Source of the DNA: Paracoccaceae bacterium | Lineage (GTDB): Bacteria > Pseudomonadota > Alphaproteobacteria > Rhodobacterales > Rhodobacteraceae | Assembly (NCBI GenBank): GCA_015487165.1 | Contig: WFQE01000267.1 | Location: forward strand, 1 to 40,397 | Reading direction: 5' to 3' | Length of the DNA: 40,397 nucleotides | Shown here: piece after piece, positions 1 to 40,397 of the stretch | Position numbering within the stretch: the stretch's first letter is position 1 | How the letters are laid out: every line of letters starts with the position of its first letter | Notes under the pieces: generated by a model | The model's input: the letters and a program-made list of their open reading frames with translations, nothing else | Database searches by the model: none | What the model was told of the DNA's origin: nothing | Program-made: the position numbers and the translations under genes

Positions 1-291
1 CCGATTTCCACGCTGGGGCGCGAATATTTCCGCCATGACGCGGATGCGCAGACGCTGACGGGCGAAAGCTCGCGCATGGTGCTGAAGCTGGGCCAGCGCG
101 TGACGGTGCGTCTGGCCGAGGCGGTGCCCGTCACCGGCGGGCTGATGTTCGAGCTGCTGACCGTGGGCGGCAAGCCCCTGCCACGGCCCAAGGGCGGAGG
201 GCAATCACGCGGCGCCGCGCGCAAGCTGGCGGCACGCAAGAAAAAGCAGGCGAAACAGCGCAAGCTGGAAAAGCGGCGCCGAGGCGGATAG
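1..291 (+). CDS. rnr: Ribonuclease R, C-terminal end (partial at window edge)
   Basis: This frame is open from the first base and ends at a TAG at 289-291, giving the last 96 residues. RNase R is a processive 3'-5' exoribonuclease that degrades structured RNA. What is visible is the end of the S1 RNA-binding domain (STLGREYFRHD near the start, then a beta-strand-rich stretch around GQRVTVRLAEAVPV). A strongly basic lysine/arginine-rich tail follows, as is usual for RNase R. The catalytic RNB domain lies upstream of the window, so assignment rests on the S1 end plus the basic tail. A related RNase II/R family member cannot be excluded. Confidence 0.8.
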   Translation, partial: PISTLGREYFRHDADAQTLTGESSRMVLKLGQRVTVRLAEAVPVTGGLMFELLTVGGKPLPRPKGGGQSRGAARKLAARKKKQAKQRKLEKRRRGG

Positions 292-388
292 GCGGGTCTG
301 TGCCGGCGGGCGTATCACGCTCTTTTTCGGGTGCGGGATTCAGGTTAGGATCACGCAAAACGAAAAACGAGCAGGAACAATATTCAGG

Positions 389-1657
389 ATGAACCCATTT
401 TCGGCGAAACTTGCGCTGGCGGTATATGTGACCTTCCTGCTGTCGGGATCTGCACAAGCCGCCAATCAGATATCGGACATGCGCCCCGCCGCGCGCCCTG
501 TTCCCACGGGCACAATCAAGGTTGCGGCGGCGAATGCCCGATTCAGGTTCTGGATCAAGGCATTTCGCGCCAAGGCCGTGGCCAATGGCATTTCCGGCAA
601 GGTGTATGACCGCGCCTTCAGAAATGTCAGATTCAACACATATGTCATCGAAAAGGATCGCAACCAGTCCGAATTTACCAAACAGATCTGGGAATACCTC
701 GACAGCGCGACATCAGAGACAAGGGTACGCAACGGCAAACAGGCCTATGCGCGCTATCGTGGTGTCCTGAAACGGATCGAACGCAAATACGGCGTTGATG
801 CCAAGGTGGTGCTGGCGATCTGGGGGCTGGAAAGCGCCTATGGCCAGCATATGGGTGACATCCCCGTCATCGAAAGCCTGGCAACACTGGCATATGAGGG
901 CCGGAGGCGAAAGTTTTTCGAACAGCAGCTGATTGCGGCGCTCAAGATACTGCAAGCCGGCGATATCACGCCAGAAAGGATGACCGGATCATGGGCGGGC
1001 GCGATGGGGCATACGCAATTCATGCCAACCAGCTATCTGGCCTATGCGCAGGATTTCCGCGGCGACGGCAAACGCGACATCTGGGGCGACGATCCGACCG
1101 ATGCACTGGCCTCGACCGCGAATTACCTGGCGCGCCATGGATGGACAAAGGGCCAGCCCTGGGGGCTTGAGGTCAGGCTGCCGCGCAAGTTCGATTTTTC
1201 CCTAGCAGGTGCGCGCATTCACAAGAAGGTTTCCGAATGGCGCAAGCTGGGGATTATCACCATCGACGGCAAGAGGCTGCCCGACTATGGCAAGGCATCG
1301 ATCCTGTTGCCGGCGGGATCAAAAGGTGCTGCATTCATCATCTTTGAAAATTTCCACGTCATCGAAACCTATAACCCGGCCGATGCCTATGTCATCGCCG
1401 TGGGGCATCTGGGTGACAGGATCATGGGCGGCAAGCCCATTCAGGCAAAGTGGCCGCGGGGCGAAAAGGCGCTGTCCTTCAAGCAGAAAAAGCAGATGCA
1501 AAGGCTGTTGCGGCGCAAGGGTTTTGCCATGAAAAAGATCGACGGAATCGTCGGGCCAAATACGATTGCCGCAATACGGGCTTATCAGGCCTCGGTCGGC
1601 CTGACGCCCGATGGCTATGCGACGACCGAACTCTTGCAACGCCTTAGGGGATACTGA
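389..1657 (+). CDS. Lytic murein transglycosylase, MltB-like, with peptidoglycan-binding domain
   Basis: A 422-residue periplasmic enzyme that cleaves the MurNAc-GlcNAc bond of peptidoglycan to form 1,6-anhydro ends. Residues 1-24 form a signal peptide with a hydrophobic stretch and an SAQAA cleavage region; no lipobox cysteine is seen, so it is probably soluble rather than a lipoprotein like E. coli MltB. The SLT_2 catalytic domain spans about residues 50-345 and contains GLESAYG, whose E148 is the expected catalytic acid, followed by GAMGHTQFMP. Residues about 365-422 form a PG_binding_1 domain (KIDGIVGPNTIAAI). This two-domain layout is standard for alphaproteobacterial MltB-family enzymes. 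The ATG at 389 is chosen because it begins the signal peptide. The gene converges on pip. Confidence 0.9.
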   Translation: MNPFSAKLALAVYVTFLLSGSAQAANQISDMRPAARPVPTGTIKVAAANARFRFWIKAFRAKAVANGISGKVYDRAFRNVRFNTYVIEKDRNQSEFTKQIWEYLDSATSETRVRNGKQAYARYRGVLKRIERKYGVDAKVVLAIWGLESAYGQHMGDIPVIESLATLAYEGRRRKFFEQQLIAALKILQAGDITPERMTGSWAGAMGHTQFMPTSYLAYAQDFRGDGKRDIWGDDPTDALASTANYLARHGWTKGQPWGLEVRLPRKFDFSLAGARIHKKVSEWRKLGIITIDGKRLPDYGKASILLPAGSKGAAFIIFENFHVIETYNPADAYVIAVGHLGDRIMGGKPIQAKWPRGEKALSFKQKKQMQRLLRRKGFAMKKIDGIVGPNTIAAIRAYQASVGLTPDGYATTELLQRLRGY

Positions 1658-1660
1658 GGT

Positions 1661-1713
1661 CTGATCGGGGCGGTCGCGTGGCCTCTGTTGCCTGCCCGGA
1701 TGAACCCGATCAG
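1661..1713. terminator. Inverted repeat between convergent mltB-like and pip genes (possible bidirectional terminator)
   Basis: A perfect 9-bp inverted repeat, CTGATCGGG at 1661-1669 and CCCGATCAG at 1705-1713, lies just after the transglycosylase stop and before the pip stop on the other strand. The loop of 35 nt is long and no T-tract follows either arm. A terminator role is therefore only suggested by its position between convergent genes. Confidence 0.3.
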
Positions 1714-1719
1714 CTGAAA

Positions 1720-2700
1720 TCAGCCCTTACTGCGCAACGCATCCATGACTGATACCAGAGCAGCAGCAATTGCCGGCTCTGACAGGGCGTGACCGGCGGT
1801 TGGGATCATCTGCAGCTGCGCATTAGGCCAGTTGGCGACCAGCTCGTGCGCGCCGGCCGGGGGGCAAATCATGTCATAGCGCCCCTGAACGATATGGCCT
1901 TCGATGCCGGCAAGCCGATGGGCATTTTCCACAACCCCCTGCCCCGGCGCCAGAAAGCCGCGATTCAGGAAATAGTGGTTTTCCAGCCGGGCAAAGGCCC
2001 GGGCGTAATCTGGTGGCAGCTGGTGGTTATCTCTGCTGCCCGTGGGGTCAAGAACGGCCAGCGCGTTTTCCCAGTTTGCCCAGGCCCTGGCACATCTGAC
2101 CTGTTCTTCCATGTCGTCGCCAAACAGCCTTTTGTGATAGGCCAGAACCATATCATGGCGTTCGTCTTGGGGAATCGGGTCAAGAAACCTTTGCCACTGG
2201 TCGGGCCAGAAGCGCGCTGCCCCTCCGCCATAAAACCAGTCAAGCTCGGCCTTGGTCATCAGGAACACGCCCCGCAGGATCAGCGCCCTGACCCGCTCGG
2301 GATGGGCCTGCGCATAGATCAGGGACAGGGCTGCCCCCCAGGAACCGCCGAACAACATCCAGCGGTCGATGCCAAGGGTCTTGCGGATCTGTTCCATGTC
2401 GGCGACCAGATCCCAGGTGGTGTTGTTTTCCACACTGGCATGGGGGCGCGAACGTCCGCAGCCGCGCTGATCGAACAGGATGATGCGGTAATGTTCGGGG
2501 TCGAAAAACCGCCGCATGGTGGGGCTGCACCCGCCGCCGGGGCCACCGTGGACCACAAGAACAGGGGTGCCGCGCGGGTTTCCACATTGCTCGACATATA
2601 TGCGGTGGCCGCCGCTGACGGCCATCACCCGCGAATCGAAAGGGCCGATCAGTGGATACAGCACGTCATATGCGCTCTTTTGGCTCGCGGACCTGTCCAT
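1720..2700 (-). CDS. pip: Proline iminopeptidase (alpha/beta hydrolase, S33)
   Basis: A 326-residue cytoplasmic serine peptidase that removes N-terminal proline from peptides. The oxyanion-hole motif HGGPGGG is at residues 51-57, the DQRGCGRS signature at 78-85, and the nucleophile elbow GGSWG at 118-122, making S120 the catalytic serine. The late GRYDMICP and AGHALSEP motifs supply the Asp and His. Length matches the family (about 310-330). The ATG at 2700 gives the usual family N-terminus (residues 8-21, [14 protein letters not shown]). A perfect TATAAT sits only 6 nt upstream of this ATG, so the message may be leaderless. The gene is divergent from ubiG. Confidence 0.93.
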
Positions 2701-2706
2701 CTCTGT

Positions 2707-2734
2707 ATTATAGAAACCCTGTCATCCCTGTTCA
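2707..2734 (-). promoter_or_regulatory. Predicted pip promoter directly abutting the start codon
   Basis: On the minus strand a consensus -10 TATAAT covers 2712-2707. A -35-like TGAACA (4 of 6 matches to TTGACA) covers 2734-2729, with a 16-nt spacer. The expected transcription start, about 7 nt after the -10, falls on or next to the A of the pip ATG at 2700. The overlapping plus-strand TATTAT at 2706-2711 could serve ubiG, but no good -35 accompanies it. Confidence 0.5.
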
Positions 2735-2769
2735 CGGGGCAAGTTTGGCAGTTTGGCGAGGAGAGTGCA

Positions 2770-3516
2770 ATGCAATCCACCAACACCGTAGATCAGGACG
2801 AGGTTGCCAAGTTCGAGGCGATGGCGGCCGAATGGTGGGATGCAACCGGCAAGTTCAAGCCGCTGCACATGATGAACCCGTGCCGTCTGGATTACATCAC
2901 CGAACAGATCGCGGCCGAATACAATCGCGACCTGACCTCGCCACATCCGTTCAAAGGGCTGCGCCTGCTGGATATCGGCTGTGGCGGCGGGTTGTTGTCG
3001 GAACCGATGGCGCGACTGGGCGCGACAGTTGTAGGCGCCGATGCCGCCCCCACCAATATCGAGGTCGCCCGCATCCATGCGGCGAAATCCGGCCTTGATA
3101 TCGACTATCGCAACACCACGGCCGAGGCCCTTGCCGCCGATGGCGAACAGTTCGATGTGGTGCTGAACATGGAGGTGATCGAGCATGTTTCCGACCCGGT
3201 CGCCTATATGCGCGCCTGCCATGACCTGCTGAAACCCGGTGGCCTGATGATCACATCGACCATCAACCGCAATCCCAAATCATTCATGGTCGCGATCATC
3301 GGAGCCGAGCAGATCATGCGCTGGCTGCCAAAGGGCACCCATGACTGGAAGAAATTCATCACCCCGGACGAGCTGTATGACCTGATCCGCGGCGCCGACC
3401 TGACGCCGGTTGATCGCAAGGGCTTTGTTTTCAATCCGTTGACCTGGGAATGGTCGGTTTCCGACCGTGATCTCAGCGTGAATTATGTCACGGCCTGCAT
3501 CCGGCCAAAGGGTTGA
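2770..3516 (+). CDS. ubiG: Ubiquinone biosynthesis O-methyltransferase
   Basis: A 248-residue SAM-dependent O-methyltransferase carrying out both O-methylations of ubiquinone synthesis. It shows the UbiG-specific N-terminal part ([19 protein letters not shown], residues 15-33, then NPCRLDYI), and SAM motif [10 protein letters not shown] at about 67-75. Later come NMEVIEHV and the UbiG-typical [14 protein letters not shown]. The open frame extends about 980 bp upstream as an antisense shadow of pip. The ATG at 2770 is chosen because it gives the family N-terminus and is preceded by a clear GAGGAG ribosome binding site. It is divergent from pip and ends 6 bp before the convergent marR-like gene. 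Confidence 0.95.
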
Positions 3517-3522
3517 ACAGGC

Positions 3523-3966
3523 TCAACTTTCTTCTTCCAGAAGCGCCCTCAATTCGCGCAGGAAAGGCAGCGCGGCCCGGATCTTGTCGGCGCCCAGCGC
3601 CTGCACCACATCGTCGAACACCGGCGCAATGGCGCGGACGGCCTCGGCCCTAGCGGCCTCGCCTGCAGGGCTGATGGCCACGAATTTGCGCCGTGCATCA
3701 TCCCAGTCGGGGCGGATATGGACGTAACCCGCGGCCTCCAGCTTGCCCAATGTGTTGGTCATCGCGCCCTTGGTCACATGAAAAAGGCGCGCCAGCTGCG
3801 CCGGGGTGCGTTCGCCCCCCACATGGGCCAGATGGTTGAGAACCGAGAAATGCGAAACCTCCATCCCCTTGGGCAGAACGCGGGTCAGCTTGGCGCGGGC
3901 AAGCTGGTCGGCCATGGCGATTTCGCTGAACAGAGCGATGGCAAGAGGGTCGTTGCTAACGGTCAC
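3523..3966 (-). CDS. MarR-family transcriptional regulator
   Basis: A 147-residue winged-helix regulator. Residues about 30-100 carry the MarR fold: HFSVLNHLAHVGGERTPAQL, then the recognition helix region FHVTKGAMTNTLGKLEAAGYV, then the wing with RPDWDDARRKFVAISPAG. Length and layout are typical. Its ATG overlaps the stop of the upstream nitrilase-like gene by 4 bp (ATGA), so the two are translationally coupled. The ligand and targets cannot be read from sequence; self-regulation of the nitrilase-marR unit would be an ordinary guess. Confidence 0.9.
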   Translation of the reverse strand: MTVSNDPLAIALFSEIAMADQLARAKLTRVLPKGMEVSHFSVLNHLAHVGGERTPAQLARLFHVTKGAMTNTLGKLEAAGYVHIRPDWDDARRKFVAISPAGEAARAEAVRAIAPVFDDVVQALGADKIRAALPFLRELRALLEEES

Positions 3967-4796
3967 GATGGCCTCTCGAACGGGCGGTCATGGGTCAGCG
4001 AGGGAACGCGGGAACGCGCGCGCGCAACTTCGTCAAGGTCGATATCCAGCACGATCACCCCCGGCTTGATCCCGCCATCGGCAATGATTTCACCCCAGGG
4101 CGCAACCGCCAGCGAATGGCCATAGGTCTGCCTTGGCCGCCCCTCGGTTATCGCGTGATCGCCGCATTGCGCGGGGGCAAGGATGAAACATCCGGTTTCA
4201 ATGGCGCGCGCCTGCAACAGAACATGCCAATGCGCTGCCCCCGTGACCGGAGAAAAAGCCGCTGGCTGTGCAATGATCTGGGCGCCTTCCTTGGCCAGCG
4301 CCCGGTGAAGCTGCGGAAAGCGCAGATCATAGCAGATGGTCATGCCGATCGCGGCAAGAGGCGTGCGCGCCAGAACCAGCCGGTCGCCGGGGCGAAACGC
4401 GTCGGATTCGCGCCATGTCTCGGACGCCGATATTTCGACGTCGAACATGTGGATCTTGTCATAGCGCGCAAAGATCTTGCCATCGGGTGCAATCAGAAAC
4501 GACCGGTTCGCAAACCGCCCGTCCGGATCGTCTGTTTTCAGCGCAAGCGAACCAATCAGCAACCAGATGTCCAGCTCGGCTGCGACTTTGCGCAGGCGGT
4601 CAAGGGTCGGGTCGTCTTTCTCGTGGTGCAGCACCTTTTGCTGGTGTTCACGGCTGGTCGAGACGCAGTTCGTGACCTCGGGCGTCAGGACAAGTTGCGC
4701 GCCATCCTCGGCTGCCTGCCGGATGAATTCCTCGGTCACCGGCAGGTTTTCAAGCGGCATGTCGCCCGAATTCAGCTGAACGAGGGCAACACGCAT
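3963..4796 (-). CDS. Carbon-nitrogen hydrolase, nitrilase superfamily (Nit-like amidase)
   Basis: A 277-residue amidase of the nitrilase superfamily with all three catalytic residues in place: E40 (LTPEVTN), K114 (RYDKIHMFD) and C155 (TICYDLRFPQL). Length, the KIHMFDVEI block and the CYDLRFP motif resemble the Nit1/Nit2 branch, whose members hydrolyse deaminated glutathione or omega-amides. That substrate is inference from family resemblance. It sits 4 bp downstream of grxC and overlaps marR by 4 bp, so grxC, this gene and marR form one minus-strand unit. Pairing with a glutaredoxin is compatible with a glutathione-linked repair role. Confidence 0.9.
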   Translation of the reverse strand: MRVALVQLNSGDMPLENLPVTEEFIRQAAEDGAQLVLTPEVTNCVSTSREHQQKVLHHEKDDPTLDRLRKVAAELDIWLLIGSLALKTDDPDGRFANRSFLIAPDGKIFARYDKIHMFDVEISASETWRESDAFRPGDRLVLARTPLAAIGMTICYDLRFPQLHRALAKEGAQIIAQPAAFSPVTGAAHWHVLLQARAIETGCFILAPAQCGDHAITEGRPRQTYGHSLAVAPWGEIIADGGIKPGVIVLDIDLDEVARARSRVPSLTHDRPFERPS

Positions 4797-4800
4797 GATC

Positions 4801-5058
4801 TTACGCCGCCAGCAGGCCGTTCAGCTTGCCTGAACGTTCAAGTTCATACAGCTCGTCACAGCCACCAATATGGCGCCCCCCGATAAAGATCTGCGGCACG
4901 GTACGGCCGCCATTTGCGCGCTGAACCATTTCGGCCCGACGCTCGGGTTGGGCGCCAACGTCGATTTCGGTGTAGGGCACATTCTTTTCTTTCAACAGCC
5001 GCTTGGCGGCCATGCAGTAACCGCAAAAACGCGTTGTGTAGATTTCGACTTGTTTCAT
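4801..5058 (-). CDS. grxC: Glutaredoxin 3 (dithiol)
   Basis: An 85-residue thiol-disulfide oxidoreductase using glutathione. The active site is CGYC (C12, C15), followed by the family's TVPQIFIGG cis-proline loop and the GGCDEL glutathione-binding turn near residues 65-71. Size is typical for GrxC (about 85). It stands between comF and the nitrilase-like gene, 4 bp from the latter, on the same strand. Confidence 0.95.
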   Translation of the reverse strand: MKQVEIYTTRFCGYCMAAKRLLKEKNVPYTEIDVGAQPERRAEMVQRANGGRTVPQIFIGGRHIGGCDELYELERSGKLNGLLAA

Positions 5059-5096
5059 GGTTCAACCTTTGATCCGTTATCGGGGACTTAGCGGAT

Positions 5097-5819
5097 TTAG
5101 GTATTCCTTGCAACGCGTGCCAGTACCACACAGTTCACTTGGGCGGCACCGGCACGAATACATGCCTCTGTGCAGGCCGAAAGAGTGGCGCCCGATGTCA
5201 TCACGTCATCGACCAGCAATACCGGCCTGTCCTTGATGGCTTGCCGGTGCCACGGATGCACAAGGAAAGCCCCCGCCTGGTTGGAAAACCTCTCATCGCG
5301 GCCCATGCCATCCTGCTGCCGGGTGTGTCTGTGGCGGATCAGCGCATCGGGCCAGAACGGCATCATTCGCATCCGCGACATGGCGCGACCCAACAGCGCA
5401 GCCTGGTTATAACGTCTGCGAAACAGCCGCAGGCGATGCAACGGCACCGGCACAATGACAGATTCCCGCGGTGCGACCTCGCCAAGCGCGCGCGCCATCC
5501 ATCGGGCCATTGGTGCGACAAGGTCAAGCCGATCACCATGCTTCAGCGCCAACACCAGCTTGCGCGCAGTGCCGTCATACAGCAGCGGCGCCCGCGCGCG
5601 CAGCCAGGGAAACGGGTTAGAAAGGCATGTATCGCACAGCTCGGTTTGCCCCGTATTGCACCCCGGCAGCGGAACGCCGCAACCGTCGCAGACCAGGCCC
5701 GAAATGAACGGCAACTCGCGCCAGCAACCACCGCATAGCGCATGGTCACCCATGATCTCGGCACCGCAAGCCAGACAGCGGGGCGGATACAGCGACCTGA
5801 TGGCGGATTGCAAAAACAC
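5097..5819 (-). CDS. ComF family phosphoribosyltransferase-like protein
   Basis: A 240-residue ComF-type protein: an N-terminal set of paired cysteines (CLACG, CGGC, CDGCG, CDTC) forming a zinc-finger-like region, then a type I PRTase domain ending in the PRPP loop VLLVDDVMTSGAT. ComF is needed for DNA uptake in naturally competent bacteria; in others its role is unclear. The frame is open to 5903. The GTG at 5819 is preferred because it has GGAG 6 nt upstream, gives the usual start just before the YPPRC motif, and avoids overlap with the divergent methyltransferase. Alternatives are a TTG at 5813 and ATGs further upstream. Confidence 0.82.
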   Translation of the reverse strand: MFLQSAIRSLYPPRCLACGAEIMGDHALCGGCWRELPFISGLVCDGCGVPLPGCNTGQTELCDTCLSNPFPWLRARAPLLYDGTARKLVLALKHGDRLDLVAPMARWMARALGEVAPRESVIVPVPLHRLRLFRRRYNQAALLGRAMSRMRMMPFWPDALIRHRHTRQQDGMGRDERFSNQAGAFLVHPWHRQAIKDRPVLLVDDVMTSGATLSACTEACIRAGAAQVNCVVLARVARNT

Positions 5820-5862
5820 CTGCTTCTCCGTATGTGCAAGGCTCTGCCAAGGAAAGAAAACG

Positions 5863-6723
5863 ATGGCCAACGATCTCTTTGACATGAACGCGCTTGCCCG
5901 CATTCGCGGACGCGCCCGGCAGGCTGGCGAATCGGCCCTTTTTCTGCACGAAATCGCCGCCCGTGAAGCCCTCGATAGACTGGCCGAGATTAAAAGGACG
6001 TTTAGCGCAAAGGCGATCGTTACGGCGTTCCCGGATTATTGGAAACAGTATTTTCCCGACGCTGATTTTGTTTCTGAATCGGACACACTAGACTTCCAGC
6101 GTAAGGACTACGACCTCGTGATCCATGCGCTTTCCATGCATTGGGCAAATGATCCGGTCGGTCAGATGATTCAATGTCGGCTGGCGCTGAAGCCCGATGG
6201 CCTGTTTCTGGGCGTCATGTTCGGCGGCCAAACCCTGAACGAGTTGCGCAGCGCATTGGCCGAGGCCGAAAGCAGCCTCAGCGGCGGCCTTTCCCCACGC
6301 GTCGCCCCGATGGCCGAGCTGCGCGACATGGGTTCACTTCTGATGCGGGCGGGTTTTGCCTTGCCGGTGGCAGACAATGTGGTTCTTCCGGTGACCTATG
6401 CCAGCCTGCCCGATCTGCTGAGGGATCTGCGGTTGATGGGCGAAACCAATGTGCTGCAAGACCGGCCGCGCCATTTCACCCACCCGAAACTGTTTGCCCG
6501 CGCGGCCGAGATCTATCGTCAGCACTTTCCTGCCGACCAGAACCGTCTGACCGCCACATTCGAGATGATCTGGCTGACCGGATGGGCCCCCGACGAATCC
6601 CAACCCAAGCCACTGCGCCCCGGCTCGGCACAGGCCCGGCTGGCCGATGCGCTGGGAACGATCGAATTTTCCGCAAGCGATGCCGCAGGCCTTGCCAGCA
6701 CCGAAGGGAAAGACAAGACATGA
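5863..6723 (+). CDS. SAM-dependent methyltransferase (NDUFAF5/BioC-like)
   Basis: A 286-residue class I methyltransferase-like protein. The MANDLFDMNALARIRGRA start, the DYDLVIHALSMHWANDPVG block (around residues 85-105) and LKPDGLFLGVMFGGQTL match the family related to mitochondrial NDUFAF5 and bacterial BioC. The canonical glycine-rich SAM motif I is degenerate here (about residues 48-55), so catalysis is not certain. The open frame runs upstream from 5455 as a comF shadow; the ATG at 5863 is chosen because GGAAAG precedes it. Its stop overlaps the hemH ATG by 4 bp, indicating a coupled pair. Substrate unknown. Confidence 0.85.
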   Translation: MANDLFDMNALARIRGRARQAGESALFLHEIAAREALDRLAEIKRTFSAKAIVTAFPDYWKQYFPDADFVSESDTLDFQRKDYDLVIHALSMHWANDPVGQMIQCRLALKPDGLFLGVMFGGQTLNELRSALAEAESSLSGGLSPRVAPMAELRDMGSLLMRAGFALPVADNVVLPVTYASLPDLLRDLRLMGETNVLQDRPRHFTHPKLFARAAEIYRQHFPADQNRLTATFEMIWLTGWAPDESQPKPLRPGSAQARLADALGTIEFSASDAAGLASTEGKDKT

Positions 6724-7769
6724 CGCAAACCCGCCATATCCCGCCCCACGCCCCCAAGGATCACCCGCCTGTGGCCGAGGAAAAGATCGGGGTGCTGATT
6801 TCGAATCTCGGCACACCGGATGCCACCGATTACTGGTCGATGCGGCGCTATCTGAACGAATTCCTTTCCGACAAGCGGGTGATCGATTATCCGTCCTGGA
6901 AATGGCAGCCGCTGCTGCAACTGATCATTCTGACCAAGCGGCCTTTTTCCTCTGGCAAGATCTATGACAGCATCTGGAACAGGGAACGCGATGAAAGCCC
7001 CCTGCTGACCACGACGCGCGAACAGGCGGAAAAGCTGGCCGAAAAGCTGCAGCAGAGCTATGGCGACAAGGTTGTTGTCGATTTCTGCATGCGTTACGGG
7101 AATCCTTCTACACAGTCGCGGGTCCGGCGCCTGATCGAACAGGGCTGCCGCAGAATTTTGTTCTTTCCCCTTTATCCGCAATATTCCGGCGCGGCCTCAG
7201 CCACAGCCAATGACCAGTTCTTTCGCGCGTTGATGCAGGAAAAATGGCAGCCGGCCGCGCGCACGGTGCCCGCCTATTTCGACCACCCTTCATATATCGG
7301 TGCGATTGCCGACAAGATTGCCCGAACGCTGGCAGATCTGGAAACCGCGCCCGATGTCGTGGTTGCCTCGTATCACGGGGTGCCCAAGCGTTATCTTCTT
7401 GAAGGGGATCCCTATTACTGCCAGTGCATCAAGACCACACGCCTTCTGCGCGAGCGCCTTGGCTGGCCCGAAGATCGGCTGATCTCGACTTTCCAGTCAC
7501 GGTTCGGACGCGAGGAATGGTTGCAGCCCTACACCGTGGAAGAGGTCCAGCGCCTGGCCAGGGCCGGAAAAAAACGCATCGCCATGCTTGCACCGGCTTT
7601 TTCGACCGACTGCCTGGAAACGCTGGAAGAAATCCGCGTCGAGATAAAGGATGCCTTTCTGAAGGCCGGCGGCGAAGAGTTCACCTATATCCCCTGCCTC
7701 AACGCGGATGACCCGCATATCGACATGATGGCCGAAATTGTGGATGCGAATCTGGCCGGCTGGGTGTGA
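6720..7769 (+). CDS. hemH: Ferrochelatase
   Basis: A 349-residue enzyme inserting Fe2+ into protoporphyrin IX, the last step of haem synthesis. Visible hallmarks are ISNLGTPD near residue 30, FPLYPQYSGAASAT at about 149-162, the catalytic histidine region SYHGVPKRY (H219), and the late catalytic glutamate region DCLETLEEI near residue 300. It carries cysteines at about C234, C236 and C298; whether they hold an iron-sulfur cluster is not shown. The ATG at 6720 forms an ATGA overlap with the methyltransferase stop. The open frame further upstream is a shadow of that gene. Confidence 0.96.
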   Translation: MTQTRHIPPHAPKDHPPVAEEKIGVLISNLGTPDATDYWSMRRYLNEFLSDKRVIDYPSWKWQPLLQLIILTKRPFSSGKIYDSIWNRERDESPLLTTTREQAEKLAEKLQQSYGDKVVVDFCMRYGNPSTQSRVRRLIEQGCRRILFFPLYPQYSGAASATANDQFFRALMQEKWQPAARTVPAYFDHPSYIGAIADKIARTLADLETAPDVVVASYHGVPKRYLLEGDPYYCQCIKTTRLLRERLGWPEDRLISTFQSRFGREEWLQPYTVEEVQRLARAGKKRIAMLAPAFSTDCLETLEEIRVEIKDAFLKAGGEEFTYIPCLNADDPHIDMMAEIVDANLAGWV

Positions 7770-7891
7770 ATTAATCGCCGTCAGGAAAGAATCAGTGCTG
7801 GTTCTCCTCCGTAGAGCGGCCTGACACGCTTTGATCCGTCTAAACCAAGGTTGTAGATGGCCCCGGCGCTCGACCGTTCAACCCGATGCGC

Positions 7892-8132
7892 GCCTAATCC
7901 AATGGTATATGCACAGCCGCATCCCGCCACATTGTTTTCACAAATTATATGTTTTTGGGTGATTTCCTTTGCCCACTCGGTAGAGGCCAACTCTTTTATA
8001 CCGTGGGTTAATTTCGATCGCGCGGTGTTCGGCCTAGTTATGTTCTTGCAAACGACGCGGTCCTCCCGCCGCTCGATACGAACATGAACAGATACAAGTC
8101 ACACTCACGGACACCCACAAGGAACCAGAACC
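7892..8132 (+). promoter_or_regulatory. Conserved leader/upstream region of secreted-protein cassette 1
   Basis: These 241 bp align with 14452-14690 upstream of the paralogous gene, starting at a shared GCCTAATC (7892 and 14452). Both copies have a CCAyA motif exactly 35 bp later and an AT-rich stretch including TTTTGG and CTTTG. The highest identity is the block 8029-8072 (43 of 44 bp). AAGGAAC before the ATG at 8133 is the ribosome binding site. The promoter must lie in here, but no hexamer pair is good enough to call. The part from 7770 to 7891 holds nothing I recognise. Confidence 0.7.
8029..8072 (+). repeat. 44-bp near-identical element with CCTCC-loop hairpin, copy 1
   Basis: Matches 14589-14632 at 43 of 44 positions (A versus C at 8040/14600). 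Its 3' end, 8057-8072, folds as GCGG/CCGC around the 8-nt loop UCCUCCCG. The loop carries CCUCC, the same core as the anti-Shine-Dalgarno end of 16S rRNA. Such conservation in non-coding sequence, against only patchy similarity around it, implies a selected or recently converted regulatory element. Confidence 0.8.
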
Positions 8133-8621
8133 ATGAAATCGATCTTTATCACTTCGGCAGTTGCCGCGATCATCGCCACCTCCGGGCTGGCGGTTCAGGC
8201 GCAAACGGCAGCGACAACAACTACTCCTGCAGCAACGACGCCTGCGGCGACGGGTGCGGCCACCACGCCCGCGACAACCGCGCCGGCTACACCGGCTGCC
8301 ACTACCCCGGCAACAACCGCGCCGGCTGCAACTACTCCGGCCGCAACCGCACCGGCAACAACGGCCCCGACGACAACGGCACCTGCTGCCCCGACCGGCA
8401 ACCCCCTGCTCAAGAAGAAAACCGTTCTGGGCGCGACCGGAACCACAGCTGCTACAGCCACCAACACCGGTGACGATGACCACGACAATGGTGGTGAAGA
8501 TCACGATGGCGGTAACGGCGGTGGCGACAATGGTGGTGGTGACCACGACGGCGGCGGCAACGGCGGCGGCGAAGGTGGTGGCGACCACGACGGTGGCGGC
8601 GAAGGTGGCCACGACGACTAA
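8133..8621 (+). CDS. Secreted low-complexity protein, Thr/Ala/Pro-rich then Gly/Asp/His-rich (paralog 1)
   Basis: A 162-residue protein of unknown function. Residues 1-23 are a signal peptide ending VQA before QT. Residues 24-88 are Ala/Thr/Pro repeats; residues 90-96 are NPLLKKK, then TGTT and ATNTG; residues 113-162 are Gly with DHD, GED and GEG repeats. The tail is acidic with several histidines, so metal binding is possible but unproven. The gene at 14691 shares the signal peptide length, the NPLLKKK core, TGTT-A-ATNTG and an acidic Gly-rich tail. Both have homologous leaders and terminators. The real frame is favoured over two overlapping alternatives because it alone has a signal peptide, the shared core and the AAGGA site. 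Export, then exposure at the cell surface or release, is inference. Confidence 0.82.
   Translation: MKSIFITSAVAAIIATSGLAVQAQTAATTTTPAATTPAATGAATTPATTAPATPAATTPATTAPAATTPAATAPATTAPTTTAPAAPTGNPLLKKKTVLGATGTTAATATNTGDDDHDNGGEDHDGGNGGGDNGGGDHDGGGNGGGEGGGDHDGGGEGGHDD
8214..8400 (+). repeat. Degenerate tandem repeats encoding Thr/Ala/Pro tract
   Basis: Short imperfect repeats of ACN-CCN-GCN type codons encode the PAATTPATTAP-like tract of the secreted protein. The variants (PAATTP, PATTAP, PAATAP) are not identical at the DNA level, so this is an older, drifted repeat rather than a fresh slippage expansion. The paralog at 14691 has only a short counterpart of about 15 residues. Confidence 0.7.
8466..8619 (+). 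repeat. Imperfect repeats encoding Gly-rich DHDGG tail
   Basis: Repeated GGT/GGC glycine codons interspersed with GAC CAC GAC (DHD) encode the tail of the first secreted protein. DHDGG recurs at about residues 123, 137 and 151, roughly every 14 residues. In the paralog the corresponding tail uses EGG repeats and no histidine. Confidence 0.7.
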
Positions 8622-8665
8622 GCACCGCTCAGATAGCAATAACAGGCAGGCCTAAGAGCCCTCGA

Positions 8666-8700
8666 GGCATCCCCGGGAAACTGGGGGTGCCTTTTTCTTT
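8666..8700 (+). terminator. Rho-independent terminator of secreted-protein cassette 1
   Basis: GGCATCCCC (8666-8674) pairs with GGGGGTGCC (8683-8691) around an 8-nt loop, with one G-U pair, followed by TTTTTCTTT. The core CCCCGGGAAAC-GGGGGTG is shared with the hairpin after the paralogous gene at 15004-15027. Confidence 0.9.
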
Positions 8701-8777
8701 CCGGCAGTCGGGGGATCAACGGCGCTTGTGGTTCCCCTTCCCGGGTCTTATCCTTTGGGGAAAATTCCCTTCCTTGC

Positions 8778-10322
8778 ATGGACGAGCAGATGAATTCCCG
8801 CAAAGACGCCCCCAAGCCCGTGGTTCTGTGCATTCTCGATGGCTGGGGTTTGCGCGAGGCGCGCGAAAACAACGCAGTCGCGCTGGCCAATACCCCGACC
8901 TATGATCGGCTGATGCAGACCTGCCCCCATGCCACGCTGAAAACCAGCGGGCGCGATGTGGGCCTGCCCGACGGGCAGATGGGAAACTCCGAGGTCGGCC
9001 ATATGAATATCGGCGCGGGCCGTGTGGTTTCGATGGATCTGGGCCGGATCGGGCTGGCGATCGAGGATGGCAGTTTCGCGAAAAACCCCGCACTGCAACG
9101 GTTCATCGACAAGCTGCGCAAGTCAGGCGGCGCTGCGCATCTGATCGGGTTGATGTCGGAAGGTGGCGTTCACGCCCATATCGACCATGCCATTGCCGCC
9201 GCGCAGGTGATCGCCGCGGCCGGCATTCCGGTATGGATGCATGCGCTGACGGATGGGCGCGATGTGCCGCCCGGCTCGGCCGCGCCCGACCTTGCGCGGC
9301 TGGCGTCCGAGCTGCCCGAAAACGCCCGTATCGCCACGGTGATCGGCCGCTTTCACGCCATGGATCGCGACAAGCGCTGGGATCGTGTGGAACGGGCCTT
9401 TGATGCCATTGTCGGGGCAAAGGGGCTGAAGGCCGACGATCCGGCCGAGGCAGTGTCTGCGGCCACCGCCCGTGGTGAGACCGACGAATTCATCACCCCG
9501 ACGGTGATTGGCGACTATCCCGGCATGAAAGACGGTGACGGCGTGCTGTGCCTCAATTTCCGCGCCGACCGCGCGCGCGAGCTGATGGCGGCGCTGGGCG
9601 CGGCGGGTTTTGATGCCTTTGACGTGTCGGGCCGCCCCGATCTGGCCGCGATGGCCGGGTTTGCCAGCTATTCCGACGAGCATGACAAATACATGGATGT
9701 GCTGTTTCCCAAGGAAAACATCGTCAACACGCTGGGCCATTGGGTTGCGCAACACGGGCTGCGGCAATTCCGTCTGGCGGAAACCGAGAAATACCCCCAT
9801 GTCACCTTTTTCCTCAACGGTGGCGAGGAAACCCCCGAACAGGGCGAAGACCGCATGATGCCCAACAGCCCCAAGGTCGCCACATATGACCAGGCGCCGG
9901 AAATGTCCTCGGCCGAGGTTACCGCCCGTTTCGTCAAGGCGATCGAAGAGGGCTATGACCTGATCGTGACCAACTATGCCAACCCAGACATGGTGGGCCA
10001 CACCGGCGATCGGAACGCAGCGATCAAGGCTGTCGAGGCGGTGGATCGCGGCCTTGGCCAGGTGGTTGACGCGCTGGAAAAGGTCGGTGGCGCCATGATC
10101 GTGACCGCCGACCACGGAAATTGCGAAACCATGGTTGACCCTGAAACCGGCAAACCGCACACGGCGCACACCACCAACCCGGTGCCGGTGATCCTGTTTG
10201 GCGGCCCCAAGGGCGCAACGCTGCGTGACGGCGGGCGCCTGGCCGATCTGGCACCGACCCTGCTGGCGCTGATGGGGCTGGAACAGCCGCCCGAGATGAC
10301 CGGGGTCAGCCTGCTGTCGTGA
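8778..10322 (+). CDS. gpmI: 2,3-bisphosphoglycerate-independent phosphoglycerate mutase
   Basis: A 514-residue Mn-dependent glycolytic enzyme interconverting 3- and 2-phosphoglycerate. The N-terminal metal site is ILDGWG (D21), and the phosphoserine nucleophile lies in GNSEVGH (S71). Substrate and metal residues continue in the GGVHAHIDH, ALTDGRD, NFRADR, NYANPDMVGHTGD and TADHGNCE motifs, all present. Length is typical. An in-frame ATG at 8790 has a GGA about 7 nt upstream and may be the true start, removing only four residues. The next gene's ATG overlaps its stop by one base. Confidence 0.96.
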   Translation: MDEQMNSRKDAPKPVVLCILDGWGLREARENNAVALANTPTYDRLMQTCPHATLKTSGRDVGLPDGQMGNSEVGHMNIGAGRVVSMDLGRIGLAIEDGSFAKNPALQRFIDKLRKSGGAAHLIGLMSEGGVHAHIDHAIAAAQVIAAAGIPVWMHALTDGRDVPPGSAAPDLARLASELPENARIATVIGRFHAMDRDKRWDRVERAFDAIVGAKGLKADDPAEAVSAATARGETDEFITPTVIGDYPGMKDGDGVLCLNFRADRARELMAALGAAGFDAFDVSGRPDLAAMAGFASYSDEHDKYMDVLFPKENIVNTLGHWVAQHGLRQFRLAETEKYPHVTFFLNGGEETPEQGEDRMMPNSPKVATYDQAPEMSSAEVTARFVKAIEEGYDLIVTNYANPDMVGHTGDRNAAIKAVEAVDRGLGQVVDALEKVGGAMIVTADHGNCETMVDPETGKPHTAHTTNPVPVILFGGPKGATLRDGGRLADLAPTLLALMGLEQPPEMTGVSLLS

Positions 10323-11467
10323 TGCGTCGGGCGTCTTTCATAACCCTTGTCTGTGCAATGCTGGCGGTTACGGTATCACTTGCCTGGGCCAGGTCAGACC
10401 CCGTTTTCGATGCCCGCCGCGCCGCCGAAGAACTCAGGGCCGCAACCCGCGCCTTGAGCGACGCAAAACAGGCACGTGATCGGGTCAGGGCGCTGAGCAA
10501 CGTGGTGAAAGCCTATGAAGACGGGCTGCGGGCTATGCGACAGGCCTTGCGGCAGGCCGCCATCAAGGAGCGCGCGCTCAAGCTTGAATTCCGCAATCGA
10601 CGGGAACAGCTTTCGCGCCTTCTGGGAATACTTCAGACCCTGGAAAAGGCATCGACGCCGCTGCTTCTGTTGCATCCTTCGGGGCCATTGGGCACTGCCG
10701 AGGCCGGTCAGATCCTGACCGAGGTCACGCCCGCGCTCAACCGGAAGGTTGCCGATCTGCGCGCAAGGCTGTCGGAATTGCAGGCGCTTCAAAAATTGCA
10801 GAAAACCGCGCTTGCCGATCTGAAAGATGGCCTCAAGGGCGTGCAGGAAGCACGTGTTGCCCTTGCCGAGGCGATCGGACGGCGCACCCGCAAACTGCCG
10901 CCGCGTTTTGCGTCGGATCCCGAAAAGATCAAAAAACTCGCGCGCAACAGTGATACACTGACAAAATTCGCCAGCGGTCTTTCGGATATCCCCATCGAGG
11001 GGGTTCCGGAAACACCACAGGATTTTTCGGCCGCAAAAGGCAAGTTGCCACTGCCGGTTTACGGAACCATCCTGCGCAGGTTCAACGAAGCCGACGCATC
11101 CGGCGTGCGTCATCCGGGTATCGTGATCTCGGCACCGCCGGTTTCATTGGTGACTGCACCGTTTTCCGCCACGGTCCGGTATGTTGGCCCCCTGCTTGAC
11201 TACGGCAATGTGATCATACTTGAGCCCCAGCCGGGTTACCTTATCGTGCTTGCAGGGCTAGGACGGGTTTACGGCAAGGTTGGGCAGGTTGTTTCAGCCG
11301 GGGATCCTGTCGGATTGATGCGCGGCGAGAACCCCTCGGCGCAGGATTTTCTGGTTGAAACTTCGGATGCTAACAGCGACATTCGGCAGGAAACGCTTTA
11401 TATCGAGATACGCAAGAACCGGACGCCCGTGGATCCAGCGGCGTGGTTCGAGATCGAGAACAGGTAG
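10322..11467 (+). CDS. EnvC-like murein hydrolase activator (coiled coil plus degenerate LytM/M23 domain)
   Basis: A 381-residue exported protein. Residues 1-22 form a signal peptide; about 25-190 are heptad-rich coiled coil (DARRAAEELRAATRALSDAK and later segments); about 235-375 are an M23/LytM domain. The usual zinc ligands look lost: the expected HxGxD reads RHPGIVIS without the Asp, and the expected HxH reads LAGLGR. That pattern is typical of EnvC/NlpD-type activators, which stimulate amidases at division rather than cut peptidoglycan. The ATG at 10322 overlaps the gpmI TGA by one base; a GTG at 10319 is an alternative. It is followed after 10 bp by ctpA, an order common in alphaproteobacteria. 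Confidence 0.88.
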   Translation: MRRASFITLVCAMLAVTVSLAWARSDPVFDARRAAEELRAATRALSDAKQARDRVRALSNVVKAYEDGLRAMRQALRQAAIKERALKLEFRNRREQLSRLLGILQTLEKASTPLLLLHPSGPLGTAEAGQILTEVTPALNRKVADLRARLSELQALQKLQKTALADLKDGLKGVQEARVALAEAIGRRTRKLPPRFASDPEKIKKLARNSDTLTKFASGLSDIPIEGVPETPQDFSAAKGKLPLPVYGTILRRFNEADASGVRHPGIVISAPPVSLVTAPFSATVRYVGPLLDYGNVIILEPQPGYLIVLAGLGRVYGKVGQVVSAGDPVGLMRGENPSAQDFLVETSDANSDIRQETLYIEIRKNRTPVDPAAWFEIENR

Positions 11468-11477
11468 GACACTGAAA

Positions 11478-12806
11478 ATGAAGAAATATGTCATCGCTGC
11501 GATCAGCGGCACTCTTGCAGGAGTCATCCTGTCCACCCAGTTCGCAGGCCCCCTGATCGCCGATGAGGCCAGCCGCAAGAAATCGACCTACGAGCAACTC
11601 GACCTGTTCGGCAACATCTTCGAGCGGATCCGTTCGCAATATGTCGAACCGGTCGATGAATCCAAGCTGATCGAGGCTGCAATCAACGGCATGCTGACCT
11701 CTCTGGATCCGCATTCCAGCTATCTGCCGCCGCGCGCGTTCAAGGACATGCAGGTTCAGACCCGGGGCGAATTCGGCGGGCTTGGCATCGAGGTCACCCA
11801 GCAGGATGGCTATGTCAAGGTCGTGTCACCCATCGACGGCACACCAGCGGCCGAGGCCGGGGTAAAGCCGGGCGATCTGATCATCAAGGTTGACGGCAAA
11901 TCGGTGCAGGGGCTAACCCTGAACGAGGCGGTTGATCTGATGCGCGGGCCGGTGGGGTCGGAAATCGTCATCACCATCGTGCGCAAGGGTGTGGACAAGC
12001 CGTTCGATATCTCGATCATCCGCGACACCATCAAGATCAAGGCCACCAAGGCCAAGCTGGAAGATGGCGCGATCATCCTGAGAATCAGCTCGTTCACGGA
12101 CCAGACCTATCCGAACCTCAAGGAAGGCCTGAACAAGATGCTGAAAAAGGCCGGAGGCATCGACAAGATCAACGGCATCGTCCTGGACCTGCGCAACAAC
12201 CCCGGCGGCCTGCTCAAACAGGCGATCCTTGTTGCTGATGCTTTCCTCGACAAGGGCGAGATCGTCTCTACCCGCGGGCGCAACCCACAGGACACCGAGC
12301 GGTTCAACGCCAGGCCGGGCGATCTGGCGAAAGGCAAGCCCATCGTGGTTCTGATCAATGGCGGTTCGGCCTCGGCATCCGAAATCGTGTCTGGTGCGCT
12401 GAAGGATCACCACCGCGCCGTGATCGTGGGCACCAAGAGCTTTGGCAAGGGTTCCGTCCAGACGATCATTCCGTTGCAGGGCAATGGTGCGATGCGCCTG
12501 ACCACCGCGCGCTATTACACGCCCTCGGGCCGCTCGATCCAGAATCTGGGCATTTTGCCGGATATCATCGTCGAATACCGCCCGCCGGCAAAGGACAAGG
12601 CTGACGAGAACAAACCCAGGTTCCGCTCCGAAGCGGATCTGCGCGGCGCGCTCAAGAATGACAGCCTGACTGAAGAAGAGAAAAAGCAGATCGAAAAGGA
12701 ACGCAAGGCGCGGGAAGAGGCGGCCAAAAAACGGGCAGGGGATAACCAGCTTGCCTATGCAATCGATCTGCTTCGTGGCATGGCGGTTCTTAACAAGACC
12801 AAGTGA
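11478..12806 (+). CDS. ctpA: Carboxy-terminal processing protease (S41A)
   Basis: A 442-residue periplasmic serine protease that trims or degrades envelope proteins. An N-terminal hydrophobic segment (about 5-27) exports or anchors it; a PDZ domain lies at about 98-180 (GLGIEV, PGDLIIKVDG); the S41 core follows, with LRNNPGG. The Ser/Lys dyad is in GGSASASE (S299 by spacing) and SFGKGSVQ (K324). The C-terminus is a charged Lys/Glu-rich helix. The ATG at 11478 is chosen because it begins the signal-like segment; the upstream part of the frame is a shadow of the EnvC-like gene, 10 bp away. Cotranscription with that gene suggests shared cell-wall quality control. Confidence 0.95.
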   Translation: MKKYVIAAISGTLAGVILSTQFAGPLIADEASRKKSTYEQLDLFGNIFERIRSQYVEPVDESKLIEAAINGMLTSLDPHSSYLPPRAFKDMQVQTRGEFGGLGIEVTQQDGYVKVVSPIDGTPAAEAGVKPGDLIIKVDGKSVQGLTLNEAVDLMRGPVGSEIVITIVRKGVDKPFDISIIRDTIKIKATKAKLEDGAIILRISSFTDQTYPNLKEGLNKMLKKAGGIDKINGIVLDLRNNPGGLLKQAILVADAFLDKGEIVSTRGRNPQDTERFNARPGDLAKGKPIVVLINGGSASASEIVSGALKDHHRAVIVGTKSFGKGSVQTIIPLQGNGAMRLTTARYYTPSGRSIQNLGILPDIIVEYRPPAKDKADENKPRFRSEADLRGALKNDSLTEEEKKQIEKERKAREEAAKKRAGDNQLAYAIDLLRGMAVLNKTK

Positions 12807-12893
12807 ACTTCCTATATGAATTCCATGTCCCTGACGGCGCAATGCCGGCGGGGGCAGGAAGATCACTTGCCACAAGCCTTGGGAAGGGCATCC

Positions 12894-13379
12894 ATGACCG
12901 CGGATAATTACGACGATCTGCCTTACCGGCCCTGTGTCGGCATCATGCTGTGCAACGACGCTGGCCAGATCTTTGCCGGCCAGCGGATCGACAGCGCGAT
13001 GGATGCCTGGCAGATGCCCCAGGGCGGTGTCGAGCCGGGCGAAGACCCGCGCAACGCAGCCTTGCGCGAGCTGGAAGAGGAAACCGGCATCCCGCCCGAA
13101 GCGGTCGAGATCGTGGCCGAAACCCATGACTGGATTCCCTATGACCTGCCGCATCATCTGATCCCCAAACTTTGGGGCGGGCGCTATCGTGGGCAAAAGC
13201 AGCGCTGGTTCCTGATGCGGTTTCTGGGCGATGACAGCCAGATCAACATCAAGACGGACCACCCGGAATTCAGCCGCTGGTGCTGGCTGCCAGCCGAAGA
13301 CCTGTTGTCGCGCATCGTTCCCTTCAAGCGCGATACATATGAGCGCGTCATCCGCGAATTTTGCGAACAGATCGACTAG
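12894..13379 (+). CDS. rppH: RNA pyrophosphohydrolase
   Basis: A 161-residue Nudix hydrolase that removes pyrophosphate from 5'-triphosphate RNA and so starts mRNA decay. The RppH start [12 protein letters not shown], the WQMPQGG motif and the Nudix box at about 44-66 (GGVEPGED, then RELEEETGI) are all present, as is [17 protein letters not shown], typical of the RppH/IalA branch. The frame is open from 12816, but the ATG at 12894 gives the family start and has GGAAGGG upstream. The 87 bp between ctpA and this start show nothing clear. Confidence 0.95.
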
Positions 13380-13448
13380 GCCTGTTCCAATGTGGCCTGA
13401 AACTGTCTATTCCTGCGCCGGTCAACCAGAACCGGTAAGGGAACATAA

Positions 13449-14312
13449 ATGGCCGGCAAGAAAATAGATACCCGCGCAGTGGGGTTGGACATCTCGTTGA
13501 AATTCGTCGAATTTCTGACGGGTCGGGAAAACCTGCATTACGGCCTGTGGAATCCCGACGATGTCGTATGCGCGGCCAGCCTGGGCCCGGCGCAAGAGGC
13601 CTATACCGACAAGCTGTTCAAACTGCTCCCCGAGGGCAGGGGCCTGCGGATCCTTGATATCGGCGGCGGGGCGGGAGAAACCGCGCGCAAGCTGATCAAA
13701 TTGGGACACGAGGTCGAAATCGTCATCCCCAGCGCCTTTCTGGCCGGGCGTTGCCGGGAAAATACCAAGGGCAAGGCAAGGGTTCACGAGTGCCGGTTTG
13801 AAGATTTCGAGACCGACAGAAAATTCGACATCTGCCTTTTTTCCGAAAGCTTTCAATATATTCCGCTTGATGTGTCACTGGACAAGGCGGCCTCTTTGCT
13901 TGACGCGGGCGGGCAGATCATCATCGCAGATTGTTTTCGCACCGACGCGTTCTTTACGGCCTCGGGGGACGAGGCCAAGGTTGGCGGCGGGCATGCGCTG
14001 GCCGATTTTCGAAAGGCGATTGCCGCCAGGCCGTTCAAGGTCTTGTCGGAAGAGGACATAACCCGCGCTGTCGCGCCATCCATCGATCTTGAACAGGCGT
14101 TCTTTAACGTCGTGGGGCATGCGGTCACCCAGGTCGATCACGCATTGGCGCAATCGCGCCCCCTGTTACGCGGGGTTTTGGGAGGCGCCCTGCGTCTGGT
14201 GCTGAACAAGCGCCGCCGCATCCGGCTTGATCAACGGTTGAACCACAAGACCCGCAATTCCGATAATTTCTGCCTCTACAACACCTATCTGATGATCAAG
14301 CTGGCGCCCTAG
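13449..14312 (+). CDS. Class I SAM-dependent methyltransferase, substrate unknown
   Basis: A 287-residue methyltransferase with the SAM motif I LDIGGGAGETA at about 69-79. An ENLHYGLWNPDD segment near residue 27 recalls the small-molecule and fatty-acid methyltransferases of the cyclopropane-synthase/UbiE type. The C-terminal 60 residues are basic (LVLNKRRRIRLDQRLNHKTR), so it may contact a membrane or nucleic acid; that is inference. The ATG at 13449 has AAGGGAA upstream. It lies alone between rppH and the second secreted-protein cassette. I do not recognise a specific substrate. Confidence 0.85.
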   Translation: MAGKKIDTRAVGLDISLKFVEFLTGRENLHYGLWNPDDVVCAASLGPAQEAYTDKLFKLLPEGRGLRILDIGGGAGETARKLIKLGHEVEIVIPSAFLAGRCRENTKGKARVHECRFEDFETDRKFDICLFSESFQYIPLDVSLDKAASLLDAGGQIIIADCFRTDAFFTASGDEAKVGGGHALADFRKAIAARPFKVLSEEDITRAVAPSIDLEQAFFNVVGHAVTQVDHALAQSRPLLRGVLGGALRLVLNKRRRIRLDQRLNHKTRNSDNFCLYNTYLMIKLAP

Positions 14313-14451
14313 CCGCGGCGTCTGGTGGCTCGGGCGGGGTGGCATAACCGATTCGTCAACGTTGTCGATCTGATCAACAAGTCGGACGTCGCAGGCCCGC
14401 CTAAACTTTGGGCATAGGCCGCGCTTCGGCATCGGTGGACAAGCCCACCTT
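14313..14451. other. Intergenic stretch, nothing recognised
   Basis: Between the methyltransferase stop and the start of the conserved leader at 14452 I see no convincing terminator, gene or promoter. No similarity to the corresponding stretch before copy 1 (7770-7891) is apparent by eye. Confidence 0.5.
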
Positions 14452-14690
14452 GCCTAATCTGAGGGTGGGTAATAGTCATTTTTCAACCATACTATTTTCC
14501 CAAAATATACAATTTTGGATGGTTTTCTTTGAACGGTCGGTAAATGCCGGCAATCCCCTACCGCAGATCAATTTATGAATCGCCGCGGTCGGCCTAGTTC
14601 TGTTCTTGCAAACGACGCGGTCCTCCCGCCGCACAACATGAACACGAACCAGTAATAACAGACCAACAGAAACCCGAAAGGAACCACACT
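14452..14690 (+). promoter_or_regulatory. Conserved leader/upstream region of secreted-protein cassette 2
   Basis: These 239 bp are homologous to 7892-8132: shared GCCTAATC, CCATA 35 bp later, then a TTTTGGATGGTTTTCTTTG segment resembling TTTTGGGTGATTTCCTTTG in copy 1, then TCGGTA. The near-identical 44-bp block follows at 14589-14632. AAAGGAAC before the ATG at 14691 is the ribosome binding site. Near-equal length (239 versus 241 bp) and few indels argue for a duplicated leader under selection. Confidence 0.7.
14589..14632 (+). repeat. 44-bp near-identical element with CCTCC-loop hairpin, copy 2
   Basis: Second copy of the element at 8029-8072, differing at one base. The hairpin GCGG/CCGC with loop UCCUCCCG is at 14617-14632, 58 bp upstream of the start codon (60 bp in copy 1). 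Confidence 0.8.
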
Positions 14691-14966
14691 ATGAAAACCC
14701 TCATGATCTCTTCCGCCATCGCAGTCGCTCTTGCCGCTTCGGCCTTCTCGGTCAGCGCCCAGACCGCCACAGGTAACGCTGCCGCGCCCGCGACTCAGCC
14801 GGCGGCTCAGACGAAAAACCCGCTGCTGAAGAAGAAAGTTCTGAAAACAACGGGCACGACGAAAGCCAAGGCCACCAATACCGGTGAAAACGAAGGCAGC
14901 GAAGGTCGTGAAGGCGGCGAAGGTGGTGAGGGCGGTGAAGGTGGCGCCGGCGGCGACAGCAACTGA
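14691..14966 (+). CDS. Secreted low-complexity protein, NPLLKKK core and Glu/Gly-rich tail (paralog 2)
   Basis: A 91-residue protein of unknown function and shorter paralog of the gene at 8133. Residues 1-23 are a signal peptide ending VSA before QT, the same cut position and next residues as paralog 1. A short Ala/Gln/Pro tract (about 26-42) precedes NPLLKKK (43-49), then VLKTTGTTKAKATNTGE. The tail (about 66-91) is EGG repeats, with no histidine. The core keeps a basic patch between a neutral disordered stretch and an acidic glycine-rich one. Length differences lie mainly in the two repeat tracts. AAAGGAAC gives a good ribosome site. Confidence 0.82.
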   Translation: MKTLMISSAIAVALAASAFSVSAQTATGNAAAPATQPAAQTKNPLLKKKVLKTTGTTKAKATNTGENEGSEGREGGEGGEGGEGGAGGDSN

Positions 14967-15003
14967 TCTCGCCCAACCTGTTGCAGGCTTTTAAACCTGT
15001 CAT

Positions 15004-15036
15004 CGCACCCCCGGGAAACCGGGGGTGTCGCTATTT
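15004..15036 (+). terminator. Terminator-like hairpin of secreted-protein cassette 2
   Basis: CACCCCC (15006-15012) pairs with GGGGGTG (15021-15027) around loop GGGAAACC. The stem can extend by a CG/CG pair past a bulged T. It matches the hairpin core after paralog 1, but the following CTATTTTGA is a weak T-tract, so termination may be less efficient. Confidence 0.7.
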
Positions 15037-15067
15037 TGACGGCGGTGTATCCCCTCGAATGCGCAGA

Positions 15068-15466
15068 TCACAACAGATCGCGCAATACGCTGATCAGCGG
15101 CCTGTCGGCGGGCGGCATCGAGTAGTTGCGCAAATCGCGTGCATGCACCCATTTCAACTGCTGCCCTTCTCGGGGCTGCACGATCCCTTTCCACTTGCGA
15201 CAGACGAATACGGGCATCAGCAGGTGGAAATCATCATAAGAGTGGCTGGCAAAGGTCAGGGGCGCAAGGCAGCTTTCCCAGGTATCGATGCCCAGCTCTT
15301 CATGCAGCTCGCGGATCAGCGCCGCTTCGGGGGTTTCGCCCTCCTCGATCTTGCCGCCGGGGAACTCCCACAGGCCGGCCATGCTCTTGCCCTCGGGCCT
15401 GCGCGCCAAAAGAACCCGCCCCTCGGCATCGACAAGGGCCACGGCGGAAACCAGAATGATTTTCAC
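15068..15466 (-). CDS. mutT: 8-oxo-dGTP diphosphatase, MutT-type Nudix hydrolase
   Basis: A 132-residue Nudix enzyme that clears oxidised dGTP and so prevents A-C transversions. The start VSAVALVDAEGRVLLARRPEGK and WEFPGGK, then a complete Nudix box at about 38-60 with RELHEELGI, and the downstream LKWVHARDL element are typical MutT. Its ATG overlaps the argJ stop by 4 bp (15463-15466), making argJ-mutT a coupled pair. Confidence 0.93.
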   Translation of the reverse strand: MKIILVSAVALVDAEGRVLLARRPEGKSMAGLWEFPGGKIEEGETPEAALIRELHEELGIDTWESCLAPLTFASHSYDDFHLLMPVFVCRKWKGIVQPREGQQLKWVHARDLRNYSMPPADRPLISVLRDLL

Positions 15467-16785
15467 GACCGGTAATCCGCGTTGATGGTGATATATTGCC
15501 GGGTCAGGTCGCAGGTCCAGACCCGCGCTGCACCAGCGCCCAGACCCAGATCAACGCCAATCACGATTTCAGCGTTTTTCATATATCGCGCGCCGGCATC
15601 TTCGCTGTAGGTCGGGGCAACCCATCCGTTTTCGGCAACGATGATTTCACCAAAACGAATGGTGATGCGATCCCGGTCCGCCTTTGCGCCGGATTTCCCG
15701 ATTGCCATGACGATACGGCCCCAGTTCGGGTCTTCGCCCGCAACTGCCGTCTTGACCAGGGGCGAGTTGGCGATTGCCATGGCAACCTTGCGGGCGTCTT
15801 CGTTGCTGTCGGCCCCTGTCACCGCGACCTCGACGAATTTCGTCGCGCCTTCGCCATCGCGCACCACCTGGTGTGCAAGGTCCAGCATCACCTTGCCGAG
15901 GGCCTGTGAAAACTGCTGGCCGCTTTCGCTGTCGGCGTCACCTATCTCGACACCCGATGCACCCGTTGCCGCCAGCACAAGGCTGTCAGAGGTCGAGGTG
16001 TCGCTATCGACGGTGATGCAGTTAAAGCTAGTGTCATTCAGCCGCGACAGCATTTCCTGCAGGATGTCCTGCCTGACCGCTGCGTCGGTAAAGATGAAAA
16101 CAAGCATGGTTGCCATGTCGGGCGCAATCATCCCCGAGCCCTTGGCAAAGCCGGCGATGCGCACAGTCTTTTCGCCGATCTCGACCTCGGCGGACGCACC
16201 CTTGGCAAAGGTGTCGGTCGTCATGATGGCGTGTGCTGCCTTTTCAGCGGCATCCGGGGAAAGATTTTCCTTCAACTGCTCGATTACCACCGTGACGCGT
16301 TCGAAAGGCAGCGGTTCACCGATCACCCCGGTCGAGGCCGAAAAGACATGGTCCTGCGGAATGCCCAGCGCCGTGCCGACCGCGCCGGTTACCTTGTCAA
16401 CCGCCTCGAATCCCACGGCGCCGGTAAAGGCGTTGGCGTTGCCCGAATTGACGATGATGGCAAAGCCCGCCTTGTCGGCAGCGCCTTCTTTCAGCGCGGC
16501 CAGTTTCTTTTGGCAGTCAAGAACCGGTGCCGCGCGGGTGGATGAACGGGTAAACACCCCTGCAAGCGTGCTGCCCGGCGCGATCTCGGCCAGCATCACG
16601 TCATCGCGATCCTGATATTTGATACCGGCAGCGGCAGCGGCAAAGCGCACGCCCCGGATCACCGGCAGATCGGGAAACCGCTCGGGTGCAAGAGGTGAAA
16701 CCTTGTGCGGGGTGCCAAGCAGCGAATCGATTTCGTCGCGGGCCTGTTTCAGCTTGCGCCTGAGGCGCTGCAGCTTTTTCCGCAT
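15463..16785 (-). CDS. argJ: Bifunctional ornithine acetyltransferase / N-acetylglutamate synthase, with N-terminal coiled-coil extension
   Basis: ArgJ moves acetyl from N-acetylornithine to glutamate and, in bifunctional forms, also makes N-acetylglutamate, for arginine synthesis. The self-cleavage motif MATML is present (SGMIAPDMATMLVF), whose Thr becomes the catalytic N-terminus, along with the early GVFTRSSTRAAPV block. The ordinary family start is near VSPLAP. Here 28 more residues precede it from the ATG at 16785 (440 residues), or 48 from a TTG at 16845 that has GGGGG 5 nt upstream. The added segment is basic and heptad-like (KKLQRLRRKLKQARDEID). I use the ATG, but the true start is undecided. 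Confidence 0.9.
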   Translation of the reverse strand: MRKKLQRLRRKLKQARDEIDSLLGTPHKVSPLAPERFPDLPVIRGVRFAAAAAGIKYQDRDDVMLAEIAPGSTLAGVFTRSSTRAAPVLDCQKKLAALKEGAADKAGFAIIVNSGNANAFTGAVGFEAVDKVTGAVGTALGIPQDHVFSASTGVIGEPLPFERVTVVIEQLKENLSPDAAEKAAHAIMTTDTFAKGASAEVEIGEKTVRIAGFAKGSGMIAPDMATMLVFIFTDAAVRQDILQEMLSRLNDTSFNCITVDSDTSTSDSLVLAATGASGVEIGDADSESGQQFSQALGKVMLDLAHQVVRDGEGATKFVEVAVTGADSNEDARKVAMAIANSPLVKTAVAGEDPNWGRIVMAIGKSGAKADRDRITIRFGEIIVAENGWVAPTYSEDAGARYMKNAEIVIGVDLGLGAGAARVWTCDLTRQYITINADYRS

Positions 16786-16869
16786 TTCGTCAATGCGGGC
16801 AGGGGTTACGTCTGCCCCTGCCCTCTTTTCACCATCTGCGCCCAAAGCGACCCCCGATTTCAGATTTCC

Positions 16870-17721
16870 CTACTTTTCAAGCAGGGATACATCGCGGATC
16901 ACCGAAGGATCAATATCAACCTTCGCGCGCGTCACCTTGGCGGCATCGGTCAGCTTGGCGATTTCCTCGTCAACTGCCTTCTGGCTCAGTTCGGCGGCCA
17001 GCATGTCCTTTTCCTGCTCGAATGTCGGCAGCTTCTTGTCGCGCCTATCGTTCAGCTTGATCACATGCCAGCCAAAGTTGGTCTGGACCGGCTGCGAAAT
17101 TTCGCCAACCGCCAGGCTTGTGACAGCATCGCCAAATGGCTTGACCATCTTGTCGACCGTGAACCACCCAAGTTTGCCACCACGTTTGCCCGACGGACCC
17201 TTGGACCGTTCCTTGGCAAGCGTCGCGAAATCGGCACCGTCATTCAGCAGCTTGATGATTTCAAGCGCCTTTTCCTTGGAATCCACCAGGATATGCGAGG
17301 CATTGTATTCCTTTTCGGGAACCGCACCGTCAAATTTCGCGGCATATGCCTTTTTCAGCGCCTCTTCGGGAACCTTGCGTGCCGACAGGCGATCCATGTA
17401 TTCCGCCGCCAGAAATGCACGCCGCTCGTTTTCAAGGCCGATGCGGGTCTTGGTGTCGATCCTGGCCTCCATGGCCTTCATCAGGATGGTTTGCTGAATC
17501 AGCTGGTCAACAATTCCCTTGAACAGGATATCGTCGGGTATCTTCTTGTATTGTTCGGGCAGACGTTCGCGCAGGGCGATCACGTGACCCAGGGTGATAT
17601 TGGTTCCCTCGACCGTGGCCAGAACCGTATCTGCAGATGGCTTGGTTTCCGCTGCCTGGGCAAAAAACGGGGCTGCTATCGCGAACAGCGCTGCGGCAAG
17701 GATTCCTGTCTTGAATTTCAT
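16870..17721 (-). CDS. Periplasmic parvulin-type peptidyl-prolyl isomerase
   Basis: A 283-residue PpiC/SurA-like foldase. Signal peptide at residues 1-22 (MKFKTGILAAALFAIAAPFF). An alpha-helical chaperone-like segment follows to about 120, then the rotamase domain (about 125-235) with NASHILV, SKGPSGKRGGKLGWF and VQTNFGWHVIKL. The frame opens at 17745, but GGAG lies 6 nt before the ATG at 17721, which starts the signal peptide; an adjacent ATG at 17724 is an alternative. It is divergent from secA across 245 bp, and argJ follows 84 bp later on the same strand. A role in folding exported proteins fits the secA neighbourhood. Confidence 0.92.
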   Translation of the reverse strand: MKFKTGILAAALFAIAAPFFAQAAETKPSADTVLATVEGTNITLGHVIALRERLPEQYKKIPDDILFKGIVDQLIQQTILMKAMEARIDTKTRIGLENERRAFLAAEYMDRLSARKVPEEALKKAYAAKFDGAVPEKEYNASHILVDSKEKALEIIKLLNDGADFATLAKERSKGPSGKRGGKLGWFTVDKMVKPFGDAVTSLAVGEISQPVQTNFGWHVIKLNDRRDKKLPTFEQEKDMLAAELSQKAVDEEIAKLTDAAKVTRAKVDIDPSVIRDVSLLEK

Positions 17722-17966
17722 CATTCTCTCCGAACTGACTTGCACCTTATGTGCCTTGGGTCACACTGCCATGCGCAGTGCCATTCTGGTGACGTTGACA
17801 CCCGACGAGCATCCCCTTACATGCCTGTGGACATTGTGCAAAGGCTGCCTTGTGTCCGCTCCGGCGCCGGTTCTAGGGCTGGCGCCTTGAACAAGCAAGG
17901 CAGGCCGTTACACGATTTCGTAAATCAACCGCCATTTCTGGCGAATGCCTTTGAAACGGAGCACCA

Positions 17967-20669
17967 ATGCTGGGTCTTGGAACACTTGCCAAAAAGATCT
18001 TTGGCACACCGAATGATCGCAAGATCAAGGCAACCCGGCCACTGGTCGAAAAGATCAACGCACTGGAGCCCGAGTTCAAGGCGCTGAGCGACGAACAGAT
18101 CAAGGCCAAGACACAGGAATTCAAGGAACGTCTGGAAAAGGGCGAAACCCTTGATGACCTTCTGCCCGAGGCATTTGCCAACGCCCGCGAGGCCGCATTC
18201 CGCACACTTGGCCTGCGCCCATTCGACGTGCAGCTCATTGGCGGCATCTTTTTGCATCGGGGCAACATCGCCGAAATGAAAACCGGCGAGGGCAAGACCC
18301 TCATGGCCACCCTGCCCGTTTACCTTAACGCGCTGACCGGGCGTGGCGTTCATGTCGTCACGGTCAACGATTATCTGGCCCGGCGCGACGCCGAATGGAT
18401 GAGCCAGGTCTATTCGGCCCTGGGCCTGACGACAGGCGTTGTCGTGCCCGGGCAGGAAGACGACGAAAAGCGCGCTGCATATCAGGCCGACGTGACCTAC
18501 GCCACGAACAACGAACTTGGCTTTGACTATCTGCGCGACAACATGCGTTCCGAGCTGTCGGAAATGGTCCAGCGGGATCACTATTTCGCGATCGTGGACG
18601 AGGTTGACAGTATCCTCATCGACGAGGCCCGCACACCGCTGATCATCTCGGGGCCCAGCGATGACCGCAGCGAGCTTTACGTCAAGATCGACAAGATCAT
18701 CCCCGACATCAAACCCGAACATTACGACCTTGATGAAAAGACCCGCAACGTCACCTATACCGACGAGGGCAACGAGTTCATCGAGCAGCGGCTTCACGCC
18801 GAGGGTATTCTCGACCCCGAAGCAACCCTTTACGACCCCGAAAGCACCACGCTGGTGCATCATGTCACCCAGGCCCTGCGCGCCCATATCCTTTACAAGC
18901 GCGACAAGGATTACATCGTGCGCAACGGCGAGGTCGTGCTGATCGACGAATTCACCGGCCGGATGATGGCCGGGCGGCGCCTGTCGGACGGCCTGCACCA
19001 GGCGATCGAGGCCAAGGAAGGCGTGCCGATCCAGCCTGAAAACGTGACGCTCGCCAGCGTGACCTTCCAGAACTATTTCCGCCTCTATGAAAAGCTTGCG
19101 GGCATGACCGGCACCGCAATGACCGAGGCCGAGGAATTCATGGAGATCTACAAGCTGGGCGTGGTCGAGGTGCCGACAAACAAGCCCGTCATCCGTATCG
19201 ACGAACATGACCAGGTTTATCGCACCGCCAAGGAAAAATTCGACGCGATCATCAGGTCGATCAAGGAAGCCCATGAAAAGGGCCAACCCATCCTTGTAGG
19301 CACCACCTCGATCGAGAAATCGGAACTTCTGTCCGACATGCTCAAGAAAGAGGGTGTGCCCCATAACGTGCTGAACGCCCGCCACCATGAACAAGAGGCC
19401 AAGATCGTCGCCGAGGCCGGCCGCCTTGGCGCCGTAACCATTGCCACCAACATGGCAGGCCGGGGCACCGACATCCAGCTTGGCGGCAATGTCGAGATGA
19501 AGGTGATGGAGGCTCTGGCCGAAAACCCCGATGCCGACCCGGTCGAGCTGCGCAAGCAGATCGAGGCCGAGCACGAGGAAGAAAAGAAAAAGGTGATCGA
19601 GGCAGGCGGCCTGTATGTTCTGGCAACCGAGCGTCACGAAAGCCGCCGCATCGACAACCAGCTGCGCGGCCGTTCCGGCCGTCAGGGCGACCCCGGTCGT
19701 TCCAGCTTTTTCCTGAGTCTTGAAGACGACCTTATGCGGATCTTCGGGTCGGAACGTCTGGACAAGCTGCTCAACACGCTGGGCATGAAGGAAGGCGAGG
19801 CGATCGTTCACCCCTGGGTCAACAAATCGCTGGAAAAGGCGCAGGCCAAGGTCGAGGCCCGCAACTTTGACATCCGCAAACACCTGCTGAAATACGACGA
19901 CGTGATGAACGACCAGCGCAAGGCGATCTTCAGCCAGCGCCGCGAAATCATGGAGGCCGAAGACCTTTCCGAGGTCGTGCAGGACATGCGCCATCAGGTC
20001 ATCGACGATCTTGTCGAAAAACACATGCCACCGCGAACCTATGCCGACCAGTGGAACATGGAAGGGCTGTACGCCGATGTTCTGCGCTATCTCGGCATTG
20101 ACGTGCCGATCCTTGAATGGGCCGAGGAAGAAGGCGTCGATGATGAGGTGATCGCCGAACGGCTCTACAAGGCAAGCGATGAATTCATGGCACAGAAGGC
20201 CGTCGCCTTTGGCACCGAAAACATGCGCATGATCGAAAAATCGATCCTGCTGCAAACGATCGACCAGAAATGGCGCGATCACCTTCTGACGCTAGAACAT
20301 CTGCGCTCGGTAGTCGGATTCCGCGGCTACGCCCAGCAGGATCCGCTGAACGAATACAAGTCCGAAGCCTTTACCCTGTTTGAAAACATGCTCGACAGCC
20401 TGCGGACCGAAGTCACCGAACAGCTGGCCCATATCCGCCCTCTGACCGAAGAGGAACAGCAACAGATGATGGCGCAAGCACTGGCCCAGCAGCAGGGCAT
20501 CGACCTTGATCAGGTCGAACAAGGCGTCAAGTCGCTTGCCGGTGATGGCAAGGATGCCAAGCCCGAATTCGACGAAAACGACCGCTCTACCTGGGGCAAT
20601 CCGGGGCGCAATTCGCCCTGCCCCTGTGGCTCGGGCAAAAAGTTCAAGCATTGCCACGGCAAGGCCTGA
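17967..20669 (+). CDS. secA: Protein translocase ATPase subunit SecA
   Basis: The 900-residue motor that drives preproteins through SecYEG. Walker A is in [11 protein letters not shown] (about residue 100), the DEAD-type motif and DEIDEAR-like segment in [15 protein letters not shown], and the second motor domain has [13 protein letters not shown] and [12 protein letters not shown]. The C-terminus [14 protein letters not shown] is the zinc/SecB-binding tail. Length is typical of alphaproteobacteria. The upstream 245 bp shared with ppiC contain a TTGAAC near 17887, but no convincing -10. Confidence 0.98.
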
Positions 20670-20695
20670 CTGTTTCCCCATAACCACACATGTGA

Positions 20696-20728
20696 AACGG
20701 GCCGGAGACATAATTCCGGCCCGTTTTC
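20696..20728 (+). terminator. Rho-independent terminator of secA
   Basis: An 11-bp perfect stem, AACGGGCCGGA (20696-20706) with TCCGGCCCGTT (20715-20725), an 8-nt loop and a short TTTC run, starts 27 bp after the secA stop. Confidence 0.9.
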
Positions 20729-20748
20729 ATAGGGTTGTGCGTGTTTCG

Positions 20749-20777
20749 TTGACCATTGGGTGACCTTTGAAGATTAC
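20749..20777 (+). promoter_or_regulatory. Possible promoter of the 20895-23873 operon
   Basis: TTGACC (20749-20754; 5 of 6 matches to the -35) is followed after 17 nt by GATTAC (20772-20777; 3 of 6 to the -10). The position, after the secA terminator and 118 bp before the next gene, is suitable, but the -10 is weak. Confidence 0.3.
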
Positions 20778-20894
20778 CCTGATTGTCGCCGCTGGCGAAA
20801 AATTCCCCGAAAACGCCATCTGATTCCGCCAATCTTGCCACATTTCCGGGGTCATTATGCGCCTTGTCAGTTGCATGGCATCCGGAGGGCCATC

Positions 20895-22328
20895 ATGCGC
20901 ATAAGTGAAAAAATGGGGTTGGTTTACACGGCACTGTTCCTGACGGTGTCGATCGCGATCATCACCCAGAATTCCGACAAGATCATGGCCGCGTTCCGTG
21001 GCGAAACAAGTGCGCGGGCGGTAGATGATATCTTTACGGTCCAGGCCGGGCGCACGCAGCGCCTTTTCGTGCTGGGCAACGACCTGCACCCCGAACAGAT
21101 CAAACCCACCGATGTGCGCCTGCTGGACCAGCCCCAATGCGGCAAGATTCGCCAGCTTGGCGGCAGTTTCGAATATTCCGATTCGGCCTCGTGTTCTGGC
21201 TATCAGACATTTTCGTATTGTGTGAACACCGGCCAACACTGCATACCGGCGAATGTCACGCTGCGCCTGATCGAGGCCCGCGATCCGATTGCTTCAATCG
21301 GCGATGACAGCATTTCCGACCTGTCCGGTTTCAAGAAACAGCTGAGCCTGAACAGCCGCGACCTTGAAATATCCAATGTCCGTCTTGGAAAAACGGCGCC
21401 GACCGAAAAATCACCCCGCAAGGGGCCCATCAGCAAGATGGCCAGCGTTGCCGTTGAAACCATGCCCGAGTTCAGCAGGCCGGGCCATCTTCCGGGACAG
21501 CTTGCCGTTGGCAAGGCCTCTCAGCCGCCGGCCTCGGCGACCAGGCTTTCCGACGCTTCAGCCACACAGCCCGCCGATACCCGCATCATCCGGCGAGAAG
21601 CAGCGGCAGACCCGACAAACATGAACGACGGGGCTCGGCAAACACGCATACAAGGGCCGGCCACGGACGGCAACGGACTGTCCTGCACCCCGACGGTCAG
21701 CGCGCGCCCCACGGCCGGGGCCTCGGTCGAACTGACGATCCGCGCCGCATGTCTGGCGGGTGAAACCGTCACCATCCAGCACGGAAAACTGCGATTCGCC
21801 GACCGGCTTGATGCCTCTGGTGCATTGCTGGTGACCATCCCGGCCCTTGAAAAAGTGGCGCATTTTCGCATCACCCTGCCAAAAGCGAAACCCATTCGGG
21901 TGACGGCGCGGGTGCCTGACATCGAATCATATGAACGTGTCGCTGTCTTGTGGCAGGGCAAGTTCGGCGTCGATCTGCGCGCTGTCGAATTCGGCAAGTC
22001 GATTGCCACCTTGTCGCATGATGGCACCGGCGCGCTGGGCCATTTGGTCAAGCTGGGCAACGCCGACGTAAAAAACCCGCTTCTGGCAGTGGTTTACACG
22101 ATAAAGCTGCGACCCGGCATCAAAACTGGCGTGGTTGATTTTTCCATCCTTGTGCGTGCAACGCGCCAGACATGCGGCACCGGCCAGATCCTGCAAAGCC
22201 TGCGCTCGCGCCGGGGCCTGCTGATTGGCGCGTCGGGCCTGCGCTTTCGCCTTCCTGACTGCGACGCTGCCGACACGACCCTTGTCTTGAAAAACGCTGT
22301 CCGTGACCTGATTATCGCCGCACGGTGA
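20895..22328 (+). CDS. Membrane-anchored envelope protein of unknown function, N-terminal Ig-like domain
   Basis: A 477-residue protein not matched to a named family. One transmembrane segment lies at about residues 8-24 (GLVYTALFLTVSIAIITQ), placing the rest in the periplasm. Residues 43-127 look like a bacterial Ig-like domain (VDDIFTVQAGRTQRLFVLGNDL), with cysteines at 82, 100, 109 and 116 that could pair. About 130-255 is a Ser/Pro/Thr-rich linker; about 258-477 is a beta-rich C-terminal part with CTPTVSARPTAGASVELTI and two further cysteine pairs. The ATG at 20895 is chosen because GGAGGG is 7 nt upstream; the open frame from 20760 is otherwise unsupported. The next gene starts 18 bp downstream, so the two are an operon. 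Confidence 0.75.
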   Translation: MRISEKMGLVYTALFLTVSIAIITQNSDKIMAAFRGETSARAVDDIFTVQAGRTQRLFVLGNDLHPEQIKPTDVRLLDQPQCGKIRQLGGSFEYSDSASCSGYQTFSYCVNTGQHCIPANVTLRLIEARDPIASIGDDSISDLSGFKKQLSLNSRDLEISNVRLGKTAPTEKSPRKGPISKMASVAVETMPEFSRPGHLPGQLAVGKASQPPASATRLSDASATQPADTRIIRREAAADPTNMNDGARQTRIQGPATDGNGLSCTPTVSARPTAGASVELTIRAACLAGETVTIQHGKLRFADRLDASGALLVTIPALEKVAHFRITLPKAKPIRVTARVPDIESYERVAVLWQGKFGVDLRAVEFGKSIATLSHDGTGALGHLVKLGNADVKNPLLAVVYTIKLRPGIKTGVVDFSILVRATRQTCGTGQILQSLRSRRGLLIGASGLRFRLPDCDAADTTLVLKNAVRDLIIAAR

Positions 22329-22346
22329 TTTCGGGGGTGGGACTGC

Positions 22347-23873
22347 ATGAAATGGATTGGTCGCTGGGCGCCATGGGTCGGCATGCTGGCGCTGGCGCTT
22401 GCTGCCTCGGTATCACATGCCGGCGAAATTACCCTTGAATCACCGGATGGCTCGATCGCGCTCAGCGGAAAACTGATCGATTTTGACGGCGAATTCTGGC
22501 GCCTGGAAACCCGCTTTGGGGAAATGACCCTTCGGGCGTTGGGGGTAACCTGCAAGGGCGCCGACTGCCCAGATCCGGGAAAATATGCAGCCGACCTGCG
22601 GCTTGGCGGCGACACCGCCATGCTGGAAGAATTCCTCGCCCGTCTGATCGAGGATTTTTCCACATCAAAAGGCCTGACAAGCCTGCGCACCAATCACCCG
22701 AATCTTGGCTGGAGCTATTTCATCACCGATGCAAACTCGGTTCCTTTGGCCCGCCTGATGGCGCGGCCAGCAACGGGCGCGGCGGGTTTGCGGGATCTGC
22801 GCAAGAAAAAGGCCGACATTGTCGCGCTTTCCCGCGCTGCGGGTGCGCCGTTTGACGCTGACCTCAGACACCAGATCGTCGCGCTTGACGCGATCGTCTT
22901 TGCCGTGGCGCCAGACAACCCGATCACCGCCCTGACCCCCGCGCAAATCCGAAAGATCTGGTCCGGGGAAATCACGAACTGGGCTGAAATCGGCGGATAT
23001 GACGCGCCGATCATCCTTTACCTGCCAAGGCCGGATTCCGACCTCGCCAAGGGGCTTGAGGCCGATTTTTCATTACCCGGCTGGCCTGCCAATAAGGTCG
23101 CGCGCAAGGTTTTCGATTCGCTTGTTTCGCTTTCCGATGCGCTGACGAATGACGCCTTCGGGTTGGGGGTGGTCGATTTCGGAACCGTCCGCAACAATGT
23201 CTCGCTGGCCCTGCGGGGAGAATGCGGAATCATGCAATCACCAGACAGGTTTGGCATCCAAAGCGGCGACTACCCTCTGACACGGGTTCTTTCCCTTGTG
23301 ACGCGCAAGGAACGCTTGCCGGTATTTGCGCGCGAATTTCTGGCCTGGCTGGAAAAGCCACAAGCGCAAAGATCGGTGGCCGATCTGGGCTTTGTCGACC
23401 TTATGCCCGAACAACAACCGCTTTCCCGACAGCAGCACAGGCTTTCAAACGCAATCTTGAATGCCGCCGACGATGTCACGCTGTCCGACCTCAAACGCCT
23501 TGTCACCCGCCTGCGTGGCGCGCGAAGGCTGGCCCTGACCATCCGGTTTTCGGGCAATTCAACCGCTCTTGACCCACGATCCACCCGCGCTGTGAATCTG
23601 GTTGCACAAATGATGGAAGCCGGTGAATTTGATGGCCGCGAGCTGATTTTCGCGGGATTTTCCGATTCCGAAGGGAGCGCCAAGGGAAATCTGGAAATTT
23701 CGAAAAAGCGTGCAGCACAGGCCCTTGCCCTTGTACGAAAAACGGCGCGCAGGGCGGCAGCCGGCGCGGTTCGTCTGAGTCCGATCGGATTTGGCGAGAT
23801 TTCGCCCCTGGCATGCAATGACAGCGATTCCGGCCGGCGCAGGAACCGCCGTGTCGAGATCTGGGTCAGATAA
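22347..23873 (+). CDS. PstS-like substrate-binding domain fused to OmpA C-terminal domain
   Basis: A 508-residue exported protein. Residues 1-25 form a signal peptide. A small beta domain at about 26-75 ([20 protein letters not shown]) is followed by a PBP-like_2 domain at about 85-350. That domain carries the PstS hallmarks [33 protein letters not shown] and a GGYDAPI turn, then an OmpA peptidoglycan-binding domain at about 390-508 ([44 protein letters not shown]). It would bind a small anion or another ligand while tethered to the wall; the ligand is unknown. It lies in an operon with the preceding gene and overlaps the convergent radC stop by 8 bp. Confidence 0.88.
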
Positions 23874-24633
23874 GATCGTTTGCCCGAAAGCTGAATTCAC
23901 TCTGCGCGCCAATCACCAAATGATCGTGAACTACAATGCCCAGCGCCGCAGCGGCCTCTTGAATGCGCCTTGTCATCACGATGTCGGCGTCCGAGGGTTC
24001 CGGGTCGCCCGACGGGTGGTTGTGTACCAGAATCATCGCCGAGGCATTCAGCTCCAGCGCCCGTTTCACCACCTCGCGCGGATATACCGGCACATGATCA
24101 ACAGTTCCCCTTTGCTGTTCTTCATCGGCAATCAGGGTATTCTTGCGGTCAAGAAACAGAACGCGGAACTGTTCGGTCGTTCGATAGGCCATTGCCGTTC
24201 GGCAATAATCCAGCAGGGCGGACCAGTTTGAAAGGACCGGTTGTTTCAATACCCGCGCCTGTGCCATGCGATGTGCGGCAGCCTCGATGATCTTCAATTC
24301 GCAAACCACGGCGGCGCCGACGCCCTTGACCCGCGTCAACCGGGCCGGATCAGCCGCAAGAACCGCGTTGAAATCCCCGCACTCGGCCAGCAGGCGTTTG
24401 GCGATCGGTTTGACGTCGCGGCGTGGAATTGCGCGAAAAAGGACCAGTTCCAGCAACTCGTAATCAGGCAGGGCGGCAGGGCCGTCTTTCATGAAACGGG
24501 CGCGCAGGCGGTCGCGGTGATTCTTGCGAAAATCCGGGTCTTGTGCGGGTTTTCTTCTGGTGGGGCGCAGCGCCAGATCAAAGCCCGGCAAGGGGGCTTC
24601 GCCAAATGCGCCGGATGGGGTTGATCTTGACAT
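23866..24633 (-). CDS. radC: RadC/JAB1-domain protein
   Basis: A 255-residue RadC family member. The helix-hairpin-helix part lies at about 55-120 ([28 protein letters not shown]) and the JAMM/MPN metal domain at about 135-255, with [14 protein letters not shown] intact. The family was once linked to DNA repair; the biochemical role remains unsettled, and JAMM domains are metal-dependent hydrolases. The N-terminus (residues 1-35) is basic and low-complexity. It is convergent with, and overlaps by 8 bp, the PstS/OmpA fusion. Confidence 0.93.
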
Positions 24634-24685
24634 GGCGACATGGTCGCCACGCAGGGTTCAGGAAAGGTTAATCAGGCGCAGTCAG

Positions 24686-25498
24686 CTATTTCCAGGTCGG
24701 ATGAAATTTTCCTTGCGGCGAAAGCGTAAAGATCTCGCACCCGTCGCTGGTGACCCCGATCGAATGTTCGAACTGCGCCGAAAGGGATTTGTCCCGTGTA
24801 ACCGCCGTCCAGTCATCGCCTAGAACCTTGGTTTCGGGGCGGCCCAGATTCACCATGGGTTCGATGGTAAAGAACATCCCCTCTTCCAGAACCGGCCCGG
24901 TGCCCCACCGCCCGTAATGCAGGACATTTGGCGGCGCATGAAACACGCGCCCCAACCCATGACCACAAAAATCGCGCACAACCGACATGCGCTGGGCCTC
25001 GACATAGCGCTGAATGGCGGCGCCGATATCGCCAAATGTGTTGCCCGGCTTGACCTGATCTATCCCGATCATCAGCGCATCATGGGTGACCTGAATCAGA
25101 CGCTCGGCCTTGCGGCTTAGTTTGCCGGCCACATACATGCGGCTGCTGTCGCCATACCAGCCGTTGAGGATACAGGTCACGTCGATGTTGAGGATGTCGC
25201 CGTTCTTCAGCTTCTTGTCCGAGGGAATCCCGTGGCAGACGACATGGTTGATCGAAATGCAGCTGCTGGCCGGATAACCTCGATATCCCAATGTGGCGGG
25301 AATCGCACCGTTATCTATGGTGAATTCATGGATCAGCTTGTCGAGATGGGCAGTGGTAACACCGGGCTGGACATGTTCGATGATCATGTCCAGCGTACGC
25401 GCCGCCAGCTCGCCAGCCTTGCGCATACCCTCGAATTCTTCGGGGGTATGAATTTCGATACCGTCCTTGTTCAGGCGTCCGGGTTTCTGGCCTTCCAC
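24686..25498 (-). CDS. map: Methionine aminopeptidase type I
   Basis: A 270-residue metalloenzyme removing the initiator methionine. Metal ligands are in NIDVTCILNGWYGDSSRM (two Asp), CGHGLGRVFH (His), FTIEPMV (Glu) and QFEHSIGV (Glu). The frame is open to 25693 and overlaps sfsA. The GTG at 25498 is preferred because GGAG lies 7 nt upstream and the product starts in the usual place, just before LNKDGIEIHTPEEFEGMRKA. ATGs at 25552 and 25549 are alternatives and would add 18 or 17 residues. It follows sfsA on the same strand. Confidence 0.92.
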   Translation of the reverse strand: MEGQKPGRLNKDGIEIHTPEEFEGMRKAGELAARTLDMIIEHVQPGVTTAHLDKLIHEFTIDNGAIPATLGYRGYPASSCISINHVVCHGIPSDKKLKNGDILNIDVTCILNGWYGDSSRMYVAGKLSRKAERLIQVTHDALMIGIDQVKPGNTFGDIGAAIQRYVEAQRMSVVRDFCGHGLGRVFHAPPNVLHYGRWGTGPVLEEGMFFTIEPMVNLGRPETKVLGDDWTAVTRDKSLSAQFEHSIGVTSDGCEIFTLSPQGKFHPTWK

Positions 25499-25577
25499 GG
25501 GTATGCTCCGTTCGTTCAGAAATTTCCTGCCTGCATAAAGCCAAAACATCATGTGCGCCAGTGTTGCACCACGAAAT

Positions 25578-26285
25578 TCAGCAATGGTTAATGGCGACAG
25601 ATTCCCCCATTTGCAGGCCGTGAACAGAAATATCGCAGGAAAACCCCATGATCTCGACCCCCTGCGTGGTGGCTTGCCGGCAGGCGCGGGCATAGGCCGG
25701 GTCTATGTCTGCAGCCACCGAAACCTGCGTGCAGTCCGTTCGCTGAACCAGATACAACATCACCGCACGATCCCCCTGCCCCGCCATGTTCGCCAGCTCT
25801 TCCAGGTGTCGCGCGCCGCGTTTTGTCACCGCGTCGGGAAATTCTGCCACACCAGGCTGGCGGCTTAACGTTACCGACTTGACCTCGACCCAGATATTCG
25901 CCCCCCCTGCCCCGCTCAGCAGAAAATCGACGCGGCTGCCCTGGCCATAGCGCACCTCGCGCCTGACCTCGGCGCCATGCGGCAACCCCGGCACGCGCCC
26001 CATGCGCAGGGCCTCTTCGACCACGCGGTTGGCCATGGCGGTGTCGACACAGGCCATGTGGCCACCATCCAGTTCGACCAGTTTCCAGCTGTAGCGCAGC
26101 TTGCGTTTTGGATCATCGTTACGGTCAACCCAGATGCGGGCGCCCGGCGTTGCCAACCCTGTCATGGCGCCCGGGTTGGCGCAATGGGCGGTTGCCTGCG
26201 TGCCATCTTCCAGCACGATATCGGCCAGAAAGCGTTTGTATCGCCGGATCAGGGTTGCCGGCATCAATGGGGTTTGAAACTGCAT
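25578..26285 (-). CDS. sfsA: SfsA family DNA-binding protein / putative nuclease
   Basis: A 235-residue SfsA protein: the start FQTPLMPATLIRRYKRFLADI, then AHCANPGAMTGL and VDFLLSGAGGANIWVEVKSVTL, a restriction-endonuclease-like fold with the acidic catalytic set. The E-x-K in VEVKSVTL is visible at about 134-136. E. coli SfsA was named for sugar fermentation stimulation. Its physiological substrate is uncertain. Divergent from the cinA-like gene across 47 bp and upstream of map. Confidence 0.93.
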   Translation of the reverse strand: MQFQTPLMPATLIRRYKRFLADIVLEDGTQATAHCANPGAMTGLATPGARIWVDRNDDPKRKLRYSWKLVELDGGHMACVDTAMANRVVEEALRMGRVPGLPHGAEVRREVRYGQGSRVDFLLSGAGGANIWVEVKSVTLSRQPGVAEFPDAVTKRGARHLEELANMAGQGDRAVMLYLVQRTDCTQVSVAADIDPAYARACRQATTQGVEIMGFSCDISVHGLQMGESVAINHC

Positions 26286-26332
26286 TGAACGGACCTATAC
26301 CGAAACAGGACCGGACGACAAGAAGGTGCGAA

Positions 26333-27067
26333 ATGGCCAACCCCACCGCGGCAATGCTGGTAATCGGAGACGAAATCCTTTCGGGCCGCACGCGCGACAG
26401 CAACCTGCATTTCCTGGCACAACAGCTGACAGACGCCGCGATCGACCTGAAAGAGGCCCGTGTCGTGGCCGACGACCATGACGCCATCAAGACGGCAGTG
26501 CAGGAACTGGCCGCGCGCTGGGATCATGTGTTCACCAGTGGCGGCATCGGCCCGACCCATGACGATATCACCGCCGATGCAATCGCCGACGCGTTCGGCC
26601 GCCATATCGACGTGCGCGAAGATGCCCGCGCCCTGCTGCAGGCCTATTACGACCGCAGCGGGATCACGATGAACGAATCGCGCCTGCGCATGGCGCGCAT
26701 TCCCGATGGCGCGACGCTGATCGACAACCCGGTTTCAGTGGCGCCCGGATTTACGATTGAAAACGTGCACGTGATGGCCGGAGTGCCCGCCGTGTTCGAG
26801 GCGATGGTTGCCTCGGTTCTGCCAGGCATCAAGGGTGGCGACCCGCTGCTTTCCAGAACCATCCGCGTCAACCGCCCCGAAGGCGACATAGCCGGCCCGC
26901 TGGCTGAAATGGCGGCGCGGCATCCAAAGGTTTCGGTCGGCTCATACCCTTTTATCCTGAACAGCCGTTTCGGCAGCAACATCGTGTTCCGCAGCAGCGA
27001 TGCGCAGGCACTTGAGGCAGCGGTCAAGGATTTTCTGACCCTGATGCCCGAAGGGTTTGAACCTTGA
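26333..27067 (+). CDS. CinA-type molybdopterin-binding (MoCF) domain protein
   Basis: A 244-residue protein consisting only of the N-terminal MoCF_biosynth domain of CinA (competence/damage-inducible protein A), without the C-terminal NMN amidohydrolase domain. Typical motifs are GDEILSGRTRDSN at about 11-23 and FTSGGIGPTHDDITADA at about 66-82. Family members of this single-domain type can have nucleotide pyrophosphatase activity; the reaction here is not known. The ATG at 26333 is chosen because it begins the domain; the upstream frame is sfsA shadow. Its stop overlaps the next gene's start. Confidence 0.88.
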   Translation: MANPTAAMLVIGDEILSGRTRDSNLHFLAQQLTDAAIDLKEARVVADDHDAIKTAVQELAARWDHVFTSGGIGPTHDDITADAIADAFGRHIDVREDARALLQAYYDRSGITMNESRLRMARIPDGATLIDNPVSVAPGFTIENVHVMAGVPAVFEAMVASVLPGIKGGDPLLSRTIRVNRPEGDIAGPLAEMAARHPKVSVGSYPFILNSRFGSNIVFRSSDAQALEAAVKDFLTLMPEGFEP

Positions 27068-27789
27068 CCGCCGCACCCGATCAGGCCCGGATGTTTGGCG
27101 CACTCGAAGCCACATGGCCCCCCGCAAAACGCTTTCGCCTCGGGCCGTGGGTGATTCGCGACGGCAAAGGCGGGGGCAAGCGGGTTTCGGCGGCGACAGC
27201 CGACCTGCCCGTGACCGATGCCGATATCGAAATGGCAGAACGGCAGATGCGTTCGACACGGCAGACCCCGCTGTTCATGGTCGCGGAGGGGCAGGACAAG
27301 CTGGATCGGCTGCTTGCCGCGCGCGGCTATCAGGTCGTCGATCCCTCGCTGATCTTCAGTGCCGACATCAATGACCTGTCACTGCCCGAGATTGCTCCGC
27401 TTGATGCCATCCCCTGCGCACAACCCTTGTCTCTGATGGAAGAAATCTGGCAGCAGGGCGGCATTGGCCCCGCGCGTCTTGCGGTGATGCAGCGTGCACA
27501 AGGGCCCAAAACCTGGATCTTCGGGCGCGCGAATGACCGGCCTGCGGGGGTGGCATTCGTCGCCATAGACGGTGATATTGCAATGCTGCATGCGCTTGAG
27601 GTTGTCGCGCAGGCACGGCGCGCGGGTGCGGGTCGACGGATCATGGCACGCGCCGCCATCTGGGCCGCCGAAAATGGCGCGCGCCATCTGTCCGTCGTGA
27701 CCACCGGCAGGAATCTGCCTGCGCAGGGATTGTTCTCTGGCATCGGGATGCAGGTTGTTGGTAAATATCATTATCGAACAAAGGAATGA
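27064..27789 (+). CDS. GNAT-family N-acetyltransferase
   Basis: A 241-residue acetyltransferase. The acetyl-CoA region is at about 155-215, with ALEVVAQARRAGAGRRIMARAA as the R/Q-x-x-G-x-G/A type loop (RRAGAGRR). Substrate unknown. The start is a TTG overlapping the previous stop (27064-27067) with GAAGGG 8 nt upstream. An ATG at 27091 gives a family-like MFGALEATWPP start and is a plausible alternative, nine residues shorter. Confidence 0.87.
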   Translation: MTAAPDQARMFGALEATWPPAKRFRLGPWVIRDGKGGGKRVSAATADLPVTDADIEMAERQMRSTRQTPLFMVAEGQDKLDRLLAARGYQVVDPSLIFSADINDLSLPEIAPLDAIPCAQPLSLMEEIWQQGGIGPARLAVMQRAQGPKTWIFGRANDRPAGVAFVAIDGDIAMLHALEVVAQARRAGAGRRIMARAAIWAAENGARHLSVVTTGRNLPAQGLFSGIGMQVVGKYHYRTKE

Positions 27790-27798
27790 GTCCCGACC

Positions 27799-28374
27799 TT
27801 GAGCACCGCCGACAAACCCATCCACGCGCTTGACCTGCCGCAGGTCGATCCGCTTCCGCCGGAAACCCAGCGATATTTCGACATCTGTGTTGAAAAGCTG
27901 GGATTCGTTCCCAATGTATTGCGGGCGTTTGCCTTTGATATCGACAAGCTGAACGCCTTCACCGCGATGTATAACGACCTCATGTTGGGGCCAAGCGGTC
28001 TTAGCAAGCTGGAACGCGAAATGATCGCCGTGGTGGTGTCGTCCATAAACCATTGTTTCTATTGCCTCACGGCCCATGGTGCCGCCGTGCGCCAGCTTTC
28101 GGGCGACCCGATTCTGGGCGAGGCGCTGGTGATGAACTATCGCGCCGCCGATCTGTCGCCCCGCCACAAGGCAATGCTGGATTTCGCGGCCAAGCTGACC
28201 GAAGAAAGCCACAAGATCGAAGAGGCCGACCGCCAGGCATTGCGGGACGCGGGCTTTTCCGATCGCGACATCTGGGACATCTCGGCCGTGGCCGCATTCT
28301 TCAACATGTCGAATCGTTTGTCCTCGGCAGTGGATAAGCAACCAAATATCGAGTATCATTCACAAAACCGATGA
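27799..28374 (+). CDS. AhpD/carboxymuconolactone decarboxylase-like peroxidase-related protein
   Basis: A 191-residue all-alpha protein of the AhpD-like superfamily. The redox motif is CFYC with a following histidine (C86, C89, H93) in SSINHCFYCLTAHG, characteristic of peroxidase-related members that reduce peroxide or recycle a partner thiol. The start is a TTG at 27799; the nearest Shine-Dalgarno-like AAGGA is 13 nt upstream, longer than usual, so the start is uncertain. The stop overlaps the next gene's ATG by 4 bp. Confidence 0.88.
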   Translation: MSTADKPIHALDLPQVDPLPPETQRYFDICVEKLGFVPNVLRAFAFDIDKLNAFTAMYNDLMLGPSGLSKLEREMIAVVVSSINHCFYCLTAHGAAVRQLSGDPILGEALVMNYRAADLSPRHKAMLDFAAKLTEESHKIEEADRQALRDAGFSDRDIWDISAVAAFFNMSNRLSSAVDKQPNIEYHSQNR

Positions 28375-29318
28375 AGTTGAACGCGCTCATATGTTGCTTG
28401 ATGGTCAGCGCGACGCCTGCTCTTGGGGCGTCGGGGCCGGTCTTGCAATTTCCGGACGGGGCTGTTCGCGCGTATAGCGAGGCCCGTCCGCTGGCGAGCC
28501 TGCAACTTCCGGTCGGTCCATACCGAAACGGCACGATAACCACCGAACCTGTCGAAGGCGCGCTCGTGCGCGAGGTCTGGAAGACGTCGCCCGGGGATAT
28601 CGCTACAATCGCCCTGCTCAAACCCCTGCGGGAAAGGCTGACAAGCGAGGGCTTCAAGATCATATTCGAATGCGAAACACGCGATTGCGGCGGATTTGAT
28701 TTCAGGTTCAACCCCGCGATCCTGGATGAACCCGACATGCATGTGGATCTGGGTGACTATCGTTACCTGGCAGCGGTTCGCGACACGGACAAAGGCGAAG
28801 AATACATAAGCCTGGTCGTCAGCCGCAGTTCCGAGCGGGGCTTTGTGCAGGTGACCCATGTTTCCGAAGGAACCGTGGACGAACCCCGAATCACCGTATC
28901 TACAAAACAATCCCCAAGCGACGAAATCGCCATTCCCGCCGACAGCATAGGCGACATGTTGCTAAAGAACGGCTCTGTTGTTCTTGACGGGCTGGTTTTT
29001 GCCAAAGGCTCTGCCAAGCTTGATGGCAAACCCTCGGCTTCGCTGCGTGAACTGGCCGAGTTTCTGAACAGAAACCCCGGCATGACCGTGGCGCTTGTCG
29101 GGCATACGGATGCGTCGGGTTCCATGAAACGCAATGTCGTGCTGTCACAGGAACGGGCAGCCGCCGTCATGGCCCGGCTCGTGGAAACCTATGGCGTGGA
29201 TCCCAAACAGGTTTCCGCTGAAGGTGTCGGATTTCTTGCGCCGCGCGCACCCAATACCACCCCCAAGGGTCGCGAGATGAACCGGCGGGTCGAAGTGGTT
29301 CTGGTGTCGATAAAGTAA
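28371..29318 (+). CDS. OmpA-family envelope protein
   Basis: A 315-residue exported protein. A signal peptide runs to about residue 20 (ALGASG); no lipobox is convincing. Residues 25-190 form a family-unspecific domain (about 40-175, with CETRDCGG); residues about 205-315 are the OmpA C-terminal peptidoglycan-binding domain with VALVGHTDASG, LSQERAAAVMARL and RGREMNRRVEV-like end (GREMNRRVEVVLV). It overlaps the AhpD-like gene by 4 bp, so the two are made together. The domain should anchor it to peptidoglycan; the N-terminal function is unknown. Confidence 0.88.
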   Translation: MKLNALICCLMVSATPALGASGPVLQFPDGAVRAYSEARPLASLQLPVGPYRNGTITTEPVEGALVREVWKTSPGDIATIALLKPLRERLTSEGFKIIFECETRDCGGFDFRFNPAILDEPDMHVDLGDYRYLAAVRDTDKGEEYISLVVSRSSERGFVQVTHVSEGTVDEPRITVSTKQSPSDEIAIPADSIGDMLLKNGSVVLDGLVFAKGSAKLDGKPSASLRELAEFLNRNPGMTVALVGHTDASGSMKRNVVLSQERAAAVMARLVETYGVDPKQVSAEGVGFLAPRAPNTTPKGREMNRRVEVVLVSIK

Positions 29319-29366
29319 CGGCAAGGCGCTGTTCATTTCCTGACTTGCGACACCCCCAACAAAGGA

Positions 29367-29400
29367 GGGGCCCGGCCCTGCAAAGCAACGGCCAGACCCC
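29367..29400. terminator. GC-rich hairpin between convergent OmpA and LysR genes
   Basis: GGGG (29367-29370) and GGCC (29374-29377) can pair with GGCC (29390-29393) and CCCC (29397-29400), with a 3x3 internal loop and a TGC/GCA inner pairing. There is no T-tract on either side, so it may terminate poorly or protect 3' ends. Confidence 0.35.
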
Positions 29401-29432
29401 CTGCACCTTACGCGGTGTGGGTTATTGGCGCC

Positions 29433-30338
29433 CTACCATTCTTCGGGGCCCTTGTTCTTGAAGTATTCGACCAGGAAATCGATGAATGCGCGCAGCTTGG
29501 GCTGTGTATAGCGCCCCGGCGGGTAAACCGCGTAAATGCCGCGTTTTTCGACCGGCAGCTCGGGCATGGCCTCTTCCAGCAGACCCAGCGAAAGCTTTTC
29601 GTAATAGAGGAAGCTGGGCAGATAGGCGATGCCAAGGCCGGCGGCGGCGGCGGTCAGCAATGACTGGCCGTCATTCACCGTCAGGCAACCGCTGGTGCGG
29701 ATCTGGCGCAGCTCGCCGCTGGGCGAGGTCAGTTTCCATACGCTGCCGCTTGACTGGTTCGAATAGTGCAGCAGCATATGTTCGTTCAGATCGTCAATAC
29801 GGGCCGGCTTGCCGTGCTTTTCGAAATATTCGGGCGAGCCGACCATTTTCATGTTCGCTTCGGTCAGCTTGCGGGCGCGCAGGGTGCTATCTTCCATTTC
29901 GCCGATGCGGATGGCCAGATCGAAACCTTCCGAGATCAGCTCGACATAACGGTTGTTCAAGACAAGGTTGACGTTGATTTCGGGATACTGGTGCAAAAAG
30001 CGGCCCAGCGCGTTCGACATGTGGTTGACGCCAAAATCGGTCGGTGCAGACAGGCGCAACGACCCGCTTGGCGCCGCCTGCATGGCCGTAACCATGGCGT
30101 CTGCCTCGCTTGCGTCATTCAGAACGCGGCGCGCCTTGTCATAATAGGCCAGGCCGATTTCCGTCGGGCTGACCCTTCGCGTCGTGCGGTTCAAAAGACG
30201 CGCGCCAAGGCGTGCCTCCAGAGAGGATACATGTTTAGAAACTGCAGATTTCGAAATACCCATCTTGCGTGCCGCGTCGGTAAACCCACCTTGGTCTACC
30301 ACGCTTGCGAACGCTTCCATTTCCGTTAGCCGATCCAT
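29433..30338 (-). CDS. LysR-family transcriptional regulator
   Basis: A 301-residue LTTR. The HTH is at residues 1-60 (MEAFASVVDQGGFTDAARKM, SKSAVSKHVSSLEARLGARL). The ligand domain (about 90-300) has TDFGVNHMSNAL, AIRIGEM and LIPEG-free ordinary spacing, ending in a common FIDFLVEYFKN motif. It resembles the DsdC/CrgA-type group that controls oxidoreductases, but no target is evident in the window. The upstream region faces rimP across 451 bp and could contain its own binding site. AGGGTGAGAAA before the ATG is a fair ribosome site. Confidence 0.93.
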   Translation of the reverse strand: MDRLTEMEAFASVVDQGGFTDAARKMGISKSAVSKHVSSLEARLGARLLNRTTRRVSPTEIGLAYYDKARRVLNDASEADAMVTAMQAAPSGSLRLSAPTDFGVNHMSNALGRFLHQYPEINVNLVLNNRYVELISEGFDLAIRIGEMEDSTLRARKLTEANMKMVGSPEYFEKHGKPARIDDLNEHMLLHYSNQSSGSVWKLTSPSGELRQIRTSGCLTVNDGQSLLTAAAAGLGIAYLPSFLYYEKLSLGLLEEAMPELPVEKRGIYAVYPPGRYTQPKLRAFIDFLVEYFKNKGPEEW

Positions 30339-30789
30339 TTTCTCACCCTGTCTAATGAGGAATTGTTGCCATTTAGCCAGTGGAATTGGGCATCAATTTG
30401 GAAACAACCGGACAATTGCGGGCCTTTTTTGGCCACTGTGCCGTAAACTGGCAATCTTGTGTCGCAATGTTTCGTTTTGATGAACAATTCAGCAAATTCC
30501 TCTTTTTGTTACACACCCGAACAAGGCTCTGCCCCGGCGCGTTCAACAGGTGTAGCGCCGGAATTCGGCGGTCTCTTGGTCGAATTGTGTCGAAATCTCG
30601 ATTGTGTGAACAATCTTTCCGGCGCCGTGCCGCTGATGCCCCTCGGCTTTCTCTTGCCAATCCCCGCCCGGACGCCTATATGACACTCAACAGCGGCAAG
30701 ACTGGCTTCCACCCCCAGCCTTCCACCGGAAATTCTGACGGGCCGCGCGCCCGTTTTTTTGTGCCCGTCATTTTCAGACAGGAATCCAG
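30339..30789. other. 451-bp divergent intergenic region between the LysR regulator and rimP
   Basis: The largest gene-free stretch in the window. It holds a palindromic GGCCTTTTTTGGCC near 30421, an AT-rich part (about 30370-30520) where the LysR promoter and operator are expected, and the terminator at 30738-30760. A poor TTGTGT...AACAAT pair near 30586-30610 could be a rimP promoter. Open frames crossing it (for example 30380-30853 on the plus strand) lack start context and homology, and I reject them. No tRNA was recognised, unlike E. coli, where metY precedes rimP. Confidence 0.5.
30738..30760 (+). terminator. Intrinsic terminator in the rimP leader (candidate attenuator)
   Basis: ACGGGC (30738-30743) pairs with GCCCGT (30749-30754) around a 5-nt CGCGC loop, followed by TTTTTT. 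It ends about 30 bp before the rimP ATG, so transcripts from the leader would stop before the operon unless antiterminated. A second perfect partner, GCCCGTCA (30763-30770), can pair with TGACGGGC (30736-30743) after read-through. A rimP-leader attenuator is known from gammaproteobacteria; similarity here is in position and design only. Confidence 0.8.
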
Positions 30790-31365
30790 ATGTCCGACCT
30801 CATTGCCAAAGCGGCAATCGACAAGCGCCTTGCAGAAATCGTCCGCCCCCTGATCGAGGGGCTGGGCTTTGAACTTGTGCGCATCCGCCTGATGGCGGGC
30901 AAGAAGGCGACGCTTCAGATCATGGCCGATCGTCCCGATGGCGGGATCGAGGTGGATGACTGCGCCGAGATCTCTTCGGCCGTTTCCGCCGTGCTGGATG
31001 TCGAAGACCCGATCGAGGGCGAATATACGCTCGAGGTTTCCTCGCCCGGCATCGACCGCCCGCTGACCCGCCTCAAGGATTTCGATGCCTGGGAAGGCTA
31101 TGACGCCAAGTTGGAAACGTCCGAACTGATCGACGGGCGCAAGCGTTTTCGTGGTATCCTGCGCGGGACCGAAGGCGACGAGGTGTTGATCGAGATCCCC
31201 GAAGGCGTGATCGGCCTGAAATTCGACTGGCTGGTCGAGGCCAAGCTGATCCTGACCGACGAGCTGATCGCCGAAATGCTGAAGGCGCGCAAGATGCAGG
31301 GCCTGGATGAGGCCGCCTTTGACGAAATTGAAACAGACGAAACCCCACAAGAGGACAAATCATGA
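30790..31365 (+). CDS. rimP: Ribosome maturation factor RimP
   Basis: A 191-residue 30S assembly factor. The N-terminal [15 protein letters not shown] and the [27 protein letters not shown] signature (residues about 60-90) identify it. The C-terminus is acidic. CAGGA is 8 nt upstream of the ATG at 30790. The stop overlaps the nusA ATG by 4 bp. It opens the rimP-nusA-ylxR-infB operon. Confidence 0.96.
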
Positions 31366-32978
31366 GCATTACCAGTGCAAACAGGCTTGAGCTGCTGCAG
31401 ATCGCCGACGCGGTCGCGCGCGAAAAGCTGATCGACCCGGATCTGGTGATCGAGGCAATGGAGGAATCCATGGCCCGCGCCGCCAAGTCGCGCTATGGGG
31501 CCGAGCTTGAAATTCACGCCCATATCGACCGCAAGACCGGCGAACTGACCATGACCCGCGTGCGCCATGTGGTGGACGAGGTTGAAAACCATTTTACCGA
31601 AATGACGGTCGAAGACGCCCGCGCCTATCTGGACGACCCAAAGGTCGGTGACGAGATCGTCGAGGAACTGCCGCCGATGGATTTCGGCCGCATCGCCGCG
31701 CAAAGCGCCAAGCAGGTCATCCTGCAAAAGGTGCGCGAGGCCGAACGTGCCCGCCAATACGCCGAATTCAAGGATCGCGTCGGCGAAATCATCAACGGTA
31801 TCGTCAAGCGCGTCGAATACGGCAATGTCATTGTCGATGTCGGCCGGGGCGAGGCCGTGCTGCGCCGCGACCAGCTGATCAACCGTGAAAGCTTTCGCAC
31901 CGGCGACCGCGTGCGGGCCTATATCCGCGAGGTCCGCGAAGAAACCCGCGGCCCGCAGATCTTTCTTTCGCGCACAGCGCCCGAATTCATGGCCGAACTG
32001 TTCAAGATGGAAGTGCCCGAAATCTATGACGGCATCATCGAAATCAAGGCCGTCGCCCGCGACCCCGGCTCGCGCGCCAAGATCGGCGTTGTTTCCTACG
32101 ACAACTCGATCGACCCGGTCGGTGCCTGTGTCGGCATGCGTGGCAGCCGCGTTCAGGCGGTGGTGAACGAATTGCAGGGTGAAAAGATCGACATCATCCC
32201 CTGGAGCGAGGACGCCCCGACCTTCCTTGTCAACGCGCTGCAACCTGCCGAAGTGACCAAGGTCGTGCTGGACGAAGACGCAAACCGCGTCGAGGTGGTC
32301 GTGCCCGACGATCAGCTTTCGCTGGCCATCGGCCGTCGCGGGCAAAACGTGCGCCTTGCCAGCCAGCTGACCGGCTTTGACATCGACATCCTGACCGAGG
32401 CCGAGGAATCCGAGCGTCGCCAGGCCGAATTTGCCGAACGCACCAAACTGTTCATGGACACCCTCAACGTCGATGAAATGGTTGCCCAGCTGCTGGTCTC
32501 CGAGGGCTTTTCCTCGCTTGAAGAGGTCGCCTATGTCGAAATGGACGAATTGCTTTCGATCGACGGCTTTGACGAGGAAACCGCCGAGGAACTTCAGGCG
32601 CGCGCGCGTGAATGTATCGAGGAACAGCATGCCAAGGCGATCGCCAAGGCCCGCGAGCTTGGTGTCGAGGACAGCCTGTTCGCCTTCGAGGGGCTGACCC
32701 CCGAAATGTTCGTGGCGCTTGCCGAGGATGGCGTCAAGACGCTGGAAGATTTCGCGACATTGGCCGACTGGGAACTTGCCGGCGGCTATACCACCGTCGA
32801 TGGCGAACGCGTCAAGGATGACGGCATTCTCGAACCTTTCGACATGTCGCTGGAAGAGGCCCAGAACCTGATCATGACCGCGCGTATCCAGCTGGGCTGG
32901 GTCGATCCCGCGGATCTGGAAACTGACGAGGAAGAAACCGAAGGCGACAGCGAAACCACAGAGGAGGCCGAGGCCTGA
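31362..32978 (+). CDS. nusA: Transcription termination/antitermination protein NusA
   Basis: A 538-residue RNA polymerase-binding factor that adjusts pausing, termination and antitermination. The order is an N-terminal domain ([15 protein letters not shown]), S1 domain at about 135-200 ([13 protein letters not shown]), KH1/KH2 at about 225-345 ([37 protein letters not shown]), then two acidic repeats to about 515. The tail, rich in Glu and Asp, is usual in alphaproteobacteria. ATGA overlap with rimP. The operon is plausibly NusA-autoregulated through the upstream terminator, as described for E. coli. Confidence 0.97.
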
Positions 32979-33002
32979 TTCTTCAGGCTTCGGAGCAAGC
33001 CC

Positions 33003-33659
33003 GTGACGCGCGGCGGCCGGAAAAAACAACAGTCCGAACCCGAGCGCCGGTGCATTGTCACCGGGGCTACGGGGTCGTGCGCCGGCATGATCCGTTTCGT
33101 CGTCGGGCCCGAGGGTGAAATCACGCCTGACATCGCCGGCAACCTTCCGGGGCGCGGCATTTGGGTCACTTCGCGGCGCGAAATGTTGCAAAAGGCCGTG
33201 GATAAACGGCTTTTCGCGCGGGCTGCGCGTCAGGCGGTTGTGATTCCCGATGACCTTGTGGTAAGGACGGAAACCCTCCTTGCGCGTCGCGTCGTCAGCT
33301 TGCTGTCGCTCGCCCGCAAGAGCGGGCAAGCAATCGCCGGATTCGAGAAGGTCAAGGAGGCCATCACCTCTGGCGCGGCTGACGTGCTGTTGCAGGCTTG
33401 CGACGGCTCGGAAGGCCAAAAGCGGAAAATTCGCCCGCCAAAAGGTGAAAACAGCCTTGTTTCCTGCCTTTCTGGCCGTGAATTGGGTTTGGCTTTCGGG
33501 CGGGAAAATGTGATACATGCCGCGCTTGCCGCTGGCGGACTGTGTGATCGTATTGTAGAGGAAGCCTCGAGACTTGCAGGCTTTCGCCAAATTGGTGCCC
33601 TTGGCAAGGCAGATGCATCCGGCACGGGGCCGGAACAAGAAGGTGTTAAAGACGTATGA
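33003..33659 (+). CDS. YlxR (DUF448) RNA-binding protein with L7Ae-like C-terminal domain
   Basis: A 218-residue protein. Residues about 8-85 carry the YlxR fold ([31 protein letters not shown]). Residues about 95-200 resemble an L7Ae/L30e domain ([18 protein letters not shown]). The two-domain form is common in alphaproteobacteria; both parts bind RNA in relatives, though the exact role is unsettled. The start is GTG at 33003 with CGGAGC upstream. ATGA overlap with infB. Confidence 0.93.
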
Positions 33660-36175
33660 GCGATAACGACAACAAATCCGGCAAACCCCTCGGCCTGCGT
33701 GGTGGTGGTGATCGGAGTCACGTGCGCCAGAGCTTTTCCCACGGTCGGACAAAATCCGTCGTGGTCGAGAAGAAGCGCAAGCGGATCGTCGTACCCAAAC
33801 CGGGCGCAACCAATATCGGTTCGGCCAAGACCCCTTCCAAGTCGGCACAGACCAAACAGCGCCAGACCGAAACCAGCCAGACCAAGCGCCCGGCCGGTAT
33901 TTCGGATGTCGAACTGGAACGCCGCCTCAAGGCCCTGAAGGCCGCCAAGGAACGCGAGGCCGAAGAGGCCCGCAAACGCGAGGAAGAGGCCCGCAAACGC
34001 GAAGAAGAACGTGCCGCCCGCCGGGCCGAGCGCGAGGCCAAGGAACGCGAGGAACGTGAACGCGAAGAGCGCGCCCGTGCCAAGGCCGAAGAGGAAAAAC
34101 GCGCCAAAGAGGCCGCGCGCCAGGCGGCAGAGCCTGCAGCCGCCCCGGTCGAGCCCGCCGCCAAGGCGGCTGAACCGTCGCGCCCTGCCCCCAACCGCAT
34201 GGCACCCGCCAAGAAACCGATGGGCGCCCGCGAAGAACCCAAGAAACCGTCGCGCAACAAGGGCGGCGGCGATCGCCGTCGCTCCGGCAAGCTGACCATC
34301 AGCCAGGCCCTTTCGGGTGGCGATGGTGGGCGCCAGCGCTCGCTTGCCGCGATGAAGCGTAAACAGGAACGCGAGCGCCGCAAGGCCATGGGCGACAGCG
34401 GCCCGCGCGAAAAGATCGTGCGCGACGTGCAGGTGCCCGAGGCCATCACCGTTCAGGAACTGGCCAACCGCATGGCCGAACGTGTGGCCGCGGTCGTCAA
34501 GGTCTTGATGCAAAACGGCATCATGGCCACCCAGAACCAGACCATCGACGCCGACACCGCCGAGCTGATCGTCGAGGAATTCGGCCACCGCGTCGTGCGC
34601 GTCTCGGACGCCGATGTCGAAGATGCCATCGTCCAGATCGAGGACAAGCCCGAAGACATGAAACCGCGCCCGCCGGTCATCACCATCATGGGCCATGTCG
34701 ACCACGGCAAGACCTCGATCCTTGATGCCATCCGCAAGACCAACGTCACCGCCGGCGAGGCTGGTGGCATCACCCAGCATATCGGCGCCTATCAGATCAC
34801 CACGGAATCCGGCCATGTGCTGACCTTCCTCGACACACCCGGCCACGCCGCATTTACGTCAATGCGGGCACGCGGCGCGCAGGTGACCGATATCGTCGTT
34901 CTGGTCGTTGCCGCCGATGACAGCGTCATGCCCCAGACGATCGAGGCCATCAACCACGCCAAGGCCGCCGGTGTGCCGATGATCGTTGCGATCAACAAGA
35001 TCGACCGCCCCGGCGCCGACCCTGACAAGGTGCGCACCGAGTTGCTGCAACACGAGGTCATCGTCGAAAAGATGTCCGGCGACGTGCTGGATGTCGAGGT
35101 TTCGGCGAAAACCGGCGAGGGTCTTGACCAGCTGCTTGAAAACATCGTGCTGCAATCTGAATTGCTCGAACTCAAGGCCAACCCCGACCGCCCCGCCGAA
35201 GGTGCCGTGATCGAGGCCAAACTCGATACCGGCCGCGGCCCGGTTGCCACCGTTCTGGTGCAAAAGGGCACGCTGCGTCGGGGCGATATCTTTGTCGTCG
35301 GCGAGCAGTGGGGCAAGGTCCGCGCGCTGATCAACGACAAGGGCGAGCGCGTGAACGAGGCCGGCCCCTCGACCCCGGTCGAAGTGCTTGGCCTGCACGG
35401 TACACCCGAGGCTGGCGATGTTCTCAACGTCGTCGCAGACGAGGCAACTGCGCGCGAAATCGCCGATTACCGCACCCAGCTCGCCAAGGACAAAAAGGCC
35501 GCTGCCGGTGCCGCCACCACGCTTGACCAGCTGCTGGCCAAGGCCAAGGCCGACCAGAACGTCAAGGAGCTGCCAATCGTCGTCAAGGCCGATGTGCAGG
35601 GCTCTGCCGAGGCCATCGTTCAGGCGATGGAAAAGGTCGGCAATGACGAAGTGCGCGTGCGCGTGCTGCATTCGGGCGTCGGCGCCATCACCGAATCCGA
35701 CGTGACCCTGGCCGAGGCCTCGGGCGCGCCGATCATCGGTTTCAACGTCCGCGCAAACGCACAGGCGCGTGCCGCCGCCCGCCAGAAGGGGGTGGAAATC
35801 CGTTATTATTCCATCATCTATGACCTGGTGGACGACATCAAACAGGCGGCCTCGGGCCTCTTGTCGGCCGAGATCAAGGAAACCTTCATCGGTTATGCCA
35901 GCATCAAGGAGGTCTTCAAGATCACCGGCGTTGGCAAGATCGCGGGCTGTGTCGTCACCGAAGGCGTTGCGCGTCGTTCGGCCGGCGTGCGCCTGCTGCG
36001 CGACAATGTCGTGATCCACGAAGGCAAGCTGAAAACCCTCAAACGCTTCAAGGACGAGGTGAAAGAGGTTCAGGCGGGTCAGGAATGCGGCATGGCCTTT
36101 GAAAACTACGAAGACATTCGCCCCGGCGACGTTATCGAGATCTTCGAAACCGAAGAGATTGAACGCAGCCTGTGA
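33656..36175 (+). CDS. infB: Translation initiation factor IF-2
   Basis: An 839-residue GTPase bringing initiator tRNA to the 30S subunit. The N-terminal 220 residues are charged low-complexity ([20 protein letters not shown]), a normal IF-2 feature. The G domain starts near residue 340 with GHVDHGKTS, then DTPGHAAF and NKIDRPG, followed by domains II-IV ending at [17 protein letters not shown]. The length is typical. The antisense long frames here are codon-bias shadows. A hairpin follows the stop. Confidence 0.97.
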
Positions 36176-36182
36176 TCTTTCT

Positions 36183-36205
36183 AAGGTGGCGTTCAGCGCC
36201 ACCTT
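36183..36205 (+). terminator. Hairpin just after infB
   Basis: A perfect 9-bp stem, AAGGTGGCG (36183-36191) with CGCCACCTT (36197-36205), loop TTCAG, 7 bp after the infB stop. No T-run follows, so it may mark a 3' end or a partial terminator rather than full termination. Confidence 0.5.
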
Positions 36206-36229
36206 GGCAGTTTGAAACAACAGGTTTTC

Positions 36230-37210
36230 ATGGCCGACGACAAGACACCCGACCCATATGCCGGCAAGATGGCCCCGAAATGGCTGGCCGAAATGCGGCA
36301 AGGTCGGGGCCAGCGCGGCGGGCACAAGCGGCCAACCGGCTTTTACGTCAATTACCAGAAATTTGCCGCCGTGCATGTCGCACGCGGCAGCGACGTTCTT
36401 GTCGTATCTTTCGACAATCTGTCGGCGGTCAATGACCCCAGCCTTGAACGCGGGGCCTGGGGTGACAAGTTCTATGCCGAAAAACAGTGGTCCAGCCTTG
36501 GCATACTTGCCTTTTCCGCCAACTGGTATCGTGACGACGTGCTGTTTGACTATCTTGAATCCCTGCGCGATCAGGGTTTTTTTCAACGCTTTCAAAAGGT
36601 CGTCTTTACGGGCACATCCATGGGCGGATATGCCGCCTGTGCCTTTAGCGGGCTGGCACCGGGGGCAACCGTTCTGGCCTATTCGCCCCAGTCGACCCTG
36701 AAAAAGGATCTTGTTCCCTGGGAAACACGGTTCAACCGTGGCCGCAAGCAGGACTGGTCGGGTCGCTACAGCGACGCGGCGGCGCTGACCGGCGCGGCGG
36801 AAAAGGTCTATCTGTGTTATGACCCCTACATGCAAGGCGACAAGGCGCATGCCGACCGCTTTTCCGGGGATAACATCATTCACCTTCATTCCAACTATGT
36901 CGGGCACAAGACCGTGGTCTTCCTGCGCCGCGCGGGCATTCTGAAACAGGTGACCAATATGTGTGTTACCGGCGAAATGACGGCGCATATATTCAACCAC
37001 CTGTATCGTGCGCGTAGAAAATTGCCCTGGTATTACATGGCGTTGCTCGACATGGCGATGAGGCGCGGACATATGGGCCTTGCCCGCAGAATCATCCACC
37101 GCAGCGCCGAGGCCTCGGGCAATGCGCATCTGCCCAAGGCGCTCAACCGCCGTCTGGCGCTGTTTCTTGAAAGCCGGGAAAAGGAAAAAGCCAATGACAC
37201 AGCCCCCTGA
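36230..37210 (+). CDS. Alpha/beta-hydrolase-like protein, probably linked to surface glycan genes
   Basis: A 326-residue cytoplasmic protein with a nucleophile elbow GTSMGGYAA (about residues 127-135) in a hydrolase-like fold. It also has VLVVSFDNLSAVND near 55 and a late HIFNHLYRARRKL basic helix. I do not recognise a specific family, and a matching Asp/His pair is not certain (the NYVGHKTVVF histidine near 220 is the candidate). The ATG at 36230 is used; a TTG at 36212 would add six residues. Its 3' end overlaps the glycosyltransferase by 17 bp, so the two are coupled. Confidence 0.72.
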   Translation: MADDKTPDPYAGKMAPKWLAEMRQGRGQRGGHKRPTGFYVNYQKFAAVHVARGSDVLVVSFDNLSAVNDPSLERGAWGDKFYAEKQWSSLGILAFSANWYRDDVLFDYLESLRDQGFFQRFQKVVFTGTSMGGYAACAFSGLAPGATVLAYSPQSTLKKDLVPWETRFNRGRKQDWSGRYSDAAALTGAAEKVYLCYDPYMQGDKAHADRFSGDNIIHLHSNYVGHKTVVFLRRAGILKQVTNMCVTGEMTAHIFNHLYRARRKLPWYYMALLDMAMRRGHMGLARRIIHRSAEASGNAHLPKALNRRLALFLESREKEKANDTAP

Positions 37211-38303
37211 CCTTTCGCTGGGTCGGCCCGGTATCATCCGAGAGGTGGAAAACGGCATCATCGTTCCGATTCCAAACGATAATGACGGTGTGCAGCCCCT
37301 GAACAGCGGCGTTCTGGATGCCCGGGGTCAGCTGGTCGAGGAAAGCATCACATGGCGTGACGGGCGGGCCTTTTCCCTGCCGCCGCGCCAACCGGCCGAA
37401 GGCGAAATCGAAACCCGGCCGGGGCGTGCCATGTTTGCCGGGTTGATGTTCGGCCATTTCGGCCATTTTCTGGTGGAATCCACTGCCCGCCTCTGGGCCT
37501 ATGAGCGCCTTGAGGACAAGATCGACGCGGTGGTCTTTGTTCCCAAGGTTCAGCGCCGTATCGACCATGTTCTGAACGTTTACACCCCGTTCATGCGCCT
37601 GCTGGGAATCGAGGCGCCCCTGTTCAACATCGAAACGCCTGTCCGGTTCGATCATGTGCATGTGCCACAGCAGGGCTTCGGCATGTTCGGCATGATCGAG
37701 GGTCTGCCAGAATACCGCGAATTCATGCGTGCGCGTATGGGGGCCAGGATCCGCGACGACGGGGCCAGAAAACTGTATGTTTCACGATCCGCCCTGCCCC
37801 AACAACGCGGCGGCCTTCTGGGCGAAGAGCTGATCGAGGAATATCTTGCCGCCGAGGGGTACGAGATATTTCACCCCCAGAAGCACGATTTCGAAACCCA
37901 GTTGGCCGCCTACAAGTCGGCCGATTATATCATCTCGCCCGATGGCTCGCCCCTTCACATGGCGGCGCTGGTGGTCAAGCCGACCACGAAAATCGCCGTC
38001 ATCGCCCGCCGCCCCAAGGTGGCCGAGCAGTTCGAGATCCAGTTTCGCGCCTTCTGCGGCATCGAAACCGTCACCATCGACGCCCTGAAATGCCACTGGA
38101 TCCCGGAAAACAACGCGCGCCCCTCGCGGCTTTCATATGGCGAGCTTGATTTCGCCACCCTCTATGCGCAGCTGAAACAGGGCGGTCTGATTTCCGGCGC
38201 AACCCCGTGGCCCGGCATGACCGATGCCCGGCGCGCCGCCATAATGAGCGATCTTGAGGAACGCCAGAAAATCGGCTTCAAGCTGTATCAGCCCCCCGGC
38301 TGA
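37194..38303 (+). CDS. Glycosyltransferase family 61-like protein (DUF563)
   Basis: A 369-residue GT61-like enzyme. Core motifs are FGHFGHFLVESTARLWA (about 90-106), KLYVSRSALPQQRGG at about 195-209 and SADYIISPDGSPLHMAALV near 245, all usual in bacterial DUF563 proteins that add sugars to capsule, O-antigen or exopolysaccharide. The ATG at 37194 is chosen because the frame upstream is a shadow of the hydrolase-like gene, whose 3' end it overlaps by 17 bp. Acceptor and donor are unknown. Confidence 0.85.
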   Translation: MTQPPDLSLGRPGIIREVENGIIVPIPNDNDGVQPLNSGVLDARGQLVEESITWRDGRAFSLPPRQPAEGEIETRPGRAMFAGLMFGHFGHFLVESTARLWAYERLEDKIDAVVFVPKVQRRIDHVLNVYTPFMRLLGIEAPLFNIETPVRFDHVHVPQQGFGMFGMIEGLPEYREFMRARMGARIRDDGARKLYVSRSALPQQRGGLLGEELIEEYLAAEGYEIFHPQKHDFETQLAAYKSADYIISPDGSPLHMAALVVKPTTKIAVIARRPKVAEQFEIQFRAFCGIETVTIDALKCHWIPENNARPSRLSYGELDFATLYAQLKQGGLISGATPWPGMTDARRAAIMSDLEERQKIGFKLYQPPG

Positions 38304-38310
38304 GCGGCGG

Positions 38311-39222
38311 TCATGTTTCCCAGCCGTGCAGGCGGCAGGATTCAAGCAGCCGTTCACCGGCATCCCCGCGCCCGGCATTGATGCTGTTCAACTGAAGAAA
38401 CCAGTAAAAGTATTTCGCGTAAGGCCTTCTTTTTACGGTGACTTCCCGGAATGCGGCGGCAACCCCGACATCCGTTATGTTTTCAAGAATGTGATGACAA
38501 TCCGCCTGCCCGAACATGACAGCAGGTCGGTTGAACAACAGGCCGCGAAACGCCACGGCAGCGTCCGAGGTCACGACATAATCGACAGCTTTCAGCAGAG
38601 GGTCCAGCGCATCCAGGGTGATTTCAACGCGCGGATGCTGTTCAAGCTCTTCCAGTGCGGCAACTTCCTTGGCTGAATAGATCGCCGTCGCTTCTGGTCT
38701 GACGACAACCTTTCGATAGGGGTCGTGTGACAAGGTTTCCCGAACCATCTGGATCTGCGTTGCAGCATGGCCCGATTTGGCCTCCAGCAACGGCCCTTGC
38801 AGCGCCACAAGAACACGGTCACCGCCTTGGGGTGCGGCCAACTCGCCAGTCAGGCGCTTGCGCCAGTAGTTGTGGAATTTTCTGGCCACGGGGCCGTCTA
38901 TCAGTTCGGGGTCGAATTTCTTTCCGGCAACGACATAGTCCTTGGGGTGCGCGGCAGCCTCGATGCGCCAGAATGGACGGATATATGCGGGCCTGACATC
39001 CAGGGCACGATCATGGGATGGCGGCCTGCGGTAAAACAGGCTGTAGCCGGTGAACTCCGCGGATTTTTCAAGCTCTTCCGGCGTGTCCGGGCGCAAATCA
39101 ACCTTGAGGCCCGCGCCTGTCAGGCTGTGGATCACAATTCCAAAAAAGTTGTGTTTCCCTTCCTGCACTCGGCCCATGGTCTTTTCATCAAGGAAAATTC
39201 TGACACTGCGGGTTTGCGACAT
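38311..39222 (-). CDS. Capsule-synthesis-like protein (KpsS/KpsC-related domain, unconfirmed)
   Basis: A 303-residue protein. The region from about residue 195 ([20 protein letters not shown], then [12 protein letters not shown]) resembles the end of capsular polysaccharide synthesis/export domains, where a Ser-Ala-type turn precedes a small-glycine loop. The first 90 residues have [20 protein letters not shown] and [12 protein letters not shown]. The match is by motif only. The ATG at 39222 is preferred because GGAGG lies just before it; the frame extends to 39390. It converges on the glycosyltransferase with a 7-bp gap and is divergent from hslV. Confidence 0.65.
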
Positions 39223-39283
39223 CCTGCCTCCGGTTTTTTGGGGTAGCCTATCCTTGCCCGACCCGCCTAACAAGCACGACGCG

Positions 39284-39312
39284 CTTGTTTCTCGTTCTGC
39301 GCACAGCCATAT
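39284..39312 (+). promoter_or_regulatory. Candidate heat-shock (RpoH-type) promoter of hslV
   Basis: CTTG at 39284-39287 and CCATAT at 39307-39312 match the RpoH -35 and -10 cores, with 19 nt between them, slightly more than usual. The predicted start is about 39319, followed by GGAGG and the hslV ATG at 39338. hslV is a classic heat-shock gene. Confidence 0.5.
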
Positions 39313-39337
39313 AGGATGCGATAGCGGAGGACTGCGA

Positions 39338-39892
39338 ATGAGTGACAAATTCCCCGGATGGCATGGCACGACCATTATCGCCGTGCGCAAGAATGGCCAG
39401 GTTGCCGTTGTCGGTGATGGTCAGGTCAGCCTGGGCCAGACAGTCATCAAGGGCAGCGCGCGCAAGGTGCGGCGGATTTCACCGGGTGGTTTCGACGTGG
39501 TCTGCGGCTTTGCCGGCTCGACCGCCGACGCCTTTACCCTGCTGGAGCGCCTTGAGGCCAAGCTCGAGGCCTCGCCGGGCCAGCTGGCGCGCGCCAGTGT
39601 CGAACTGGCCAAGGACTGGCGCACCGACAAGTATCTGCGCAACCTCGAGGCCATGCTGATCGTGACCGACGGCAAGGATCTGCTGGTCATCACCGGCGCG
39701 GGTGATGTGCTGGAGCCCGAACATGACATCGCCGCCATCGGATCGGGCGGAAATTTCGCGCTGGCCGCGGCGCGCGCCATGATCGACACCGACCGCACAG
39801 CCGAAGAAATCGCCCGCCGCGCGCTGGAGATCGCCTCGGAAATCTGCGTCTATACCAATGGCAACGCAACAATCGAGGTGATCAATGGCTGA
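39338..39892 (+). CDS. hslV: ATP-dependent protease peptidase subunit HslV
   Basis: A 184-residue proteasome-like peptidase working with the HslU ATPase. The active threonine is in [12 protein letters not shown] (T11 after a 10-residue pro-sequence, the alphaproteobacterial arrangement); [21 protein letters not shown] and [18 protein letters not shown] follow. GCGGAGGA is a strong ribosome site; the open frame from 39050 is an antisense shadow of the capsule-like gene. The next gene's ATG overlaps its stop by 8 bp, and hslU is not in the window. Confidence 0.97.
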
Positions 39893-40397
39893 CCTGACCG
39901 CCGACGACATCCGCGCGGCGGTCGCCGCCGGTGTGCTTTCCGAGGCCCAGGCCACCCGCCTGATCGCCATTGCCGAGGCCCGGCGCGGCTTCAGGTTGAA
40001 CATGGGCGACGACGACGAACCATTTGAATTATTTAAGGGATTCTCGGAAATCTTCGTGACCGTTGGCCTTGCCCTGCTGACGGGCGGTTTCGTTGCGCTA
40101 TCGATAGTGCTGGGCAATCCGTTCTCGGTACCCATTATCACGCTGGTTTTGTCATTTCTCTTTGCACGATATTTCACCCTCAAACGCCGCATGACCTTGC
40201 CAAGCGTCTTTCTTGCCACCAGTTTCGCAGCTTCGGCGCTATGGCTGATATCAAGCATTGTCGGCACATTCGACATGGCTGTGGCCAGCGATAACCTGTT
40301 GACCTTTCTTCTGACCGGGGCCGCGTTAGTCGGGTATTTTCTGGTTTATCGGGTTCCTTTCACCCTGTTTCTTGTTGGTCTTTGCGGTGTCGGCAGC
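39885..40397 (+). CDS. Multi-pass membrane protein, unknown function (partial at window edge)
   Basis: An ATG at 39885 begins 171 codons without a stop before the window ends. The N-terminal 45 residues are soluble and acidic ([20 protein letters not shown], then MGDDDEP). They are followed by at least four hydrophobic segments (about 56-77, 82-96, 107-126 and 140-167). It overlaps hslV by 8 bp, so it is translated with it. Membership of a small DUF2157-like group is possible but unverified. Confidence 0.75.

What the first reader, a model, noticed from the sequence alone, without database searches (positions are those of the whole stretch)
8029..8072. 43/44-identical leader element with an anti-Shine-Dalgarno hairpin loop
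The block is far more conserved than its surroundings and than the coding sequences. It ends in a GCGG/CCGC hairpin with loop UCCUCCCG, positioned 60 and 58 bp before the start codons. The loop mimics the 16S anti-SD and could pair in cis with AAGGA upstream of the ATG (UCCU with AGGA). Alternatively it could be released as a small RNA, or bind ribosome sites of other mRNAs in trans. Rhodobacter CcsR small RNAs are known to use CCUCC-type loops; a link here is inference.
Basis: partly seen in the sequence, partly recalled or inferred. Interest (0 to 1): 0.66.

Follow-up and report, generated by a model that had tools for sequence, protein, structure and literature searches.

The report
Conserved promoter-leader hairpin before secreted proteins
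A short DNA block repeated before a few related bacterial genes looks like the end of their promoter plus a small RNA hairpin at the start of their messages, probably a message-protecting or spacing structure rather than a device that blocks the ribosome site.

Summary
Block 8029-8072 recurs at 14589-14632 with one mismatch; 100 window shuffles gave none. A third copy lies elsewhere in the genome; two same-genus genomes hold three and one. All seven precede small secreted repeat proteins. Besides these seven, a model search of 293 relatives gave only six weak matches, judged chance.

The block joins a promoter's -10-like end, running into an almost invariant 20-base stretch, with a five-pair hairpin (GCGGY/GCCGC). 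The loop is CCUCCC here, ACCCCC(C) or AUCCUCCC in other copies.

Three more distant homologues fold a hairpin at the same place with other stems and loops; only that place shows consistent folding excess. This supports a leader RNA hairpin.

Against a conserved anti-Shine-Dalgarno switch: UCCU is lost in 2 of 7 copies and the distant hairpins lack C-rich loops. However, CcsR/CIN1-like hairpins beside DUF1127 genes of this genus carry the same CCUCCC core, so a trans or protein-bound role is not excluded. Best reading: a 5'-proximal leader hairpin, probably stabilising or insulating the message. The mechanism is inferred.

The parts
7839..7856 (+). Upstream dyad-like site of copy 1 (TCTAAACCAAGGTTGTAG), possible activator site
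   Evidence: 1 mismatch to CCTAAACYNNGGKTNTAG; 6 matches at up to 2 mismatches in the genome, 3 of them before this gene family; the reversed control pattern matched 30 times, so the count alone is no evidence
8009..8014 (+). Copy 1 upstream promoter element (TAATTT, CAATTT-like), 20 bases before TAGTTA
   Evidence: Spacing read from the alignment and sequence
8029..8072 (+). The conserved block, copy 1
   Evidence: 91% mean pairwise identity over 7 copies against 63% upstream and 53% downstream
8035..8040 (+). -10-like element TAGTTA (TA[AG][AT]T[CA] in the family); start site inferred about 5-10 bases further on
   Evidence: sequence and spacing; start site not mapped
8041..8060 (+). Nearly invariant 20-base core TGTTCTTGCAAACGACGCGG
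   Evidence: 99% mean pairwise identity in 7 copies; one base differs in G001
8057..8072 (+). 5-pair hairpin GCGGU-CCUCCC-GCCGC
8073..8132 (+). A/C-rich, weakly folded rest of the leader with AAGGAA at 8119-8124
8133..8621 (+). 162-aa secreted-looking Ala/Thr/Pro-rich, NPLLKKK, Gly/Asp/His-repeat protein
8664..8693 (+). Intrinsic-terminator-like hairpin after the gene
14400..14417 (+). Upstream dyad-like site of copy 2 (CCTAAACTTTGGGCATAG)
14569..14574 (+). Copy 2 upstream promoter element CAATTT, 20 bases before TAGTTC
14589..14632 (+). The conserved block, copy 2 (one mismatch)
14617..14632 (+). Same 5-pair hairpin in copy 2
14691..14966 (+). 91-aa secreted-looking protein of the same family
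15005..15028 (+). Terminator-like hairpin after copy 2's gene (tail CGCTATTTTG)

Best explanation
The block is the junction of promoter and message of a small gene family encoding secreted repeat proteins. Its first third holds the -10-like element of a promoter (CAATTT-like, 20 bases, TA[AG][AT]T[CA]), probably helped by an activator that binds the CCTAAAC-type sites upstream. Transcription then starts inside the near-invariant 20-base core, so the mRNA begins with roughly 8-12 unpaired bases, a 5-pair hairpin, a weakly folded A/C-rich stretch and the ribosome site. The hairpin most likely works as a 5'-proximal structural element that slows decay from the 5' end and keeps the leader from misfolding; its C-rich loop cannot pair with the A/C-rich leader. 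Shown: conservation, position, sense-strand folding excess, stem turnover among homologues, and lack of conserved loop complementarity to the ribosome site. Inferred: the start site, the activator and the stabilising role.
For: Seven copies in 3 of 10 genus genomes, all before the same protein family. The block is more conserved than flanks and CDS (91% against 63%, 53% and 77%). Paralogues are matched by context between G000 and G002, so duplication is older than their split. The 20-base spacing is the same in the seven copies plus G006 and G009. In a local folding scan over 10 leaders in 6 groups only windows starting 0 to 15 bases after the -10-like element stand out: Stouffer -4.1, -4.7, -5.5 and -2.6, while none of the other 29 of 33 offsets is below -1.03. 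The G006, G009 and G008 hairpins have different stems and loops. With the seven copies merged into one of four groups, sense against antisense is -4.97 against -2.67 at offset +10 and -4.38 against -3.30 at +5. In one G002 copy the hairpin is duplicated in tandem and both fold. A review names stem-loops among features protecting mRNA (citing Emory et al. 1992) and 5' UTR stem-loops stabilising recA and vacA messages (PMC7509114, passages).
Against: No start site or half-life is measured. By recall, stabilising 5' hairpins work best within a few bases of the 5' end, whereas about 8-12 unpaired bases are predicted before this one. Folding z-scores of the seven close leaders are modest (-0.44 to -3.24), and in 4 of the 10 leaders scanned, including both window copies, the single most extreme window lay upstream of the block. 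In G001 the hairpin's outer pair has a predicted probability of only 0.23 and the best fold of its leader lacks the hairpin. Sliding the stem by +3 columns gave a slightly higher covariation score than the stem itself (0.133 against 0.114). A plain stabiliser does not explain why the 16 bases before the stem are almost invariant. No sigma-70 consensus promoter is found at copy 1, nor on the plus strand at copy 2.
Confidence: 0.5

Rival explanations
1. DNA-level element: the block is the -10 region plus a binding site for a regulator overlapping the start site, and the hairpin is incidental.
For: The most conserved part is the 20-base core, whose first 16 bases lie outside the hairpin. TTCTGCAAACGAC, one base shorter than the core's TTCTTGCAAACGAC, follows a CCTAAACC-type site upstream of a cytochrome b561 / dihaem cytochrome gene in G000 and G002. 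Antisense folding also shows some excess (-2.67 and -3.30).
Against: The folding excess is larger on the sense strand, G-U pairs occur in the stems, and the hairpin's position persists while its sequence changes. The short match is not rare: TTCTN{0,1}GCAAACGAC had 5 places outside the block copies in 11 genomes, against 2 for the reversed control.
Confidence: 0.22
2. CcsR/CIN1-like element: the CCUCCC loop acts as an anti-Shine-Dalgarno in trans, after release of a leader RNA, or is a docking site for a DUF1127 (CcaF1-like) RNA-binding protein.
For: At 6 of the 9 DUF1127 loci of G000, G001 and G002, hairpins just after the gene carry loops with the same CCUCCC core (for example UCCUCCC in L101, and CCUCCC-containing loops twice in L107). 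5 of 7 block copies hold CCUCCC. One copy has two hairpins in tandem.
Against: The loop is ACCCCC(C) in 2 of 7 copies; here stems are frozen and loops vary, the reverse of the published family. No DUF1127 gene among 8 window neighbours. Rfam finds nothing in the window. The hairpins of G006, G009 and G008 lack C-rich loops.
Confidence: 0.14
3. Cis switch: the loop pairs with AGGA of the gene's own ribosome site and blocks translation.
For: UCCU can pair with AGGA in 5 of 7 copies, duplex energy -4.2 kcal/mol.
Against: UCCU is absent in 2 of 7 (-1.7 kcal/mol) and pairing probability is 0.0002 or less in all 7; the ribosome site is predicted to pair partly with early codons instead. The model cannot score loop pseudoknots, so the probability is weak evidence.
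Confidence: 0.04
4. Recent duplication or gene conversion left the two window copies alike, with no selection on the block.
For: The copies lie 6.5 kb apart on the same strand.
Against: Each of the three G002 copies aligns with its G000 counterpart over the neighbouring sequence too (for the third, the upstream side), so the duplications predate the split, while paralogue flanks have fallen to about 60%. The third paralogue and G001 keep the core.
Confidence: 0.04

Closest known systems
5'-proximal mRNA-stabilising leader hairpins (E. coli ompA type, recalled; recA and vacA leaders named in PMC7509114, passages)
   Same: A hairpin near the predicted 5' end, followed by a weakly folded stretch and the ribosome site
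   Different: Short stem, C-rich loop, an almost invariant 16-base sequence before it, predicted unpaired bases at the 5' end; stability not measured
CcsR1-4 / CIN1 / cuckoo (alpha-r14) anti-Shine-Dalgarno RNAs
   Same: C-rich loop with the CCUCCC core also found in the DUF1127-linked hairpins of this genus; one copy has tandem hairpins
   Different: 5' leader rather than 3' UTR of a DUF1127 gene; one short hairpin; loop varies and stem is fixed, the reverse of the known family; CCUCCUCCC absent

Membership tests
CcsR / CIN1 / cuckoo RNAs | Loop motif CCUCCUCCC in every hairpin (PMC3927594 section 2.7; PMC10746234 passage) | tested here: not met
   Loops are CCUCCC, ACCCCC(C), AUCCUCCC. A search for CTCCTCCC in the nine fetched DUF1127 loci and the window also found none
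CcsR / CIN1 / cuckoo RNAs | Stems variable in sequence while the loop is fixed | tested here: not met
   4 of 5 pairs never vary in 7 copies, while the loop varies
CcsR / CIN1 / cuckoo RNAs | Next to a DUF1127 gene | tested here: not met
   The 9 DUF1127 matches in G000, G001 and G002 lie on contigs other than those of the seven block copies; Pfam on 8 window neighbours shows none
CcsR / CIN1 / cuckoo RNAs | Processed into stable small RNAs | not testable with these tools
   needs RNA-seq or northern blot
5'-proximal stabilising leader hairpin | Hairpin close to the 5' end of the transcript, structure conserved rather than sequence | tested here: inconclusive
   Structure conserved at a similar distance from the -10-like element; true 5' end not mapped; G001 fold weak
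5'-proximal stabilising leader hairpin | Removing the hairpin shortens mRNA half-life | not testable with these tools
   needs experiment
Cis anti-SD leader switch | Conserved complementarity between loop and own ribosome site | tested here: not met
   UCCU lost in 2 of 7; predicted pairing at most 0.0002, pseudoknots not modelled

The most novel reading that the evidence does not exclude
A CIN1-type CCUCCC loop has been taken up into the 5' leader of unlinked mRNAs for secreted proteins, so that a DUF1127 (CcaF1-like) RNA-binding protein, or competition with the genome's own CcsR-like RNAs, controls these messages in step with the stress response.
Probability: 0.1. Interest if true: 0.6.

Novelty: new member of a known kind. 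Interest (0 to 1): 0.3.

Why it matters
It shows how a striking near-identical block can be split into promoter and leader hairpin by looking at more distant homologues, and it removes the cis anti-SD reading as the default. If the loop does talk to the DUF1127/CcsR system of the same genome, it would extend that regulon from small RNAs to 5' leaders, which a loop change in a reporter could test directly.

Tried and rejected
Upstream-peptide reading of the core (FLQTTR...): the first codons read alike in all seven copies, but ATG is present in one only (CTG in six), I see no ribosome site before it, and the tail length and frame differ. Rejected.

Sigma-54 promoter (TTGCA as a -12 element): the GG required at the right distance is absent (read; consensus recalled). 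Rejected.

Covariance model in 293 relatives (run with stricter filters because of the number of genomes): 9 of 293 genomes matched at E<=0.01. Besides the seven known copies there were six matches in six other genomes (E 1.3e-5 to 0.0086). All six lie in open stretches of 642 bases or more. Four of the stretches have a Pfam domain: a tRNA synthetase (L073), an aminotransferase (L074), GatB (L078), and a weak enolase-type domain beside, not over, the match (L077). The open stretches of L075 and L076 had none. Taken as chance. In some searches L077 was first tested at the wrong place; correct this.

18-mer with one mismatch in 295 family genomes: 1 of 295, the own genome, four places, one of them inside a cadherin-like repeat gene on C208, taken as coincidence. 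With three mismatches all 10 genus genomes match, also with the reversed control pattern, so that level is not informative.

Long-range pairing of the loop with the coding repeats or terminator: the best partner differs between copies. Not pursued.

CTCCTCCC near the DUF1127 loci gave nothing; loosening to CCTCC or CCCCC in 5-pair hairpins found the CIN1-like pairs. That loosened search is not specific: the window gave 27 overlapping matches on both strands.

Rows left out of the folding scan: homologues in G012 (L062) and G297 (L063), without a clear -10-like anchor, and the second G008 homologue (L053, run of N). The G008 anchor used (L056) is weaker than the rest and was placed by eye.

Full report
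WHAT IS THERE. The 44-base block at 8029-8072 recurs at 14589-14632 with one mismatch; 100 shuffles of the window give none. Each copy is followed, 60 and 58 bases on, by the start codon of a small secreted-looking protein: 162 aa at 8133-8621 and 91 aa at 14691-14966. They share a signal-peptide-like start, an Ala/Thr/Pro stretch, an NPLLKKK...TNTG segment and a Gly-rich acidic repeat (read from the sequences). Pfam and NCBIfam give only matches below their curated cut-offs.

MORE COPIES. The own genome has a third copy on C346. Among nine other genomes of the genus, G002 has three copies and G001 one. Two G002 contig lengths equal those of a Paracoccaceae MAG, AMOR20_M1370. All seven copies precede members of the same protein family. 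The three G002 copies align with their G000 counterparts over neighbouring sequence as well, for the third copy on the upstream side. In G002 the counterpart of window copy 1 has an additional small gene between leader and the MKSIFIT gene. The family matches in 6 of 10 genus genomes at E<=0.01, and in 4 of 290 genomes drawn from the taxonomic family at E<=1e-5, two of these four being of this genus. The block's 18-mer with one mismatch was found in 1 of 295 family genomes, about one genome per genus. A covariance model matched 9 of 293 relatives, of which G000, G001 and G002 are taken as genuine.

CONSERVATION. Over seven copies the block has 91% mean pairwise identity and its core 8041-8060 has 99%. 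The 78 bases upstream have 63%, the 44 bases downstream 53%, the ribosome-site stretch 78% and the first 68 CDS bases 77%. The two window copies agree at 98% in the block against 59%, 61%, 69% and 56% in these stretches. As the paralogues are matched between G000 and G002, recent copying does not explain this.

PROMOTER HALF. A CAATTT-like element lies 20 bases before TA[AG][AT]T[CA] in the seven copies and in the more distant homologues G006 and G009; the G008 homologue does not fit this spacing clearly. The exact pattern CAATTT-N16-20-TAAATC gave six matches in six genomes searched, and the reversed control gave two. The three with a spacer of 20 (G000 copy 3, G006, G009) all lie before this gene family; the other three have spacers of 17 or 19. 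CCTAAAC-type sites lie further upstream. A plain sigma-70 consensus scan finds nothing on the plus strand here.

HAIRPIN HALF. The best drawing is five pairs, GCGGY/GCCGC. The loop is CCUCCC in four copies, ACCCCCC or ACCCCC in two (one with the hairpin doubled), and AUCCUCCC in one. Within these seven, four pairs never vary and one changes U-G to C-G, so there is no compensatory change; a control with the 3' side slid by three columns scored slightly higher on covariation (0.133 against 0.114), so within the seven nothing supports the stem beyond its foldability. In G001 the hairpin is not in the best fold of the leader (outer pair 0.23). G006, G009 and G008 fold hairpins with other stems and loops at the same place. 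A scan of 34-base windows over ten leaders in six groups shows consistent folding excess only at offsets 0 to +15 after the -10-like element: Stouffer -4.14, -4.73, -5.50 and -2.61, none of the other 29 offsets below -1.03. For 4 of 10 single leaders, both window copies among them, the most extreme window lies upstream, at offsets that differ between them. Merging the seven related copies into one group gives -4.97 for the sense and -2.67 for the antisense strand at +10, and -4.38 and -3.30 at +5. The anchors were set knowing the sequences, and the G008 anchor is weak, so these numbers are indicative.

THE ANTI-SD IDEA. UCCU in the loop could pair with AGGA before the start codon in five of seven copies at -4.2 kcal/mol. 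The two copies with A/C loops reach only -1.7, and the ensemble probability is 0.0002 or less in all seven, with pseudoknots not modelled. Cis blocking is therefore not a conserved feature.

THE CcsR IDEA. Six of the nine DUF1127 loci of G000, G001 and G002 have paired, long-stemmed hairpins just after the gene, with loops containing CCUCCC. This is like the published CIN1/CcsR arrangement (PMC10253847, passages; PMC8625941, passages; PMC3927594, section 2.7; PMC10746234, passages). The papers by Reinkensmeier and Giegerich and by Billenkamp were not read; the first is not held. The block shares the loop core but not the fixed-loop, variable-stem pattern, the place in the message or the neighbour gene. 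It works like them only if trans action is shown.

CONCLUSION. The most economical account is a promoter running into a short structured leader: near-invariant transcription-start region, 5'-proximal hairpin, weakly folded A/C-rich stretch, ribosome site. The stabilising or insulating role is inferred from position and from known examples (PMC7509114, passages). What remains unexplained is the near-perfect conservation of TGTTCTTGCAAACGAC before the stem, which hints at an additional DNA-level or RNA-level partner. Two narrow literature searches, for a C-rich-loop leader of this kind and for this protein family, returned no paper at the term thresholds used.

Noticed in passing
L101:1680-1765 and L107:1655-1730 (own genome, contigs C237 and C308): CIN1/CcsR-like pairs of hairpins with CCUCCC-core loops just after DUF1127 genes, with counterparts in G001 and G002.
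   Followed up: partly
L088:725-762 (own genome C236), ortholog in L091: A CCTAAACCTTGGTTCTA site followed by TTCTGCAAACGAC, close to the block's core, upstream of a cytochrome b561 / dihaem cytochrome c gene; by eye about 70 bases there are nearly identical between G000 and G002.
   Followed up: partly
7839-7856, 14400-14417 and upstream of homologues in L051, L052, L056, L062: Repeated CCTAAAC-type sites, in G012 a perfect dyad CTAAAC-N4-GTTTAG, suggest an unknown activator shared by this gene family.
   Followed up: partly
8133-8621 and 14691-14966: Small secreted-looking repeat-protein family of unknown function without a Pfam or NCBIfam match over cut-off; tandem pairs occur in G001 and G002, and window copy 1 lacks the first gene of the pair.
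   Followed up: partly
L010:1507-1569 (G002): The leader hairpin is duplicated in tandem as a 17-base unit.
   Followed up: yes
L007 (G001) against window 6553-7772 and 15092-15661: The single G001 locus has the upstream neighbour of window copy 1 and the downstream neighbour of window copy 2, which suggests that the segment between the two copies was inserted or lost.
   Followed up: no
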